From Henriciella barbarensis (lineage in GTDB: Bacteria > Pseudomonadota > Alphaproteobacteria > Caulobacterales > Hyphomonadaceae): a DNA stretch of 64,000 nucleotides. The stretch is taken from the NCBI RefSeq assembly GCF_003576345.1, contig NZ_QWGB01000005.1, forward strand, positions 806,001 through 870,000. Reading direction: 5' to 3'. A model generated the notes under the pieces. It was not told where the DNA came from, did not search any database, and was given only the letters and a program-made list of their open reading frames with translations. Made by a program: the position numbers and the translations under genes. Each line of letters opens with the position of its first letter. Within the stretch, counting starts at the first letter, position 1. This document shows, piece by piece, positions 1 to 64,000 of the stretch.

Positions 1-134
1 ATTTATAAATATTCAAAATTTTCAAGTGATTGATGAGCCAATTGGGTGCCTCTCCTGCCCTTGATCTGCTAGCTCATTCGGGACCGTGCTGACTAGCTTG
101 AATGTTCACCTGCATTCCGATGGACATTAGACGT

Positions 135-1307
135 CTACTCATTACCGGCGACGAAACGAGACCATTCATCATACAACGGCTTCCTCTGATCGAAATAATC
201 TGTACGGCGGTAAGCGCGCTCAACGGCCCCACCGACGGTATGCTGAACCATAGTCTCTTTCACCTCAAAACTGGCGTCCGTTTGATCCTCTAACCAAACA
301 CGCAGGCTTGTGCGAAATCCATGTGGTCGGGCCTTTAGCCCTTTGCGTTCCATCATTCGGCTAAGCGTCGCATCGCTCATTACGCCTTTGCGCATCGAAG
401 GGAACAGAAAACCATCTCGGGCGAACGGCTTCGCAAGCTCGATTACCCGCGCGGCTTCATCCGAGAGATAGCAACGGAAAGCTTCGGTGGCGTCCTTCTT
501 TCCCTTCAATAATTCTGATGGTGTCGTCCAGATCCGTCCTTCGATGTGTTGTAAGCGCAGAAAGCGAACCGGTTTCACTCTATGACCGGTAAGTATCAAA
601 AGTCTCATGGCCAAGTTGGCGACTGTCGGTTCCTGCAAACTCGCATAAAAGTCGGGCACGTCCTGCCAAGCCATAGCCTCTATGTGAGTCGGCCTGTGAC
701 GCTGCCTGCCAAGCAGCGCTTTCGCCTTGCTCGTTGCTTGAATATCGACTTCTAGCCCGAGCGCGGCAGCGTGCTTCAATACCAATCCAAGCCTATTGAT
801 GGCCTTCTGCGCGGTGACAGCTTTCGTGTGCCAGATCGGCCCAAGCGTCTCTTGGATAAGACGTTGATCGATGGCGGAAACTGGATAGGCGCCCAGTTTT
901 GGCAAGACGTGAAGTTGTAGCGGGGAGAACCATCTACCCGCTTTGCCATCATCCCGAAGTTCCGCCTTCCTCGCTTCGAAAGCTTCGGCCGCTATCTTTT
1001 CTAGCGAGTTGTCTTGTCTGAGCGTATCGCGCCGCTGCTTATCTCTCTGAATGATTGGGTCTTGTCCGACCCGAACTAAACTTCGCGCCGCATCTGCAGC
1101 TTCACGCGCCTGCTGCAATGATACGTCGCTGAGTGATCCCAACCCCATCTCTCTGCGCTTGCCTGCTATCGAGAAGCGATAGAACCATTTTGCTCGTGCA
1201 TCGCTGACGACGTGTAGCCATAAGCCACCTCCGTCATTGTGCTTGCCGATCGGCGCCGACCTCACAAATGCTGCTGATAGCTTACTTCTTGCACGCTTGG
1301 AAACCAA
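135..1307 (-). CDS. int: Tyrosine-type site-specific integrase
   Basis: This 390-residue protein has the layout of P4-like integrases: an N-terminal arm-binding domain of the DUF4102 kind (about residues 10-90), a SAM-like core-binding domain and a C-terminal catalytic domain. The catalytic set is complete: Arg in LTGHR, HxxR in PHGFR, the second His in MVQHTVGG and the nucleophile Tyr in AYRRTDYF. It starts at a TTG preceded by AAGGTGG seven bases upstream. Two 10-bp direct repeats (1313-1322 and 1325-1334) lie just upstream and may be arm-type or autoregulatory binding sites. It should excise or integrate the element whose end is at 1466. It looks intact, so the element may still be mobile. 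Confidence 0.93.
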   Translation of the reverse strand: MVSKRARSKLSAAFVRSAPIGKHNDGGGLWLHVVSDARAKWFYRFSIAGKRREMGLGSLSDVSLQQAREAADAARSLVRVGQDPIIQRDKQRRDTLRQDNSLEKIAAEAFEARKAELRDDGKAGRWFSPLQLHVLPKLGAYPVSAIDQRLIQETLGPIWHTKAVTAQKAINRLGLVLKHAAALGLEVDIQATSKAKALLGRQRHRPTHIEAMAWQDVPDFYASLQEPTVANLAMRLLILTGHRVKPVRFLRLQHIEGRIWTTPSELLKGKKDATEAFRCYLSDEAARVIELAKPFARDGFLFPSMRKGVMSDATLSRMMERKGLKARPHGFRTSLRVWLEDQTDASFEVKETMVQHTVGGAVERAYRRTDYFDQRKPLYDEWSRFVAGNE

Positions 1308-1442
1308 GTTTGGACCACCTTTCAGACCACCTTTCTATACTGGACCTTACCGGATTAAGCCAGACCACATCACCCATCGGAATATTGAAATAATTATAAT
1401 ATATCACCCCTCTAAGTCGCATCCGGACTTAGTCGAACCGAA

Positions 1443-1466
1443 GTTCAAGTCACCTAGGCGGCACCA
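1443..1466 (+). other. attR: Attachment site: tRNA 3'-end fragment
   Basis: The 24 bases match the 3' end of a tRNA in exact register: G53, a T-loop TTCAAGTC (positions 54-61), ACCT closing the T-stem, a seven-base acceptor strand AGGCGGC, discriminator A73 and CCA. The preceding bases do not pair to form a T-stem, so this is not a whole tRNA but the crossover core left by integration. The parent tRNA should begin GCCGCCT; which amino acid it carries cannot be told from the fragment. Confidence 0.8.
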
Positions 1467-1531
1467 TTTTTCACCAATTTGACTTCGTCAAAAATTTTGG
1501 TCCGGGGGACCAAAATTAGGTGAAAAGTGCC
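1460..1531. repeat. Nested inverted repeats, cruciform-like
   Basis: An outer pair (1460-1475 with 1519-1531) encloses two perfect hairpins: TTTGAC/GTCAAA with a TTC loop at 1478-1492, and an 11-bp stem at 1493-1503 and 1507-1517 with a GGG loop. The block directly follows the tRNA-like CCA end, so part of it may be the old terminator of the tRNA gene; it also lies downstream of the gtrA-like gene on the other strand and could end that transcript. Confidence 0.6.
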
Positions 1532-1607
1532 CGGCAGGGGCCTTCGATTCTTCATCGCTTCGCTCGTCACATGGATTGCGCTCGAGGCTGCGAGAAAACT
1601 GGCGTTT

Positions 1608-2030
1608 TCAGTCGGCATCGTTCGCAGGCTTGAAGACCACAAGCGATAGCACGACGAACGAATAGACCGCCGCCACGCCGACAGTAAACAGCACTGAGAG
1701 GAGCTCTGGCCAACCGAGGATCGTCGCAAACACTGGATAGATCGATATCTGCAACAGGTAGGTCGACGCATACAGCAGCGTGTAGAGGATAAGCGAGCGA
1801 ACGATGGCCGCGTTGCTTCTGAAGACGAAAGAACGCTGCAGGTAGAAGTTCAGCAGAAGGCTACCGACCGTTGTCACCGCGAACGCGATCTCATGCGCGA
1901 CGCCCAGCTTTCTCTGGATGTAGACGATGGCCGCCGCGAACAAATTCATGGAAGCGCCAACCACAATGTACCGGATCAGCGCACCGCTGGTCGGCGATGA
2001 TTTCAGCTTCTGGAAAACCGTACCCATCAT
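1608..2030 (-). CDS. GtrA-like membrane protein
   Basis: A 140-residue protein with four predicted membrane segments (about residues 20-38, 45-63, 80-100, 108-130) and the GtrA family signature around VGxxxxLxxxxxxxxxxxG with FYLQRSFVF in the middle loop. GtrA proteins are thought to flip polyprenyl-phosphate sugars across the inner membrane. The start codon overlaps the end of the GT2 gene upstream by four bases (ATGA), so the two are translationally coupled, as in classical gtrA-gtrB pairs. Confidence 0.85.
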   Translation of the reverse strand: MMGTVFQKLKSSPTSGALIRYIVVGASMNLFAAAIVYIQRKLGVAHEIAFAVTTVGSLLLNFYLQRSFVFRSNAAIVRSLILYTLLYASTYLLQISIYPVFATILGWPELLSVLFTVGVAAVYSFVVLSLVVFKPANDAD

Positions 2031-2989
2031 TGCGGTTTCGGCTTGTCCGACCCCGGTACATCATTGAGATAATCAGCCACAATATAGGAGGGGCGAGCCT
2101 TGGCCTCCCGCAGTGTCCGGCCGACATAGATACCTGTCAGGCCCACGCTGCAGATAAGCACACCGCCCATGAACCAGACTGACAGGATGAGAGACGGATA
2201 GCCAGACACACTGAACTGGCCCATCAGCGCCTGGATGAAGGTCACGATCGACAGCACAAATGTAATCGCCGCGATGATCAGACCGATCGTGACAATGATC
2301 CAGAGCGGCCGATCCGAGAATGAGAATACGACATCCGAAGCCAGCTTCAGAAGCTTTCTGAATGTGTAGGACGACTTGCCCTCGCTGCGCCTGCTGTGGG
2401 CCACGTCCAGATAGACAGGGTCAAACCCCATCCACTGGATCATGACCGGGAAATATTTCTGTTCTTCTTCCCAGCTGCAATAGGCATCGACGACGGTGCG
2501 GTGATACAGGCCGAAATTCGCGACGCTGGCGTCCAGCGGCTTGCCGGTCATGAAGCTCAAGAGGCCATAATAGCCCGCAGAAATCGCGCGGCGATAAAGG
2601 CTGTCATTGCGCTCGGCCCGGCGCGCGAGAACGATCTTGGCGTCCTCTTTTCTGGCTGCCTCGAACAGGTTCGGGATTTCTTCCGGTTGGTCCTGAAGGT
2701 CACAGTCCATGACGACGACCCATTCGCCGGTTGAATGTTTGAGGCCCGCTTCAATCGCCGAATGCTGCCCAAAATTCCGAGAGAACCTCATCCCCTTCAC
2801 GAAAGGGTTCGCCGCGCAGATCTCTTTCACAGCAGCCCAGGACCCGCGCGGGCAGTGGTCATCTACCAGGATGATTTCATAACTGATGCCCATCTTGGCG
2901 CAGACATCGGCCACACGCTGGCAGAGCGGCTCGAGGGAGCCGGGGCTGCCATATACCGGCGAGACAACTGACAAGGTCGGTGACGTCAT
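2027..2989 (-). CDS. GT2 polyprenyl-phosphate glycosyltransferase (GtrB/DPM1-like)
   Basis: This 320-residue protein has an N-terminal GT-A domain of the DPM1 type: LSVVSPVYGS at the start, an ILVDDHCPRG strand, the metal-binding MDCDLQDQPEE near residue 100, and two C-terminal membrane helices (about 230-255 and 265-290). GtrB-like enzymes transfer a sugar from a nucleotide donor to undecaprenyl phosphate at the cytoplasmic face. The start at 2989 was chosen because the family begins here and AGGAAG lies about ten bases upstream; a longer frame up to 3076 would overlap the aminotransferase gene. It is followed by the GtrA-like gene with a four-base overlap. Confidence 0.88.
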   Translation of the reverse strand: MTSPTLSVVSPVYGSPGSLEPLCQRVADVCAKMGISYEIILVDDHCPRGSWAAVKEICAANPFVKGMRFSRNFGQHSAIEAGLKHSTGEWVVVMDCDLQDQPEEIPNLFEAARKEDAKIVLARRAERNDSLYRRAISAGYYGLLSFMTGKPLDASVANFGLYHRTVVDAYCSWEEEQKYFPVMIQWMGFDPVYLDVAHSRRSEGKSSYTFRKLLKLASDVVFSFSDRPLWIIVTIGLIIAAITFVLSIVTFIQALMGQFSVSGYPSLILSVWFMGGVLICSVGLTGIYVGRTLREAKARPSYIVADYLNDVPGSDKPKPQ

Positions 2990-3044
2990 GGAGTATGTTC
3001 TTCCTGTAAGCCGCAGGCGGGCGCGTCGATCGCTCGACGGGTAA

Positions 3045-4178
3045 TCAGGTCTTGAAATAGGCCTCGACGGCTTCAATCACCTTGTCGCACTCATGCCCAT
3101 CCATCGTATACATCGGCAAGCGGACGAGGCCGTCGGAAACCGCATCCGTTACAGTCAGCTTCCCCGCAGCGCGTCCAAACTTCTTCCCACCCACGGATGA
3201 ATGCAGCGGAACATAGTGGAAAGGCGCAATGATCTCTTTTGATTTCAGATGCTCACGGAACTCCTCGCGCGCCTCAAGATCGGGAAAGAGCAGATAGTAC
3301 ATGTGCGCATTGTGCTCGCACTCCGGCGGGATGAAAGGCAGGCGCGCCTTTTTTTGCGGGACGCAGGCCTTGAATGCGTCATTATAGCGGTGCCAGACGG
3401 CAAGGCGCCCTTCACGCACCGTATCGGCAACTTCCAGCTGGCCGTACAGAAAGGCCGAGATGATCTCGCCCGGCAGGTAGGACGAGCCGATATCGACCCA
3501 GGAATACTTGTCGACAGCGCCGCGGAAGAAGAGCGAACGGTTGGTACCCTTTTCCCGCAGGATCTCGGCGCGCTCGCAATACTTCGGATCGTTGATGCAA
3601 AGGGCACCGCCCTCACCGCTGATGATGTTCTTCGTCTCGTGGAAGCTGAAGGCCGACATCACACCAAGCGTGCCAGCATTGCGACCCTTATAGGTCGAAC
3701 CCAGCGCCTGCGCTGCATCCTCAACGACTTTGAGACCATGACGGTCGGCAATCGCGTTAATCGCATCCATGTCGCAGACGACGCCGGCATAATGCACCAC
3801 AAAGATGGCCACGGTCTTTTCCGTAATGGCCGCCTCGACCGCCTCTGGTGAAATGTTCAGCGTGTTCGGGTCGATATCGACAAAGACCGGGGTCGCCCCG
3901 CGCAGGCAGACGGCATTTGCGGTGGAGACGAAGGTAAACGATGGCATGATCACTTCGTCGCCTGCCGCCAGGTCCAGCAGAATGGCCGCCATTTCGAGCG
4001 CTGCCGTGCAGGAATGGGTGAGGAGCGCCTTCTTTACACCGAGCATTTCCTCGAGTTTTGCGTGGCAGCGTTTGGTAAAAGTGCCGTCGCCGGAAATCTG
4101 ACCGAGCTCGATCGCCTCGCGGATATAGTCGATCTCCCGGCCCTGAACTTTAGGCTTGTTAAAAGGTACTGTCGCCAT
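3045..4178 (-). CDS. rffA: dTDP-4-amino-4,6-dideoxygalactose transaminase (WecE/RffA type)
   Basis: A 377-residue DegT/DnrJ/EryC1 aminotransferase that closely follows enterobacterial WecE along its whole length: it starts VPFNKP, has SGDGTFTKRC, PSFTFVSTANA, VHYAGVVCDMD, the PLP lysine in SFHETKNI, the EKGTNRSLFFRG block and IGSSYLPGE. WecE converts dTDP-4-keto-6-deoxyglucose to dTDP-Fuc4N, using glutamate. It is the first gene of the leftward cluster with the GT2 and GtrA-like genes, so a 4-amino sugar may be the substrate loaded onto undecaprenyl phosphate; that link is inference. No rmlA/rmlB is seen in the window. Confidence 0.9.
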   Translation of the reverse strand: MATVPFNKPKVQGREIDYIREAIELGQISGDGTFTKRCHAKLEEMLGVKKALLTHSCTAALEMAAILLDLAAGDEVIMPSFTFVSTANAVCLRGATPVFVDIDPNTLNISPEAVEAAITEKTVAIFVVHYAGVVCDMDAINAIADRHGLKVVEDAAQALGSTYKGRNAGTLGVMSAFSFHETKNIISGEGGALCINDPKYCERAEILREKGTNRSLFFRGAVDKYSWVDIGSSYLPGEIISAFLYGQLEVADTVREGRLAVWHRYNDAFKACVPQKKARLPFIPPECEHNAHMYYLLFPDLEAREEFREHLKSKEIIAPFHYVPLHSSVGGKKFGRAAGKLTVTDAVSDGLVRLPMYTMDGHECDKVIEAVEAYFKT

Positions 4179-4429
4179 GATCCCCGGCTTATCCTCATAT
4201 CCCTACGCGCAAGCTCTTAGTACGCGCGAATCCTGCGTTCAAATAAATAGATGAATGACACCGCGCGCAATGCGGCTGGCGCGGTTCAAGCGTCGCGCAC
4301 TGTTCGGCGTAGAAAGCGAAGTTGCATCCCCGTAGTGGGAACGCTAACAGCCAGTCTCTTGCAGATTGCCTGAGGGGGCAGCAAGGGTAACGCCTTACAC
4401 TTGTGGTAGTGCACGAAGGGGAGCAGCAG
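4179..4429. promoter_or_regulatory. Divergent intergenic region
   Basis: About 250 bases separate the leftward rffA gene from the rightward GT-C-like gene. It must hold promoters for both directions. I could not pick out convincing -35/-10 boxes or an operator, and no gene is visible. Confidence 0.4.
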
Positions 4430-6217
4430 GTGAATTCATACGCTGAGCGCATAGCGAACCATCCTCGGTCGCAAAGAGCGCCCGTCCTGTTTCTGGTTTT
4501 GCTCATTCTTGTTTTCTACGGCTATGGCCGCTGGGTGATCGCTGACTATTACGATGCTGCGATCCCGCATTATGATTCAGTCGGCGCCTATCTCAGATAC
4601 TTTATCGTTCTGGACGCGGTGCACCAGCATGGACTGGTTCCAGCCATTCCGTACGCTTTCGCTGACGCGCTCTCGCCGCTTCAATCGATCTTCACGCTTG
4701 CTTTCAGTCCATTCCTCAGCAAGTCGATGTCGTCATTCCATCTGTACAATACCCTGTGCTTCATCCCTGCCGTATTCGGGATGTATGCAGCCGCGCGTTC
4801 CTATCGCTGCGCTGCGGGCACGTCGGTTCTATTCGCCTGCCTGCTTCTGGTGCCAGGCGGCATGTATTACTGGGACCTCGGCGTTTTCGACCTGCGCCGT
4901 GACCCTGGCACATACTTTCTGCTTGTCGGCGCGCTCTTCTTCGCTATCGCTTATTTCGCCGGCGAAGCGCCAACACCGCGCCGGCGGCTCGCTTACGGTA
5001 TTTGCACTGGCGTAACAGCGGGGCTGTGCCTTCTGTCGCGCGACTCTGCATTCGGCTTCCTGTTCGGCGTCGTTGTGTTGCCCGCGATTGGCATGTGGCT
5101 CGCGAATTTCCGCCGCAAGACCGTGCGGGACAATCTGTTCGACCTTATCCCGGTAATCGCCAGCTTTATACCGTTCGTCTTTATCTGGGGCCTGTTTGTC
5201 GATTCCATTCTTGGCCGGATCCTGAACCCGTACCTCTATTATGGTGCAGGCAATGACGGCCCGACCACGCTGGTGGACAATGTCGCGATCACTTTATTCC
5301 TGATTACCGACCTTGGTCACTCATTCTACTGGATGAGCTCCAAATGGGAGACCGTGAAGATCATGTCGGGTTTCGCTGCTCTCGTGGCCGGCATCTTCTT
5401 CCTGTCTCGGAACACGAAGGCTGCGAAACCAGAGCCGCAGCCGCCTCAGCTGACCGCGACCTCCAGAACGGTCACACTGGTGTCCATTACTGTATTCATT
5501 GTCCTCTACGTTCATTTCTTCCTCGCCTTCATCGTAGGCTGGCTCTCGGTCAATTCGCGATCGATCCTTGAGGTTGCCGCGCCGTATTATCCGTCGATGG
5601 CGGCCTTCCTCGTTGCCGGGCTTCTCGGCCTGAGCTTCCTGCCGCGCAGCCAGCGTATGCGCGTCCAGATTGGGAGTGCCCTTCTGGCGCTTACCCTCGT
5701 CGTTGTCGGCATGCATACACGCTCCCAGACGCGCAAACCGAACTATCCAGACTGGTTCGTCGCCGCTCATGAGCAGGTCGGGCAGGTGCTCGCCAATAGC
5801 GGCACGCCTTATGTCGTGGCCGAAATGGCCAGCGACTTCCGTATGCCTGCCGTTCAGCTCTACGCGGTCCAGAGCGGTGCGAAGCCGCCCCAGCGCCTGT
5901 TCTATGAATTTGATGGGCGCGGACATGACTTCTTTGTTGCGGGGCCCGCAGATCCTGCGATGAACGCGGGTTTCGAAGCCGCGATGGAAGAGGCCGTTCT
6001 TTGCCGGGCGGACTTCATTCTAACCTTCGCAGATATGAGCCGCTATCAGATAGAAGGCGCCGCCATCTACCTGGAAAGCTCAGGCACCGAGGTGGTCAGC
6101 CGCATTACGGGCAAGCTCGAAGAGGCACCAAAGACGTTTTATGGCGAGACCCCGGAGCAGCCGCTCTTCCGCGTCATCGATAATCGCGCCAGAAGTGCTT
6201 GCGAAACGGTCGAATAA
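4430..6217 (+). CDS. Multi-span membrane protein, GT-C glycosyltransferase-like
   Basis: A 595-residue protein with about ten to twelve membrane segments, the first at residues 17-37, followed by an external loop rich in acidic residues (DAAIPHYDSVG) and a soluble C-terminal domain of about 150 residues. This plan fits GT-C glycosyltransferases that use polyprenyl-phosphate sugars, but no family could be named with certainty. The GTG at 4430 is chosen as start because AAGGGGAG lies six bases before it; a GTG at 4403 has no such site. It is divergent from the rffA-GT2-gtrA genes and could be the transferase that uses their product. Confidence 0.7.
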   Translation: MNSYAERIANHPRSQRAPVLFLVLLILVFYGYGRWVIADYYDAAIPHYDSVGAYLRYFIVLDAVHQHGLVPAIPYAFADALSPLQSIFTLAFSPFLSKSMSSFHLYNTLCFIPAVFGMYAAARSYRCAAGTSVLFACLLLVPGGMYYWDLGVFDLRRDPGTYFLLVGALFFAIAYFAGEAPTPRRRLAYGICTGVTAGLCLLSRDSAFGFLFGVVVLPAIGMWLANFRRKTVRDNLFDLIPVIASFIPFVFIWGLFVDSILGRILNPYLYYGAGNDGPTTLVDNVAITLFLITDLGHSFYWMSSKWETVKIMSGFAALVAGIFFLSRNTKAAKPEPQPPQLTATSRTVTLVSITVFIVLYVHFFLAFIVGWLSVNSRSILEVAAPYYPSMAAFLVAGLLGLSFLPRSQRMRVQIGSALLALTLVVVGMHTRSQTRKPNYPDWFVAAHEQVGQVLANSGTPYVVAEMASDFRMPAVQLYAVQSGAKPPQRLFYEFDGRGHDFFVAGPADPAMNAGFEAAMEEAVLCRADFILTFADMSRYQIEGAAIYLESSGTEVVSRITGKLEEAPKTFYGETPEQPLFRVIDNRARSACETVE

Positions 6218-6232
6218 GTCTGCGGCTATAGC

Positions 6233-6772
6233 TTATACGCCAAGCGGATAGTCAGCGACCGCTTCATAGATGCTCTTCTTGCCTTCGCGCGGGATGCTCT
6301 CAAAAAGGTGGAAGCGGTCAGCTGTCCACGGGCCCGCCCGCAGCACCTGCCAGCGTTCCGACCAGGCCATGGCCGCCTCCAGCGGGACGTTATTGAGATA
6401 GGCAAGGGTTATGTGCGGCTTGAAAGGCTTGGCGTCAGGCGACACGCCAATCCGGGCTGCGGCCTTCCGGCAATCGCTGGCGAGTTGATCAAGCACTTCG
6501 CTCCGCTTTACGGTTGCAAACAGGGACGACGGCTCCTTGCGGCCGAACCAGCCAACGCCTGAGATCTCGAGGTCGAATTGCGGCGGCGACAGCTCCCCGA
6601 TCTCCGCATCAAGTTCGGCGGCCAGCGGCTCGGCAACCTCACCGAAGAAGCCGAGCGTCACATGGAAATGGGACCGGTCACGCCAGCGCGCGCCATCGAC
6701 GCCCTTCTGCAGGGGTTCGAGACGGTCAGCGATATCATCGGGTACAGGCAGGCCCGCAAACAGTCTGATCAT
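6233..6772 (-). CDS. thpR: RNA 2',3'-cyclic phosphodiesterase
   Basis: A 179-residue member of the 2H phosphoesterase superfamily. Both catalytic HxTx motifs are present, HVTL near residue 37 and HITL near residue 120, and the protein starts with the usual IRLFAGLPVP. ThpR (LigT) opens 2',3'-cyclic phosphate ends of RNA; the in vivo substrate is not settled. It stands alone, tail-to-tail with the GT-C-like gene. Confidence 0.93.
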   Translation of the reverse strand: MIRLFAGLPVPDDIADRLEPLQKGVDGARWRDRSHFHVTLGFFGEVAEPLAAELDAEIGELSPPQFDLEISGVGWFGRKEPSSLFATVKRSEVLDQLASDCRKAAARIGVSPDAKPFKPHITLAYLNNVPLEAAMAWSERWQVLRAGPWTADRFHLFESIPREGKKSIYEAVADYPLGV

Positions 6773-6825
6773 GCCCCAAGCTGACAGCTAATCGCTGCCC
6801 TCATCAAGAGCAGAACAACCCGAAC

Positions 6826-7158
6826 CTAGCTGGCGAGCTCGTCCAGCTTTCCGAAATGCTCCGCAAGCAGATAATAGAAGGTAACGCGCGACTTGTTCCC
6901 GCCCTCGGGCTTCAGCGTCTCGCAGATCTTGCCAATTGCTGCATCGATCTCGTCATTCTTTTCCTTCAGGCCCAGCTTGTTGCGACAGTATTTGTCACGA
7001 ACCCGCTGAAGCTCTGTCTGGTCAGAACAGGAGACCAGTGAAGAATCCCGATTGCGCAGGGCGATACCGAGGTGGCCGACGATCTTTTCGGCGGCTTTCT
7101 GGTTATAGCCTTTTGCGTACTTCTTGATGTTGTCAGCATACGCCGATGCGTCGGCCAT
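6826..7158 (-). CDS. DUF2853 family protein
   Basis: A small soluble protein of 110 residues that begins ADASAYADNIKKYAKGYN and ends RVTFYYLLAEHFGKL, both hallmarks of the DUF2853 family. The family is common in Proteobacteria and its function is unknown. The start at 7158 has GGGGGAC about five bases upstream; an in-frame start at 7200 would add 14 residues that the family lacks. Confidence 0.88.
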   Translation of the reverse strand: MADASAYADNIKKYAKGYNQKAAEKIVGHLGIALRNRDSSLVSCSDQTELQRVRDKYCRNKLGLKEKNDEIDAAIGKICETLKPEGGNKSRVTFYYLLAEHFGKLDELAS

Positions 7159-7408
7159 ACTTCGTCCCCCGTGAGTATTTCCATGCGTCCCTACTGTCAC
7201 CCCGACAGCTTATGTATGCTGCCGCCAGACCCGGCGAAAGTCAAACTAGACTTGCGCTCTTTTCCCCAATGAGGCGTAAATTGAAGTATTGGCTCGCCCG
7301 GATCACGCTTGCGTCAACACATCCAGTTCTCCTTGAATTTGGGCGACCTTTCGCACATATTATCGCTAATCGGCATGCACGTATGCCGGCCTTTCGAAAG
7401 AGGGATAA

Positions 7409-8191
7409 ATGAACGACTTCAACTCATCTGTCGCCCGCGGCAGGACTATGGATGCCAGCATTGACCAGGGGCTTCGCACCTTCATGCTCGGCGTCTATCA
7501 GAAACTGACGCTCGGCATCGCGCTTTCCGGCGTGCTCGCCTTTGCGGCCGGCACCTGGGACCCGCTCACCGCGCTGATCTTCGGCACGCCGTTCTATTAC
7601 GTCGTGGCCTTTGCCCCGATCGTGCTGATCTTTGGCTCCATGTTCTTCATGAAGAACCCGTCGCCAACTGGATCGGCCATCCTGTACTGGGCGATCGTGA
7701 CCTTTGTCGGCCTTGGCCTTGGCGTATACTTCTACATGGCTAGCTCGGGTATCTCGACGCAGACCGCTGGCGGTATCTCGCAATCGCTGAACTACATGAC
7801 GATTGCGAAAGCCTTCATGATCACGGCCTCGGCTTTCGGCGCACTGACGCTCTGGGGCTACACGACCAAGCGTGACCTGTCGGCTATTGGCAGCTTTGCC
7901 ATCATGGCGCTCTGGGCCCTCGTGGCCGTTTCGCTGGTCTACATGGTCCTGCCGATGCTCGGCATTCTGGAAGCGTCGTCCGGCATGGAATGGCTGATCT
8001 CCGGCGGTTTCGCCCTGCTTTCAGCCGTTCTTGTGGCCTGGCAAACGCAGGAACTGAAGGAAGGCTATTACCAGCTTTCGCACGACGGCCGCAGCCTGGC
8101 CGTGATGACGAACTGGGGCGCCCTCAACTTCTTCATCATGTTTGTGAACATGTTCCGCTTTGTGCTGATGCTCCTCGCCTCACGCGAGTAA
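7409..8191 (+). CDS. Bax inhibitor-1 (BI-1/YccA) family membrane protein
   Basis: A 260-residue protein with seven predicted membrane helices starting near residue 33, the family phrase AFGALTLWGYTTKRDL in the middle and the C-terminal NWGALNFFIMFVNMFRF. Bacterial homologues are thought to be pH-dependent calcium leak channels or FtsH-interacting proteins. AGAGG lies seven bases before the ATG. A strong terminator follows, so it is probably monocistronic. Confidence 0.92.
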   Translation: MNDFNSSVARGRTMDASIDQGLRTFMLGVYQKLTLGIALSGVLAFAAGTWDPLTALIFGTPFYYVVAFAPIVLIFGSMFFMKNPSPTGSAILYWAIVTFVGLGLGVYFYMASSGISTQTAGGISQSLNYMTIAKAFMITASAFGALTLWGYTTKRDLSAIGSFAIMALWALVAVSLVYMVLPMLGILEASSGMEWLISGGFALLSAVLVAWQTQELKEGYYQLSHDGRSLAVMTNWGALNFFIMFVNMFRFVLMLLASRE

Positions 8192-8218
8192 GCAGCCGCG
8201 CAGCTAACAATTGACGAA

Positions 8219-8249
8219 AGCCCCGGAGCAGCTGTTCCGGGGCTTTTTT
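8219..8249 (+). terminator. Rho-independent terminator
   Basis: A 9-bp perfect stem (8219-8227 with 8236-8244, AGCCCCGGA/TCCGGGGCT) is followed by six T residues. It ends the BI-1 family gene. Confidence 0.9.
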
Positions 8250-8315
8250 CATGCGCCGCACCCAACAGGACCGCGCTTCCCCGCTTGACGATCTGCGCCT
8301 GCTTTGAGAGGCTTG

Positions 8316-8330
8316 GAACAGATCATGAAC
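8316..8330. promoter_or_regulatory. LexA (SOS) box
   Basis: GAAC, seven bases, GAAC is the reverse complement of the direct repeat GTTC-N7-GTTC bound by LexA in alphaproteobacteria. It lies 18 bases before the mmcB start, and Caulobacter mmcB is a known SOS gene, so the site is in the right place. Confidence 0.8.
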
Positions 8331-8348
8331 TTCAAGGTGGGGGCGTCA

Positions 8349-8804
8349 ATGGCCTATGACCCACATAATCCATGCGCGCGCGATATCTGCCGCGGTGTGC
8401 TTCGCCTTTTCGGGGCGATGAACCTGGCCGGCGTGACGGAAATGACGCTTGCGAATGGCAGGCGCGCCGATGTCGCCGCGATCGGTCCGAAAGGCGAAAT
8501 CGTCATTGTCGAGATCAAGAGCTCCGTCGCTGACTTCCGCGCAGACGGGAAGTGGCCAGACTACCGTCCCTATTGCGACCGCTTCTATTTTGCAGTCAGC
8601 CATGGCTTTCCGAAGGATCTGATCCCGGCGGAAACCGGCCTTATAGTTGCCGACGGATTTGGAGGCGCAGTGCTGCGAGAGCCAGATACGACGCCTCTGG
8701 CCGCAGCGCGGCGCAAGGCGATGACGCTGCGCTTTGCTCGGCTTGCGGCCGTCCGGGCCACACAATATGTCCACCAGCCTTTCACCCCCGAAGCGGCCAA
8801 ATAG
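8349..8804 (+). CDS. mmcB: MmcB family DNA repair protein
   Basis: A 151-residue PD-(D/E)XK-like protein: RRADVAAI and, about 14 residues on, IVEIKSSVADF give the D...ExK pattern, followed by GKWPDYRPYCDRFYFAV. In Caulobacter the homologue is needed for resistance to mitomycin C and is LexA-controlled. The start at 8349 has AAGGTGG eight bases upstream. An earlier ATG at 8325 overlaps the LexA box and is disfavoured. Confidence 0.9.
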   Translation: MAYDPHNPCARDICRGVLRLFGAMNLAGVTEMTLANGRRADVAAIGPKGEIVIVEIKSSVADFRADGKWPDYRPYCDRFYFAVSHGFPKDLIPAETGLIVADGFGGAVLREPDTTPLAAARRKAMTLRFARLAAVRATQYVHQPFTPEAAK

Positions 8805-8854
8805 GTGGCAAGCGAGGCTGGACGCCCGCACGCAGAATGCCTAGCTGACACCCC

Positions 8855-9409
8855 ATGAGCCTTGCCTATCCCCTCGCCATCTCTGCCGACGACGCCCTGA
8901 AGGCGGGCGGAATTGCTGCACGCACGCGCTATGAAGCCGAAAGCCTTGCGGGCGACACGCCGATCCTGTCGCTGGAAACCGAGTGGCTGAAACCGGAGGC
9001 TGCAGACGTTCAGGCGCTGATCAAGGAAGCAGAGTCCGGCGAGGCAAAGGGTTTTATCCAGATCTATGAGGATGCCGATGGCAAACCCGTTCTGGCAGTG
9101 ACCTACTGGAAGCTGAAACATGCGCCCACCGGCGAGGCAGCCGCGTCGGCCCCCAAACCAGCGAAACCAGAACCCGCCCCCCCCTCATCGCCGAAACCGA
9201 AGAAGCAGGCGACGGAAATCGATCATACGGATGACCTCTATTTCCGGAATGCGCGCAGCAAACGCTCACGCAAGAGCAAGCAGGCCGACCCGCGCCAGAT
9301 GGACCTTTTCGTCAGCCCCGACCAGCGTGGCTACGAGCACAAGGATCCGCACAATCCGAACACGATGCTGACCGATGAAGAGGGCGACGGCACCACGTTC
9401 GGTGGCTAG
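8855..9409 (+). CDS. Hypothetical protein, low-complexity linker
   Basis: A 184-residue soluble protein I do not recognise. Residues 1-90 look folded (alternating helix and strand, with YEDADGKPVLAVTYWKL near 71-87); residues 90-125 are rich in Pro, Ala and Lys and look disordered; the tail is charged and holds DPRQMDLFV, a possible clamp-binding-like QxDLF stretch. The stop overlaps that of a small gene on the other strand by four bases. No function is proposed. Confidence 0.7.
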   Translation: MSLAYPLAISADDALKAGGIAARTRYEAESLAGDTPILSLETEWLKPEAADVQALIKEAESGEAKGFIQIYEDADGKPVLAVTYWKLKHAPTGEAAASAPKPAKPEPAPPSSPKPKKQATEIDHTDDLYFRNARSKRSRKSKQADPRQMDLFVSPDQRGYEHKDPHNPNTMLTDEEGDGTTFGG

Positions 9410-9555
9410 CGCGCCAGCAATAGTTGCGTGGCCATCGCGGCCAGTGCCGAGACCGCCATCACGACCACGAAGACGATGCCAAGCATCTTCAGTCCCGGTT
9501 TTTCACGAGACGGAACACTGGTCCACCAGGACCTGAAACTGTCATGCTTTTCCAT
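9406..9555 (-). CDS. Small single-span membrane protein (49 aa)
   Basis: A 49-codon frame encodes a charged N-terminal half with a WW pair (residues 10-11), then a single membrane helix at about residues 24-42 (MLGIVFVVVMAVSAL), ending in LLLAR. AGGCGG lies about six bases before the ATG. It is convergent with the preceding gene, overlapping it by four bases. The clean hydrophobic helix and the gap it fills argue for a real gene; homologues are not known to me. Confidence 0.55.
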   Translation of the reverse strand: MEKHDSFRSWWTSVPSREKPGLKMLGIVFVVVMAVSALAAMATQLLLAR

Positions 9556-9617
9556 GGCGTCCGCCTAGCAGGACCAGCACACCGCTGAAAGGCTAAATTC
9601 CCGGAGACTTGCGGATA

Positions 9618-10148
9618 TCAGGCGCCTGCTGGCTTGAACGTCAGTGCGACGCCATTGTTGCAGTAACGAAGCCCTGTTGGCTGCGGCCCATCCTCGAAGA
9701 CATGGCCCTGATGACCGAGGCAGCGCGCGCAGTGGTATTCGGTGCGCGTAAAGAAGAGCTTGTTGTCTTCCTTGAAGCCGAGGCTGCCCTCGATATAGCT
9801 CCAGAAGCTCGGCCAGCCGGTGCCGCTGTCATATTTCCATTCCGATTTGAATAGCGGCAGGTCACAGCCCTCGCAGTGGAAGGTGCCGTCACGCTTCTCA
9901 TCATCCAGAGGTGACGACCCGGCGCGCTCGGTGTCTTCCTTGCGCAGCACGTTGAATGCATCGCGCGGCAGACGCTCGCGCCATTCCGCTTCGGTGAGGT
10001 TGCGCCAGTCCGTATCGGCATATTGCGCTTCGGCAGCGCTCTGGCTTTCGGCAGTGCTGCGCGCATTGGTGCACGCGGCAAGGAGGCCACCCGCTACACT
10101 GCTCAACAGCAGGCGGCGTCGCGACATATTTGCAAAGACGTGTTTCAT
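9618..10148 (-). CDS. msrB: Peptide-methionine (R)-S-oxide reductase, exported lipoprotein form
   Basis: A 176-residue protein with an N-terminal export signal containing SRRRLLL (twin-arginine-like) and a lipobox ending in LLAAC, then the SelR/MsrB domain. The four zinc cysteines are in CEGC and CARC, and the catalytic Cys is in RYCNNGVAL, where other MsrB have RYCINS. It should repair oxidised periplasmic proteins from a membrane anchor. The ATG at 10148 gives a normal signal peptide; the frame is open further upstream. An msrA gene lies 45 kb away at 55259. Confidence 0.9.
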
Positions 10149-10306
10149 CCATGCGATATGGCCCCGAACACCGCGCCGACCACTCACAAATGCGTGTGGA
10201 AAAGGTGAGAGCCGCGCCAAAATTGCCTGCAACGAAGGGTCGCCATCGGCTTCCACAGTCTTTAGAAGTCCGCCTTCAAATTAACCTCAATGTGCCGGAG
10301 CAGGTC

Positions 10307-10558
10307 ATGGACGACGGAAAGCTGACAGACGCAGCGCGCGAAAAACTGCGCCTGACGGTCGAGCGTATAGAGCGCCTCGAAGAAGAGAAAAAAGAAGTCG
10401 CTGATCAGATCAAGGATGTCTACGCCGAGGCAAAGGCCATGGGCTATGACACGAAGGCGCTTCGCCAGGTGGTACGCGTGCGCAAGCAGGACCGTCAGGA
10501 GCGTGAAGAGCAGGAAGCGGTTCTCGAAACCTATCTGATCGCGCTCGGAGAGGTCTAG
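10307..10558 (+). CDS. gapR: Nucleoid-associated protein GapR (DUF2312)
   Basis: An 83-residue coiled-coil protein: [14 protein letters not shown] heptads, then [19 protein letters not shown] and RKQDR, all typical of DUF2312. GapR forms tetramers that encircle overtwisted AT-rich DNA ahead of the replication fork in Caulobacter and is essential or important there. The start at 10307 is set by GGAG six bases upstream and by family length; the frame is open further upstream but that part has no family likeness. Its stop overlaps that of the convergent monooxygenase by four bases. Confidence 0.92.
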
Positions 10559-11784
10559 CGACCCGCCTGGTCGAGCTCTTTCGGCCAGTGCTCAGGGCGC
10601 GGCCCCATCCCGACAGCGCGTGCGGGCAGGCGTCTCAGAATTGGCACCTTGTCCAGCAGCCGGACGATGAATGGCGCGTCGCCAGATGACTTGCCGCGAA
10701 TGGTCGGCATGATAACGCGTTCATGCGCGAACACCTGCACTGCCTGCGTAATCTCAGCAGGCCATTCACGCCGCTTCTGCACCTTTTCAAGAATATCATT
10801 CGACAGGCTGCCCTTCTTGAGCGCCGGGCCGATAATTCGCGCCGCCGCCACAGCGTCCTGAAGGGCGAGATTGATGCCGACACCGCCAACAGGCGACATG
10901 GCATGGGCCGCGTCTCCAATGGCCAGAAGCCCGTCGCGCCACCATTTGCGCAGCCGGTTCACCTCGACACGAAGCAGTTTGACGTCATCAAAGCTCTCGA
11001 TGCTCTGCGCTTCCTCAGCGAGTTCAGGCGCGATTGTCGAGACCCTGTCCCTGAACGCAGCAAGCCCATCTTGCTGAATTCCGTCGAAGCCATCCTTCTC
11101 GATGACCAGGGCGGCCTGCCAGTAGCTGCCGCGATTGATCGAGACCAGAAAGCCACCCCTGGCGAGGTGACCCAGCGATTCAGAGGAGGCATCGCGCACA
11201 TTGCGCGGCAGCCGGAACCACAGCACATCGAAGGGCACACCCTGCTGAACCTGCTTCAGGCGCCCGGCCTCGCGCAGTGTGGAATCGCGACCATCACATG
11301 CAACTGTCAGTTTAGCGCGGATCTTGAAGTCTTCGTCGCCCTTTTTGGCGCAGATGCCCGTCACCTGCCCATCCCGGCCCATCAGTCGCTCAGCACGGGT
11401 CTCCATCATCAGCTGGAAACCGGGTAGCTTGCGCGCCTCGCTGGCCAGAAAATCGAGGAAGTCCCATTGCGGCATAAAGGCGATGAATTTCGCCGCCGTC
11501 GGTAGGTGGCTGAAGTCGACCATCCGGTAATGGCGCCCGCCCGCATTTAGCCCGATGTGTTCTGTTTTCTGAAAGTCGCGCTTCAGGAAGGTGTCCAGCA
11601 GGCCAAGCTCATGGAGTACCTGCATGGTGGACGGGTGGACCGTATCGCCGCGAAAGTCGCGCAGGAAGTCCTTGTGCTTCTCGACCACGACGACGTCTAC
11701 GCCCTGCCGCGCCAGCAGATAGCCCAGCATGATGCCAGCGGGCCCACCACCAGCGATACAGCATTCTGTTTCAATCACCTGCAT
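10555..11784 (-). CDS. FAD-dependent monooxygenase (PHBH/UbiH-like)
   Basis: A 409-residue group A flavoprotein hydroxylase-like protein: Rossmann [14 protein letters not shown] at residues 12-25, [10 protein letters not shown], the DG motif in [10 protein letters not shown], and the FAD ribityl motif [16 protein letters not shown] near residue 280. These enzymes use NAD(P)H and oxygen to hydroxylate or epoxidise substrates. The substrate is unknown. It is not ubiH, which would be shorter in the linker and lacks this C-terminal tail, but quinone or aromatic hydroxylation remains possible. Confidence 0.85.
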
Positions 11785-11826
11785 GTGCCATCGCCCTGAT
11801 CTTGGCGTTTCACCTGAACCGACCTA

Positions 11827-12402
11827 ATGTCTCAGCTACTGATGTCACGCGAAATCGACGAGAGAAAGAAGCGCAAGGCGCTGCGCAAACTGCGCAAGGC
11901 GGCAGAGCTCGCCGAACGCGGCGAGGGTCCGCCCCTTTCCGATTGGGAGCGCGAATTCCTCGAAGAAGTCGAGCAGCGCATCGAGACCTTTGGCTCTGCC
12001 TTTGCCGATCCTGAAAAAGGCAATCTCGAAGAGCCGATGTCGGCGCTTCAGACCCGCAAGCTGAAGGAAATCGACAAGAAGGCGCGCGGCAAGGACACAG
12101 GCTTCAAGACGCGCAAGCCGCTCGGCTGGAAAAAGAAGCAGGACTTCATCCCGCGCGTGCGCCAGCTCGACGACGACATTGTCGAAGAAACCGCGCCGTC
12201 GCCTGAGACAAAGCCCGCACCAACGCCGTTCAGCGTCATCCGTGGCAGCGAACTTGGCGCACCGCGCCCCAAGCGGAGCTCGAAGAAGGCGCCTGCCAAA
12301 CCAGCGGCGCAATCAAAAAAGCCAGAGCGCGAGGCCGCTCCGGAGGCCGCGCCAAAGCGGCCCGCCTTCCGCGTCATCCAGGGCGGCAAGGATGACGCCT
12401 GA
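11827..12402 (+). CDS. Conserved hypothetical, charged coiled-coil protein
   Basis: A 191-residue very basic and acidic protein. Residues 7-45 are helical and charged (RKKRKALRKLRKAAEL), residues 65-115 contain KPLGWKKKQDF, and the tail is a low-complexity Pro-Ala-Lys stretch ending FRVIQGGKDD. The same VI(R/Q)G phrase occurs twice in the tail (SVIRGSE, RVIQGGK). I do not recognise the family. Its 3' end overlaps the next gene by 11 bases, so the two are likely coupled. Confidence 0.7.
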   Translation: MSQLLMSREIDERKKRKALRKLRKAAELAERGEGPPLSDWEREFLEEVEQRIETFGSAFADPEKGNLEEPMSALQTRKLKEIDKKARGKDTGFKTRKPLGWKKKQDFIPRVRQLDDDIVEETAPSPETKPAPTPFSVIRGSELGAPRPKRSSKKAPAKPAAQSKKPEREAAPEAAPKRPAFRVIQGGKDDA

Positions 12403-12856
12403 CCAGCAGGCGGCATGGGACCGCTTTCAGGCTGACACGGCAGACGCCCGCCAGCCCTATGACATCTTTGCCTTCGGGGACGGTCCTGACCTTGCCGACG
12501 AGCTGCTGGCGCTGGTGCTGTCCGGGACAAAACAGGCCACCGCCGGGCGTCTCGATCTCTACAAGTCTCTGGCGATGCGCCCGCCAGCGCCCGGCGATCT
12601 TTCGCTCATCCTCGATGGCGCGGGCCGGCCCGCCTGCGTGATAGAAACCACGCGGGTCGATATCGCGCCGTTTTCTTCTGCAACAGAGGAATTTGCCTAT
12701 GTCGAAGGCGAAGGCGACCGCTCTCTCGCTTACTGGCAATCGGCGCACCTCGCCTACTTTCACCGCGAATGCGCCCGCGAAGGCAGCTTCTTTTCAGAAA
12801 ACGAGCCCATCGTCTTTGAACGGTTCCGGCTTATCTGGACTCCTGAACAGCAATAG
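12392..12856 (+). CDS. ASCH domain protein
   Basis: A 154-residue protein with the ASCH fold pattern: AFGDGPDLADELLALVLSGTKQATAG, then GDLSLILDGAGRPACVIETTRV and YWQSAHLAYFHRECAREG. Bacterial ASCH proteins bind RNA or modified nucleosides and one group hydrolyses N4-acetylcytidine; the longer size here fits the YqfB-unlike, DUF437-type group. The start at 12392 lies within the end of the previous gene. Confidence 0.82.
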   Translation: MTPDQQAAWDRFQADTADARQPYDIFAFGDGPDLADELLALVLSGTKQATAGRLDLYKSLAMRPPAPGDLSLILDGAGRPACVIETTRVDIAPFSSATEEFAYVEGEGDRSLAYWQSAHLAYFHRECAREGSFFSENEPIVFERFRLIWTPEQQ

Positions 12857-12891
12857 CAGGCCAGACCCTGGCCTTCTGATGGAGCACAGGA

Positions 12892-13746
12892 ATGAAGACC
12901 GTCGTCATCACAGGCGCCTCGACCGGAATTGGCCGCACCGCCGCCGAACACCTCGCTGCGCAAGGCTGGAAAGTCTTTGCCGGCGTGCGCAAGCAGGAAG
13001 ACGCCGACGCTCTGGCCAGGGCCAATCCAGCTATCGAACCCCTCATGCTGGATGTCACGAAATCAGAAGATGTCGAGGCGGCGGTTGTGAAAGTTTCAGA
13101 GGCGCTGGGCGGGGCAAAGCTCGCTGGCCTCGTCAATAATGCAGGCATTGCCAATATGGGCCCGCTCGCGCTGCAGCCTGCCGACGAGTTCAAGGCCCAC
13201 TTCGAGGTGAACGTCTTCGGTACACTGAACGCCACGCAAGGCTTCTTGCCCCTGCTCGGCACAGACCGTAACCGCAGCGGGGAACCCGGCCGGATCGTCA
13301 ACATCACCTCACTTGGCGGGCGCATCGCGGCGCCATTCCTGGGCGCCTACACCGCAACCAAGCATGCCGTCGAAAGCATGACCGACAGCTTCCGGCGCGA
13401 ACTGATCATCTATGGCATCGATGCCATTGCAATCGGTCCGGGCTCTGTGAAGACGCCCATCTGGGACAAGGCTGAGGACAAGAACGAGAACCAGCCCTAC
13501 GCCAATTCGGCCTGGGCAGAGCCGATCTCCAAATTTTCCGACGCGATGCTCAAAGGTGGGCGCGAAGGCCTCCCACCTGAACGGATCGCTGAAGTCATTG
13601 AGACCGCGCTTATCGATTCGAGCCCCAAGGCGCGCTATGCGCCCGTTCCGAACAAGTTCACTAACTGGACCATCCCGACCCATATTCCAAAACGCTGGCT
13701 GGACAGCATCTTCGCCAATCGGTTCGGCATGCAGAAGCCCGACTGA
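12892..13746 (+). CDS. Short-chain dehydrogenase/reductase
   Basis: A 284-residue classical SDR: TGASTGIG at residues 7-14, NNAGIA near 83, catalytic Ser in NITSLGGR, and YTATK around residue 157. The C-terminal part after PGSVKTPIW resembles retinol or steroid dehydrogenase-type SDRs. The substrate cannot be read from sequence. GGAG-like spacing before the ATG is weak; the gene lies 35 bases after the ASCH gene and 87 before a crotonase gene. Confidence 0.88.
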   Translation: MKTVVITGASTGIGRTAAEHLAAQGWKVFAGVRKQEDADALARANPAIEPLMLDVTKSEDVEAAVVKVSEALGGAKLAGLVNNAGIANMGPLALQPADEFKAHFEVNVFGTLNATQGFLPLLGTDRNRSGEPGRIVNITSLGGRIAAPFLGAYTATKHAVESMTDSFRRELIIYGIDAIAIGPGSVKTPIWDKAEDKNENQPYANSAWAEPISKFSDAMLKGGREGLPPERIAEVIETALIDSSPKARYAPVPNKFTNWTIPTHIPKRWLDSIFANRFGMQKPD

Positions 13747-13833
13747 CCGCAAAGGCCTGACCACGCGTCAGCATTCCAAGCACGCACCACCCGTTCTAGG
13801 CTCTCCTGAAACAACAGATCGGGAGAAACGGAT

Positions 13834-14571
13834 ATGGGCGACCTCGTCACGCGCAAGGATGACAATGGGCTGTGCTGGCTGACGCTGAATCGGCCGGACA
13901 AGCTGAATGCGCTGACCGTCGACATGTTCAGGGAACTGCGCGCCCATGTCAGCGACCTCTACAATGATGAGAGCGTCGGCTGCATCATCCTGAAAGGCGC
14001 GGGCAAATGCTTCTCTGCGGGCCACGACCTCGGTGACATTGCCGAAGGCGAAGCGGTCCCTTCGCGCGGCTGGCATTCGGAAACCCTCCGCCTGATGGAA
14101 AAACTGCCAAAGCCGGTCATCGCAGGCGTTCATGGCCACTGCTATACCGGCGCGCTGGAAGTGGCGCTTGCCGCAGACTTCATCCTCGCGGCCCAGTCTG
14201 CCAAATTTGCGGACACACACGCCAAATGGGCACTCACCCCAATCTGGGGCATGAGCCAGCGCCTGCCGCGCCGCGTCGGTATCGCGACCGCCAAACGCCT
14301 CATGTTCACCGCAGAGACGGTAAAGGCCGACGAAGCCATGCGTATGGGCCTCTGTGAAGCCATCTTCGCCGATGAAACATTCGAGGCGGACCTGGAAGTC
14401 TTCGCCCGTCAGATCCTCGCCAACTCGCCCTTCAGCCATGCGGCCAACAAGCGCCTGCTTGAGGCGACCGACGCCGACAAGATGGATGCCGGGCTGCAAT
14501 GGGAAATCCTGGAGAATGAAGGTGTCGGCCCCGACATGCAGGCGCGCATCGGCGCCTTCATGAAGAAATAG
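13834..14571 (+). CDS. Crotonase family protein (enoyl-CoA hydratase-like)
   Basis: A 245-residue crotonase-fold protein: LNRPDKLNAL at 18-27, oxyanion-hole CFSAGHDL at 59-66, and YTGALEVALAADF at 104-116. Glu109 matches the first catalytic Glu of rat enoyl-CoA hydratase, but the second is replaced by His129 in ADTHAKWALTP. It may act on an acyl-CoA but probably not as a standard hydratase. AGAAACGGAT lies just before the ATG. Confidence 0.85.
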   Translation: MGDLVTRKDDNGLCWLTLNRPDKLNALTVDMFRELRAHVSDLYNDESVGCIILKGAGKCFSAGHDLGDIAEGEAVPSRGWHSETLRLMEKLPKPVIAGVHGHCYTGALEVALAADFILAAQSAKFADTHAKWALTPIWGMSQRLPRRVGIATAKRLMFTAETVKADEAMRMGLCEAIFADETFEADLEVFARQILANSPFSHAANKRLLEATDADKMDAGLQWEILENEGVGPDMQARIGAFMKK

Positions 14572-14574
14572 GCA

Positions 14575-14958
14575 TTACAGAAGCCAGAGTATGACGTTCA
14601 GCATCAGCGACCCTGCGATAAAAAGCATGGAGATCAGCCTGAAATTGCTGTGGCTCATTGGTTCTGCGGCATGCGAATCCATACGGCGCTGCAGGTCGCA
14701 AGCCTTGATGTAAGCAATGTAGAAGATGACAACGCCAATCAGAATGAAGATCGTCGCGCCTATCTTGGCCAGCCATGTGGGCTCAAACTTGCCAAAGATC
14801 GCCTGAAAACCGAGCCCGACACCCGCAGACGCAAGGCCGGTCCGCATCCAACCCGCAAAGGTGCGTTCATTGGCGAGGATTGTGCGGTCTTCAGCCCAAT
14901 CGGTCCGATCTTGCGCAAGATCGGTCCGGTCTTCTGCCAGCTCGTTTGACGTGGGCAT
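14575..14958 (-). CDS. DUF202 (YidH-like) membrane protein
   Basis: A 127-residue protein with three membrane segments (about residues 40-57, 63-85, 107-126) and the DUF202 signature ANERTFAGWMRTGLASAG. The N-terminus carries four seven-residue units of the type LAEDRTD, LAQDRTD, WAEDRTI, LANERTF, so the conserved ERTF motif is the last of a short helical repeat. DUF202 proteins are small inner-membrane proteins without a settled role. Confidence 0.85.
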   Translation of the reverse strand: MPTSNELAEDRTDLAQDRTDWAEDRTILANERTFAGWMRTGLASAGVGLGFQAIFGKFEPTWLAKIGATIFILIGVVIFYIAYIKACDLQRRMDSHAAEPMSHSNFRLISMLFIAGSLMLNVILWLL

Positions 14959-14990
14959 GCTTTTTATAACCGCCGTGCGGCCAGATGGTT

Positions 14991-15887
14991 TCAGCCACGC
15001 GGGTGCGCGCCCGCGTGCACGGCGCGCAAACGCTCAGAATCGACACCGGTATAGACCTGCGTCGTTGAGAGGCTGGAATGGCCAAGCAGCGTCTGGATCG
15101 CGCGCAGATCCGCGCCCGCTGAAAGAAGGTGCGTCGCAAAGGCGTGGCGGAGGGCATGCGGCGTTGCTGTCTCAGGCAGGCCGAGCGCGCCGCGCAGAAC
15201 CTGAACGCCGCGCTGCACGATGGCGGGCTGCAGCCGCTTACCACGAACACCATAGAAAAGAGGCGTATCGCTGGTCAGCCGATATGGGCAAAGCCGCGCA
15301 TATTCATCGATCGCGCGGCGCACTGCCGGAATCAGCGGCACAAGCCGGATCTTGCCGCCCTTGCCCACAATTCGTAGCCTTTCGGGGACAGGCACGATAT
15401 CCCCATTCAGGCCCAGCGCTTCTGAAATACGAAGCCCCGCGCCGTAAAGCAGCGTCAGCACGGCCGCGTCGCGTGCGGCCACCCATGGCACTTCTGCCGT
15501 CGCCTCGACCGTTTCGATCATATCTCGCGCTGCTGCGACAGAGACCGGCCGCGGCAGGCGTGACTGGCGCTTTGGCCCCTTCAGGAAGGCGATCTCCGGG
15601 TTCTCGATGCCATGATCGTCGTCCAGCCAGTGAAAGAATGTCTTGATGGCCGACAGGACCCGCGCAACCGACGTATCCGACAGCCCTTCACGTCGGCGTT
15701 TGGCGAGGAAGGCGCGAATGTCGCTCGCATGAAGGTGCCTGAACGCCTTGATCGCAACTGGCTCGCCCAGATGGTCGTCCAGAAAGCCAAAAAAGCTTCG
15801 AAGGTCGTGGCCATACGCCTCAACCGTATTGTCTGCGAGGCGCCGTTCACGGGAGAGATGATCGAGAAAGGCGGAGAGGATTTCCAT
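14991..15887 (-). CDS. xerC: Tyrosine recombinase XerC-like
   Basis: A 298-residue XerC/D protein: N-terminal SAM-like domain with ERRLADNTVEAYGHDLR, then the catalytic set Arg in GAGLRISEAL, Lys in VGKGGKIR, HxLR in HALRHAFATH, His in LGHSSLSTT and Tyr in QVYTGVD. It should resolve chromosome dimers at dif with XerD. It lies 690 bases from priA on the other strand. Confidence 0.92.
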   Translation of the reverse strand: MEILSAFLDHLSRERRLADNTVEAYGHDLRSFFGFLDDHLGEPVAIKAFRHLHASDIRAFLAKRRREGLSDTSVARVLSAIKTFFHWLDDDHGIENPEIAFLKGPKRQSRLPRPVSVAAARDMIETVEATAEVPWVAARDAAVLTLLYGAGLRISEALGLNGDIVPVPERLRIVGKGGKIRLVPLIPAVRRAIDEYARLCPYRLTSDTPLFYGVRGKRLQPAIVQRGVQVLRGALGLPETATPHALRHAFATHLLSAGADLRAIQTLLGHSSLSTTQVYTGVDSERLRAVHAGAHPRG

Positions 15888-15996
15888 GGAGACCTAAGTC
15901 TCCGCCCCCGTGGTTAAGGAGGTGTTGAGAGGCTCACATGTGTCTACAGAGCCCGGGCTCGATGACAGGCGTTCGATTGTACTGAACCGATACGGT

Positions 15997-16485
15997 TCAG
16001 GTCAGAGACTTTTCCATCATCAGCCCGTCATAAGTCACGCCATCAAGGCGCCGGTAATCCTGGATGATTCCGATCCGCCTGAAGCCATACCGCTCGAAAA
16101 GCGCGATCGCAGCCCGATTGCTGGAATAAACCGTCAGCTCGACCTTTTCGATACCCACGCGCTGCGCATGGTGGCACACAGCTTCTAGCAGCCTCTTTCC
16201 GCTCCCTTTGCCACGCGCCTCCGGCAGAAGACCAATACCAAGAATTCCGCGATGGGCGCACTCAGGAATATCAACAGGAACGATATCGGCCCAGCCGACA
16301 ACCTTGCCTGCATCGACCAGACAATACATCGGCAAATCCTCAGCGATCATCCGCTTCGGCAGATTTCGTTCAGGATCAAAGGGCGGCAGTGCCACTCTCC
16401 CGAGATAGACTTTCTCTGCAGCCACGAATTCGCAGGCGGCCCGCCAGCCCGCAATGAGATCATCTCTGATGTACACCACATCCAT
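15997..16485 (-). CDS. GNAT family N-acetyltransferase
   Basis: A 162-residue GNAT protein with the acetyl-CoA-binding loop LPEARGKGSGKRLL near residues 87-100 and the C-terminal NRAAIALFERYGFRRIG block typical of RimI-like enzymes. The last part (IIQDYRRLDGVTYDGLMMEK) suggests a small-molecule or amino-group acceptor. The substrate is unknown. It stands between xerC and the divergent priA. Confidence 0.88.
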   Translation of the reverse strand: MDVVYIRDDLIAGWRAACEFVAAEKVYLGRVALPPFDPERNLPKRMIAEDLPMYCLVDAGKVVGWADIVPVDIPECAHRGILGIGLLPEARGKGSGKRLLEAVCHHAQRVGIEKVELTVYSSNRAAIALFERYGFRRIGIIQDYRRLDGVTYDGLMMEKSLT

Positions 16486-16577
16486 TCGCTTACCTTACCG
16501 CAAGCAATTCAAACTGCCCATTCCGTCCTGAAACCCGCGGGTGACGCACGAAGGCGGTAAGTCTAAAGCTGGCGGCG

Positions 16578-18746
16578 ATGAAGATCGCCAGCATCCTCTT
16601 TCCGCTGCCTCTGCCGGAGCCGTTCGACTATGCCGTTCCCGATGGCATGGATGTCGAACCTGGCAGCTATGTGCGTGCACCGCTCGGCAAGATCGAGCGC
16701 ACGGGCGTCGTCTGGGCGGTGAAGACCCGCGCCGAGGACGACACACGCGACCTCAAGCCTGTTCTCGATGTCTATCCCGTCCCGGCCATGCCAGAGCCGA
16801 TGCGTAAATTCGTGAGTTTTTCTGCCCGCTATAATGTGGCCCGTCCCGGCCACGTGCTCGCCATGGTGCTGCGGGCGCGCGGCGGACTGAAACCATCGCC
16901 CACTGCAACCGTGTATGAGCCGACGGGCCACCGCTCCAACCGCATGACCGAAGCGCGGGTCAAAGTGCTTGATGCCGCGCGAGAGGCCGGACCAACCAGC
17001 GCCGCAGAGCTTGCCCGGCAGGCAGGCGTTTCCCCCGGCGTCGTAAAAGGCCTTGTCGAAATCGGCGCGCTGGAGGCCCGCGAGACCCCGACAGATTTGC
17101 CTTATCCTCAACCGACGCGCTTTGAGGGCGGCGAGCACCTGACGGCGGAGCAGAAGACCGCGAGCAATGAGCTGCGCCGCGCCATCGCAAAGGGCGGTTT
17201 CCAGCCTTTCCTGCTCGATGGCATCACCGGTTCTGGCAAGACGGAGGTCTATTTCGAAGCCATCGCCGAAGCCCTGCAAAAGGCGGGGGATGCACAGGTG
17301 CTCGTCCTCCTGCCGGAAATCGCTTTGACGCAGGCCGTGCTTGCCCGCTTCGAGGATCGCTTTGGCGCCCCACCCGCGCCCTGGCATTCAGGCCTTTCCG
17401 ACGCAGAACGCCGCCGCACCTGGCGCGAGACGGCGCATGGCCGCGCCCGCATCGTGATCGGCGCGCGCTCTGCCCTCTTCCTACCTTTCCGCAATCTCAA
17501 ACTCATCATTGTGGACGAGGAACACGACACATCCTTCAAGCAGGAAGACGGCGTCACCTATCATGCCCGCGACATGGCCGTGATGCGAGCCAAGCTCGAA
17601 GACGCGGCCATCGTTCTGGCTTCCGCCACACCCGCACTGGAAACAATGGTGAATGCCGAAGCTGGCCGCTACAGGCGCCTCAGGCTCTCGGCCCGCCCCG
17701 GCGCGGCTCGCCTGCCGGATATTGAGCTTGTCGATCTACGCCTCGACCCGCCAGAAAAGGGAAACTGGCTCTCACCGACGCTCTCAAACGCGCTTGTCTC
17801 AACGTTTGAGGCGGGCGAGCAAAGCCTTCTTTTCCTCAACCGGCGCGGCTACGCCCCGCTCGTCATCTGCAAGGCCTGCGGCGAGCGCCTCAAAAGCCCC
17901 GGCACAGAAAGCTGGCTGACCGAGCACCGCTATACCAATCGTCTCGTCTGCCACCTGACAGGCTGGTCGATGCCAAAGCCGGAAGCCTGCCCGATGTGCG
18001 GGGCAAAGGATTCGTTGATGGGCGTTGGCCCGGGCGTAGAGCGTGTGGCCGAAGAAGCCCGCATACTTCTGCCACAGGCGCGGGTGGAGATATTCTCCTC
18101 CGATACCGCGCGCTCTGGCGAAGAGACGCGCGGCATTGTCGACCGGATGGCTGGCGGCGAAATTGACGTGCTGATCGGCACGCAGATCGTCGCAAAAGGT
18201 CACAATTTCCCGAACCTTACGCTTGTCGGCGTCGTCGATGCCGACAGCGGCATGAAAGGCGGCGACCTTCGTGCAGGTGAGCGCACCTATCAGCTGCTGA
18301 GCCAGGTCGCGGGCCGGGCGGGCCGCGCCGAACGCCCCGGCCGCGCTCTCATCCAGACCTATGGACCAGAGAACCCCGCCATGATTGCGCTGGCGGCGGG
18401 TGACCGCGACGGCTTCCTGCAGATTGAGCGCGATGTTCGCGCAGAGCTGATGCTTCCGCCTTTCGGACGTATGGCCGCGCTCGTCCTGTCGGCACCTACG
18501 CCGCAACTTATCGAAGAAGCAGGCCGACTGGCCGGCGCAGCTGCCCCCAATGGAGAGGGCGTCACAGTGTATGGCCCGGCGCCCGCCCCGATCTCCCTGC
18601 TTCGTGGACGCCACCGCATCCGGTTCCTCATCACCAGCCCGCGCGACGTCGATCTGTCGGCGTACATGGCGGCATGGTTAAAGAGCCTGAAGCTCCCAAA
18701 CCCTGTGAGAATCTCAGCAGATATCGATCCGTATTCCTTCCTGTAG
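16578..18746 (+). CDS. priA: Primosomal protein N' (replication restart helicase)
   Basis: A 722-residue PriA. In order: the N-terminal 3'-DNA-binding domain (IASILFPLPLPEPFDY), a winged helix, Walker A GITGSGKTEVY, DEEH helicase box, the zinc-binding cysteine cluster from CKACG to CPMCG (about residues 434-475), helicase motifs V-VI (RAGERTYQLLSQVAGRAGR) and the usual C-terminus DPYSFL. It reloads the replisome at stalled forks. The last nine codons are echoed at 19985-20011, 1.2 kb downstream. Confidence 0.96.
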   Translation: MKIASILFPLPLPEPFDYAVPDGMDVEPGSYVRAPLGKIERTGVVWAVKTRAEDDTRDLKPVLDVYPVPAMPEPMRKFVSFSARYNVARPGHVLAMVLRARGGLKPSPTATVYEPTGHRSNRMTEARVKVLDAAREAGPTSAAELARQAGVSPGVVKGLVEIGALEARETPTDLPYPQPTRFEGGEHLTAEQKTASNELRRAIAKGGFQPFLLDGITGSGKTEVYFEAIAEALQKAGDAQVLVLLPEIALTQAVLARFEDRFGAPPAPWHSGLSDAERRRTWRETAHGRARIVIGARSALFLPFRNLKLIIVDEEHDTSFKQEDGVTYHARDMAVMRAKLEDAAIVLASATPALETMVNAEAGRYRRLRLSARPGAARLPDIELVDLRLDPPEKGNWLSPTLSNALVSTFEAGEQSLLFLNRRGYAPLVICKACGERLKSPGTESWLTEHRYTNRLVCHLTGWSMPKPEACPMCGAKDSLMGVGPGVERVAEEARILLPQARVEIFSSDTARSGEETRGIVDRMAGGEIDVLIGTQIVAKGHNFPNLTLVGVVDADSGMKGGDLRAGERTYQLLSQVAGRAGRAERPGRALIQTYGPENPAMIALAAGDRDGFLQIERDVRAELMLPPFGRMAALVLSAPTPQLIEEAGRLAGAAAPNGEGVTVYGPAPAPISLLRGRHRIRFLITSPRDVDLSAYMAAWLKSLKLPNPVRISADIDPYSFL

Positions 18747-18830
18747 AGAATGCCCCCACGCCGACCCTCCCCAGGGGGGAAGCGGGATGACCGCATGCGA
18801 AGATGTGACCGATAGATAGCCCAATGAAAT

Positions 18831-18866
18831 CATCGCCCCCTCCCCGCTCGCGGGAAGGGTCGGGGT
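18831..18866. repeat. GC-rich palindromic intergenic repeat
   Basis: CCCCTCCCCGC and its partner GGGAAGGGTCGGGGTGGGG around a CTCGCG centre form a long hairpin. A related element lies at 40985-41030. It sits in the 248-base stretch after priA, which has no other visible feature. Confidence 0.6.
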
Positions 18867-18994
18867 GGGGCTTTACGCGCGCCGCCTGATCCCTACGCCT
18901 TACTAGAAGCCTCCTGAGAAGATTGTCGCAGCCACTCCAATTGGCTGGCCGCGCCCATGGTTTCATTCTATCAGAAATTGTTGGAGGCGTTTCA

Positions 18995-19981
18995 GTGATA
19001 GACGAGCAGAAACAAGATTCGGCTCTCCCCACGTCGACGCGGTTGATCAGGGCGAGCGCGGTGTTCGCGATGCTTCTCGGGCTGGCTCTCGCTTTTGTGC
19101 CGTGGATCATCGCGGCTTCAGGTGAATACAACCCCATGCTGGTCAGTTTGAGCCTGTTGCTTGGGCTCCCCTTCTGCATTGGCGCGGTTGGTCGGTTATT
19201 GTTCAAGATATTTGGCGTTACGACTGGCGCCGATTTTGGTTGGGCCTCTCTTTCAGTAGCGATGGTCGTCCTTTTTGCGGGGGCGAGCATACTGCGGGAA
19301 GCCATCATATGTATTCTTATGGCTGCCCCGTTTTGGGCCTTTGGCGTCTGGCTAGGCACCTATACCATGGGCGTTTCGCTTCGCCGCTTTCCAGACCGAC
19401 CACGCGCCAACGGCGCGGTCTTTCTTATGCTGCCTTACGTCATGCTCGGCGCAGAATTGCATCTTCAGCCCAGCGCTCAGACGTATGTCATAAGCCGGTC
19501 CGTCACCGTCAACGCGTCGGCTGACGCCGTCCGGCCCCTTTTGTCGGAGATGCGCAACATTTCTGTCGATGAAGGTCGCTGGAATATTTCCCAGAATCTT
19601 CTGGGCGTACCCCGTCCGGTTTCTGCCGTCGTGATCGATCAAGTCCGACTGGCGCGCTGGCAGAATGATGTTTCATTCGAGGAACGCATTGAATTGAACA
19701 CAGGCTCTGAAATGCGCTGGCGTTTTGCATTCCCCAATGACTCGGTCTCGCGCTACACCGACAGGCACATTTCGCCCGATAGCGAGCATCTCAGGGTCGA
19801 GACCGGCGGGTACCACTTGGAGCCTCTGACGGGGAATCGCGTCCGGCTCACATTGGAAACCACTTACACTGCCAAAACACCCGTCAACTTTTACGCATCA
19901 CTCTGGGGCGAGCTGATTCTGGGCGATATTCAGTCAAACGTACTGCATATAATCAAGCAGCGCGCAGAGGCTTCCCGCTAG
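18995..19981 (+). CDS. Membrane protein with C-terminal SRPBCC-like domain
   Basis: A 328-residue protein: four membrane helices at about residues 20-40, 48-68, 80-105 and 130-150, then a soluble domain starting YVISRSVTVNASADAV, which has the strand-helix pattern of polyketide cyclase/SRPBCC domains and ends near LETTYTAKTPVNFY. I cannot name a closer family. The GTG at 18995 is taken as start because GGAGG lies seven bases before it. Its composition is visibly richer in A and T than priA and atp genes. It is inserted between priA and atpH, usually neighbours, and is followed at 19985 by a second copy of the priA tail, both signs of transfer. Confidence 0.72.
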   Translation: MIDEQKQDSALPTSTRLIRASAVFAMLLGLALAFVPWIIAASGEYNPMLVSLSLLLGLPFCIGAVGRLLFKIFGVTTGADFGWASLSVAMVVLFAGASILREAIICILMAAPFWAFGVWLGTYTMGVSLRRFPDRPRANGAVFLMLPYVMLGAELHLQPSAQTYVISRSVTVNASADAVRPLLSEMRNISVDEGRWNISQNLLGVPRPVSAVVIDQVRLARWQNDVSFEERIELNTGSEMRWRFAFPNDSVSRYTDRHISPDSEHLRVETGGYHLEPLTGNRVRLTLETTYTAKTPVNFYASLWGELILGDIQSNVLHIIKQRAEASR

Positions 19982-19984
19982 GTC

Positions 19985-20011
19985 ACATCAATCCCTATTC
20001 CTTCCTGTAGG
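19985..20011 (+). pseudogene. Duplicate of the priA 3' end
   Basis: The frame reads HINPYSFL and a stop, against DIDPYSFL and a stop at the true end of priA (18720-18746). The two 27-base stretches differ at five or six positions, some of them synonymous. This looks like the last codons of a diverged priA allele left behind when the SRPBCC gene was inserted. Confidence 0.6.
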
Positions 20012-20179
20012 CAGCCCGCGTGCCAATCGGTCGCAATTCAACCGCTACAGCCACGTTGTCAGTGCCGAAACGAAGTGCTAAGCGCCCTCACAAGTATTGG
20101 GTCGGGGCATCGCTCGTCGGCCCGAACCCTTATGTTTCACTTCCGGGCATCCGCCCGCCAACAGACGGAATCCAAGGTC

Positions 20180-22283
<2,104 letters not shown>

Positions 22284-22309
22284 GACGCCACGCTATCAGG
22301 AGCTGAGCA

Positions 22310-23194
22310 ATGCCCAGCCTCAAGGATCTGAAAAACCGGATCAACAGCGTGAAATCCACGCGGAAGATCACCAAGGCCATGCAGATGGTTGCAGCGGCCA
22401 AGCTGAAGCGTGCCCAGGATGCTGCGGCCGCCTCGCGCCCATACGCCCAGCGTATGGCCAGCGTCGTGGCAAACCTTGCAGGCTCCATGGGCGAAGGCTC
22501 CAGTGGCCCGAAACTTCTGTCCGGCACAGGCAGCGACCAGACCCATCTGGTCGTCGTCCTGACATCCGAGCGCGGTCTGGCCGGCGGTTTCAACACCTAT
22601 GTGGTGAAGGAAGCCCGCCGCCTGATCGCTGAGCTCGCCGGCGCAGGCAAGACCGTGAAGATCCTCACGGTCGGCAAGAAGGGCCGTGAGCAGCTGAAGC
22701 GCGAGTATAGCGAGCTCTTCGTCGGCCACCTCGACCTCTCTGACGTCAAGGGGAACGACTATTCCGAGGCCGGCATCGGTCTTGGCAAGGAGATCACCGG
22801 CCGCTTCGAGTCCGGTGAATTTGACGTCGCGACCCTCGTCTACAGCCAGTTCAAGAACGTGCTCAGCCAGGTGCCCGTCTCCCAGCAGCTCATTCCTGCG
22901 CAGGCCCCGGACGATGCCGAGACGATCGACCTCAAGGGCGCGACCTATATTTATGAGCCATCGCAGGAAGAGATCCTCGAGACGCTCCTGCCGCGCTACA
23001 TCAATACGCAGATCATCTCCGCAATGCTGGAAAGCGGCGCAGGTGAGCAGGCGGCACGCATGACCGCTATGGACAATGCAACCCGCAATGCCGGTGAGAT
23101 GATCGACGACCTCTCGATGGAATATAACCGGGCGCGTCAGGCCCAGATCACCAAGGAGCTGATCGAGATCATCTCCGGTGCGGAGGCCCTTTAA
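22310..23194 (+). CDS. atpG: ATP synthase F1 gamma subunit
   Basis: The 294-residue central stalk protein starts PSLKDLKNRINSVKSTRKIT and ends with the conserved NATRNAGEMIDDL and YNRARQAQITKELIEIISGAEAL. It rotates inside the alpha-beta hexamer. AGGAGC lies about seven bases before the ATG. The atpD frame starts 13 bases after its stop. Confidence 0.98.
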   Translation: MPSLKDLKNRINSVKSTRKITKAMQMVAAAKLKRAQDAAAASRPYAQRMASVVANLAGSMGEGSSGPKLLSGTGSDQTHLVVVLTSERGLAGGFNTYVVKEARRLIAELAGAGKTVKILTVGKKGREQLKREYSELFVGHLDLSDVKGNDYSEAGIGLGKEITGRFESGEFDVATLVYSQFKNVLSQVPVSQQLIPAQAPDDAETIDLKGATYIYEPSQEEILETLLPRYINTQIISAMLESGAGEQAARMTAMDNATRNAGEMIDDLSMEYNRARQAQITKELIEIISGAEAL

Positions 23195-25003
<1,809 letters not shown>

Positions 25004-25028
25004 GGCGTTCCCTCAACCCAATTAGATC

Positions 25029-25060
25029 AACAGCCGCGTCGGAAACGATGCGGCTGTTTT
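25029..25060 (+). terminator. Rho-independent terminator after atpD
   Basis: The 9-bp stem AACAGCCGC (25029-25037) and GCGGCTGTT (25050-25058) is followed by TTTTCGTTT. It would stop the atpHAGD transcript before atpC, supporting separate transcription of atpC. Confidence 0.85.
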
Positions 25061-25082
25061 CGTTTCAGGGGTGCCTTTTCCT

Positions 25083-25874
25083 TTAGTCCCCCGTAAATCT
25101 CGGTTCGCGTCCTTCCAGAAACGACGCCACACCTTCGCGAAAGTCGTCTGACTCCTGCATCAGCAGGAAACTTTCCAGATCGCGGTGGCCAGTGGCGCGA
25201 GACAGTGCGTGCGCGGCGACATTCACATCCTGCTTGACCATCTTGAGCGCGGTCGGTGGCAGCCTGCCCGTATCGTCCGCCAATGCCTTCGCCCGTTTCA
25301 GGGCGCTTTCAGGCGGTGCCAGATAATCAATGAGGCCCCAGCTTTCAGCCGTCTGTGCGCCCACTTTCTCACAAAGCGCTGCAAGCCGCTTGGCGCGCGC
25401 CGGTCCGACAAGGGCGACGAAGCGGGGGATTGAGCCCCAGCTCATATTCATGCCGCGCTCCACCTCCGGAACGTAGAACCGGGCCGCCTCAGAGGCCACG
25501 CGCAGGTCGAGCGACACCATAAGCGCCATGCCACCGCCGATGCACCAGCCCTCAATCGCGCAAATGGTCAGCGCATCGATCTTTTCCCATGCCTCGCAAA
25601 GGCGGGGTCCTGCACGCTGAATGATTCGGCGCTGGCTTAGGGGTATTCCTGCTGGGTCCTGCCTTTCAGGATCTTTCAGGTCGGCCCCCATCGTGAACAC
25701 GTCCGTACGGCCCGTCAGGATGACCGTGGATATCTCCGGCGCGTCATGGAAACGAAGCGCTGCAGCCGTAAGCTCACGCATCAGGCGCTGGGAAAGCGCG
25801 TTGGCGCGGCCGCCCGTGTCAAAACTGACAATCGCGGTACGCCCCTCAATTTTTACCGTCACCAGCTCAGCCAT
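25083..25874 (-). CDS. Crotonase family protein, between atpD and atpC
   Basis: A 263-residue crotonase-fold protein with FTMGADLKD as oxyanion-hole loop and CIGGGMALMVSLDLR at residues 111-125. The first catalytic Glu of enoyl-CoA hydratases is Ala117 here, while the second is kept (PEVERG, Glu137). It may be an isomerase, a thioesterase-like or another acyl-CoA enzyme. The start at 25874 is the family start; an ATG-like start at 25904 adds ten residues. It lies on the minus strand inside the ATP synthase locus. Confidence 0.85.
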   Translation of the reverse strand: MAELVTVKIEGRTAIVSFDTGGRANALSQRLMRELTAAALRFHDAPEISTVILTGRTDVFTMGADLKDPERQDPAGIPLSQRRIIQRAGPRLCEAWEKIDALTICAIEGWCIGGGMALMVSLDLRVASEAARFYVPEVERGMNMSWGSIPRFVALVGPARAKRLAALCEKVGAQTAESWGLIDYLAPPESALKRAKALADDTGRLPPTALKMVKQDVNVAAHALSRATGHRDLESFLLMQESDDFREGVASFLEGREPRFTGD

Positions 25875-26030
25875 TTCATTCTTCCCTCGAAACTGTTTCC
25901 ACACGTCTAATCAGCCGTCCAATGTGCTGCAATTTCAGCCTGTTTGGCCTTGCGACAGCAGGTCCCGGTAGACATTAGCGCCCTAATCAGTATTGGAGAC
26001 CACAGCAAAGAAACTTGGAAATCTCGTTCG

Positions 26031-26438
26031 ATGGCCAGCAAACTTCACTTCTCACTCGTCTCGCCCGCCAAGGAGCTTTTCTCCGGTGAGGTCGATCACG
26101 TGATCGCACCCGGTACGGAGGGTGAGTTCGGCGTTCTCGTCAATCACGCGCCTTTCATGACCACGCTGAAGAATGGCGTCGTCCGCGTTCTTGAGAATGA
26201 CACGACCAAAATGCGCCTGTTCGTGCGCGGCGGCTTTGCAGATGTGACGCCGGCCGGCCTCACCATTCTGGCAGAAGAAGCCGTGGATCTCTCAACCGTC
26301 GATACCGCAAAAGTCGACGCAGAGCTTGAAGACGCCAAGAACAAGCTTGCCGCTGAAGGTAAGGAAGGCCCGCACGCCGCAACACTGAAGGCACAGGTCG
26401 ACTATCTCAGCGATCTCAAATCAGCCGTCGTCAACTAG
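26031..26438 (+). CDS. atpC: ATP synthase F1 epsilon subunit
   Basis: A 135-residue epsilon subunit: KLHFSLVSPAKELFSGEV start, GTEGEFGVLVNHAPFMTTLKNG, and a C-terminal helical hairpin. The start at 26031 matches the family; an upstream start at 25944 would add 29 residues unlike it. It is cut off from atpHAGD by a terminator and an opposite-strand gene, so it needs its own promoter in 25875-26030. Confidence 0.96.
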   Translation: MASKLHFSLVSPAKELFSGEVDHVIAPGTEGEFGVLVNHAPFMTTLKNGVVRVLENDTTKMRLFVRGGFADVTPAGLTILAEEAVDLSTVDTAKVDAELEDAKNKLAAEGKEGPHAATLKAQVDYLSDLKSAVVN

Positions 26439-26470
26439 CAACGCGGCCGCCTGCCATACGACTTTACCCA

Positions 26471-26495
26471 GGCCGCCCTAAAAAGGGCGGTCTTT
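26471..26495. terminator. Rho-independent terminator after atpC
   Basis: GCCGCCCT (26472-26479) pairs with AGGGCGGT (26484-26491) around an AAAA loop, followed by TCTTTGT. It lies 33 bases after the atpC stop. Confidence 0.75.
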
Positions 26496-26549
26496 GTGTA
26501 TCTGGACATCCTGTGTCATGCTCTCCCGATACTCGGGGAGAGAAAAAAA

Positions 26550-27095
26550 ATGAATGCCAGACACTTCGCGCTCATCGCAGGCACTGCCCTACTCGCCAGC
26601 GCCTGCGTTTCGCAGGAGGAGCGCGCCTTCTACAAGGACAGCGCCTACATTGATGAAAGCGCGGGCTTCAAGGCCTTTGCAGATGCGGTGACCTCACATT
26701 GCGCGCCCGCCATTGAAGGCAAACAGGGCTTTGCGGATTTCGAGGTCAAGGGCGCCACCCGTATCCGGATGATCGATGACAACAAGATCCCGGTCGTGTC
26801 GAGCGACACGCTTCCCGTCTGGCAGCTCGCAGAAGGTCTCGTCCAGATGCAGCTCGACCCTTATGATCGTTGCGAGGTCGTGGCCGTCGGACTGCCTGCG
26901 GACACAACACTCGACGTTGCGATCAACGCTGCCAAGGCGAGCGGTTTTCGTGACGCGGAAGCTTCTGCACAGGGCGGACGCCGACTTGTGTCGGGTCAAG
27001 GTACAGCGATTGAGTTCTCGGGCCCTTCAGAAGCGCAGACGCCGGACGGCCGGACCTACACGAAGGTCACGGCGATCGTAACGCCCGGCAGCTAG
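26550..27095 (+). CDS. Lipoprotein of unknown function
   Basis: A 181-residue protein with a lipoprotein signal: basic start, hydrophobic core and lipobox LLASAC (Cys about residue 19). The mature part has two Cys residues (SHCAPAI, YDRCEVV) that could form a disulfide. No family is recognised. GGGGAGAG lies eight bases before the ATG in a run of A. The stop overlaps the convergent small gene by four bases. Confidence 0.75.
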   Translation: MNARHFALIAGTALLASACVSQEERAFYKDSAYIDESAGFKAFADAVTSHCAPAIEGKQGFADFEVKGATRIRMIDDNKIPVVSSDTLPVWQLAEGLVQMQLDPYDRCEVVAVGLPADTTLDVAINAAKASGFRDAEASAQGGRRLVSGQGTAIEFSGPSEAQTPDGRTYTKVTAIVTPGS

Positions 27096-27352
27096 CTGTT
27101 CGCGCGCAGCCATTTCAGGGCGCCGTCCTGCATTCCCATGAATTTCGGTGCGTCTTCCAGAGGCGCAACGAGCAGGCCGTCGGGCAAGGCGGCATGTTTT
27201 ATGGCATGATACACCTTGGAGCGGCTCGCGCCCGACCGAAGCAGGTAAAGCCCCTCATCAAGCTGGCGCAGACCCGCGAACTCGCGAGAGTTCAACGCTT
27301 CACGGGAACCGCGCAGGTAAATGAGGTAAAGCTGTGTTTCGGACTGCGCCAT
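27092..27352 (-). CDS. Small hypothetical protein (86 aa)
   Basis: A soluble 86-residue protein with YLIYLRGSREALNSREFAGL, then LYLLRSGASRSKVYHAIKHALP-like sequence and WLRAN near the end. The pattern suggests one alpha-beta domain. I do not know a family. It lies downstream of the thioesterase-ferredoxin genes on the same strand. Confidence 0.65.
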   Translation of the reverse strand: MAQSETQLYLIYLRGSREALNSREFAGLRQLDEGLYLLRSGASRSKVYHAIKHAALPDGLLVAPLEDAPKFMGMQDGALKWLRANS

Positions 27353-27407
27353 TCTGACTAGACGTTTGAAGCAGCGCCTGGTTTCCCTAGCATCGCGAAC
27401 GTCTCAA

Positions 27408-28193
27408 TCAGGCGAACACCGCAATCGTCTGGCGACCGATCATCAGCGGTTCGCCATCTGCATTCCACAGCCGCATTGCCTGGCTGGAATAGCCGTCGCT
27501 CGTGGCCTGCGCCTCGTGGTGGACGAGAAACCAGCCATCTGTGGTCGTTATCTCGTCGGACAGGAATTCCGCCATCCATGTCATGGAGCTGATCGGACCC
27601 GGCTCAACCATCATGGACATGGCCGCTGGCGGCGGCGCATCGGCGAGCGAAAGCAGCGTCGTTGCATTATACAGCGCGCCCTCATCCTTATGCCTCAGCC
27701 AAAGGCAGATATCGCCGCGCTCTGCCCCGCTGACCGGAGGCTGGCCCTTGGCTAGTCGAACATTGAAATTATGCGCAAAATGCGGGCGCCGGCCTGAACC
27801 AAAAAACGATTGGTAGGCGTCCGGGCCGTCGACTTCAGGCGGCTCGATTGACGTCTGATTGATCTGCGACGGGCGTTTGGCACCGAAGGTAAAGATACAG
27901 CGCGCCATCACGCCGTCTTCGCTGACGAGGTCGGCATTGACGAACGCAGAAGATTTACCACGCCGAAGGATGGTCGGCGAGATCACAACTTTTCCGCCGA
28001 CCGGGCCGACAAAGGCAACCTGCGCTGAGCGCACCGGCATGTCGGGCACCAGCTCCAAGGCTGATTCAAGACAAAGTGCCGCTGTCAGCCCGCCATAGGT
28101 CGTGCGGCCCTGCATCCAGTCTTCAGAAATGGTCGCTTCGATGCGCCCTGCCTGACCGCGTTGCAGCCCGGCAATCAGCTCACTGTATTGCAC
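27408..28193 (-). CDS. Acyl-CoA thioesterase-like protein (double hotdog)
   Basis: A 261-residue protein with the TesB-like double hotdog layout: MQGRTTYGGLTAALCLESA in the first half, where the hydration helix follows the GG, and DGWFLVHHEAQATSDGYSSQAMRLWNADG in the second, matching the C-terminal hotdog of TesB-type enzymes. It should cleave acyl-CoAs. It starts at GTG and is followed on the same strand by no close partner; the ferredoxin gene ends 10 bases upstream of it. Confidence 0.82.
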   Translation of the reverse strand: MQYSELIAGLQRGQAGRIEATISEDWMQGRTTYGGLTAALCLESALELVPDMPVRSAQVAFVGPVGGKVVISPTILRRGKSSAFVNADLVSEDGVMARCIFTFGAKRPSQINQTSIEPPEVDGPDAYQSFFGSGRRPHFAHNFNVRLAKGQPPVSGAERGDICLWLRHKDEGALYNATTLLSLADAPPPAAMSMMVEPGPISSMTWMAEFLSDEITTTDGWFLVHHEAQATSDGYSSQAMRLWNADGEPLMIGRQTIAVFA

Positions 28194-28202
28194 AACGAAA
28201 GC

Positions 28203-28523
28203 CTAGTGCTGGCTTTCCGGCGTGGTGACACGCAGGCCGTCCAGCTCGTCGGAAATCTGGATCTGGCAGGAAAGGCGCGAATTGGCCTGAACGTTCTCTG
28301 CGAAATCGAGCATCGACTGTTCCATCTCTTCTGGCTGTCCAACCTTGTCCATGAAGGATTCCTCGACATAGACGTGGCATGTTGCGCACGCGCAGGCACC
28401 GCCGCAATCGGCGTCGATACCAGGAACAGAATTCTTGATGGCAGTTTCCATCACGGTCTCACCGTTCTTGGCCTCGATTGGGCGCTCGGTTCCGTCGTGA
28501 TCGATATAGGTAATGGTCGGCAT
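28203..28523 (-). CDS. 2Fe-2S ferredoxin, adrenodoxin/putidaredoxin type
   Basis: A 106-residue ferredoxin with the cluster ligands in [15 protein letters not shown] and a fourth in SCQIQI, i.e. C-x5-C-x2-C-x36-C. This class passes electrons from an NADH- or NADPH-ferredoxin reductase to cytochromes P450 or to iron-sulfur assembly. The reductase gene lies 16 bases upstream, which favours a P450 or dioxygenase role over Isc. No P450 gene is in the window. Confidence 0.92.
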
Positions 28524-28539
28524 GATATTTCCTGTCTCC

Positions 28540-29781
28540 TCAGGCGGCCGCGGCCGCGATTTCCTTCATGCTGATGGATGTATCTGCAAGCGTCTCTGAC
28601 GCAACGGTTGCACCAGACATGATCAGTCGTTTCGATGCAATGAATTCCGGCGGACTGTTGATGGCATCCACTGCGATTAGGCGGCCATTCTTCTTGTAGA
28701 AGGCCGCAAACTTTTTTGCCTCGACATCGCCGCGCACGACGATTTCGTCATAGCCTTGCGACAGGCCAGCGATCTGTAGTTTGATGTCGTATTGGTCAGA
28801 CCAGAACCACGGGCAGTCCAGCGCTGGGCGCGGTTTGCCCATGATCGCAGCCGCGGCGAGCTTCCCCTGCTCGATCGCATTGTGCACGCTCTCTAGCCGC
28901 CCGGTACGGGCATAATGAGCCAGCGGGCGCACGGTGCAGTCACCTGCGGCAAAGATGCGCGGGTCGCTCGTGCGGGCGTCTTCGTCAACGATAATGCCGT
29001 TCTTGCAGGGCAGACCGGCCTCTTCCGCAAGCTCGACATTGGGAATGATACCAATCCCGGCCAGCACCATGTCCGCTTTGATTTCCTCGCCGGAGGCCAG
29101 CACCGCATGGGTCAGCTTGCCGTCCTTGCCTTTCAGGCTGCCGAGACGCGCACCGCAGCGCACATCGACGCCGTGCTCCATGTGAAGCGCTTCATAGAAT
29201 GAGCTGATGACCGGGCTGGTTACACGGGCAAGTGCGCGCTGTTCCATTTCCAGCACGGTGACTTCAAGGCCGAGCTGGCGCGCCACGGCGGCTGCTTCGA
29301 GACCGATATAGCCTGCACCGACGATGACCAGCTTCTTGCCGGGGATCATCTTTGGCTGGATATGCTCCACGTCCGAAAGGCCGCGCAGCTCGAACACATT
29401 CTCAAGGTCAGCGCCCTCAACCGGTAGCGGACGAGGCCGCGAGCCTGTCGCGATGATCACCGCGTCATAATCGAGATGCCCGCCATGCTGCAGCAGGACC
29501 TGACGGTTCGCGCGATCTATCTTCTCGACGCGCTGGGACAGCAGCGTTTCGACCTTGTTGTCCTCATACCAGGCGGCTGGCTTGAAATAGAGCCGGTCTT
29601 CGGCAAGCTCGCCCTTCATATAGGCTTTGGAGAGAGGGGGACGCTGATATGGGAGGGCAGCTTCGTCACCGACGAGCGTGATCGCGCCTTCATAGCCGAA
29701 CTGGCGCAGCGACTGGACCGCTTGCGCGCCTGCCTGGCCGCCGCCAATGACCACGATGTTCTTTGCTGTCGACAGGTCCAA
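28540..29781 (-). CDS. Ferredoxin reductase, FAD/NAD(P) type
   Basis: A 413-residue putidaredoxin-reductase-like protein: FAD Rossmann [13 protein letters not shown] at residues 11-23, [12 protein letters not shown]-binding [14 protein letters not shown] near 152, and [10 protein letters not shown] near 280. It should reduce the neighbouring 2Fe-2S ferredoxin. TTG start with GGGAGGAG eight bases upstream. The C-terminal [10 protein letters not shown] region is typical of P450- and ring-hydroxylase-associated reductases. Confidence 0.92.
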
Positions 29782-29977
29782 ACCTGTTCTCCTCCCTGGT
29801 TCCGCGCATTCATGACGCAGGCGTCACGATTTTTCAAGCCATAGCGGACATTCTCGATCGATTGCCGCGACGGCTTGTTTTCCGACATTCTTCTAGACCA
29901 AGCTGCAAACCTATTTGAAGAGGGCTTTCGGTCACGCTATCGCTTGGTCAACGTCGCAGGTGCCGGAGTCCGAAAAC

Positions 29978-31096
29978 ATGTCCACGAAAGCTGACCAGAC
30001 GAGACGCCGTGTCCTCGATATGTTGCATGGCCGTGCGCGCAAGGTTGCCAAGGGCGAGTCCCTTGCCCCGCCCATCATAAATGCGGCGAAATACGCCCTG
30101 CCCGGTGCGCCAGACCACCCCTTTCCATATGGTCGGTTCGACAATCCGGGCTGGCAGGCGATCGAGGACGCGATCGGGGCGCTCGAAGATGCGCCGACGG
30201 TCTGCTTTCCAAGCGGCATGGCCGCCGTGACCGCTGGCCTGATGGCCCTCGCAGGCCCCGGCGCGCGCGTCCTTCTGCCGTCTGACGGCTATTACACCGT
30301 CCGTGTCCTCATCGAGGATTTCCTGCGCCAGCACGGCATAGAGCCGGTCCTCGTTCCAACGCGGCAGATGGACACCTACGATCTCTCAGGCTTTGACCTT
30401 GTGTGGCTGGAAACCCCGTCCAACCCGGGCCTCGACGTTTGCGATATCAAGGCGATCTGTGAGCGCGCGCATGCAGCCGACGCCAAAGTCTGCGTCGATA
30501 ACACCACAGCGACACCGCTCCTGCAGGACCCGCTCGCCCTTGGCGCAGATATGGTCGTCGCCTCGGACACCAAGGCGCTGGCCGGCCATTCCGATGTCCT
30601 CTTCGGTCATGTCGCCTCAAAGGATGAGAGCTTGATCGAGCGCGTGCGTCAGTGGCGCAAGCTCTCAGGCGCCACCCCCGGCCCTACCGAAGCCTATCTC
30701 GCCTATCGCGGCCTCATGACGCTGGAGCTTCGGCTGGAGCGGATGTGCGCCAACGCCGATGCCCTTGCCCGCCTCTTGCAAGGCCATGCCGCCGTGTCCG
30801 CAGTCCGCTTTCCGGGCCTCGAAGACGACCCCTCCCACGCCATTGCCTCAAGACAGATGGTCCGCCCCGGCTTCGTCCTCGGCGCGACCTTCGGTAGCGA
30901 GGACGCCGCCGAACGCTTCATCGATGACTGCCCGGCCATCTTCCACGCCACCAGCTTTGGCGGTATCCAGACCAGCGGAGAGCGCCGCGCCCGCTGGGGC
31001 GATGATGTCGCCCCCGGCTATGTCCGCCTCTCCGCAGGCTGTGAGCCGACCGACGCCCTGCTGGACGCCGTCAGCCAGACACTGGACACACTCTGA
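29978..31096 (+). CDS. Cys/Met metabolism PLP enzyme (cystathionine beta-lyase/gamma-synthase-like)
   Basis: A 372-residue PLP-dependent lyase/synthase fold protein: PYGRFDNPGWQAIEDAIG, ALEDAPTVCFPSGMAA, and the PLP lysine in ASDTKALAGHSDVLFG. It belongs to the MetB/MetC superfamily, most like MetC-type beta-lyases in its LETPSNPGLDVCD loop. The exact reaction is not certain. GGAG lies near the ATG at 29978, 21 codons inside a longer open frame. It overlaps tsaE by one base. Confidence 0.87.
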   Translation: MSTKADQTRRRVLDMLHGRARKVAKGESLAPPIINAAKYALPGAPDHPFPYGRFDNPGWQAIEDAIGALEDAPTVCFPSGMAAVTAGLMALAGPGARVLLPSDGYYTVRVLIEDFLRQHGIEPVLVPTRQMDTYDLSGFDLVWLETPSNPGLDVCDIKAICERAHAADAKVCVDNTTATPLLQDPLALGADMVVASDTKALAGHSDVLFGHVASKDESLIERVRQWRKLSGATPGPTEAYLAYRGLMTLELRLERMCANADALARLLQGHAAVSAVRFPGLEDDPSHAIASRQMVRPGFVLGATFGSEDAAERFIDDCPAIFHATSFGGIQTSGERRARWGDDVAPGYVRLSAGCEPTDALLDAVSQTLDTL

Positions 31097-31551
31097 TGGC
31101 GGACAGTCTCGAGCTTCACCTTGCCGATGAGACCGCGACCGCGCGCCTTGCCGCCCGCCTCGCCCCGCACCTGAAAGCAGGCGATGTCATCGCCCTTTAT
31201 GGCGGGCTTGGCGCAGGCAAGACGACCTTCTCCCGCGCGCTCATCTCAGCCCTTCGCGGCACCCCGACAGAAGTCCCCAGTCCGACCTATACGCTGGTCC
31301 AGACCTATGACGCGCATGGCCTCACCATCTATCATTTCGACCTCTACCGGATCGAAGACCCGGACGAGGTGACAGAGCTTGGCTGGGACGAAACCGCTGG
31401 CGGCCTCGCCCTCATCGAATGGCCGCTCAAGGCGGGCGAGCACCTCCCCGCCTGGAGGCTAGACCTCACCCTCGAACAAACCGCCGAAGGTCGCACAGCA
31501 AGGCTGGAACCGCATGGCGAAGACTGGCAGTCTCGACTCCATGGGATTTGA
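31096..31551 (+). CDS. tsaE: tRNA t6A biosynthesis ATPase TsaE
   Basis: A 151-residue protein with Walker A GGLGAGKTTFSRAL at residues 36-49, PSPTYTLVQTY, HFDLYRIEDP and LIEWPLKAGEHLP, all diagnostic for TsaE. It drives the TsaBD cycle that makes threonylcarbamoyladenosine at position 37 of ANN-decoding tRNAs. The start overlaps the preceding stop by one base and the stop lies inside amgK, so it is part of the amgK-murU-addBA operon. Confidence 0.95.
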   Translation: MADSLELHLADETATARLAARLAPHLKAGDVIALYGGLGAGKTTFSRALISALRGTPTEVPSPTYTLVQTYDAHGLTIYHFDLYRIEDPDEVTELGWDETAGGLALIEWPLKAGEHLPAWRLDLTLEQTAEGRTARLEPHGEDWQSRLHGI

Positions 31552-32638
31552 CGCAGACAGGCAGGCCGAGATCGAGGCCTTTCTCACGCGCGCCGGCTGG
31601 GCCGATGCGCGTCTCGACTGGCTGAATGCCGACGCCTCGACGCGCCGCTATGGCCGCCTGTCACGCACCGACGGAGAGGCCGCCCTCCTCATGGACGCCC
31701 CGCTGGTCGAGGATGATCCGTGCACGCCGGATATGAGCGACGAGGAACGCCTTGCAGGCGGCTGGAACAAGCAGTCTCGTCTCGCCGCCTCCCGCGTCGA
31801 AGCCTTCGCCGCCATCGGTGGCTGGCTGCGCATCAATGGCTTCAGCGCGCCGGAAGTCATCGCGGGCGACGCCGCCCTCGGCCTCGCCGTCATTGAGGAT
31901 TTCGGCAGCCAGAAAGAGTTTGCCCGCCTCATCGAGAAAGGCGCAGACGAGGTAGAGCTCTACACCGCCGCAGCAGGTGCGCTGGCAGACCTGCATGCCC
32001 TCGACATCCCGAAAGAGCTCACCGCGCTTGAGCGGACATGGCCGATCCTCGATTTCGACACGCTCGCCCTCAATGTGAATGCCAGCCTGTTTGCCAACTG
32101 GTACCCGAAATTCGACCCGCGCATGTCCCTCTCGGAGGCTGATCATGCCCGCTGGGAAAGCGAACTCGCCGCCCTGATTGACCGCGCACAGGCTTTCCCG
32201 CGAGAGCTCACCCTGCGCGACTATCACGCCGAAAACCTTATCTGGCTGCCCGAGCGGGGTGGCCGCGCCCGTGTCGGCCTCCTCGACTTTCAGGACGCCG
32301 TCGTCGGTTGGGACGCATGGGACATGGCCATGCTGGTCCAAGATGCCCGCCGCCCTGTCTCCCCCGCCGCCCAATCGGCCGCCATCCGCACCTATCTCGA
32401 CAGAACCGGCAAGGCAGAAGCCGACTTCCTCGAACGCCTCGCCATTATCGGCACGCTCAATGCCCTCCGCATCGTCGGCATTTTCGCCCGCCTGATCGAG
32501 CGTGACGGCAAGGCCCGCTACAAGCTCTTCCTGCCGCGCCAGAAGCAGCTTCTGGCCCGCAACCTCGAACACCCCGCCGCCGCCGGCATGGCCGCCTTCG
32601 TCGCCGATACCGCCCCCTTCATCTTTGAGGAGGCCTGA
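31541..32638 (+). CDS. amgK: N-acetylmuramate/N-acetylglucosamine kinase AmgK
   Basis: A 365-residue aminoglycoside-phosphotransferase-like kinase: WLNADASTRRYGRL near the start, the catalytic loop LTLRDYHAENLIWLPE and the metal motif LLDFQDAVVG. AmgK phosphorylates MurNAc at C1; MurU then makes UDP-MurNAc, bypassing MurA and giving some natural tolerance of fosfomycin. It overlaps tsaE by 11 bases and murU by one. A start at 31514 with AAGG ten bases upstream is also possible and would give 374 residues. Confidence 0.9.
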   Translation: MGFDADRQAEIEAFLTRAGWADARLDWLNADASTRRYGRLSRTDGEAALLMDAPLVEDDPCTPDMSDEERLAGGWNKQSRLAASRVEAFAAIGGWLRINGFSAPEVIAGDAALGLAVIEDFGSQKEFARLIEKGADEVELYTAAAGALADLHALDIPKELTALERTWPILDFDTLALNVNASLFANWYPKFDPRMSLSEADHARWESELAALIDRAQAFPRELTLRDYHAENLIWLPERGGRARVGLLDFQDAVVGWDAWDMAMLVQDARRPVSPAAQSAAIRTYLDRTGKAEADFLERLAIIGTLNALRIVGIFARLIERDGKARYKLFLPRQKQLLARNLEHPAAAGMAAFVADTAPFIFEEA

Positions 32639-33360
32639 TGGCCACCATCCCCCACACCGCCATGATCCTCGCCGCAGGCCTTGGCACGCGTATGCGCCCG
32701 CTGACCAACGAGACAGCCAAACCGCTGATCGAGGTCGCCGGCAAACGGCTCATGGACCGCCAGATCGATCCGCTGGTTGAGGCAGGCGTGAAGCGCCTCG
32801 TCGTGAACACGCACTGGTGCGCCGATCAGGTGGAGGCCCATGCGCGCGGCATTGGCGGGGTCGAGGTGGTCTTCTCCGACGAGCGCGAGGAAGTTCTGGA
32901 AACCGGCGGCGCCATCTCGAAAGCCGCCAGCCTGCTCGGCGAAGACCCGATCTTCGTCGTCAACACCGACGCCTTCTGGGCGCCGGGCGATAGCGCGCCG
33001 CTCAAGGCGCTGGCTGACGCCTATGACCCAGCAAAAGCCGATGAAATCCTGCTGCTTGCTGACCGCGAACGCTGCCTCGGCTTTTCCGGCAAGGGGGACT
33101 TCCACCTTTCCGATGACGGGCTGATCACACATCGCGGCGATGACCCTTCCGCCGCCTGGGCCTATGCGGGCCTGCGCATCGCAAAGCCCGCCCTCTATGC
33201 CGAATACCCGGCAGAGCCTTTCTCCGCCTTCCGCGTCTGGTCAGGCCTGCTTGAGAAAAAGCGCATGCAGGGCCTGCCGCTCGACCGGTTCTGGCTCCAT
33301 GTCGGCGATCCGAAATCCCTCAGGGATGCCGAAATGTGGCTAAGGTGTTTTGGCGCATGA
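32638..33360 (+). CDS. murU: N-acetylmuramate-1-phosphate uridylyltransferase MurU
   Basis: A 240-residue nucleotidyltransferase with the signature LAAGLGTRMRPLTNETAKPLIEV (residues 11 on), NTDAFW and FSAFRVWSGL. It joins UMP to MurNAc-1-phosphate in the peptidoglycan recycling shunt with AmgK. The ATG shares one base with the amgK stop, and the addB start shares four bases with its stop. Confidence 0.92.
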   Translation: MATIPHTAMILAAGLGTRMRPLTNETAKPLIEVAGKRLMDRQIDPLVEAGVKRLVVNTHWCADQVEAHARGIGGVEVVFSDEREEVLETGGAISKAASLLGEDPIFVVNTDAFWAPGDSAPLKALADAYDPAKADEILLLADRERCLGFSGKGDFHLSDDGLITHRGDDPSAAWAYAGLRIAKPALYAEYPAEPFSAFRVWSGLLEKKRMQGLPLDRFWLHVGDPKSLRDAEMWLRCFGA

Positions 33361-36300
33361 GCGGGCCCGGCCTGTTTGCTCCCGGCGCGCCGCGACTTCG
33401 AACCATCCCGCCCGGCGCAAACTTCCTGAATGAGCTTGCGCGCGCCCTCGTCGAGGAAAAGGACGCCGCTGCCCATCCGGACGCGCTGGCCGATGATCTG
33501 ATCTATGTGCCGAACCGGCGTTCGGCCCGCGCGCTTGCGCTTGCCATCTACCGCGCGGCAGGCGTCAAGACACTGCTCATGCCGGAGATCCGCCCGCTCG
33601 GTGATCTAGAGAATGATGAGCCTCCTCCCGGCGTTGAATCCGCCCTTGCCGACCTGCCGCCTGCCCTGTCCGGCGCAGAACGCCTCGGCCAGCTCTCGCG
33701 GCTCGTCTCTGCATACTACGAAAGACAGGGCACGCCCGTCCCGCCCGCGTCCGCGCTCGCGGCCGCTGGTGAACTTGCGCGTCTGCTCGATCAGGCCGCA
33801 CTCAGTGGCGGCATCGACTGGGATCGCCTCGATACGCTGGTGGAGGAACGCCAGCTGGCCATTCACTGGCAGCAATCGGTCGAATTCCTGAAGATCATCA
33901 CGCAGGCCTGGCCCGCCAGCCTCGAAGACCAGCAACGTATGGACCCCTATGCGCGCCGCCTTGCCGCAGCAGAGGCGACCGCGGCAAGTTGGAAGGACCG
34001 CCCTCCCAAAGGTGATGTCATTATCGCGGGCTCAACGGGTGCGGACCCATCCGCCTTTGCGCTGATGACCGCTGCCCTCCACCTGCCACGTGCCCTGATC
34101 GTTCTGCCGGGTCTCGACCGTGACCTCACGCGCGCCTCCATGGATCAGATCGCTGAGACACCCAGCCACCCGCAGGCCGCCCTCGCCCGGACGCTCGACC
34201 GGCTGGACTACCTGCCAGACGAAGTCGCCCCGTGGCCGGGCCTCGCAGACACGGCTGAAGCACGCGCGCGACGCGCCCTCATTCACGAAGCGCTCGCCCC
34301 GGCCAGCGAAACCGCAGGCTGGCTGACCCGGCTGGATGAACTCGCGGGCGCCCGCTCCCGCGCAGACTTTGCGCGCGACGGCTTTTCCGGTCTCACCCTG
34401 CTCGAGGCCGCCGACGATCAGGATGAAGCCTGGTGCGCCGCGCTCCTCCTGCGCGAGACACTGGAGCGCGAAGGCGAAACTGCCGCGCTCGTGACACCCG
34501 ATGCGGGTCTTTCCCGGCGCGTGTCCTCACTCATGCAGCATTGGGGTGTTGATCTTGCGCCTTCCGGCGGCACCCCACTCCTGCAGACCCGGTCTGGCAG
34601 CCTCGCTGCCCTCACCATGGACTGGGCGAGCGACCCGACCCACCCGGCGCTGATGCTGGCCGTGCTGAAACACCGGCAGGTCACCCCAACCGAAGATCTC
34701 GATACGCTGGAACGCCATGTCCTGCGCGGCCCGCGCCGCTGGGAAGATTTTGAAGGCCTTGAAGCTCATATCGATCGGCTCGACCGCGAAGCGCGCCATC
34801 AGGCAGAGCTGCGCGGACGCCCAGAACCCCGCTTCGCCGCCCCGTCTCAGCGCATCGTCGCTGACCTCCAGCACAGACTTGCCAACGCAGGGCTCGGCCC
34901 GGATGGCGAGGCGATTTCCGGCCGCCGCTTTCTCGAAGCCGTTAGCGATCTCATGGCCGACCTTGGTGATGCGCCGCTGCCATGGGCGGGCGAAGATGGG
35001 GCGGCGCTCTCCACCGCGATGCGCGATTTCGCTGACATCTGCGATAGCCTTGAGCCTGCCGCCGCCGAAATCTGGGCCGAGCTTTTCAAATCCTACTGCC
35101 AGACGATCAGCGTCCGCGACGCAGGCGGCGATCATCCACGGCTAGCCATCTGGGGCCCACTCGAAGCACGTCTCCAGAGTGCCGACCGGCTCATCCTTGC
35201 TGGTCTCAATGAGGATGTCTGGCCAAAGCAGCCGCCGCCAGACGCTTTCCTGCCCCGCAACTTCCGCAAGAAGCTCGGTCTCGCAGACCCGGATGAACGC
35301 ATCGGCCTCTCGGCGCATGACTTCGCGCAGATGGCTGCGGCCCCGAATGTCACGCTGATCAGCGCCCGGCGCCGCGATGACGCGCCCGCCGTCGCGTCGC
35401 GCTGGATCTGGCGGCTGACCACGCTTGCGCGCGGCGCCCTCGGTGAGGAGGAGGCCGCCCGCGTGCTTGAGCCATCCACAGAGGACGACCCGCGCACCTG
35501 GCTCACCTCATTGCGCGAAGCGCCTGCCCTGCCGGAGGGCTACACGTCCGAACCCCGCCCCACACCGGCGCTTGAGGCGAGGTCCAAAAAACTCTCGGTC
35601 ACCCGGATCGAAGACCTCATCCGCGACCCCTACAAGATCTACGCCCAGCAGGTACTTGGTCTTTATCCGCTCGATCCCCTCGACATGGCCGTCGATGCCC
35701 GTCCACGCGGGACTGCCATTCACGCCGCCCTAGAAAAATTCGAGGAAGACGGCGTCGAGAAATCAACCGACAGCCTCGTCGCCCTCATCGAAGACGAGTT
35801 GCGCAGCGCAGGCGAGCTTGAGGAGATCATTCTCGGCGGTGTGTCCGTCCGCAGGAAAGTCGCCGCAGAATATCTGGGTTGGCGCGCAGGCCGCCTTCAC
35901 CTCATCGCCGGGCACGTCCACACTGAAATCTCCGGCCAGACAGACCTCACCGCCCCTGCCATGCCCGAAGGCCGCTTCACTGTCACCGCCAATGCTGACC
36001 GGGTAGAGCGGCATCAGGACGGTTCCATCGCCATCCTCGATTTCAAGACAGGCGATCCGCCTTCTGAAAAGCAGGTCCGCGCGGGCCTCAATCCGCAAAT
36101 GCCGCTCTCGGCCATCATCGCGCTCGGCGATGGGTTCGAAGTGAAGGATGACATCAAGCTTCGCAGCGATAGCGTCTCCGCGCTGACCTATGTCCGCTTC
36201 GGGTCGAAGTTTGCCGTCCGCAATATCGGAGATGGTACGGGACGTTCTATGCCCGAAAAACCCCTTGAAGAGATCATAGAAGAAACCCGCGCAGGCGTGA

Positions 36301-36437
36301 CCCAGCTCATCGCGCGCTTCGCTGACCCGTCTCACCCCTATGTCAGCATGCCGCGTCCTATCTGGGCGACTTACGGTTCTGACTATGCGCGCCTTGCCCG
36401 CCGCGATGAATGGATTTCGGAGAGCGGCGATGACTAA
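33357..36437 (+). CDS. addB: Double-strand break repair protein AddB
   Basis: A 1026-residue AddB of the alphaproteobacterial kind. The C-terminal nuclease domain shows TANADRVERHQDG and ILDFKTGDPPSEKQ, the PD-(D/E)XK core. The N-terminal helicase-like half (GDVIIAGSTGADPSAFALM) lacks a standard Walker A, as in other alphaproteobacteria. With AddA it degrades broken ends to Chi-like sites and loads RecA. The ATGA overlap with murU and an eight-base overlap with addA couple the three genes. The ATG at 33357 is chosen over one at 33336 because of that overlap. Confidence 0.93.
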   Translation: MSGPGLFAPGAPRLRTIPPGANFLNELARALVEEKDAAAHPDALADDLIYVPNRRSARALALAIYRAAGVKTLLMPEIRPLGDLENDEPPPGVESALADLPPALSGAERLGQLSRLVSAYYERQGTPVPPASALAAAGELARLLDQAALSGGIDWDRLDTLVEERQLAIHWQQSVEFLKIITQAWPASLEDQQRMDPYARRLAAAEATAASWKDRPPKGDVIIAGSTGADPSAFALMTAALHLPRALIVLPGLDRDLTRASMDQIAETPSHPQAALARTLDRLDYLPDEVAPWPGLADTAEARARRALIHEALAPASETAGWLTRLDELAGARSRADFARDGFSGLTLLEAADDQDEAWCAALLLRETLEREGETAALVTPDAGLSRRVSSLMQHWGVDLAPSGGTPLLQTRSGSLAALTMDWASDPTHPALMLAVLKHRQVTPTEDLDTLERHVLRGPRRWEDFEGLEAHIDRLDREARHQAELRGRPEPRFAAPSQRIVADLQHRLANAGLGPDGEAISGRRFLEAVSDLMADLGDAPLPWAGEDGAALSTAMRDFADICDSLEPAAAEIWAELFKSYCQTISVRDAGGDHPRLAIWGPLEARLQSADRLILAGLNEDVWPKQPPPDAFLPRNFRKKLGLADPDERIGLSAHDFAQMAAAPNVTLISARRRDDAPAVASRWIWRLTTLARGALGEEEAARVLEPSTEDDPRTWLTSLREAPALPEGYTSEPRPTPALEARSKKLSVTRIEDLIRDPYKIYAQQVLGLYPLDPLDMAVDARPRGTAIHAALEKFEEDGVEKSTDSLVALIEDELRSAGELEEIILGGVSVRRKVAAEYLGWRAGRLHLIAGHVHTEISGQTDLTAPAMPEGRFTVTANADRVERHQDGSIAILDFKTGDPPSEKQVRAGLNPQMPLSAIIALGDGFEVKDDIKLRSDSVSALTYVRFGSKFAVRNIGDGTGRSMPEKPLEEIIEETRAGVTQLIARFADPSHPYVSMPRPIWATYGSDYARLARRDEWISESGDD

Positions 36438-39400
36438 TGTGGTTGATTTCCCGCCGCCGGCCTATGCCCGCGCCCAGAAGGCCCAGGCCGATGCCGCCCT
36501 GCCTGATCGCTCCGCCTGGGTGGAGGCGCATGCAGGCTCTGGCAAGACGAAAGTCCTGATCGACCGCGTCGCCCGCTTGCTGCTTCGCCGCGATGGAGGA
36601 CGTCCCGGCGCGCCGCCAGACACCATCCTCTGCGTCACCTACACAAAGGCCGCCGCGAACGAGATGCTCGGCCGCCTCTTCCGCACCCTCGGCAGCTGGT
36701 CCGTCGCAGATGATGCAACCTTGCGCGACAAGCTTGCCGAGCTCGAACACCGTCCAGCTGACACCTACGAGGCCAGCGATCTCGACGCCGCCCGCGCCCT
36801 GTTCGCGCAGGCCCTCGAAACACCGGGCGGCCTCCGTATCGAGACCATCCACGCCTTCTGCGCGCGTATCCTGCGCCGGTTTCCACTTGAGGCGCGCGTC
36901 TCGCCAGGCTTCACCGAGATCGAAGACCGCGAGGCCGATGAGCTCTGGACCGACGCGCTGCGTGAGCAGATCCTCCACGCCGCCGAAACCAATCCGGACG
37001 CCCTCGCCGCCCTCTCCGAAGCAGGCGGCGGCCTCGGCGCATCCGTCATTCTCTCAGCGCTGCGCAGCGTCGCCACTGACCTGACCGGCCGCGACCCCGA
37101 AGCGCTGAGAGCCGACGTCAAAGCGGCCCTCAACGCGCCGGATGAAAGCACCGCTGAGCTCGTCGAGAACGCGATGGGCTGCGACCTCCCCCGCGCCGAC
37201 ATCCAGTCGCTCATTTCTATCCTCTCCGGCGAAACCAGTCTGAAGAAGACCGACGCCGACCTGATGGAGAAGCTGGTCGACTGTCTCTCCGATCGCTCGC
37301 CCGAAGACCGGTTCGAGACCTATTGCAGCCTCTTCCTGACCCAATCTGGCGACTGGAAGAAGTCCAACCCCTACACCAAGGCCATCGGCGACCTCTGCGC
37401 CGAAGCCGCCGCCCTCTACCAGATGAAGGACGGCGACGGTAGCGAGGCCTTCCGCATCCGCAATCTGATGGAACGGCTGAAAGCCCGCCGCGCCTATGAG
37501 ACGACCGCCGCGCTGATCGATATCGGCCTGCCTGTCCTCTCCGGCTACGCGGCTGGAAAACGCGCCCGCGCCGCCCTTGACTTCGATGACCTGATCGAGC
37601 GTACCAAACGCCTCCTCACCGCGCCCGGCATCGCCGAATGGGTGCTCTACAAGCTCGATGGCGGGCTCAACCACATCCTCCTCGATGAGGCGCAGGACAC
37701 CAGCCCCAGCCAGTGGGTGCTGATCAATGCGCTGGTAACAGAGTTTCGCGCCGGCATGGGCGCAGAGCGCGCCGTCGATCCGCGCACCCAGTTCACCGTC
37801 GGCGACAAGAAACAGTCCATCTACTCCTTTCAGGGCGCAGACCCTGAACGCTTCCTGCAGGAGAAACAGGCCTTCATCGCCGCCGAACAATCCCGCCACG
37901 GACAGGCCAACCTGCCGGACATGACCATGTCTTTCCGCTCGACGCCCGAAGTGCTCGGCTTCGTCGACGCGGTGTTCAATCAGGACAGTTTTGCAGGCGA
38001 CCCCTTCTCCGACATGCCGCCCGATGAGGCCGACACGCTCGCCCATGTTGCCAAGCGCAGCAATGAGGCCGGCCGCGTCGATCTCTGGCCCATCACGCCG
38101 CACACCGAGGAAGAAGAAGGCGACCCGTGGGACGCCCCGCTCGACCATATCAGCGAGAGCTCGCCCAAGAACAAACTCGCCAAAGAGGTCGCTGCCGAGA
38201 TCCGCCGCATGGTCGATGCGGGCGAGCCTGTCTGGCGCAAAGGCGAGCCGCAAGGCGCACGTCCCGAAGACTTTCTCATCCTGGTGCGCAAACGCGGCGC
38301 GCTGTTCAACGCGCTGATCCGTGCCCTCAAGGATGAGCACCTCCCCGTGGCAGGTGCAGACCGTCTCGTCCTGCTCGACCATATCGGCGTGCAGGACTGC
38401 CTGAACCTCATCCGCTTTGCGCTCTTCCCGTCCGATGACCTCACCCTCGCAGAAATCCTGCGCGGGCCCTTCTGCGGCCTCATCGATGACGACCACCATC
38501 TCTTCCCGCTCGCCTATGAGCGCAGGAATGAGAGCCTGTGGGCCCGGCTACAGGCCGCGACCGACCCCGTCTTCGCGCCAGCCCGCGCCTTCTGCGAGGA
38601 CCTCCTCGCCCACCGCGACCTGCCCGCTTTCGACTTCCTCTCCCGCGCCCTGACGAGGCGCCGCGAGGATGGCCTCTCAGGCTGGGACCGCCTCATCCAG
38701 CGCCTCGGAGAGCCTGCCCGCGACCCGGTCAGCGCCCTCATCGACCGCGCGCTCGGCTATGATATGGGCGAAGCGGCCAGCCTCCAGCTTTTCCTCGCCG
38801 AGATCGAGAGCGACACCAGCCAGCTTAAACGTGACCTTGCCGAGGCCAATGGCGAAATCCGCGTGATGACCGTCCACGGCGCCAAGGGCCTGCAGGCCCC
38901 CATCGTCATCCTGCCGGACACGACCAGCGCAGAAAAAGCCGACACGAACGGGCTTTTCATGCTGGAGGGCGGCATTCCGGTCTATTCCAAGCGGGCTGCC
39001 GAAGACCCGCCCGTCATCGCCGCCCGCCGCCTCGCCCGCAAGACAGCGCAGGCCCGCGAGTCCCGCCGTCTCCTCTATGTCGCCCTGACGCGCGCAGAGG
39101 ACAGGCTCATCATTGCGGGCGCCCACCATGGCGCGAAGTCCGGTGCAGGCTACACCGACACCTCCTGGTACGCGCTCTGCCGACAAGGCATGCTCTCGCT
39201 TACCGGCGGCGACGGCGCAGACGCCGATGAAACCCTCACCTATGGCGAGGTGCAGCCCGCCGTGACGCCAGATAGCGGCGCCAGCGCAGCCCTGCCTGCC
39301 GCCCCCGCCTGGACGAAACAACAAGCCCCCGGCACTGGCCCCACCACCCGCATCCGCGCGCCAAGCCGGCTGCTCACGGATACAGCGCCCGTCTCGAAAC

Positions 39401-39942
39401 CTTTCGGTCCGGCCCGCGCCGCTGCCCTGAAACGCGGCAAGCTCATCCACACCCTGCTGCAATACCTGCCAGAGCTCACCCCGGACGCCCGCGAAGCCGC
39501 CGCCCGCACCTGGCTCGACCGTCACGCCGAGCTGGACGACACCGCCCGCGCCGAAATTCTCGCGGTCACGCTCCGCACTCTCAAAGATGACAGTTTCACC
39601 CACGTCTTCGCCCCCGGCGGACGCTCCGAAGCCGCCATTGTCGGCGAAATCGACGCCGCCTCCGGCGCAACGATCATCAATGGCCGGGTCGACCGCCTCG
39701 TCGTCAGCGACACAGAAGTCCTCATCATCGATTACAAGACAGACCGCCCCGCCCCGGCGCGCGTGGAGGATGTCGATGCGTCCTACATCGCCCAGATGGC
39801 GGCCTATACGCACATCCTGTCAGAGACCTGGCCAAGGCGCACCGTGCGCGCGGGCCTCCTCTATACAGACGGCCCTGTCCTCTTCGAACTTCCCGCCACC
39901 TTATTGCAGAACTCATTGGAGCGTTTAGCTGGCCGCCTTTGA
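36430..39942 (+). CDS. addA: Double-strand break repair helicase-nuclease AddA
   Basis: A 1170-residue UvrD/Rep-type helicase with Walker A EAHAGSGKTKVLIDR at about residues 37-51, DEAQDTSPSQW, GDKKQSIYSFQGADP, MTVHGAKGLQAPIV and the C-terminal nuclease core VDRLVVSD...IIDYKTDRPAP. It is the motor and one of the two nucleases of AddAB. The start at 36430 overlaps the addB stop. Loss of this gene would sensitise the cell to breaks; together with mmcB at 8349 the window has two repair loci. Confidence 0.95.
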   Translation: MTNVVDFPPPAYARAQKAQADAALPDRSAWVEAHAGSGKTKVLIDRVARLLLRRDGGRPGAPPDTILCVTYTKAAANEMLGRLFRTLGSWSVADDATLRDKLAELEHRPADTYEASDLDAARALFAQALETPGGLRIETIHAFCARILRRFPLEARVSPGFTEIEDREADELWTDALREQILHAAETNPDALAALSEAGGGLGASVILSALRSVATDLTGRDPEALRADVKAALNAPDESTAELVENAMGCDLPRADIQSLISILSGETSLKKTDADLMEKLVDCLSDRSPEDRFETYCSLFLTQSGDWKKSNPYTKAIGDLCAEAAALYQMKDGDGSEAFRIRNLMERLKARRAYETTAALIDIGLPVLSGYAAGKRARAALDFDDLIERTKRLLTAPGIAEWVLYKLDGGLNHILLDEAQDTSPSQWVLINALVTEFRAGMGAERAVDPRTQFTVGDKKQSIYSFQGADPERFLQEKQAFIAAEQSRHGQANLPDMTMSFRSTPEVLGFVDAVFNQDSFAGDPFSDMPPDEADTLAHVAKRSNEAGRVDLWPITPHTEEEEGDPWDAPLDHISESSPKNKLAKEVAAEIRRMVDAGEPVWRKGEPQGARPEDFLILVRKRGALFNALIRALKDEHLPVAGADRLVLLDHIGVQDCLNLIRFALFPSDDLTLAEILRGPFCGLIDDDHHLFPLAYERRNESLWARLQAATDPVFAPARAFCEDLLAHRDLPAFDFLSRALTRRREDGLSGWDRLIQRLGEPARDPVSALIDRALGYDMGEAASLQLFLAEIESDTSQLKRDLAEANGEIRVMTVHGAKGLQAPIVILPDTTSAEKADTNGLFMLEGGIPVYSKRAAEDPPVIAARRLARKTAQARESRRLLYVALTRAEDRLIIAGAHHGAKSGAGYTDTSWYALCRQGMLSLTGGDGADADETLTYGEVQPAVTPDSGASAALPAAPAWTKQQAPGTGPTTRIRAPSRLLTDTAPVSKPFGPARAAALKRGKLIHTLLQYLPELTPDAREAAARTWLDRHAELDDTARAEILAVTLRTLKDDSFTHVFAPGGRSEAAIVGEIDAASGATIINGRVDRLVVSDTEVLIIDYKTDRPAPARVEDVDASYIAQMAAYTHILSETWPRRTVRAGLLYTDGPVLFELPATLLQNSLERLAGRL

Positions 39943-39996
39943 AGAATCCGTACAATTCCTATCTATAAGAGCAGACAACGAGCAAAGGAGGCAGAA

Positions 39997-40314
39997 ATGG
40001 CCGCCGAAACGATTACAGACGACAATTTTGACGACGCCGTAGCCGGTGACAAGCCGGTCGTGGTCGACTTCTGGGCCGAATGGTGTGGCCCGTGTAAGCA
40101 GATGTCCCCGCACCTCGAAGCCGTGGCCGAGGAAATGGCCGACAAGGTGAAAGTCGCCAAGATCAATGTCGACGAGAACCCCGTCGCCGCCTCCAAATTC
40201 GGCGTGCGCGGCTTGCCGACCCTGATGATGTTCAAGGACGGCAAAGTCACCGCCACCCATCTCGGCGCGATGTCGAAACAGCGCATCGCCGAGTGGATCA
40301 AGGAAAGCGCATAA
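39997..40314 (+). CDS. trxA: Thioredoxin
   Basis: A 105-residue thioredoxin with WAEWCGPCKQM at residues 27-37 and GLPTLMMFKDG. It has the common TrxA1 length. AAAGGAGG lies six bases before the ATG, a strong ribosome site. It follows addA by 54 bases, an order often seen in alphaproteobacteria. Confidence 0.97.
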   Translation: MAAETITDDNFDDAVAGDKPVVVDFWAEWCGPCKQMSPHLEAVAEEMADKVKVAKINVDENPVAASKFGVRGLPTLMMFKDGKVTATHLGAMSKQRIAEWIKESA

Positions 40315-40340
40315 ACTCCGCGTTGACCTGCAAGACGACA

Positions 40341-40376
40341 AAGCCCGCCCGGTCCGCCGCGGCGGGCTTTTTCTTT
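40341..40376 (+). terminator. Rho-independent terminator after trxA
   Basis: AAGCCCGCC (40341-40349) pairs with GGCGGGCTT (40361-40369), followed by TTTCTTT. It ends the tsaE-trxA transcript. Confidence 0.9.
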
Positions 40377-40764
40377 GCGCGTCCAAGAGAGCGGAAATCA
40401 CAACCTCCTCCTGAGCGGCGCCTGCCCCGGCGAAGGCCGGGGTCGAAGGATGAAGCCCGAAATACTGACCTCGCCGCCCGCCTCACTCCTGATGAGCACC
40501 AGCTCATCTGGGGGCCCATCTCCCGCCAACCCGAACATCAAAGTCAGGAGATGGACCCTCAGACCGCTACGCGGTCGAGGGTGACGCCAACTCAAACCTA
40601 CCCCCCAATCCCGTCATCCCGGAAGAGCCGCCAGGCTCTATCCGGGACCCATGGCGGCTAAGCGCGCCTCTTCGAAACCAGCCCCCCACACACCTTCCCT
40701 ACACCGCCGCTTCAGCGCATCCTGCAATAGCTTCTACAGGTTACGCAGATGATGAGGCCCCCGC
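40373..40764. repeat. Intergenic region with palindromic repeats
   Basis: No gene is visible in about 390 bases. It holds a CCCCGGCGAAGGCCGGGG palindrome at about 40426-40443, which shares the GCGAAGGC centre of the repeats beside the GIY-YIG gene, and the first copy of a 49-bp element at 40611-40659. Confidence 0.6.
40611..40659 (+). repeat. 49-bp palindromic repeat, copy A
   Basis: Runs from CCGTCATCCCGGA to TCCGGGACCCATGGCGGCT with a hairpin AGAGCC-GCC-AGGCTCT region in the middle. It is identical to copy B at 40916-40964 and lies 105 bases before the small hydrophobic gene at 40765. Confidence 0.9.
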
Positions 40765-40902
40765 ATGGCAAATCCTTTCAAAGGCGCAGCAACCCTCATA
40801 CTTGCCATCGGCGCAATAATCCTGATCGCGCGCGGTGCAGTCGTGCTGGCGATAATCGTCGTCATCCTTGGCCTGCTCCTCCTACCTATCTTCGAAGAGT
40901 AA
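40765..40902 (+). CDS. Small hydrophobic membrane protein (45 aa)
   Basis: A 45-residue protein that is almost one long hydrophobic stretch: ANPFKGAATLILAIGAIIL, then an Arg, then AVVLAIIVVILGLLLLPIFEE. It should form one or two tightly packed helices in the inner membrane. TGAGG lies seven bases before the ATG. The 49-bp repeats A and B lie on either side. Such size and composition occur in type I toxins and in small membrane regulators; nothing here decides between them. Confidence 0.6.
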   Translation: MANPFKGAATLILAIGAIILIARGAVVLAIIVVILGLLLLPIFEE

Positions 40903-40915
40903 CCCGCCCCCAATT

Positions 40916-40964
40916 CCGTCATCCCGGAAGAGCCGCCAGGCTCTATCCGGGACCCATGGCGGCT
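40916..40964 (+). repeat. 49-bp palindromic repeat, copy B
   Basis: All 49 bases equal copy A. It begins 13 bases after the stop of the small hydrophobic gene. Confidence 0.9.
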
Positions 40965-40984
40965 GGGTGCATCCCTCTCAAACA

Positions 40985-41030
40985 AAACCTCCCCCCCTCC
41001 CGATCGCGGGAGAGGGGTCAGGGGTGGGGG
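40985..41030. repeat. GC-rich palindromic intergenic repeat
   Basis: CCTCCCCCCCTCCCGATC and GCGGGAGAGGGGTCAGGGGTGGGGG form an imperfect hairpin. It resembles the element after priA at 18831-18866. Confidence 0.6.
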
Positions 41031-41104
41031 CACCGAAGCGAGTGGCTGTCTCGCGTTCCGCCAATCGCAAACGCCCCAGTCCCCTCATGGTGAGCGAAGT
41101 CTCA

Positions 41105-41152
41105 ACCGCCATAGGTCCCGGATATTCGCAGAAGCGAATTCCGGGATGACGG
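41105..41152 (-). repeat. Inverted, covarying third copy of the 49-bp repeat
   Basis: Read on the minus strand it has the same ends (CCGTCATCCCGGAA and TCCGGGACCTATGGCGG), but the middle is ATTCGC-TTCT-GCGAAT in place of AGAGCC-GCC-AGGCTCT. The arm sequence changed on both sides so that pairing is kept. Confidence 0.75.
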
Positions 41153-41262
41153 CAAATTGCGGAATCCCAAACCCAAACCCCTTCCCCACACGTCACCCAT
41201 GGACGAAGCCCCGCTCCGCCCCTACGCCTTCCTCAACGAAAACACACGGAGGAGACCCGCCC

Positions 41263-42054
41263 ATGGAGCCGTACCAGCCGCTTTCCCGCTCGATCAAAGG
41301 CAAGACCGCCCTCATCACCGGCGCCGCCTCCGGCATGGGCCGGGCCACTGCCCACCTCTTTGCCCATGAAGGCGCGAATGTCGCCGTAACGGACCTCAAG
41401 CAGGACGCCGTCGACAAGGTCGTGGCTGAGATCAAGGCCGCCGGCTTCGACAACGTCAAAGGCTGGGCCATGGATGTCGGCGACGGCGAGGCGATCAAGC
41501 GCGTCGTCAAGGAAGCCGCGGAGCATTTCGGCGGCCTCGAAATCCTCGTCAACAATGCCGGTTTCGCCATCCCGGCCAACGTTGCCGAAGAAAGCTATGA
41601 GGACAGCTGGGGCCCCAGCATCAACGTCATGCTGACCAGCCACCAGCGCGCCATCCGCGCGGCCCTGCCCTATATGCGCAAGGCAAAGTTCGGCCGCATC
41701 GTGAACGTCGCCTCGACCGAAGGCGTCGGCGCGACCCCCGGCAACTCGCCTTACGTCGCTGCCAAGCACGGCGTCATCGGTCTCACCCGCGGCCTGGCGT
41801 GCGACCTTGGCCGCGAGGAAGACATGGACATCACCGTCAACTGCATCTGCCCTGGCCCCATCCGCACCGGCATCACCTCCGGCATCCCGGAAGAGCACAA
41901 GACCATCTACGCCAAGCGCCGCGTGCCGCTGCGCCGGTACGGCATCCCCGAAGAAGTCGCCAATATGACGCTTTCTGTCGTCCTCCCGGCCGCAAGCTTC
42001 CTCAACGGCGTCCACATCCCGGTCGACGGCGGCCTGACGATCAAGAATGCTTGA
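41263..42054 (+). CDS. Short-chain dehydrogenase/reductase
   Basis: A 263-residue classical SDR: TGAASGMGRATA at about residues 19-30, NNAGFAI, Ser in NVASTEGVG, YVAAK and PGPIRTGIT, and the C-terminal LNGVHIPVDGG. The substrate is unknown. GGAGGAG eight bases before the ATG at 41263 sets the start; an upstream frame to 41146 runs through repeats. Its last 21 codons are present again at 42853-42918. Confidence 0.9.
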   Translation: MEPYQPLSRSIKGKTALITGAASGMGRATAHLFAHEGANVAVTDLKQDAVDKVVAEIKAAGFDNVKGWAMDVGDGEAIKRVVKEAAEHFGGLEILVNNAGFAIPANVAEESYEDSWGPSINVMLTSHQRAIRAALPYMRKAKFGRIVNVASTEGVGATPGNSPYVAAKHGVIGLTRGLACDLGREEDMDITVNCICPGPIRTGITSGIPEEHKTIYAKRRVPLRRYGIPEEVANMTLSVVLPAASFLNGVHIPVDGGLTIKNA

Positions 42055-42060
42055 GGGGTA

Positions 42061-42131
42061 AGCGTTATTCCGACCCCTGGCTGAAAGATCGCCAGCGCGC
42101 TTGCCTTGTGTGAAGCGGTTGGGATAACGCT
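42061..42131. repeat. Inverted repeat just after the SDR gene
   Basis: A 15-base arm at 42061-42075 pairs with 42117-42131 with two mismatches, and a small CTGGC/GCCAG hairpin lies inside (42077-42081, 42091-42095). There is no T run, so a terminator is unlikely. The right arm ends seven bases before the next start codon. Confidence 0.6.
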
Positions 42132-42137
42132 GTTTAC

Positions 42138-42404
42138 ATGAAACTCCCGCAAGACTTCGAAGCCCGGTTCACTGATATATTTCAGCCCGTCTTCATCTGG
42201 GGTGTCGGCGCACTGGAACTCGCGCTGATCCTTTACACGCTCTATTCGGAGTTTCTTACAGGCACCGGGCCATCCCTCCTGACGACTGTATTACCCCTAA
42301 GTATAGCGATAGCCGTTGCGTGGGCCGTTCTGGCTGTCCTTATCACGCTCGCCATTATCGCCTTCAAAGCCCGCAAAGAGGGCGAGAAAGTCGAAGAGGG
42401 CTAA
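42138..42404 (+). CDS. Small two-span membrane protein (88 aa)
   Basis: An 88-residue protein with two hydrophobic segments at about residues 17-38 and 46-74 and a charged tail (KARKEGEKVEEG). No family is recognised and no clear ribosome site precedes the ATG. It lies between the SDR gene and the palindrome-flanked GIY-YIG gene and may have arrived with it. Confidence 0.55.
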   Translation: MKLPQDFEARFTDIFQPVFIWGVGALELALILYTLYSEFLTGTGPSLLTTVLPLSIAIAVAWAVLAVLITLAIIAFKARKEGEKVEEG

Positions 42405-42433
42405 CGCGCTTCCGACGCCTATTCATGTATCGC

Positions 42434-42458
42434 GAAGATGCCTGCGAAAGCAGGTATC
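42434..42458 (+). repeat. 25-bp palindromic repeat, left flank of GIY-YIG gene
   Basis: GAAGATGCCTGCGAAAGCAG plus GTATC; the centre CCTGC-GAAA-GCAGG is self-complementary. It ends 22 bases before the GIY-YIG start and equals the right flank at 23 of 25 positions, in the same orientation. Confidence 0.85.
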
Positions 42459-42480
42459 GGCGGCGTCAGGATGAGACAGA

Positions 42481-42771
42481 ATGAAACCATTCTACGTCTA
42501 CATCCTCGCCAGTCAGAAGAACGGCACGCTCTTTACCGGCAGCACCGACGACATATCGAAACGCGTCTGGGAGCATAAACAAGGTCTCGGCGCCGCCTTC
42601 ACCCGCAAATATGCGGTCCACCGCCTCATCTGGCTTGAACCCCACGACTCCCGCGACAGCGCAAAGACCCGCGAATACCAGATCAAGGCATGGAAACGCG
42701 CCTGGACGCTAAAGCTGATCGAAGCCGAAAACCCGGACTGGCTCGACCTCTACCTCAAACTCAACCACTGA
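42481..42771 (+). CDS. GIY-YIG nuclease family protein
   Basis: A 96-residue single-domain GIY-YIG protein. VYI (residues 6-8) and FTG (18-20) take the places of the name-giving GIY and YIG; the catalytic Arg28 (SKRVWEHK) and Glu65 (REYQIKAWKR) are kept, and NPDWLDLY is the usual end. Proteins of this size are widespread, strain-variable and of unknown role; related domains act in homing endonucleases and in DNA repair. The gene is bracketed by 25-bp palindromic repeats at 22 and 26 bp and lies in a stretch that was inserted after the SDR gene, so it is a candidate mobile nuclease. Confidence 0.9.
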   Translation: MKPFYVYILASQKNGTLFTGSTDDISKRVWEHKQGLGAAFTRKYAVHRLIWLEPHDSRDSAKTREYQIKAWKRAWTLKLIEAENPDWLDLYLKLNH

Positions 42772-42797
42772 CCCCCACTCCCAAGCACCACCCTCCC

Positions 42798-42822
42798 GAA
42801 GATGCCTGCGAAGGCAGGCATC
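42798..42822 (+). repeat. 25-bp palindromic repeat, right flank of GIY-YIG gene
   Basis: GAAGATGCCTGCGAAGGCAG plus GCATC; the centre TGCCTGC-GAAG-GCAGGCA is a perfect 7-bp palindromic stem. It begins 26 bases after the GIY-YIG stop. A third, shorter member lies at 42938-42961. Confidence 0.85.
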
Positions 42823-42852
42823 CAAGGTGTAATCCGCTGCGCCTTCCCCTTC

Positions 42853-42918
42853 CGCCAGCTTCTCAACGGCGTCCACATCCCGGTCGATGGCGGGCTGACG
42901 ATCAAGAATGCTTGAGGG
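42853..42918 (+). pseudogene. Duplicate of the SDR gene 3' end
   Basis: The frame reads QLLNGVHIPVDGGLTIKNA and a stop. Against the end of the intact SDR gene (41992-42054) the last 19 codons differ only by two synonymous changes (GAC/GAT and GGC/GGG); likeness fades just upstream, where a one-base shift seems present. The few bases after the stop are also similar (TGAGGG then AAGC). The fragment cannot make a protein. Confidence 0.85.
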
Positions 42919-42937
42919 AAAAGCACCCACACTCCGA

Positions 42938-42961
42938 CGATAACTGCGAAGGCAGGTATCC
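42938..42961 (+). repeat. Third member of the GIY-YIG-associated repeat
   Basis: ACTGCGAAGGCAGGTATCC shares its centre and right half with the two flanking repeats, and, like copy two, runs on into CCAAGGTG. It lies 20 bases after the SDR 3' duplicate. Confidence 0.7.
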
Positions 42962-43049
42962 AAGGTGACCTTGTCGAACCACCTGGGTTCTGACGAACGA
43001 ACCCAATAAGTAGCTTGTCGAGACCCAGCAAATCACTTATATATTGTGT

Positions 43050-43114
43050 GGGCCCCTCCTGAACTGAAGGTCCAAGTTCCACTTGGATTATTGATGTAGG
43101 ATCAGGTCGGGCCC
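43050..43114. repeat. Inverted repeat with inner hairpin after the DUF3800 gene
   Basis: Outer arms 43050-43062 and 43102-43114 pair at 11 of 13 positions; inside, TCCAAGT-TCC-ACTTGGA (43071-43087) is a perfect 7-bp hairpin. It lies seven bases beyond the DUF3800 stop and may end its transcript, though there is no T run. Confidence 0.6.
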
Positions 43115-43120
43115 GCTCCA

Positions 43121-43978
43121 TCAGACGTTCCTGTTTCCCCTTTTTGCCAAGGTTAAATCAACGGCGTGGTCGTTGGCTTTAAAGAGCCAGTGCCGATACG
43201 GGTCTGTCCAGCGGTCTCTCGGTCCAAGATTTGTACCCGTGTTCACGCCTACATTAAAACCGGGCCTGATCTGTCGGATCTCAGTATTGATATGTCGGTA
43301 CAGTTTTTCCTTTGCGACAGTTCTTTTGCCGCGCCTTCGCGATCCATCCGGTTTTACGTATAATTTTCCGTTGAGTTGGGCGCACACGGACCCGAGGATG
43401 ATATCTAACCCCTGCAAAATCACGTGCTCTGATGAGTCGATGTCATTGATGTGTCGCACCGGTATGGTGACATTTATTCCACGCATATCGTAGGCTTCGG
43501 GTATGCTACTGACACGTGATTTGAACGCGCGAATTTTCTCGCCATTCTCTGGAATTTGATCGGGAAAGATGTGGAAGTAGACCCGATCCAGGCTGTTAGG
43601 GTTGCAGTACTTGATCCCAAAAGCGTGCTTGTAGAATTGGTAATACAGCCGGAGATAGCGTTCTTCGACTTGCTCTTTCGAAAGTCCCTTGGGTACGTGA
43701 ATATTCTGGGTAAACATCAGCCGCACCCGGAGCCGAGAGGTCGCTACAAACGAGAAGTAGAATGAGATGAATTCCTTGTACTTCTCAAGGTAGTTAGCGG
43801 TCACGCGATCCCATTTGATTTCGCGGTTGAGATTTAGCTCTATTTTCTTTTCATTGAGCAGCGCATCGATCTCTTCTCGATCTTCGGCCTTGAGCAGAAC
43901 TCCCCCAAAGAAGTTGGAGTAGTATTTTCCCTTCTTGTCGGATTCATCGCTATATATGATGTAATGACGTTTCGCCAT
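43121..43978 (-). CDS. DUF3800 domain protein
   Basis: A 285-residue protein with the DUF3800 start YIIYSDESDKKGKYYSNFFGGVLL (DES motif at residues 11-13) and the second motif EHVILQGLDIILGSVCA, followed by ANDHAVDLTL near the end. The fold is RNase H-like with conserved acidic residues, so nuclease activity is likely but not shown for the family. Genes of this kind are scattered among mobile and defence-related loci. The gene is far richer in A and T than its neighbours and uses rarer codons, which indicates recent arrival. Confidence 0.85.
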   Translation of the reverse strand: MAKRHYIIYSDESDKKGKYYSNFFGGVLLKAEDREEIDALLNEKKIELNLNREIKWDRVTANYLEKYKEFISFYFSFVATSRLRVRLMFTQNIHVPKGLSKEQVEERYLRLYYQFYKHAFGIKYCNPNSLDRVYFHIFPDQIPENGEKIRAFKSRVSSIPEAYDMRGINVTIPVRHINDIDSSEHVILQGLDIILGSVCAQLNGKLYVKPDGSRRRGKRTVAKEKLYRHINTEIRQIRPGFNVGVNTGTNLGPRDRWTDPYRHWLFKANDHAVDLTLAKRGNRNV

Positions 43979-43989
43979 GAACGCTTTTG

Positions 43990-44112
43990 ATGTCTGCTAA
44001 CCGCCAGATTCAACTCGACAATTTCAAAGAGGCCGCCCGTGAAACCGAATATGATACGGATAAAGAGGCGTTGACGAAGGTGAGGGAGCGCACGCCGGAC
44101 GCGCCTGAATAG
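43990..44112 (+). CDS. Very small charged protein (40 aa)
   Basis: Forty codons encode SANRQIQLDNFKEAARETEY and a charged tail. The DNFKEAARE...D.D..AL phrase resembles small acidic proteins common in alphaproteobacteria that have no known role. The start lies 11 bases from the DUF3800 start on the other strand and no good ribosome site is seen, so support is modest. Confidence 0.4.
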   Translation: MSANRQIQLDNFKEAARETEYDTDKEALTKVRERTPDAPE

Positions 44113-44158
44113 GCATCAAAAAGTTCAGTAGACCATCAGCTCAATACGGAGGTTAGAA

Positions 44159-45148
44159 ATGGCACTTGATCCGGGCTGGGCCGGCATCATTGGCGCAGTG
44201 GCTGGCGCGACGATCTCGGTGGTTGTTCCATTGATAGGCGCCTGGATAAGCGGACACCGTTCAAGGAATCTTGCAGACAAACGTCGGGCTCGCCTGAGGG
44301 CCATGTTGAATGGCGAAAAATTTAAGTGGCGAAGCCTTCAGCAGCTTTCGGCTTCGATCGGTGCTGACGCGCAAACAACTCTAGAGTTGCTAATTGAAAT
44401 CGACGCTCGTGCGTCGATATCGAACCCAAATTCATGGGCTCTAATTGAACGGGCCCCTTGGCCCCTGGACATTCAGCCGAGTAGGCCGGGTCTATCAAAT
44501 ACTCCCTGTTCTAGACTTTCCCACCGTACACCGCCCCGCCCTATCCTCCCTCCCATGACCCAGCTTACCGGTTTCATTGAGGAAGGCTTTTCCACTGTCC
44601 GCGAGGCGGTCGTGGAGGTGATGGACCGGTTGAGTGTGGATTTCAGGCCGCAGGTGACGCAGGCGGTTGCGCGCTATGCCCGCAGGCAGATCAAATTCAT
44701 TGAAATCCTGCTGCGCCGCCTGATCCTGCTGCTCGCGTCAGAAATCGAGCTGGCCCCGCCAGCGAAGGCGACTTCCACGCCGTCGACGCGCGAGCCTCAG
44801 ACCCCGGAAACCAGAGCAAGCACCTTCAAACTCCTGCCAAAGCTTGGTGAGGCCGGAACACCTTTTGAGCGCCTGCGCGCCCTGCACACCGCCCCCTCGT
44901 GCAGAAACACCGCCAGTGCACCGCTGCTGCACCGTCTAGGGACACTGCTACACCACCTTGAGAACCCGATGCCCCTCGCCCGGCGCATGGCGCGCATCCT
45001 GGGCCGCCTCAAAGTCGAAGGTGAGCCGCGCCCCGTTATCCTGCCGCTGGCCGGTCTGCACCGCGCCGCCCCGCAGCTCGCCCTCCTCACGACCAGCCTC
45101 ATGCTGCACGGCAATGACGTGCTGCGCGACTGGTTCGATACGAGCTGA
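44159..45148 (+). CDS. Chimeric reading frame at an insertion junction
   Basis: The frame codes for 329 residues but seems to join two unrelated parts. Residues 1-110 hold a membrane segment (IIGAVAGATISVVVPLIGAW) and a winged-helix-like stretch (RSLQQLSASIGADAQTTLELLIEI), AT-rich like the DUF3800 gene. From about residue 133 (ATG at 44555) the sequence is GC-rich and begins a separate helical protein, TQLTGFIEEGFSTVREAVVE. GGAGG precedes the ATG at 44159. Whether one long or two proteins are made is open. Confidence 0.55.
   Translation: MALDPGWAGIIGAVAGATISVVVPLIGAWISGHRSRNLADKRRARLRAMLNGEKFKWRSLQQLSASIGADAQTTLELLIEIDARASISNPNSWALIERAPWPLDIQPSRPGLSNTPCSRLSHRTPPRPILPPMTQLTGFIEEGFSTVREAVVEVMDRLSVDFRPQVTQAVARYARRQIKFIEILLRRLILLLASEIELAPPAKATSTPSTREPQTPETRASTFKLLPKLGEAGTPFERLRALHTAPSCRNTASAPLLHRLGTLLHHLENPMPLARRMARILGRLKVEGEPRPVILPLAGLHRAAPQLALLTTSLMLHGNDVLRDWFDTS
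44555..45148 (+). CDS. Hypothetical protein, native start inside the chimeric frame
   Basis: Starting at the internal ATG the product has 197 residues: a helical domain with EVMDRLSVDFRPQVTQAVARYARRQIKFIEILLRRLILLLAS, a Pro-Thr linker and an Arg-rich helical end (ARRMARILGRL). No family is recognised. It has the base composition of the chromosome. No ribosome site precedes it, so it may be leaderless or may now depend on the inserted upstream part. Confidence 0.5.
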   Translation: MTQLTGFIEEGFSTVREAVVEVMDRLSVDFRPQVTQAVARYARRQIKFIEILLRRLILLLASEIELAPPAKATSTPSTREPQTPETRASTFKLLPKLGEAGTPFERLRALHTAPSCRNTASAPLLHRLGTLLHHLENPMPLARRMARILGRLKVEGEPRPVILPLAGLHRAAPQLALLTTSLMLHGNDVLRDWFDTS

Positions 45149-45282
45149 AGGGGGGGGGCATTTCACGCCACATCCCACAGATCCGGCCGGGTCTGTGGCC
45201 GCAAGCGCAGCTTTTTGGCGGCTTCATCCTTCAATAGGCTTCGGATGAGCTGGAGGATCAGAGAGGCAACCTAATCCGGTCA

Positions 45283-45322
45283 CTTTCCTCCTCATCCTGA
45301 GCGAAGTCGAAGGACAAGGAGG
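45283..45322. repeat. Intergenic repeat of the CCTGAGCGAAGTCGAAGGA type
   Basis: CCTCATCCTGAGCGAAGTCGAAGGACAAGG is an imperfect palindrome of a kind found in many copies in alphaproteobacterial intergenic DNA. A related piece (CTCATGGTGAGCGAAG) lies at about 41083-41098. It is directly downstream of folC. Confidence 0.5.
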
Positions 45323-45338
45323 AAGGAGGCAGCAAAAC

Positions 45339-46607
45339 CTAGTCAGGCAGCTCATCATTCTGGGCCAGAACCTTGCCCGCCAGATAGAGGGACCCGCAGA
45401 TGAGGATACGCTCGGCCCCGGCCTCCCGGGCCGCTTCCATCGCGGCGTGGAAACTCTGATGGGCGTCGGCGCCAGCGCCCGCCTCACGGGCCGCATTGGC
45501 AAGCTCTTCGGGCGTGAAACTGTTCTCATTATTGTCGATGGGGCAGGTAAAGACGCTAAGGCCAGGCCGGTTGAGGGCGGCGAAAAAGCCGCGCGCATCC
45601 TTGTTGGCCAGCATGGCCGAGACGAGCATGGTCCGCTTGGCAGGCTCTTCGCTGTCCAGCGTGTCGAGCACGGCAGAAAGCGCCCGGCCGGCATGGGGAT
45701 TATGGCCGCCATCGAGCCAGACCGGCTTCTCGCCCGCAAGTGCCGTGACCGGCCCCGTCGAGAGCCGCTGCATCCGGGCAGGCCAGCGGGCGGAGGCCGC
45801 GCCTTGGGCGATGGCTTCAGGCGTAATACCCTGAATGTTCGCGGCTTTCAGCGCCTTGGCGGCGAGGGCCGCGTTGGAAAACTGATGCTCGCCCCAAAGG
45901 CCCAGCGGCGGCTGGATCAGGGCGAGGTCATCGGGTGTGAGGAAGTCGATTTCGTTGCCGGTTCGGGCGGCTTCGGCCTCCAGCGCGGCTTTCGCCTCTT
46001 TGGTCTGAATGGCGGAAACGGCCGGGCAGCCGGGCTTCAGAATGCCAGCCTTGTCAGTCGCGATCTTGGTGATCGTATCGCCGAGAAAAGCCTGATGATC
46101 GAGGTCAATCGGGCAGAAAACACTACAGGCGGCCGCCTCAATGACGTTGGAGGCATCGTACCGCCCGCCAAGACCAACCTCGAGGATGAGGAGGTCTGCC
46201 GGGGTCTCATGGAAAGCGAGGAAGCTGGCGGCTTGGGCCGCCTCAAAATGGGTGATCTGGCGGTGGCCCTTGAGGGCGGCTTCGACCCGTTCGAGGCAGG
46301 AGACGAGATAGTCATCCTCGATCAGCTGGCCGGCGAGCCGGATCCGCTCATTGAAACGGACCAGATGCGGCGAGGTCGATGTATGGACGGAAAGGCCCGC
46401 CGCCTCTGCAATGGCGCGGATAAAGGCAACAGTAGAGCCTTTGCCATTCGTGCCGCCGACATGGATGACGGGGGGAAGATCGAGATGCGGATTGCCAAGC
46501 TCCTCGAGCACGACCAGAAGCCGGTCGAGCGCGAGGATGCGGTCTTTGGGATTGTAGCGTTCGAACCGTTTGAGCGCCGTTTCGACGCCAAGCTGGGCGT
46601 CGATCAA
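45339..46607 (-). CDS. folC: Folylpolyglutamate synthase/dihydrofolate synthase
   Basis: A 422-residue Mur-ligase-fold enzyme: P-loop HVGGTNGKGSTVAF at about residues 49-62, TSPHLVRFNERI, LEVGLGGRYDASN and WLDGGHNPHAG. It adds glutamate to dihydropteroate and folates. It starts at a TTG that overlaps the accD stop (TTGA), and is the last gene of the trp-accD run. Confidence 0.94.
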   Translation of the reverse strand: MIDAQLGVETALKRFERYNPKDRILALDRLLVVLEELGNPHLDLPPVIHVGGTNGKGSTVAFIRAIAEAAGLSVHTSTSPHLVRFNERIRLAGQLIEDDYLVSCLERVEAALKGHRQITHFEAAQAASFLAFHETPADLLILEVGLGGRYDASNVIEAAACSVFCPIDLDHQAFLGDTITKIATDKAGILKPGCPAVSAIQTKEAKAALEAEAARTGNEIDFLTPDDLALIQPPLGLWGEHQFSNAALAAKALKAANIQGITPEAIAQGAASARWPARMQRLSTGPVTALAGEKPVWLDGGHNPHAGRALSAVLDTLDSEEPAKRTMLVSAMLANKDARGFFAALNRPGLSVFTCPIDNNENSFTPEELANAAREAGAGADAHQSFHAAMEAAREAGAERILICGSLYLAGKVLAQNDELPD

Positions 46608-47593
46608 GCTTTCTTGCCTTTGGACTTGTCTTTGGCTTCTGGCGCCGGAACGTCGGCCAGCGGCGCCTTAAGCGGGCCGATCGGCGTTTCGTCCGTCGCG
46701 CGTTTCGGCATCAGATGGGCGAGAAGGCGCCCGACCGTTGCTTTCAGTTCGCGCCGGTCGCTGACGATATCAACCTGGCCCTTCTGGCGCAGGAATTCAG
46801 AGCGCTGGAAGCCGTCGGGAAGTTTTTCGCGGATGGTCTGTTCAATTACGCGCGGGCCGGAGAAGGCGATCATGGCGCCCGGCTCAGCGATATGAACGTC
46901 GCCGAGCATCGCATAGGAGGCCGACACACCGCCCGAGGTCGGGTCAGTCAGGACGACGATGTAGGGAAGGCCAGCTTCGCGGACTTCATCAATCGCGAGC
47001 GTCGTACGCGGCATCTGCATGAGGGAAAGTGTCCCTTCCTGCATGCGCGCACCGCCTGAAGCGGTACAGACAATGAACGCGGCCTTGCGGGCCACGGCAA
47101 GCTGGGCTGCCGCGATGAAGGCTTCACCGGCGGCCATGCCGAGCGAGCCGCCCATGAAGGCAAAGTCCTGAACCAAGACGACGGCCGGCTTGCCCTGGAT
47201 ACGCCCAAAGGCGGCCGCCATGCAGTCTTCTTGCGAGATTGGCGGGCTAGCGTCCGGGCTTTCTTCCTTCTCGCGGGCAGCCAGTTTGGACTTGGCGGCC
47301 TTCAGGCGGGATGGATAAGGCTTGTCATCGCGGAATTTGAGCGGGTCCTGAGCAACGGGTGGAAGCTGCAGCGGCTCCCAGCGCTCATTGTCGAAGAAGA
47401 GACGGAAACGGCGGCGCGGCGAGATCCGCAGATGCGCGCCTGCCGGGGTGACATACCAGCTCTCTTCCAGGTCGGATCGATAGACGAGCTCACCGGATTT
47501 GGGGCATTTGACCCAGAGATTATCGGGCGTGTCCTTCTTCGAAGACAGAAAAGTCTTCAAACCGGGCGTTCTGAAGTTGGTGAGCCAGTTCAT
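46604..47593 (-). CDS. accD: Acetyl-CoA carboxylase carboxyltransferase subunit beta
   Basis: A 329-residue AccD: crotonase-like core with AGEAFIAAAQLAVARKAAFI, GGARMQEGTLSLMQMPRT, TDPTSGGVSASYAMLGD and GPRVIEQTIREKLP. The N-terminal zinc ribbon of E. coli AccD is lost: only one Cys remains in LWVKCPKSGELVYR and the second pair is replaced by VTPAGAH. With AccA it transfers carboxyl from biotin to acetyl-CoA. It lies 27 bases after trpA, a common order in alphaproteobacteria. Confidence 0.95.
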   Translation of the reverse strand: MNWLTNFRTPGLKTFLSSKKDTPDNLWVKCPKSGELVYRSDLEESWYVTPAGAHLRISPRRRFRLFFDNERWEPLQLPPVAQDPLKFRDDKPYPSRLKAAKSKLAAREKEESPDASPPISQEDCMAAAFGRIQGKPAVVLVQDFAFMGGSLGMAAGEAFIAAAQLAVARKAAFIVCTASGGARMQEGTLSLMQMPRTTLAIDEVREAGLPYIVVLTDPTSGGVSASYAMLGDVHIAEPGAMIAFSGPRVIEQTIREKLPDGFQRSEFLRQKGQVDIVSDRRELKATVGRLLAHLMPKRATDETPIGPLKAPLADVPAPEAKDKSKGKKA

Positions 47594-47620
47594 GTCAGAG
47601 TCACTCCTAAACTGTACTGC

Positions 47621-48448
47621 CTAGTTTCGCCCGGCATCGGCGAGCGCGCCAGACAGTTCTGCTGCCAGCGCGCCGATTTTAGACGGAATTTTATCCGGCG
47701 TGCCCGCTTCCAGAGATGTTCGTACATGATCCACGAATGCGGACCCGACGACAACCCCATCTGCAATAGCGGCCATGGCGGCGGCTTGTTCCCCCGTCCG
47801 TACGCCGAATCCGACGCAGACAGGGAGGCCCGAAACGCGCCGAGCGCGCTCCACACCTTCGCGAATATCTTGCGGATCGGCAGAGCCGGACCCGGTCACG
47901 CCGGCAACGGCGACATAGTAGAGAAAGCCGGACGCACCCTCAGCGACCTTGGCAATGCGCTTGTCTGTGGTGGTCGGCGTGGCCAGCCGGATCACGGAAA
48001 TTTCATGGCGCGCATAGGCATCGCGCAATTCATGGTCTTCCTCAGGCGGAAGGTCGACGAGAATTGTGCCATCGATACCCGCATCGGCGGCTGCGTCAGC
48101 AAATGCTTCGTAGCCAAGATGGAAGACCGGGTTGGCATAGCCCATCAGGATCAGCGGGGTATCCTGATCGTCTTCTCGAAAGCGTTTGGCGAGCGCCAGA
48201 ACGTCAGTGAGCTTTGTGCCAGCCTTCAGGCTGCGCTGGCCAGCCCGCTGGATCGCCGGACCATCGGCCATGGGATCGGTGAAGGGCGCGCCAAGCTCGA
48301 TAATGTCAGCGCCATTGTCACGCAGGGCACAAAGTGCCTTGTAGCTGGTTTCAAGGTCGGGATCGCCCGCCATGATATAGCTTACCAGAGCGGCGCGGCC
48401 TTCGGCGCGAACCTTTTCAAACCGGGCAGTAATTCGGGATGTCGGCAT
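47621..48448 (-). CDS. trpA: Tryptophan synthase alpha chain
   Basis: A 275-residue TIM barrel with catalytic Glu in IIELGAPFTDPMADGP and Asp near VDLPPEED, and GFLYYVAVAGVTG. It cleaves indole-3-glycerol phosphate. The start overlaps the cutA stop by one base (TAATG). Confidence 0.96.
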   Translation of the reverse strand: MPTSRITARFEKVRAEGRAALVSYIMAGDPDLETSYKALCALRDNGADIIELGAPFTDPMADGPAIQRAGQRSLKAGTKLTDVLALAKRFREDDQDTPLILMGYANPVFHLGYEAFADAAADAGIDGTILVDLPPEEDHELRDAYARHEISVIRLATPTTTDKRIAKVAEGASGFLYYVAVAGVTGSGSADPQDIREGVERARRVSGLPVCVGFGVRTGEQAAAMAAIADGVVVGSAFVDHVRTSLEAGTPDKIPSKIGALAAELSGALADAGRN

Positions 48449-48777
48449 TAGCGGGAAGGCGCTTCCGTATTTTCTTCAAGCCACGCTGCATACTCACCCA
48501 GCGCATGAGTGCAAGGCCAGGCTACCATAGCTGGTATGTCGTAGGGGTGGAGGCTTGTTACGAGGGTTTCCAGCGCCTCCCAGCAACTCTCGACCGATTT
48601 CAGCCAGAGAATGTGCTCGAATGCCTGTTCGACCACACCCTTCCAGAGATAGGTAGACGAAACCGGACCTTCGATATTGCCACACGCGGCCAGCCGTTTT
48701 TCAACTGCTGCGTCAGCAATCTTCTGGGCAATATCCTGCGACGGGCAGGTAATCCGTATGAGGAGTGCTTTGGTCAT
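48448..48777 (-). CDS. cutA: CutA divalent-ion tolerance protein
   Basis: A 109-residue CutA1: ITCPSQDIAQKIADAAVEKRLAACGNI near the start and SLHPYDIPAMVAWPC, the usual trimer-forming family features. Its role in metal tolerance is loosely established. It is inserted between trpB and trpA, four bases from the trpB stop; a GTG at 48780 is an alternative start. Confidence 0.92.
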   Translation of the reverse strand: MTKALLIRITCPSQDIAQKIADAAVEKRLAACGNIEGPVSSTYLWKGVVEQAFEHILWLKSVESCWEALETLVTSLHPYDIPAMVAWPCTHALGEYAAWLEENTEAPSR

Positions 48778-48780
48778 CAC

Positions 48781-49992
48781 CTAGATGTCCATGCCGAGGT
48801 GTTCGGCGACCGAGAAGATGTCCTTATCGCCGCGTCCGCAGAGGTTCATGATCAGGATCTGGTCCTTGTCCATCGTCTCGCAGATATCGCCGAGACGGGC
48901 GATCGCGTGGGCAGGCTCAAGCGCAGGGATGATCCCCTCAAGACGCGTACAAAGCTGGAAGCCTTCAAGCGCTTCCTTGTCCGTGCAGGTAAGATATTCA
49001 GCCCGGCCCGTATCACGCAGGAAGGCGTGCTCCGGCCCGATGCCTGGGTAGTCGAGACCAGCAGAGATTGAGTGGGCATCGATGATCTGACCGTCATCAG
49101 TCTGCAGGAGATAGGTCTTGTTGCCATGCAGGATACCGGGCCTGCCACCATTCAGCGCGGCTGCATGTTCACCCGTTTCGATGCCATGGCCCGACGCCTC
49201 GACGCCAATCAGACGCACGCCTTCATCCTCAATGAAAGGATGGAAGAGGCCGATTGCGTTCGATCCGCCACCGATACAAGCCACAACGGCATCGGGCAGG
49301 CGGCCTTCGCGCTCCATGAGCTGGCTTTTCGCTTCCTGGCCAATGACCGACTGAAAGTCACGGACGAGTTCAGGGTAAGGATGCGGACCCGCCGCGGTGC
49401 CGATCACGTAGAACGTGTCGTGCACATTGGTGACCCAGTCGCGCAGCGCCTCATTCATGGCGTCTTTCAGCGTGCCCGTGCCGGAAGACACAGGCACAAT
49501 TTCGGCGCCCAGCATCTTCATCCGGAAGACGTTTGGCTTCTGACGCTCCACATCGGTGGCGCCCATGAAGACGACGCACTGCAGGCCAAAGCGCGCGCAG
49601 ACCGTAGCTGTCGCGACACCGTGCTGGCCGGCGCCGGTTTCGGCGATGATGCGCTTCTTGCCCATTCGCATCGCAAGAAGGACCTGGCCTAGACAATTAT
49701 TGATCTTGTGCGCGCCGGTGTGATTGAGCTCGTCGCGTTTGAAATAGATCTTCGGCCCGCCGAAATGCTCGGTCATCCGCTCTGCATGGTAGAGCGGGGA
49801 CGGACGGCCGACATAGTTACGCCAGAGGTCGTCCATCTGGGACAGGAAAGCAGGGTCTTTCTTGGCGGCGCGGTACTCATCCTCAAGTTCGAGGACAAGC
49901 GGCATCAGCGTTTCAGCGACGTAGCGCCCGCCAAATTCGCCGAAGCGGCCCTTCTCGTCGGGCCATTGTGCCCATGTGTTTGGCTTGTTCAT
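48781..49992 (-). CDS. trpB: Tryptophan synthase beta chain
   Basis: A 403-residue TrpB with the PLP lysine in [21 protein letters not shown] and the phosphate-binding GGGSNAIG. It condenses indole with serine. The start at 49992 has GAGGG five bases upstream and gives the family length. That start lies 80 bases inside the trpF frame. Confidence 0.96.
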
Positions 49993-50671
49993 GAGAGCCC
50001 TCATAGTCCTGACTTTTCGCCGCCGCAATGAAGGCCCGCACGAGGTCAGCATCCTTGATGCCGCGCTGACGTTCCACGCCAGACGAGACGTCGACCGCTG
50101 GCGCACCGGTTGCCTTGATTGCGCCTGCTACATTGTGCGGAGTGAGGCCCCCGGCAAGTAGCCAGGGTGTCGCTGGAGCCCAGTCCTGAAGGATCGACCA
50201 GTCGAAGGCGGCACCGTGACCGCCCGTCCGGTCCGCCCCCTCTGGCGGCTTTGCGTCGATCAGCAGCCTGTCAGCAGACCGATAGAGGCGAGCTGCTTCC
50301 TCCAGGTCTTCGCGAGAGGAGACACCGACCGCTTTCCAGACCTCAACAGATGAAGGCAGGCTGGCCCGAAAATTGGCGACGAACTCTGGCGACTCCTTGC
50401 CATGAAGCTGGAACACATCCGGCATGACCGTACCGCCAACGCCGCGCAGAATGGCGGGCTCTGGATCCGAAACGAGCACCACAGAGCGGACATTGTTCGT
50501 TGCAGCCGCTAGCAGCAGGTCGATCACCAGCTCGAAACGGGACGCCGTGCTTCCCAGCACGTTGCGCGGACTTTGCGGCACCAGAACAAAGCCGACCCAG
50601 TCAGCCCCAGCTTCCGCTGCGACCTTCACCATGTCGGCGTCAGAAATTCCGCATATCTTTACGTCTGCCAT
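49913..50671 (-). CDS. trpF: Phosphoribosylanthranilate isomerase
   Basis: A 252-residue Trp[27 protein letters not shown] with the catalytic Cys at residue 7, then QLHGKESPE, the Asp in LIDAKPPEG and [10 protein letters not shown]. The last 30 residues ([12 protein letters not shown] onward, Arg-rich) go beyond the usual end and overlap the start of trpB by 80 bases. It is the first gene of the trpF-trpB-cutA-trpA-accD-folC run; 123 bases before it divide it from the CaiB gene. Confidence 0.94.
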
Positions 50672-50794
50672 GCCGCTTAGGTCATTCCCGCACGCGGTGC
50701 TGTCAAGCTGGGAGGCTTTGACCCTGCGTGACCTTGCTGCGCAATGTTTACGAAAGCGCCCAAGCTTGCTGAATAGCGGGCGAAGGAGATTGCC

Positions 50795-51970
50795 ATGCCC
50801 GCTACATCGCTATTGTCCGATATCAAGATTGCTGACATGACCACGGTGATCTTTGGCCCTTATTGCACGCAGACGCTTGCAGACATGGGCGCCGATGTCG
50901 TGAAGCTGGAACCTGAAAACGGAGATACGTTCCGCAATGTCGGCAAGCCTGCCAATAATCGCGGCATGGGCCCCTGTCACATGACGATCAATCGCGGCAA
51001 GCGGTCAGTAGTCTGGGACATGAAGTCAGACGAAGGCAAGGCCGCGATCCGGAAGCTGATTGAGACAAGCGATGTCTTCATCCACAATATCCGTCCCGAA
51101 GCGGTGGCGCGCCTCGGCCTGACTTTCGAGGATGTGAAAGCGATCCGCCCAGACATCGTCTACGTCCACTGCCTGGGTTTCGGGACCGAAGGCCCCTATG
51201 CTGGCCGGCCTGCCTATGACGACCTCATCCAGTCGCTCTCCGGCGCGTGCAATTTACTGCCCCAGGTCGACGGAAATGACGCGCCGCGTTTCCTGCCTAC
51301 AGCCTTCGCTGACAAGGTTTCGGGCCTTCATGCCATGTATGCGACCCTTGCCGCGCTGCATCACCGCGCCCGCACGGGCGAAGCCGTGCATGTCGAAGTA
51401 CCCATGTTCGAGTGCATCTCCTCTTTCCTGCTGGAGGAGCACTTCTATGAGGCGGCCTTCGATCCGCCGGTGGGCCCCTATTACTATCAGCGCCAGATCG
51501 ACCCTTCGCGCCAGCCTGTGCGCACGCAGAATGGCTGGATCACGATTGCCCCCTATGTCGACCATCGCTGGGTGACGCTGTTCGACGCAATCGGCCAGCC
51601 GCAAGAGCTGGAAGACGAGCGGATCAATGATTATCGCGGCCGCTTCTTCAACCATGACTATCTCATGTCCCGGGTGCAGGCGCATTTCGTGAATTTCACG
51701 ACCGAGGAACTGCTGGACATATTGGGCAAGGCCGACGTTCCGGCAGCCCGGGTGAATGACATTTCAGACCTGCGCGATGACCCGCACCTAAAAGCGGTCG
51801 ACTTTTTCACCCGCCGCGAACACCCAAGCGAGGGCGCATACTGGGAGGTCAAGCCACCCGTGCGGTTTGTCGGGCATGCCGAGCATGAGATTACGCCCGC
51901 GCCCAGACTTGGACAGCACTCGGAAGATATCCTGCGCGAACTCGGGCTGGCGCCAACCGGCGACGAATAG
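50795..51970 (+). CDS. CaiB/BaiF family III CoA transferase
   Basis: A 391-residue class III CoA transferase: MTTVIFGPYCTQTLADMGADVVKLE, NRGKRSVVWDMKS, and RPAYDDLIQSLSG, which carries the catalytic Asp (about residue 136). It moves CoA between carboxylic acids; the acids are unknown. GAAGGAG lies six bases before the ATG. Confidence 0.9.
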   Translation: MPATSLLSDIKIADMTTVIFGPYCTQTLADMGADVVKLEPENGDTFRNVGKPANNRGMGPCHMTINRGKRSVVWDMKSDEGKAAIRKLIETSDVFIHNIRPEAVARLGLTFEDVKAIRPDIVYVHCLGFGTEGPYAGRPAYDDLIQSLSGACNLLPQVDGNDAPRFLPTAFADKVSGLHAMYATLAALHHRARTGEAVHVEVPMFECISSFLLEEHFYEAAFDPPVGPYYYQRQIDPSRQPVRTQNGWITIAPYVDHRWVTLFDAIGQPQELEDERINDYRGRFFNHDYLMSRVQAHFVNFTTEELLDILGKADVPAARVNDISDLRDDPHLKAVDFFTRREHPSEGAYWEVKPPVRFVGHAEHEITPAPRLGQHSEDILRELGLAPTGDE

Positions 51971-51987
51971 ATCGCGCTGAGCTTGAA

Positions 51988-52590
51988 CTAGTTGATGACC
52001 TGATTGGCCGAGACGATACGACGCCTGCGCGGTCCCCAGCGGAACTGTTCGGTTTCACGCGTCAAGCCGCGCGCCCGTAGCGTGCCCCGGTCGCGGTAGA
52101 GACCAAACCGACGGCGCGCGGCAACTGGTTTTCGACTAGGCCCATGAATGCCGACAATCGTCACCGTAAACTCCAGCGGATTCTCGCGGTCGGTGTCGCT
52201 GGTGTCGATTTTACCATGCGCGACCGCGAAACGCTCCAGCAATTCTTCGAAAGAGCCGAGCTCCAGCGCTTCACCATGCGCGAGCGGGATCTGAAATGAA
52301 CGTTCATGATTATCTGCGGCCGGCTCCGTAATGTCGCTGAGAAGGTCCTCGTCATCTTTCCTGATACGCGCGGTCAGGTTCTGGATGTGAAAACTGCCTT
52401 CGCTCATGTTCGAGATAAAGCAGCGCGCGGCGGCATCGGATTTCAGCGATGAGGACACGATCAGGCTGGAGCGGCGCTGGCGGATGATCCCGTTCAGCAT
52501 GAGCTGTAAATAGGTGATCCACACGATCACCATGATCACATTCGCGCCCGCGCTGATCGCCGAGGAATTATTGCTGATGAAGTCCATCAT
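51988..52590 (-). CDS. Hypothetical membrane-anchored protein
   Basis: A 200-residue protein with one membrane helix at about residues 13-35 (GANVIMVIVWITYLQLML) and a soluble, Arg-rich remainder. RWGPRRRRIVS near the end is very basic. The family is not recognised. It lies between the CaiB and GGDEF/EAL genes and may belong to the latter's transcript. Confidence 0.7.
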   Translation of the reverse strand: MMDFISNNSSAISAGANVIMVIVWITYLQLMLNGIIRQRRSSLIVSSSLKSDAAARCFISNMSEGSFHIQNLTARIRKDDEDLLSDITEPAADNHERSFQIPLAHGEALELGSFEELLERFAVAHGKIDTSDTDRENPLEFTVTIVGIHGPSRKPVAARRRFGLYRDRGTLRARGLTRETEQFRWGPRRRRIVSANQVIN

Positions 52591-52641
52591 GCGCGCGACA
52601 ACGCATGGGTCTGAGCAGAAGTTGCGTCGATTGCAGGTGTG

Positions 52642-54414
52642 TCAGCTTGCCAGCTGGCTCACGCTGTCGGCGCTCGTTTCACTTGCAGCATCTTTCAGCC
52701 ACGCAGTCATATCCTGTCCGCTCAATGGCGCAGCGAAATAATAACCCTGCATTTCAGGACAGCCCGCCCCTTCAATGAAAGCGCCTTGCGACGCTGTTTC
52801 AACGCCTTCCGCCACCATTGTGAGATCAAGCGCCCGGCCAAGCTGTACCAGCGAGATGACGAGATCGAGCACCTTGTCCTCTTCCTCGATGCCGGAGACG
52901 AGCGACTTGTCGATCTTCAGCTTGTCGAGCGGCATGTCGAGAAGCGCCCGCAGGTTTGAGTAGCCGGTACCATAATCGTCGAGCGCAATCTGGACGCCTT
53001 CCTCGCGCAGACGGTTCAGGTTACGGCGCGCCGAACTGACGTCTTCGACAAGCGAGGACTCGAGAATTTCGAGACAGATGGCGGAGGGCGGAAGGCCCGA
53101 GGCTGCGATTTCACGCAGAAAGTCTGTTGCATAGCCCGGCGTGACGACGTCCATGGGCGAGGCATTGAACGACACGAATCCGATCTCGCCTGATTCGATC
53201 CAGGGTTTTGCGATCTTCGCGGCCTTCTTGAAAACAAGGCGGTCCAGATTGCCGACTAGACCCATATCCGTGGCTGCCGCGACAAATTCGTCGGGCCTGA
53301 CATGGCCGAGGTCCTTATCGTGCCAGCGGGACAGCACCTCTACGCCAATCGGCTGGCGGGTGCCGCTTGAGACGATCGGCTGGAACACCGGCGTGATAAG
53401 CGCCTGCTCAAGCGCCTGGGGGAGTTTCTCTTCAATCTGCAGGCGGCGCCGATAGGCGCCCAGCGTATTCTCGTCGAACATCTGCGACGCGGCGCGGCCA
53501 CCACGCTTGCCTGCGAACAGGGCGAGGTCGGCACGGCTGAGAAGCTCTGACGGCGTGGTCGCATCCTTTGGATAGATGCAGATACCAGCCGAGCCCGAGA
53601 GCTTGATTTCACGGTCGCCGGAGGTCGTCGGGCGAAAAACGATCTGCCGAAAGCGTTCAAACCGGTCGGCGAAGGCATCACCAAGTTCGTCCAGGTCCTC
53701 GGTAATGACCGCGAACTCATCGCCGCCGATTCGTCCGACACTCCGGATACCAGGGAGGGATGCCAGTCTCTTCCCAACCGTTTTTAGCACGCTGTCGCCG
53801 ACCGAGTGACCAAACCTGTCATTGATGCGTTTGAAGTAATCGAGGTCAACAAGCGCAAAGCCAAATGACTTGCCGGCTTTCTCGGCATCCTTGACCCGTT
53901 TCTCCAGATCAACTTCAAGGCCGCGGCGGTTTCGCAAACCAGTTGCTGCATCGGTCTGCGCGACTTTCAGGGCACTCGCCTTGTCACTCAGCGCTTCTTC
54001 GAGGCGTTTCTGCAGTGCCGTCATCTGAGGCTGCATACCGCCAAAATGCGGAAGCGATGCCGCCATCTCGCCGTCGCTCTTGTCGATATGAATGAAGTCC
54101 ATCACGATTCCGAGCAGGCCCGGCGAGCCGTCTTCAAAGGTGAACGGAACTTTCTTGGTGAGCGCGAACTGGTTGTCGCCGATCTGCTCTTCATTGAGAC
54201 TTTCTTCGCCAGCGAGAACGGCAGCATCCTCACGCCAGAAGACCTCCACCTGGTCTTCGTCGAATATATGCCGGTCGTCCTTGCCAATAATGTCATCGCA
54301 GCCGATCAGCTTCTTGAAAGCCGTATTACCATACACCCAGCGATGCTGGTGATCCTTGACGAAGACCGCGTAGGGAATGGCGTCAAGAACGCTCGAAAAA
54401 TATGGCGTGATCAT
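52642..54414 (-). CDS. PAS-GGDEF-EAL cyclic-di-GMP enzyme
   Basis: A 590-residue protein with a PAS domain (DAIPYAVFVKDHQHRWVYGN, residues 10-110), a short coiled coil, a GGDEF domain (RIGGDEFAVI near 225) and an EAL domain from about 345 (GVEVLSRW, FNASP, CLEILESS, ALDDYGTGYSNL, KIDKSLV, AEGVET). The GGDEF site is intact without the RxxD inhibitory site, and the EAL metal ligands are kept, so both making and breaking of c-di-GMP are possible. No membrane segment. It overlaps the GAF gene by four bases. Confidence 0.92.
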   Translation of the reverse strand: MITPYFSSVLDAIPYAVFVKDHQHRWVYGNTAFKKLIGCDDIIGKDDRHIFDEDQVEVFWREDAAVLAGEESLNEEQIGDNQFALTKKVPFTFEDGSPGLLGIVMDFIHIDKSDGEMAASLPHFGGMQPQMTALQKRLEEALSDKASALKVAQTDAATGLRNRRGLEVDLEKRVKDAEKAGKSFGFALVDLDYFKRINDRFGHSVGDSVLKTVGKRLASLPGIRSVGRIGGDEFAVITEDLDELGDAFADRFERFRQIVFRPTTSGDREIKLSGSAGICIYPKDATTPSELLSRADLALFAGKRGGRAASQMFDENTLGAYRRRLQIEEKLPQALEQALITPVFQPIVSSGTRQPIGVEVLSRWHDKDLGHVRPDEFVAAATDMGLVGNLDRLVFKKAAKIAKPWIESGEIGFVSFNASPMDVVTPGYATDFLREIAASGLPPSAICLEILESSLVEDVSSARRNLNRLREEGVQIALDDYGTGYSNLRALLDMPLDKLKIDKSLVSGIEEEDKVLDLVISLVQLGRALDLTMVAEGVETASQGAFIEGAGCPEMQGYYFAAPLSGQDMTAWLKDAASETSADSVSQLAS

Positions 54415-54962
54415 TTTTGATCCTGGGTCACTGACGAAACGGGGTCGCGACCGGCCATCCGTGCATCAAGTTTAATCTGGCGCCTGACAAGTGTAGCCAT
54501 TCGCGTCAGGTCGGCTTGCTGCTCTGGTGACAGCGGTCTTGGTTTGTGATCAATGATGCAGAACGTGCCGATATTGTATCCGTCCACATTTATGGGAGCC
54601 CCGGCATAGAACCGGATGTAAGGCTCCGCCGTCACCATGCCGTGATCCTTGAACCGGGGGTCCTGCCGGGCGTCTTCAACGACAAACACGTCGTTGGTCT
54701 GAATGGCATAGGAGCAGAAAGAGTTGGTCCTGTCCGACTCACAGGCGTCAATCCCGACGCAGGACTTGAACCACTGCCTGTTCGCATCAACTAGGGACAC
54801 CAGAACAATGGGCACATCGAAATGACGTGCTGCAGCGCGACTGATCGCGTCGAATGCCTGGCTCGGAGCGGTATCAAGGATTTGCTGGCGGCGCAGGCAA
54901 TGAAGGCGTGCCGCTTCGCGGGCCGCTGGCGTGATATTGTTTCGGAGATCCAGGGTCGTCAT
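54411..54962 (-). CDS. GAF domain protein
   Basis: A 183-residue protein made almost entirely of one GAF domain: LDTAPSQAFDAISRAAARHFDVPIVLVSLVDANRQWFKS and FYAGAPINVDGYNIGTFCIIDHKPR. The close likeness is to GAF domains that precede GGDEF or histidine-kinase domains. The start at 54962 is chosen because the frame upstream runs through tRNA-Ser. It overlaps the PAS-GGDEF-EAL gene by four bases, so the pair may act as one sensor. Confidence 0.87.
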   Translation of the reverse strand: MTTLDLRNNITPAAREAARLHCLRRQQILDTAPSQAFDAISRAAARHFDVPIVLVSLVDANRQWFKSCVGIDACESDRTNSFCSYAIQTNDVFVVEDARQDPRFKDHGMVTAEPYIRFYAGAPINVDGYNIGTFCIIDHKPRPLSPEQQADLTRMATLVRRQIKLDARMAGRDPVSSVTQDQK

Positions 54963-55061
54963 CTGACGGTAATTAAGGATGGCCTGTAAACATCTGGTTG
55001 ATGCATGCCAGCCAATTGCAGGTGCACTGCAATTGGCAAACGAGCTTAGACCCGAAACAAG

Positions 55062-55151
55062 TGGCGGTGAGACAGGGATTCGAACCCTGGATACGATTGC
55101 TCGCATACACGCGTTCCAGGCGTGCGCCTTCAACCACTCGGCCACCTCACC
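55062..55151 (-). tRNA. tRNA-Ser (GGA)
   Basis: A 90-base class II tRNA on the minus strand: acceptor GGTGAGG with CTCACC and discriminator G, CCA encoded, anticodon stem CACGC/GCGTG with loop CTGGAAC (anticodon GGA), T-loop TTCGAATC, long variable arm. It lies between the GAF gene and msrA. Confidence 0.95.
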
Positions 55152-55258
55152 ACAAGGGCGCGTCTATAGAGGAAGGAGCTAGGCAACCGCAAGCCCGTGA
55201 TTGTTTCTGCGCTGCTGAATTCCATATTGAGGGCTGAGACATTGAAAGGACGAACACC

Positions 55259-55912
55259 ATGTTCTTTACCCGCAAACCCGCCGAACTGCCTGAAAAAGGC
55301 GAGGCCCTGCCCGGCCGCGCGCAGACCATCCCGACCTCTGAGACCCATTTCGTTAATGGTAATGATATGAGCGCGCCCATCCCTGACGGTTTCGAAGAAA
55401 TCGTCTTCGGCATGGGCTGCTTCTGGGGCGTCGAGCGTATCTTCTGGCAGATGGACGGGGTCTGGGTGACCCAGGCTGGCTATGCTGGCGGAGAGACGCC
55501 GAACCCGACCTATGAGGAAACCTGCACCGGCAAGACCGGTCACACCGAAGTCGTGCGCGTCGTTTATGACCCGTCAAAGGTGACCGCGAGCGAACTGATC
55601 AAGGCGTTCTGGGAAAATCATGACCCGACGCAGGGCATGCGCCAGGGCAATGATGTCGGCACGCAGTACCGGTCTGCCATATTCACGACAACCGAAGAGC
55701 AGGAAAAGATCGCTGCCGCGACGCGCGAGACGTTCCAGAAGGCACTGAACGATTCCGGCCGCGGCCAGATCACGACAGAGATCCGCCCACTGGACGAGTT
55801 TTTTCATGCCGAGGACTATCACCAGCAATATCTCGCCAAGAACCCAAACGGATATTGCGGGATCGGCGGTACGGGCGTTTCCTGTCCGATGCCGACGGGT
55901 GTCAGCGCGTAA
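55259..55912 (+). CDS. msrA: Peptide-methionine (S)-S-oxide reductase
   Basis: A 217-residue MsrA with the catalytic GCFWGVER at residues 53-60, [11 protein letters not shown], and [18 protein letters not shown]. It repairs the S form of methionine sulfoxide, complementing MsrB at 9618. AAAGGACG lies near the ATG. Confidence 0.95.
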
Positions 55913-55934
55913 GCATCTTTGCTAAGCGGGCCCG

Positions 55935-56780
55935 GTGAGCGATTTCCTGACCCGCTTTGCGCCATCTCCGACCGGAAGATTGCATCTTGGCCACGCGGCC
56001 TCGGCCTTTCATGTCTGGAAGGCCGCAGAGCGCGCGGGCGGCCATGTCTTGCTGCGCATCGAGGATATCGACCAGACGCGCTGCAAGCCGGAATTTACCG
56101 ACGGTATACTGGAAGACCTTGCCTGGCTGGGCTTTGAATGGGCACGAACACCGCGCATTCAGTCAGAGCATTTCGAGGACTATGACCGGGTCGTTCAGCG
56201 GCTGACCGAACTTGGTCTGACCTATCGCTGTTTCCGTACGCGGACCGAAATGGCAGCAGAGACAGAGGCGGCAGACCTCGCGCCGGGCACGCCGTTCATC
56301 GGGCATCCATTGCCAGCCGAGCTGGAGGCCGAGCACCTGTCACAGGAAGCGCCGTTTGCATGGCGGCTGTCGCTCGAGAGGTGCCGCGAATATCTCGGAC
56401 CAGACTACGACCGGCTGAGCTTTGAAGTCCGCAATCTCGACGGAACCACGCACATCGAAAAGGCGCGGCCAGACCTGCATGGAGATATCAATCTCACCCG
56501 AAAGGATGCGCCGGCCGCCTATCATGTGGCCTGCACGCATGATGACGCGCTGCAGGAGATCACCCATGTCATCCGGGGCACAGACCTTGAGGATGCAGCC
56601 CACATCCACGTGCTGCTGCAAGCCCTGATGGGCTGGCCGACCCCCATTTACACCCATCACCCACTTGTTCTGGGCCCGGATGGAAACAAGCTGGCCAAAC
56701 GCTTTGAATCACAAAGTCTTGCGAGTCTTCGCGAGGCGGGTTTAACGCCGCAGGACGTTAGAAAGCTCGCAGGCGTTTGA
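55935..56780 (+). CDS. gluQ: Glutamyl-Q tRNA(Asp) synthetase
   Basis: A 281-residue truncated glutamyl-tRNA synthetase with RFAPSPTGRLHLGHAASA (HIGH signature), RIEDIDQTRC and NKLAKR (KMSKS-like), but no anticodon-binding domain. It attaches glutamate to queuosine in tRNA-Asp. GTG start, 22 bases after msrA. The next gene starts ten bases after its stop. Confidence 0.93.
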   Translation: MSDFLTRFAPSPTGRLHLGHAASAFHVWKAAERAGGHVLLRIEDIDQTRCKPEFTDGILEDLAWLGFEWARTPRIQSEHFEDYDRVVQRLTELGLTYRCFRTRTEMAAETEAADLAPGTPFIGHPLPAELEAEHLSQEAPFAWRLSLERCREYLGPDYDRLSFEVRNLDGTTHIEKARPDLHGDINLTRKDAPAAYHVACTHDDALQEITHVIRGTDLEDAAHIHVLLQALMGWPTPIYTHHPLVLGPDGNKLAKRFESQSLASLREAGLTPQDVRKLAGV

Positions 56781-56790
56781 GGCAGACAGT

Positions 56791-57720
56791 ATGAGCGATA
56801 CCGCAAACAGCCGCGCCTGGCTCGGCCCCCTCCTGCTGCTTCTGGGCGGTCTTTGCATTGGTCTCGCACCTATCGGCCTGCGCATGGGACTCGACACGCT
56901 GGGGCCGCAAGCGATCGCCTTCTGGCGCTATACGTTTGCGATCCCGATGCTGTTAGTCCTGCTGATCGGCATTGAGCGGCGAATGCCGAAGAAGATCACG
57001 CCGCTGATCATTCTCGCCGGCACGCTGTTCGCGCTGGATATCGCGCTCTGGCACTGGGCGCTGACGATGACCACGGTCGCAAACGCCACATTTATCGTGA
57101 ACATGGGGAATGTCTGCGTGGGGTTTGTCGCCTGGCTGGTGCTGAAGGAACGCCCCAAGCCTGTCTGGTTCGTCGCGGTCGCCGTTGCTGTGGCTGGCGC
57201 GGCTGCCCTGTCACAAGGCGGCGCAGCAAACGGTCAGACAGACATTCGCGGCGATCTGCTGGCTGTCGCTGCGGCCATCATGGTCGCGGGCTATATGCTG
57301 TTCTCGAAAATGTCCCGCAACAAGCTTGGCGCGATGGATGTCATCTTCTGGCTGACAGTCGTCGAAGCGGTTGTTGCAGGCATGGTCGTCCTCGCTTCTG
57401 GTGAGCGTTTCTTACCTGAAACGCCTCAGGGCTTCGCCGCGCCGCTATTTCTGGCGCTGGTCGCCCAGGTTGGCGGGCAGGGGCTAATCATTGCAGGGCT
57501 TGGCCGCACGCCTGCCGCCGTTGCTGGCATCATCGTTCTTATCCAGCCGGTCTTCGCCGCTGGCCTGTCCTGGCAGCTTTTCGGCGAATCGCTCACCGTG
57601 CTGCAGGGCGGCGGTGCCGCCCTCATCCTGCTTGGCATCTGGCTCTCGCAGGGCGGGGTAAAGAGGCGTCGCCAGTCTGCGGCAAAACCGTCACATGCAG
57701 AAGCTACAACCAGCGCCTGA
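56791..57720 (+). CDS. EamA/DMT superfamily transporter
   Basis: A 309-residue protein with ten membrane segments in two EamA repeats (about residues 12-145 and 155-290), beginning WLGPLLLLLGGLCIGLAPIGLR. The second repeat has the usual AALILLGIWLS end. The substrate is unknown. It is likely cotranscribed with gluQ and lies 17 bases before the phosphatase gene. Confidence 0.88.
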   Translation: MSDTANSRAWLGPLLLLLGGLCIGLAPIGLRMGLDTLGPQAIAFWRYTFAIPMLLVLLIGIERRMPKKITPLIILAGTLFALDIALWHWALTMTTVANATFIVNMGNVCVGFVAWLVLKERPKPVWFVAVAVAVAGAAALSQGGAANGQTDIRGDLLAVAAAIMVAGYMLFSKMSRNKLGAMDVIFWLTVVEAVVAGMVVLASGERFLPETPQGFAAPLFLALVAQVGGQGLIIAGLGRTPAAVAGIIVLIQPVFAAGLSWQLFGESLTVLQGGGAALILLGIWLSQGGVKRRRQSAAKPSHAEATTSA

Positions 57721-57737
57721 AACAGGAGAATTTCGCC

Positions 57738-59339
57738 ATGACAAAGCCAAACGCCGGCGCCTTCCGCGCGCCGCTTATCGCGATGACCAGCAGCGCCGTA
57801 ATCGCAGCTTGCGCAACGGCACCAGTCGGGCTCGAGCCTGTCGATGCTGTGGTGCCGCCGACTGAAGTTGAGGAGACCACAAAAGCCCCGGGACTTTCCC
57901 GTACGGGCGTCGCCCCGCAACAGGCCAGTGATGATTACTACGTCGCCGCCGCTGCTGATGTGCAGTCCCGCACGGCGGAAGACTTCGTTCCGCGCGCCCG
58001 GAATGTCATTCTTTTCGTTGGTGATGGAATGGGCGTGTCGACCATCACGGCCGGACGTATCTATGCAGGCCAGCAGAAAGGCCTCGATGGTGAAAGCTAT
58101 CGTCTGGCCATGGAAAGCCTGCCCTATTCAGCCTTTTCCAAGACTTACAGCCATGACGCCCAGGTCGCCGACAGTGCCTCGACCGCCACCGCAATGATGT
58201 CCGGCATCAAGACCCTTTCGCGGACGCTCGGCCTTCGGTCCGGTATCGCCTATGGCAACTGCGCTTCATTATCGGGGCAGAGCACAGATTCGATTTTCGA
58301 GATCGCCGAAGCCGCTGGTCTTTCTACGGGCATCGTTTCCACCGCCCGAATTACGCACGCAACGCCTGCCGCGACCTATGCCGAAAGCGCTGACCGCAAC
58401 TGGGAAGACGACAACCAGCTTGGTGGCACGGACTGTAAGGACATCGCCCGTCAGCTCGTCGACTGGGACGCTGGTGACGGCTTTGAAGTCGTGCTTGGCG
58501 GTGGCCGCGGCGCTTTCTTCCCGGCGAGCCTGACCGATCCAGAAACCGGCGAAGCGGCCGGCCGCCGTACCGATGAAGCAGACCTTACCGAAGTCTGGAC
58601 GGCCAAGTCGGACGATCACGTCTACATCACCGATCAAGCGGGCTTTGAAGCGATCGATTTCACAGGCGAGACCCGTGTGCTTGGCCTGTTTGAGCCGTCC
58701 CACATGCAGTTTGAGCTCGACCGCGCGGAAGATCCCGCTGGCGAACCCTCTCTTGCCGAGCTGACCACGGCTGCCATCACGCGTCTCTCACAGAATGAGG
58801 ACGGTTATGTGCTGCTCGTGGAAGCCGGGCGCATCGATCACGCTCATCACGGTGTGAATGCGGCGCGCGCGCTTGGCGACACGGCGGCGCTGGATGATGC
58901 GGTGCAGGCTGCGCTCGACCTGACGGATGCGGAAGATACGCTGATCGTCGTGACCGCCGACCACTCACACACGCTGACCCTGGCGGGCTATCCTGCGCGC
59001 GGTAATCCGATCCTCGGCAAGGTGGCCTATGGGCCTGGCGGTCTGGCGCGGGCTGATGATGGAAAGCCTTACACCACGCTTGGTTATGCCAATGGTGAAA
59101 CAGGCTGCCCACCGGGCGAAGAGGACTGCGCACGCGCCGACCTTTCCGACGTCGACACGACAGCGAAAAACTTCCAGCAGCAAGCGCTGGTCTTCCAGGG
59201 CTCTGAAACGCATGCGGGCGAGGATGTCCCCGTTTATGCCAGCGGTCCGGGGGCGGAGCTTTTTCGTGGCACCATCGAACAGCACGAGATTTTCCACGTG
59301 ATGGGGCGCGCGAGCGGCCTCATTTCCTACGAGGACTGA
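57738..59339 (+). CDS. Alkaline phosphatase, putative lipoprotein
   Basis: A 533-residue PhoA-like phosphatase: VILFVGDGMGVSTITAGRI (first metal Asp), the nucleophile Ser in DSASTATAMMSG, RITHATPAATYAES, VEAGRIDHAHHG and TADHSHTL, and ETHAGEDVPVYASGP. The N-terminus has a short export signal ending AVIAACA that could be a lipobox. It releases phosphate from organic esters. The stop lies inside the convergent hydrolase frame by 13 bases. Confidence 0.93.
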   Translation: MTKPNAGAFRAPLIAMTSSAVIAACATAPVGLEPVDAVVPPTEVEETTKAPGLSRTGVAPQQASDDYYVAAAADVQSRTAEDFVPRARNVILFVGDGMGVSTITAGRIYAGQQKGLDGESYRLAMESLPYSAFSKTYSHDAQVADSASTATAMMSGIKTLSRTLGLRSGIAYGNCASLSGQSTDSIFEIAEAAGLSTGIVSTARITHATPAATYAESADRNWEDDNQLGGTDCKDIARQLVDWDAGDGFEVVLGGGRGAFFPASLTDPETGEAAGRRTDEADLTEVWTAKSDDHVYITDQAGFEAIDFTGETRVLGLFEPSHMQFELDRAEDPAGEPSLAELTTAAITRLSQNEDGYVLLVEAGRIDHAHHGVNAARALGDTAALDDAVQAALDLTDAEDTLIVVTADHSHTLTLAGYPARGNPILGKVAYGPGGLARADDGKPYTTLGYANGETGCPPGEEDCARADLSDVDTTAKNFQQQALVFQGSETHAGEDVPVYASGPGAELFRGTIEQHEIFHVMGRASGLISYED

Positions 59340-60286
59340 TCCATCGCATCTGCGGCGAGGCGGCGGATCACATCCGCCACTTCGTCGCCATGGTGATGGT
59401 GGGGCATGTGCCCGGTCTGCGGCAGTTTGACGAGCTCAAAGCCTGTGACCTGATGCTTGATCTTTCCTGCATGGAGGCTCGGATCGATCACCGTATCCCT
59501 GGCACCTGAAAAGAGCACGACAGGCATGCTGAGCTCCGGGTAGCGGTGCTGCTGGGCCGCGAGCTCATCCTGCAGGACATTCATATCATCTGCATTCGCG
59601 CGAAAGCTCGGCGGCCGGAAGAGCAAGCCGATGGCGGCATCCGCGTAATAATCGTCCGGTGCGTCCTTCGGATTGAAAACGCCGTCGATACCGCCTTTCA
59701 CCATAGCGGGCGCGACGAGCGGCACGAGCTGCGAGAAAATCGGCCCAATGACAGGGGGGCCGGCCACCTTGTTGTACCAGGTTTCACCTCCGCCGCCCCA
59801 ATCATGGGTCACCGGCGCAAGAAGCACGACCCCGTCGACGAGATCAGGATGGTCAAGCGCAAGCCGGAGCGCGACCGCACCGCCATAGGAGTGTCCGACG
59901 ATGACCGCTTTCTGATCAGGTGCGAGCTGGCGCAGAACGGCTGCCATCTGAGCCGCCTGAACCTCCAGCGTTTCGGCAGCTTCCGGGCGGCCGGAATAGC
60001 CATGGCCGGGACGGTCCGCCATCAACACACGGAAATCCTCCTGCAGGCGCGGCGCCAGGGTAAACGTGAACTCTCTGGCGTTTGCCGACGCGCCATGGAT
60101 CATCAGGACGGGCGGGCCATCACGGCCCGCTTCGATAACATGAACTTTCGCACCGTTCGCTTCGACAAGCGTGCCCTTAGGCGGGTACTTGTCTTCGACA
60201 TTGCTGGTGTAGACTGCGCTATGAACGCAGGCGCCGATGCCGCTCAGCGCGAGCAGCAGGGTAAGTCCGGTAAGAATAATCTTCAA
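59327..60286 (-). CDS. Alpha/beta hydrolase, exported
   Basis: A 319-residue alpha/beta hydrolase with a hydrophobic signal segment (residues 5-20), oxyanion MIHGASANA, nucleophile Ser in VGHSYGGAVALRLA and a C-terminal His in TGHMPHHHHGD. The substrate is unknown. It starts at a TTG that overlaps the TPR stop by four bases (TTGA), so the two genes are coupled. Confidence 0.88.
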   Translation of the reverse strand: MKIILTGLTLLLALSGIGACVHSAVYTSNVEDKYPPKGTLVEANGAKVHVIEAGRDGPPVLMIHGASANAREFTFTLAPRLQEDFRVLMADRPGHGYSGRPEAAETLEVQAAQMAAVLRQLAPDQKAVIVGHSYGGAVALRLALDHPDLVDGVVLLAPVTHDWGGGGETWYNKVAGPPVIGPIFSQLVPLVAPAMVKGGIDGVFNPKDAPDDYYADAAIGLLFRPPSFRANADDMNVLQDELAAQQHRYPELSMPVVLFSGARDTVIDPSLHAGKIKHQVTGFELVKLPQTGHMPHHHHGDEVADVIRRLAADAMDQSS

Positions 60287-60813
60287 AGCCCCTGACCATT
60301 CTGTTCACGCACCAGCCTCGACTCTGCGGCGCGGGCCGCCTGAAGCGTCGGGTGAATTTTCAAAGCTTCGCGATAGGCTTCAAGCGCCTCATCCTTAGCC
60401 CCAAGCGTTTCCATGATGCGGCCAAGACCCGTCCAGGCCCCGAAGTGGCGCGGCTCAAGCCGGATCGCCTCATTGAGGTCGCGCAGGGCTTCTGGAAAGT
60501 TCTCGTCGACCAGGAAGAGCGCGGCGCGCCGATTGTACGCCTCGGCATATCCAGGCTGGATCGCGATGACGCGATCAAACAGCTCATGTGCCAGTTCCAG
60601 GTCGCCCAGACCCTGGGCTTCCACGGCGCGCTGCATCACAAGGTCTGCGGCGGCAGACCCGCTTTCCAGCCAGGCCGCCCAGATATCCATGGCGGTGGAG
60701 TTAGCTTCCTCCTCACTCGGCGCGTTCTTCAACTCGTCGAACATCTCGTCACTCGGCCCGTATTGCGGGCCGCTGACGGCGATGACGCTGGCGATAAGGA
60801 GAGCCTTGAACAT
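60283..60813 (-). CDS. TPR-repeat protein, periplasmic
   Basis: A 176-residue protein with a cleavable-looking signal (residues 1-16) and three TPR units: AVEAQGLGDLELAHELFDRVIAIQPGYAEAYNRRA, then LDEA-like pairs ending EPRHF and HPTLQ. It probably binds a partner in the periplasm. It is upstream of and coupled to the hydrolase. Confidence 0.85.
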   Translation of the reverse strand: MFKALLIASVIAVSGPQYGPSDEMFDELKNAPSEEEANSTAMDIWAAWLESGSAAADLVMQRAVEAQGLGDLELAHELFDRVIAIQPGYAEAYNRRAALFLVDENFPEALRDLNEAIRLEPRHFGAWTGLGRIMETLGAKDEALEAYREALKIHPTLQAARAAESRLVREQNGQGL

Positions 60814-60864
60814 GCCTATCAGTATGGCTCTGGATAAGGTCCCGGCAAGGCCCGAATGCGGCGA

Positions 60865-61521
60865 TCAGGCGGCCGGCGCGAGCAGCCCTTCTTCGATCAG
60901 GGCGGCTTCAAGGCTTTCGGCGTCAGTAAAGTGATGCCCGCGGAAGCCGTAGGCACGGGCCGCTTCGATGTTTTTCAGGCTGTCATCGATAAAAAAGACG
61001 CTGTCCTTGGGCGGCTGACCGAGGCGCGCATGGGTCAGCTCATAAATCGCCGGATCGGGCTTGATCAGCTCTTCCTCCCCAGAAACGACAACATCGCGGA
61101 ACAGTTTGAGCATTGGGAAACGCTCAACCGTTTCCGGCCAGATCTCAGCCGACATGTTGGAGAGGGCAAAGAGCGGGACCTGCGCTTCTTCAAGGCGGGC
61201 GATGAGCGCCGGTACGCCGCTAACATAGCCATCGAACATCTCGAACCAGCGCCGGTGCCAGGCGTCGATCTCGTCTGCATAGTGAGGGTGGTCCTGCTTC
61301 AGCAGGCGCGCGCCTTCTGCAAAGGTCCGGCCCCGGTCATGCTCGACATGCCAGTCCATATTGCAGACATCACGGCAGAAGGCCTCGGCCTCTGCCTCAG
61401 ACGCGAAAATCTTGCGGTAAAGTCGCAAGGGTAGCCAGTCGATCACGACATTGCCGAGATCGAACAGTACGATGGGTTCAGCACCGACAGAAATATTTCC
61501 GCCGGGCGCTGATGCCGTCAT
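60865..61521 (-). CDS. HAD superfamily hydrolase (subfamily IA)
   Basis: A 218-residue HAD phosphatase: FDLGNVVIDW with the catalytic DxG, in which the usual second Asp is missing (DLGN), Ser in ALSNMS, Lys in IKPDPAIY and FIDDSLKN. DxGN rather than DxD is a known variant of YihX-like haloacid dehalogenases. The substrate is unknown. It lies seven bases after rpmJ. Confidence 0.88.
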   Translation of the reverse strand: MTASAPGGNISVGAEPIVLFDLGNVVIDWLPLRLYRKIFASEAEAEAFCRDVCNMDWHVEHDRGRTFAEGARLLKQDHPHYADEIDAWHRRWFEMFDGYVSGVPALIARLEEAQVPLFALSNMSAEIWPETVERFPMLKLFRDVVVSGEEELIKPDPAIYELTHARLGQPPKDSVFFIDDSLKNIEAARAYGFRGHHFTDAESLEAALIEEGLLAPAA

Positions 61522-61528
61522 CTTCTGC

Positions 61529-61654
61529 TTAGCCCTGCTTTGCTTTAAAGCGTGGGTCTGTTTTGTTGATGACGTACGTCCGGCCCTTACGGCGAACGAC
61601 CTTGCAATCGCGGTGGCGGTTTCTCAAGGATTTCAGTGAAGACTTAACTTTCAT
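61529..61654 (-). CDS. rpmJ: 50S ribosomal protein bL36, cysteine-poor type
   Basis: A 41-residue bL36 of the YkgO/B-type: [20 protein letters not shown] at the start and [13 protein letters not shown] at the end. It has only one Cys, against the four-Cys zinc-binding form. In some bacteria this form replaces the other under zinc shortage. The start at 61654 is the family start; the frame is open further upstream to 61723. Confidence 0.94.
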
Positions 61655-61764
61655 GGGATTGGCCCGGCGATCTTTGAAAACTCGTAAGGGGCGCGAGATA
61701 CAGAATGGGTTATGCAGAGTCAACGCCGCTCACACATCGCGACGGTAAAAGGAAGACATCATTT

Positions 61765-63198
61765 ATGACGCGCAAGAATTTGGTCCTTCTCCGCTGGACC
61801 ACCGCTGCCAGTTTCGCCGCCCTGATCAGCGCCTGCGCTGCCACGCCAGAGCCTGCGCCGCAATCAAGCGCGCCGACCCCGCCCTCGCAGAAGCCGCATG
61901 TCGAGGCAACGACATCGACGCCCCCAAGCGTAGTGACGACAGACAGCGCGCCAGTGACCCGCACATCAACGATTTCTCCCGGTGACCCACGGGGCACGCC
62001 GGGCGCCCCGCCATATTCCGGCCCGGTGGGCCCGTTTGCGCCAACCGGCAATGCCGAGATGGATGCCTGGCGCCAGGACTTCGTCTCTCGCGCAACGGCA
62101 CGCGGCACCAATCCCGCCCTACTCTATGCGCTGCTGAAAGATATCCGACCACTCGATATCTATCTTGGCCCTGACAATCAGTCGGAAGTTGCCAATCAGG
62201 CAGAGTTTTCCAAGGCTATCTGGGAGTATCTGCGCACGGCGGTCACGGATAACCGTTTCCAAACTGGCCGCCAGAAACTCGCTGAGCTTGGGCCCGTTTT
62301 CGACCGCATCGAAGCCACTTATGGCGTCAACCGCGAAGTGGTGAGCGCGATCTGGGCGATGGAAACCAATTTCGGCGGCTATATGGGCAATTTCAGCGCC
62401 GCAAATACGCTCGCCAACATGGCGGTCGAAGGCCGCCGCCGCAGCTTCGCCGAGAGCGAAATCCTCGCTTTGGTCGAAATCGTCGAGAAAGGCTTTGCGC
62501 GGCTGGATCAGCTTGGCTCCGGCTGGGCCGGCGCGATGGGGCACACCCAGTTCATGCCATCAACCTATCTTGCCTATGCGCAGGACTATGATGGCGATGG
62601 GCTGGCGAATGTCTGGTCATCGTCACCAGACGCTCTAGCGTCTGCCGCCAACTATCTCTCAGTATCCGGCTACCGCTTTGACCAGCCATGGGGCGTCGAA
62701 GTGCTCGCGCCGCAAGGTTTTGACTGGTCGATGGCCGATGGCAACGACCGGCGCCTGTCGTCCTGGAAGTCAGCCGGTCTTTCGCCGATCCGGGGTGGCG
62801 GCTTTGGCGTCGATGACAGCGACTATGCCGAGCTGTGGCTGCCAGCGGGTGCGACAGGACCGAAATACCTCCTGTTCCGCAACTTCGACGTCTTCAAGAC
62901 CTATAACCGCTCCAACAGCTATGCTTTCGCGGTCGGCCTCCTCGCCGATGGGCTCGCCGGCCAATATGGCCCGGTCGCAGCCTGGCCGACGAACATCCAG
63001 CGGCTGACCTTCGATGAGGTAAAGCAGCTTCAGTCGGCGCTAAACCAGCTTGGCTATAATGCGGGCGGCGTTGACGGCATTGTCGGCTCAGGCACGCGCG
63101 GCGCGCTGCGGCAGTTCCAGCAGGCGAACGGCCTGATCGCGGATGGCTATCCTTCGCGCCCGGCTCTCAATGAGGTGCTGGCGCGCTTGCGCAGCTAG
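61765..63198 (+). CDS. Lytic murein transglycosylase (MltB-like) lipoprotein
   Basis: A 477-residue protein: signal with lipobox LISAC, a Pro-Thr-Ser-rich linker to about residue 90, an SLT_2/MltB domain (ATYGVNREVVSAIWAMETNFGGYMGN, catalytic Glu in METNFG, and HTQFMPSTYLAY), and a C-terminal peptidoglycan-binding domain (LQSALNQLGYNAGGVDGIVG). It should cleave glycan strands from the outer-membrane side. AAGGAAG lies about ten bases before the ATG. Confidence 0.92.
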   Translation: MTRKNLVLLRWTTAASFAALISACAATPEPAPQSSAPTPPSQKPHVEATTSTPPSVVTTDSAPVTRTSTISPGDPRGTPGAPPYSGPVGPFAPTGNAEMDAWRQDFVSRATARGTNPALLYALLKDIRPLDIYLGPDNQSEVANQAEFSKAIWEYLRTAVTDNRFQTGRQKLAELGPVFDRIEATYGVNREVVSAIWAMETNFGGYMGNFSAANTLANMAVEGRRRSFAESEILALVEIVEKGFARLDQLGSGWAGAMGHTQFMPSTYLAYAQDYDGDGLANVWSSSPDALASAANYLSVSGYRFDQPWGVEVLAPQGFDWSMADGNDRRLSSWKSAGLSPIRGGGFGVDDSDYAELWLPAGATGPKYLLFRNFDVFKTYNRSNSYAFAVGLLADGLAGQYGPVAAWPTNIQRLTFDEVKQLQSALNQLGYNAGGVDGIVGSGTRGALRQFQQANGLIADGYPSRPALNEVLARLRS

Positions 63199-63201
63199 AA
63201 C

Positions 63202-64000
63202 CTAGTCGTAGATTTCCGGCTGATCGTCATCATCCTGATAGACCTGATTGGCCGGAAAGACGCGGCGGGCGAAAAACGCCATCAGGACGAGTACGACGCC
63301 CGCGCCGATGAAAGGCGCGCTCTGGTGAACGTTCTCATACATCCATGGGCCAAAGAACGGGCTGACGATGAATCCGGTGCCGTTGGCCGAGATGACAAGG
63401 CCTGCGACGTTGCCCTGAAGGCTGGAGCCGACAGAGAGCGATGCGCCGCTGGAGAAGCCCGGGCGCGCAAGACCCTGCCCGATCCCCACGAAAAACTGCG
63501 CCAGCACGAGAACCGCGAACTCATTCGTCGGCACGATAAGGAACGCGCCGACCGACAGGGTGAGCGCCCCAGTCACCATAAGCGTCCGGTTGGTCATCTT
63601 GAGGCGCGGAATGATGACAAGCTGCGAGATCAATGTGCCCGCCGCGCCGACCGTATAGGCCGGGCCGGTGAACTGCATCGCCTCAGCCCCGTCGACGCCG
63701 ATCTTGTCCATGATGGCGAAGGCGAATGTCTGGGTCAGTACGCCGGTGACGACGGAGAGCCCGACTGCGAAAATCAGATAGGGCAGCACGCGCGGATCGC
63801 GCCAGAGACCATCGCCCTCTTTCTTGCCTGTGGATTTGAGGCCCGCTTCCTTTCGCGGCGCAGTTTTCTCCGGCAGGCGCGTATAGATCAGGAAAGACAG
63901 GACAGCCGCCGCGGCGCTGATCATGAAAACTGGTGTCAGTAGGCCAAAAACCGCGCCCGCCGCAGCCGCGAAGGCTGGGCCTGCAACCGCGCCGAAGCTG
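63202..64000 (-). CDS. MFS transporter, 3' part only (leaves the window)
   Basis: The open frame reaches the window edge without a start, so 266 codons of the C-terminal part are seen. It has about eight membrane segments and the MFS loop QFFVGIGQGLARPGF, with a charged end QDDDDQPEIYD. TetA-like or drug-efflux MFS proteins share this form. The substrate is unknown. It is convergent with the transglycosylase gene, three bases apart. Confidence 0.85.
   Translation of the reverse strand, partial: SFGAVAGPAFAAAAGAVFGLLTPVFMISAAAAVLSFLIYTRLPEKTAPRKEAGLKSTGKKEGDGLWRDPRVLPYLIFAVGLSVVTGVLTQTFAFAIMDKIGVDGAEAMQFTGPAYTVGAAGTLISQLVIIPRLKMTNRTLMVTGALTLSVGAFLIVPTNEFAVLVLAQFFVGIGQGLARPGFSSGASLSVGSSLQGNVAGLVISANGTGFIVSPFFGPWMYENVHQSAPFIGAGVVLVLMAFFARRVFPANQVYQDDDDQPEIYD

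Follow-up and report, generated by a model that had tools for sequence, protein, structure and literature searches.

A small stand-alone GIY-YIG nuclease gene is associated with palindromic repeats (REPs) in Henriciella barbarensis and in many other genomes, and our confidence in this association is very high. There is high confidence as well that the repeat-gene-repeat unit is a mobile block. Probably, the clade of small GIY-YIG proteins is the dedicated partner of these REPs, so that the gene and two REPs would constitute a minimal mobile unit and the gene-less REPs its non-autonomous derivatives. The analysis started from a 64,000-nucleotide stretch of the H. barbarensis genome (the window; contig NZ_QWGB01000005.1, positions 806,001 to 870,000), which contains the following features, in window coordinates:

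40425..40442, plus strand: palindrome CCCCGGCGAAGGCCGGGG, with the centre of repeats 1-3 and a different stem
42434..42458, plus strand: palindromic repeat 1, 25 bp, with a 9-bp stem and GAAA loop, 22 bp 5' of the GIY-YIG start
42481..42771, plus strand: small stand-alone GIY-YIG nuclease gene, 96 aa, 291 bp (open reading frame; Pfam PF01541, 58 bits)
42798..42822, plus strand: palindromic repeat 2, 25 bp, with a 9-bp stem, GAAG loop and CCA-like tail, 26 bp 3' of the GIY-YIG stop
42852..42924, plus strand: copy of the 3' end of an SDR gene, between repeats 2 and 3; the original lies upstream at 41990-42063 (self-comparison)
42936..42960, plus strand: palindromic repeat 3, decayed, oriented like repeats 1 and 2

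The bracketing of the gene by near-identical palindromes, described when the sequence was first read, was confirmed: repeats 1 and 2 lie at the distances listed, on one strand and in one orientation, with 23 of 25 bases identical. The third member beyond repeat 2 (42936-42960) is likewise present. The palindrome said to share their centre on a different stem also exists, one base to the left of where it had been placed; its stem type, CCGG, recurs around a further GIY-YIG gene in this genome (L001/L062). When up to three mismatches are allowed, TGCCTGCGAARGCAGG has 8 matches in the window against 2.1 expected, a number reached in 0 of 100 shuffles; at up to two mismatches, the three repeats beside the GIY-YIG gene are the sole window matches. 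The DNA folding z is -2.4 for repeat 1, -5.3 for repeat 2 and -2.7 for repeat 3. Repeat 2 parses as ATGCCTGC-GAAG-GCAGGCAT-CCA, which fits the form of the CGTC-tagged REPs (an 8-9 bp stem with AT first, a 4-5 base loop and a CCA-like tail). At the tag position the window repeats have CGAA or CGAC; GTAG is absent, as are CGTC, TGTC and CCTC. The copied SDR 3' end is 92% identical to its original over 74 alignment columns, and such a duplicate between repeats 2 and 3 points to alleles having recombined locally. A DUF3800 gene (43121-43978, minus strand) adjoins the unit.

By domain and by fold the encoded protein belongs to the GIY-YIG superfamily. Its predicted structure is a confident GIY-YIG model (mean pLDDT 92.7) that matches UPF0213, Slx1, I-TevI and UvrC domains; UPF0213 proteins are the top Foldseek matches, and 1zg2 and 1ywl, both UPF0213, are the only solved structures found by sequence. 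Like the present protein, these consist of a single GIY-YIG domain of about 95 aa, but they are titled hypothetical proteins, whereas the present clade is marked by its REP flanks and by the conserved residues W71, W75 and W87. As modelled, the small nuclease is Slx1-like in fold; the structure-specific nuclease Slx1 differs in being eukaryotic and larger and in having the partner Slx4, and the fold match has a middling Z. The active site of GIY-YIG enzymes is a conserved Tyr-Tyr-Arg-Glu-Asn set, to which we take Y7, position 18, R28, E65 and N84 of the window protein to correspond. In an alignment with its relatives the window protein keeps Y7, R28, H32, E65 and N84; residue 18 is Phe, a position at which 243 of the 244 aligned relatives carry Tyr, and judging from this single residue the window enzyme may be impaired.

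The sequence-only reading had made its proposal depend on such repeats recurring beside homologues of the gene elsewhere, and they do. In a test that is independent of hairpins, the 200-bp flanks match each other at 133 of 181 loci (those usable among 188 homologous loci), as against 0 of 169 pairs of sequences 700-900 bp away; when flanks of different loci are paired, 45 of 540 match. In a replication set, comprising the best 80 of 565 confirmed loci from named genomes in one scan, a CGTC-tagged hairpin lies within 200 bp of the gene at 42 of 80 loci and on both sides at 27. Tagged hairpins occupy 69 of the 160 GIY-YIG flanks in this set versus 12 of 220 flanks of neighbouring ORFs, and CGTC-tagged REPs account for most flanking hairpins of the named genomes (69 of 91 flanks). 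The 42 tagged loci span records labelled Nitrospirae, Bacteroidetes, Flavobacteriaceae, Omnitrophus and Patescibacteria, several of which are metagenome bins with labels given as recorded.

A survey of the phylum covered 397 genomes, 173 of them with a gene match at E 1e-8 or better. A GAAR hairpin lies within 300 bp of the gene in 56 of 138 examined loci, and on both sides in 34; the nearest 100-bp bins have 40 and 48 hairpins, those past 300 bp 0-3 each. (It should be noted that the 138 loci include near-duplicates and three weak or partial genes, L043, L056 and L057, and that the phylum set, L067-L174, includes four loci of the window genus.) The GAAR detector is blind to REPs with five-base loops, and loci without a GAAR hairpin often have palindromes with a five-base loop of the CTTG type (134 loci, after removal of duplicates and scores below 100). 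With the detector used, no REP of either loop class was found within 200 bp for 94 of 244 homologues. Relative to each genome's own core count, with genome sizes set low, a core lies within 200 bp of the gene at 31 of 108 loci versus 0.95 expected, and at 15 of 77 loci versus 0.16 expected in genomes with at most 30 core matches. Among loci from a plasmid collection, palindromes lie near the gene in 8 of 9; at the R. tumorigenes plasmid locus they occur only from 187 bp downstream and without the CGTC tag, and near the gene of Novosphingobium pNL2 (L198) none was found. The N. gonorrhoeae case weighs little alone, because it sits inside a dense dRS3 array.

The usual unit consists of a [C/T]GTC-hairpin, the gene and a hairpin-GAC, with a median length of 383 bp (range 346-612, n=48). 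The left tag is CGTC or TGTC in 48 of 48 units and the right tag in 47 of 48, as called by a detector that selected for GTC. Where both nearest repeats are tagged, the REPs are oriented + upstream and - downstream, with tags outward, in 19 of 26 named and 18 of 29 phylum pairs. A target-site duplication of at least 4 bp was found in 0 of 48 units. In A. lipoferum and some genomes of the window genus the gene is flanked instead by two inverted REP pairs, and such pairs also occur without the gene. Upstream and downstream arms within a locus agree at 0.92, versus 0.715 when shuffled (n=33). On the protein tree of 150 loci the REP loop class changes 16 times versus 44.8 when shuffled, and for the 129 loci numbered L067 and above, one of which is from the window genus, 16 times versus 40.0. 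REP class thus appears to follow the protein tree, although host lineage, with the kinship of hosts uncontrolled, could account for this equally. The finding that three stems surround three GIY-YIG genes within one genome argues that the gene matters besides host lineage.

Whether units of this kind occupy different sites in close strains had been put forward as a check. In a comparison of species rather than strains, this was borne out in the 40-genome genus of G153, where one unit with fixed ends, as expected of a DNA transposon, is found at five sites, one of them empty in two related species; it did not hold for the window copy, which lies at the same site in six species. In particular, the 380-bp L157 unit matches alone elsewhere in G423, G424 and G456, with the alignment ending at the tags, and partially in G448 and G449. 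Both ends lie at the tags in G153, G423, G424 and G456, and only one end is kept at two of the five sites. The 500-bp flanks of these units have no mutual match except between G449 and G456 and at one 28-bp REP; consequently, the five sites are distinct. The flanks of the G153 unit are 32 bp apart in G424, which has its own unit elsewhere, and 24 bp apart in G444, and no tagged or GAAR hairpin was found between them at either empty junction. Since the flanks are 574 bp apart in G153 and the unit is 380 bp, these empty sites lack more than the unit alone. In the 29 further genomes with both G153 flanks listed, the flank gaps are 144-4005 bp.

A second set of empty sites is found in Azospirillum. 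The block of A. lipoferum 4B sits inside the suf operon, with sufB on one side and sufC on the other; in A. ramasamyi, A. oryzae and B510 sufC is annotated next after sufB, the A. argentinense record, which has no annotation, aligns in the same way, and the empty gap contains a tagged or GAAR hairpin in 0 of these 4 records. At least seven more Azospirillum records among the matches listed give a two-piece alignment with the block absent. A separate GIY-YIG unit, whose REPs are of another class, occupies the sufB-sufC gap of Shinella sp. PSBB067. Within the window genus, a REP-gene-REP segment with CCGG/CCCG stems is found in opposite orientations at the same place in different species (L062 1445-1899 versus L058, L048 and L060).

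The gene is matched in 21 of 29 genomes of the window genus. In six species (G000, G001, G003, G004, G006 and G023) the window unit lies downstream of one SDR gene, with repeats in 6 of 6; given this shared site, the unit has been inherited vertically and is no fresh insertion, and would be an old copy. Among the 23 genomes without the gene at the SDR site, in G016 the SDR gene is directly followed by a repeat and a degenerate partner in inverted orientation, and G007 has a repeat 888 bp away; a six-pair hairpin in G027 was left out of this count. The description of the palindromes as a genome-wide family proved overstated for this genome. The window stem type, CCTGCGAARGCAGG, is matched exactly at 6 places in 3.33 Mb, of which the window's own repeats make up two, and the generic core, CCNGCGAARGCNGG, has 27 matches versus 7 for a reversed control, so that the high genomic copy number typical of CGTC-tagged REPs is not seen here.

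Across genomes, REP number follows the presence of the gene, a relation that the sequence-only reading had put up for testing. When a genome is called REP-rich if its CCNGCGAARGCNGG count minus its reversed-pattern count is at least 15, and a gene match strong at about 1e-18 or better, 53 of 397 genomes are REP-rich; a strong GIY-YIG match is present in 42 of these 53 (absent in 11) versus 70 of the 344 others (absent in 274), an odds ratio of 15. Permutation of labels within families gives p = 5e-5, the minimum reachable with 20000 shuffles. This co-occurrence makes it plausible that gene-less REPs are copied by the GIY-YIG protein. The small gene was not found in at least four REP-rich genomes (G060, G131, G065 and G081), which have only a GIY-YIG gene of UvrC size (667-714 aa, the length from which its identity as UvrC is taken); either gene loss or another mover is offered as the explanation. 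No GAAR hairpin was found close to the small GIY-YIG loci of G261, G239, G384, G412 and G300. Conversely, 70 genomes have the gene but no excess of the CCNGCGAARGCNGG core, and some of them bear REPs with other loops.

The closest parallel is the REP/RAYT (TnpA-REP) system with its REPINs. In both systems extragenic palindromes flank a small gene, REPs occur as inverted pairs, and gene-less REPs are dispersed. However, RAYTs are described as HUH-tyrosine transposases of the IS200/IS605 group with GTAG-tagged REPs, in the portion of Di Nocera et al. (2013, PMC3733652) that was available, whereas here a GIY-YIG nuclease is found with REPs that are mostly CGTC-tagged outside the window genus. An HUH-tyrosine transposase domain was not found in the window gene, for which Pfam gives PF01541 only, and the flanking REPs are common; the earlier suggestion of a REP/RAYT-like layout around an unrelated nuclease is thereby supported. 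Because enzyme fold and tag differ, the unit functionally resembles REP/RAYT but is no member of it, and the best reading of the small GIY-YIG nuclease is as a REP-associated enzyme that is a RAYT analogue of unrelated fold. The same portion of that paper defines the CGTC-tagged REPs, counts dRS3 and RPE-6/RPE-4 among them, gives a loop length of 4 or 5 bases, and treats the superfamily as apparently without a dedicated transposase; about 650-725 dRS3 copies are tabulated per Neisseria meningitidis genome in the available text of PMC3898611. Many flanking repeats outside the window genus share the [C/T]GTC tag, AT-first stem, 4-5 base loop and CCA tail, whereas copies in the window genus have CGAA, CGCA or GCTC for CGTC. 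In the open-licence literature, preprints being outside its scope, no report joining CGTC-tagged REPs to GIY-YIG genes was found, and the claim of priority is limited accordingly.

In the proposed mechanism, the GIY-YIG protein is likely the mover of the repeats, and its catalysis is inferred. The partners would be a clade of ~95 aa stand-alone GIY-YIG nucleases and hairpins that are GCGAARGC-centred or CTTG-looped, in which one foot usually has a [C/T]GTC tag and the opposite foot CC. The nuclease would recognise the REP hairpin, formed either by single-stranded DNA or within a cruciform, and nick at the REP foot, and insertion would be completed by host repair or recombination. The minimal mobile unit would be ~380 bp, one gene between two inverted REPs with tags outward; gene-less REPs and inverted REP pairs would derive from it as non-autonomous forms, in the same relation that REPs and REPINs have to RAYT genes.

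Free-standing GIY-YIG homing endonucleases are stand-alone nuclease genes that spread themselves, and the present gene likewise stands alone. Such an enzyme could cut empty REP sites, after which a REP-gene-REP repair template, with the REPs as homology arms, would copy the gene in, the REPs themselves having spread otherwise. A lone REP with a degenerate partner is indeed found at the G016 site, but the four empty Azospirillum sufB-sufC gaps and the G424/G444 junctions contain no tagged or GAAR hairpin. Moreover, the commonest form, tags outward in 37 of 55 pairs, is not the direct-repeat duplicate of a pre-existing site, the unit ends are REPs, the target is no fixed allele, and the 96 aa hold no extra DNA-binding domain. 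Homing is thus unlikely. REPs might instead be passive hot spots that capture or recombine small horizontally acquired genes, the nuclease having no role. The in-place inversion of a unit between species is what recombination of inverted REPs would give, and dRS3 is discussed as a site of recombination and phage integration in the part of PMC3898611 consulted. The scarcity of tagged REPs at neighbouring ORFs relative to GIY-YIG flanks, the narrow range of unit sizes and the DUF559 genes, which are equally small and have a tagged hairpin, from another repeat family, at 2 of 29 loci, all argue against this reading, which we consider quite improbable.

Least probable, to the point of being hardly credible, is that the hairpins are ordinary elements serving the gene as terminators or mRNA protectors. 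The window hairpins do fold well, and REPs are known mostly downstream of genes according to the accessible text of PMC3733652; however, hairpins occur upstream of the gene about as often as downstream, the mobile block ends where the repeats are, and the same repeats are found without the gene. If the preferred reading, a dedicated GIY-YIG/REP partnership, is true, REPs and transposases came together on more than one occasion, with unrelated nucleases as the source, and a mobile unit of very small size, with a single domain, becomes available for study. The CGTC-type REPs, including dRS3, gain a named candidate enzyme that is found between two such REPs, which makes their origin directly testable, and a minimal jumping unit could explain the spread of widespread DNA repeats that have no known enzyme.

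The DUF559 control used 29 of 30 best-scoring loci from the 397 genomes. These genes are flanked by palindromes of their own, of CCCTCTCCC type, and their flanks match on both sides in 11 of 29 versus 0 of 28 for distant flanks (L319-L348). In Sphingomonas parapaucimobilis a DUF559-palindrome unit lies between sufB and sufC (L317 1661-2093). It is possible, as a tentative generalization, that small nucleases of several unrelated kinds maintain extragenic palindromes, each paired with a hairpin family of its own: RAYTs of the HUH type with GTAG REPs, GIY-YIG proteins with REPs of the CGTC type, and the nuclease-like DUF559 proteins with CCCTCTCCC palindromes. The ~380-bp GIY-YIG unit would then rank among the smallest autonomous DNA transposons, its movement depending on one structure-specific nuclease domain and on repair by the host. 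In three records, L196, L318 and L317, a nuclease gene flanked by palindromes occupies the gap between sufB and sufC; the palindrome type differs in each, and the gene is GIY-YIG in two and DUF559 in one. In the window, a palindrome at 40992-41017 resembles the DUF559-associated type. Nearby, 58-bp repeats at 40602-40659 and 40907-40964 are 98% identical, each with a CGTC-tagged composite palindrome, and an inverted relative of these repeats is visible near 41110-41146.
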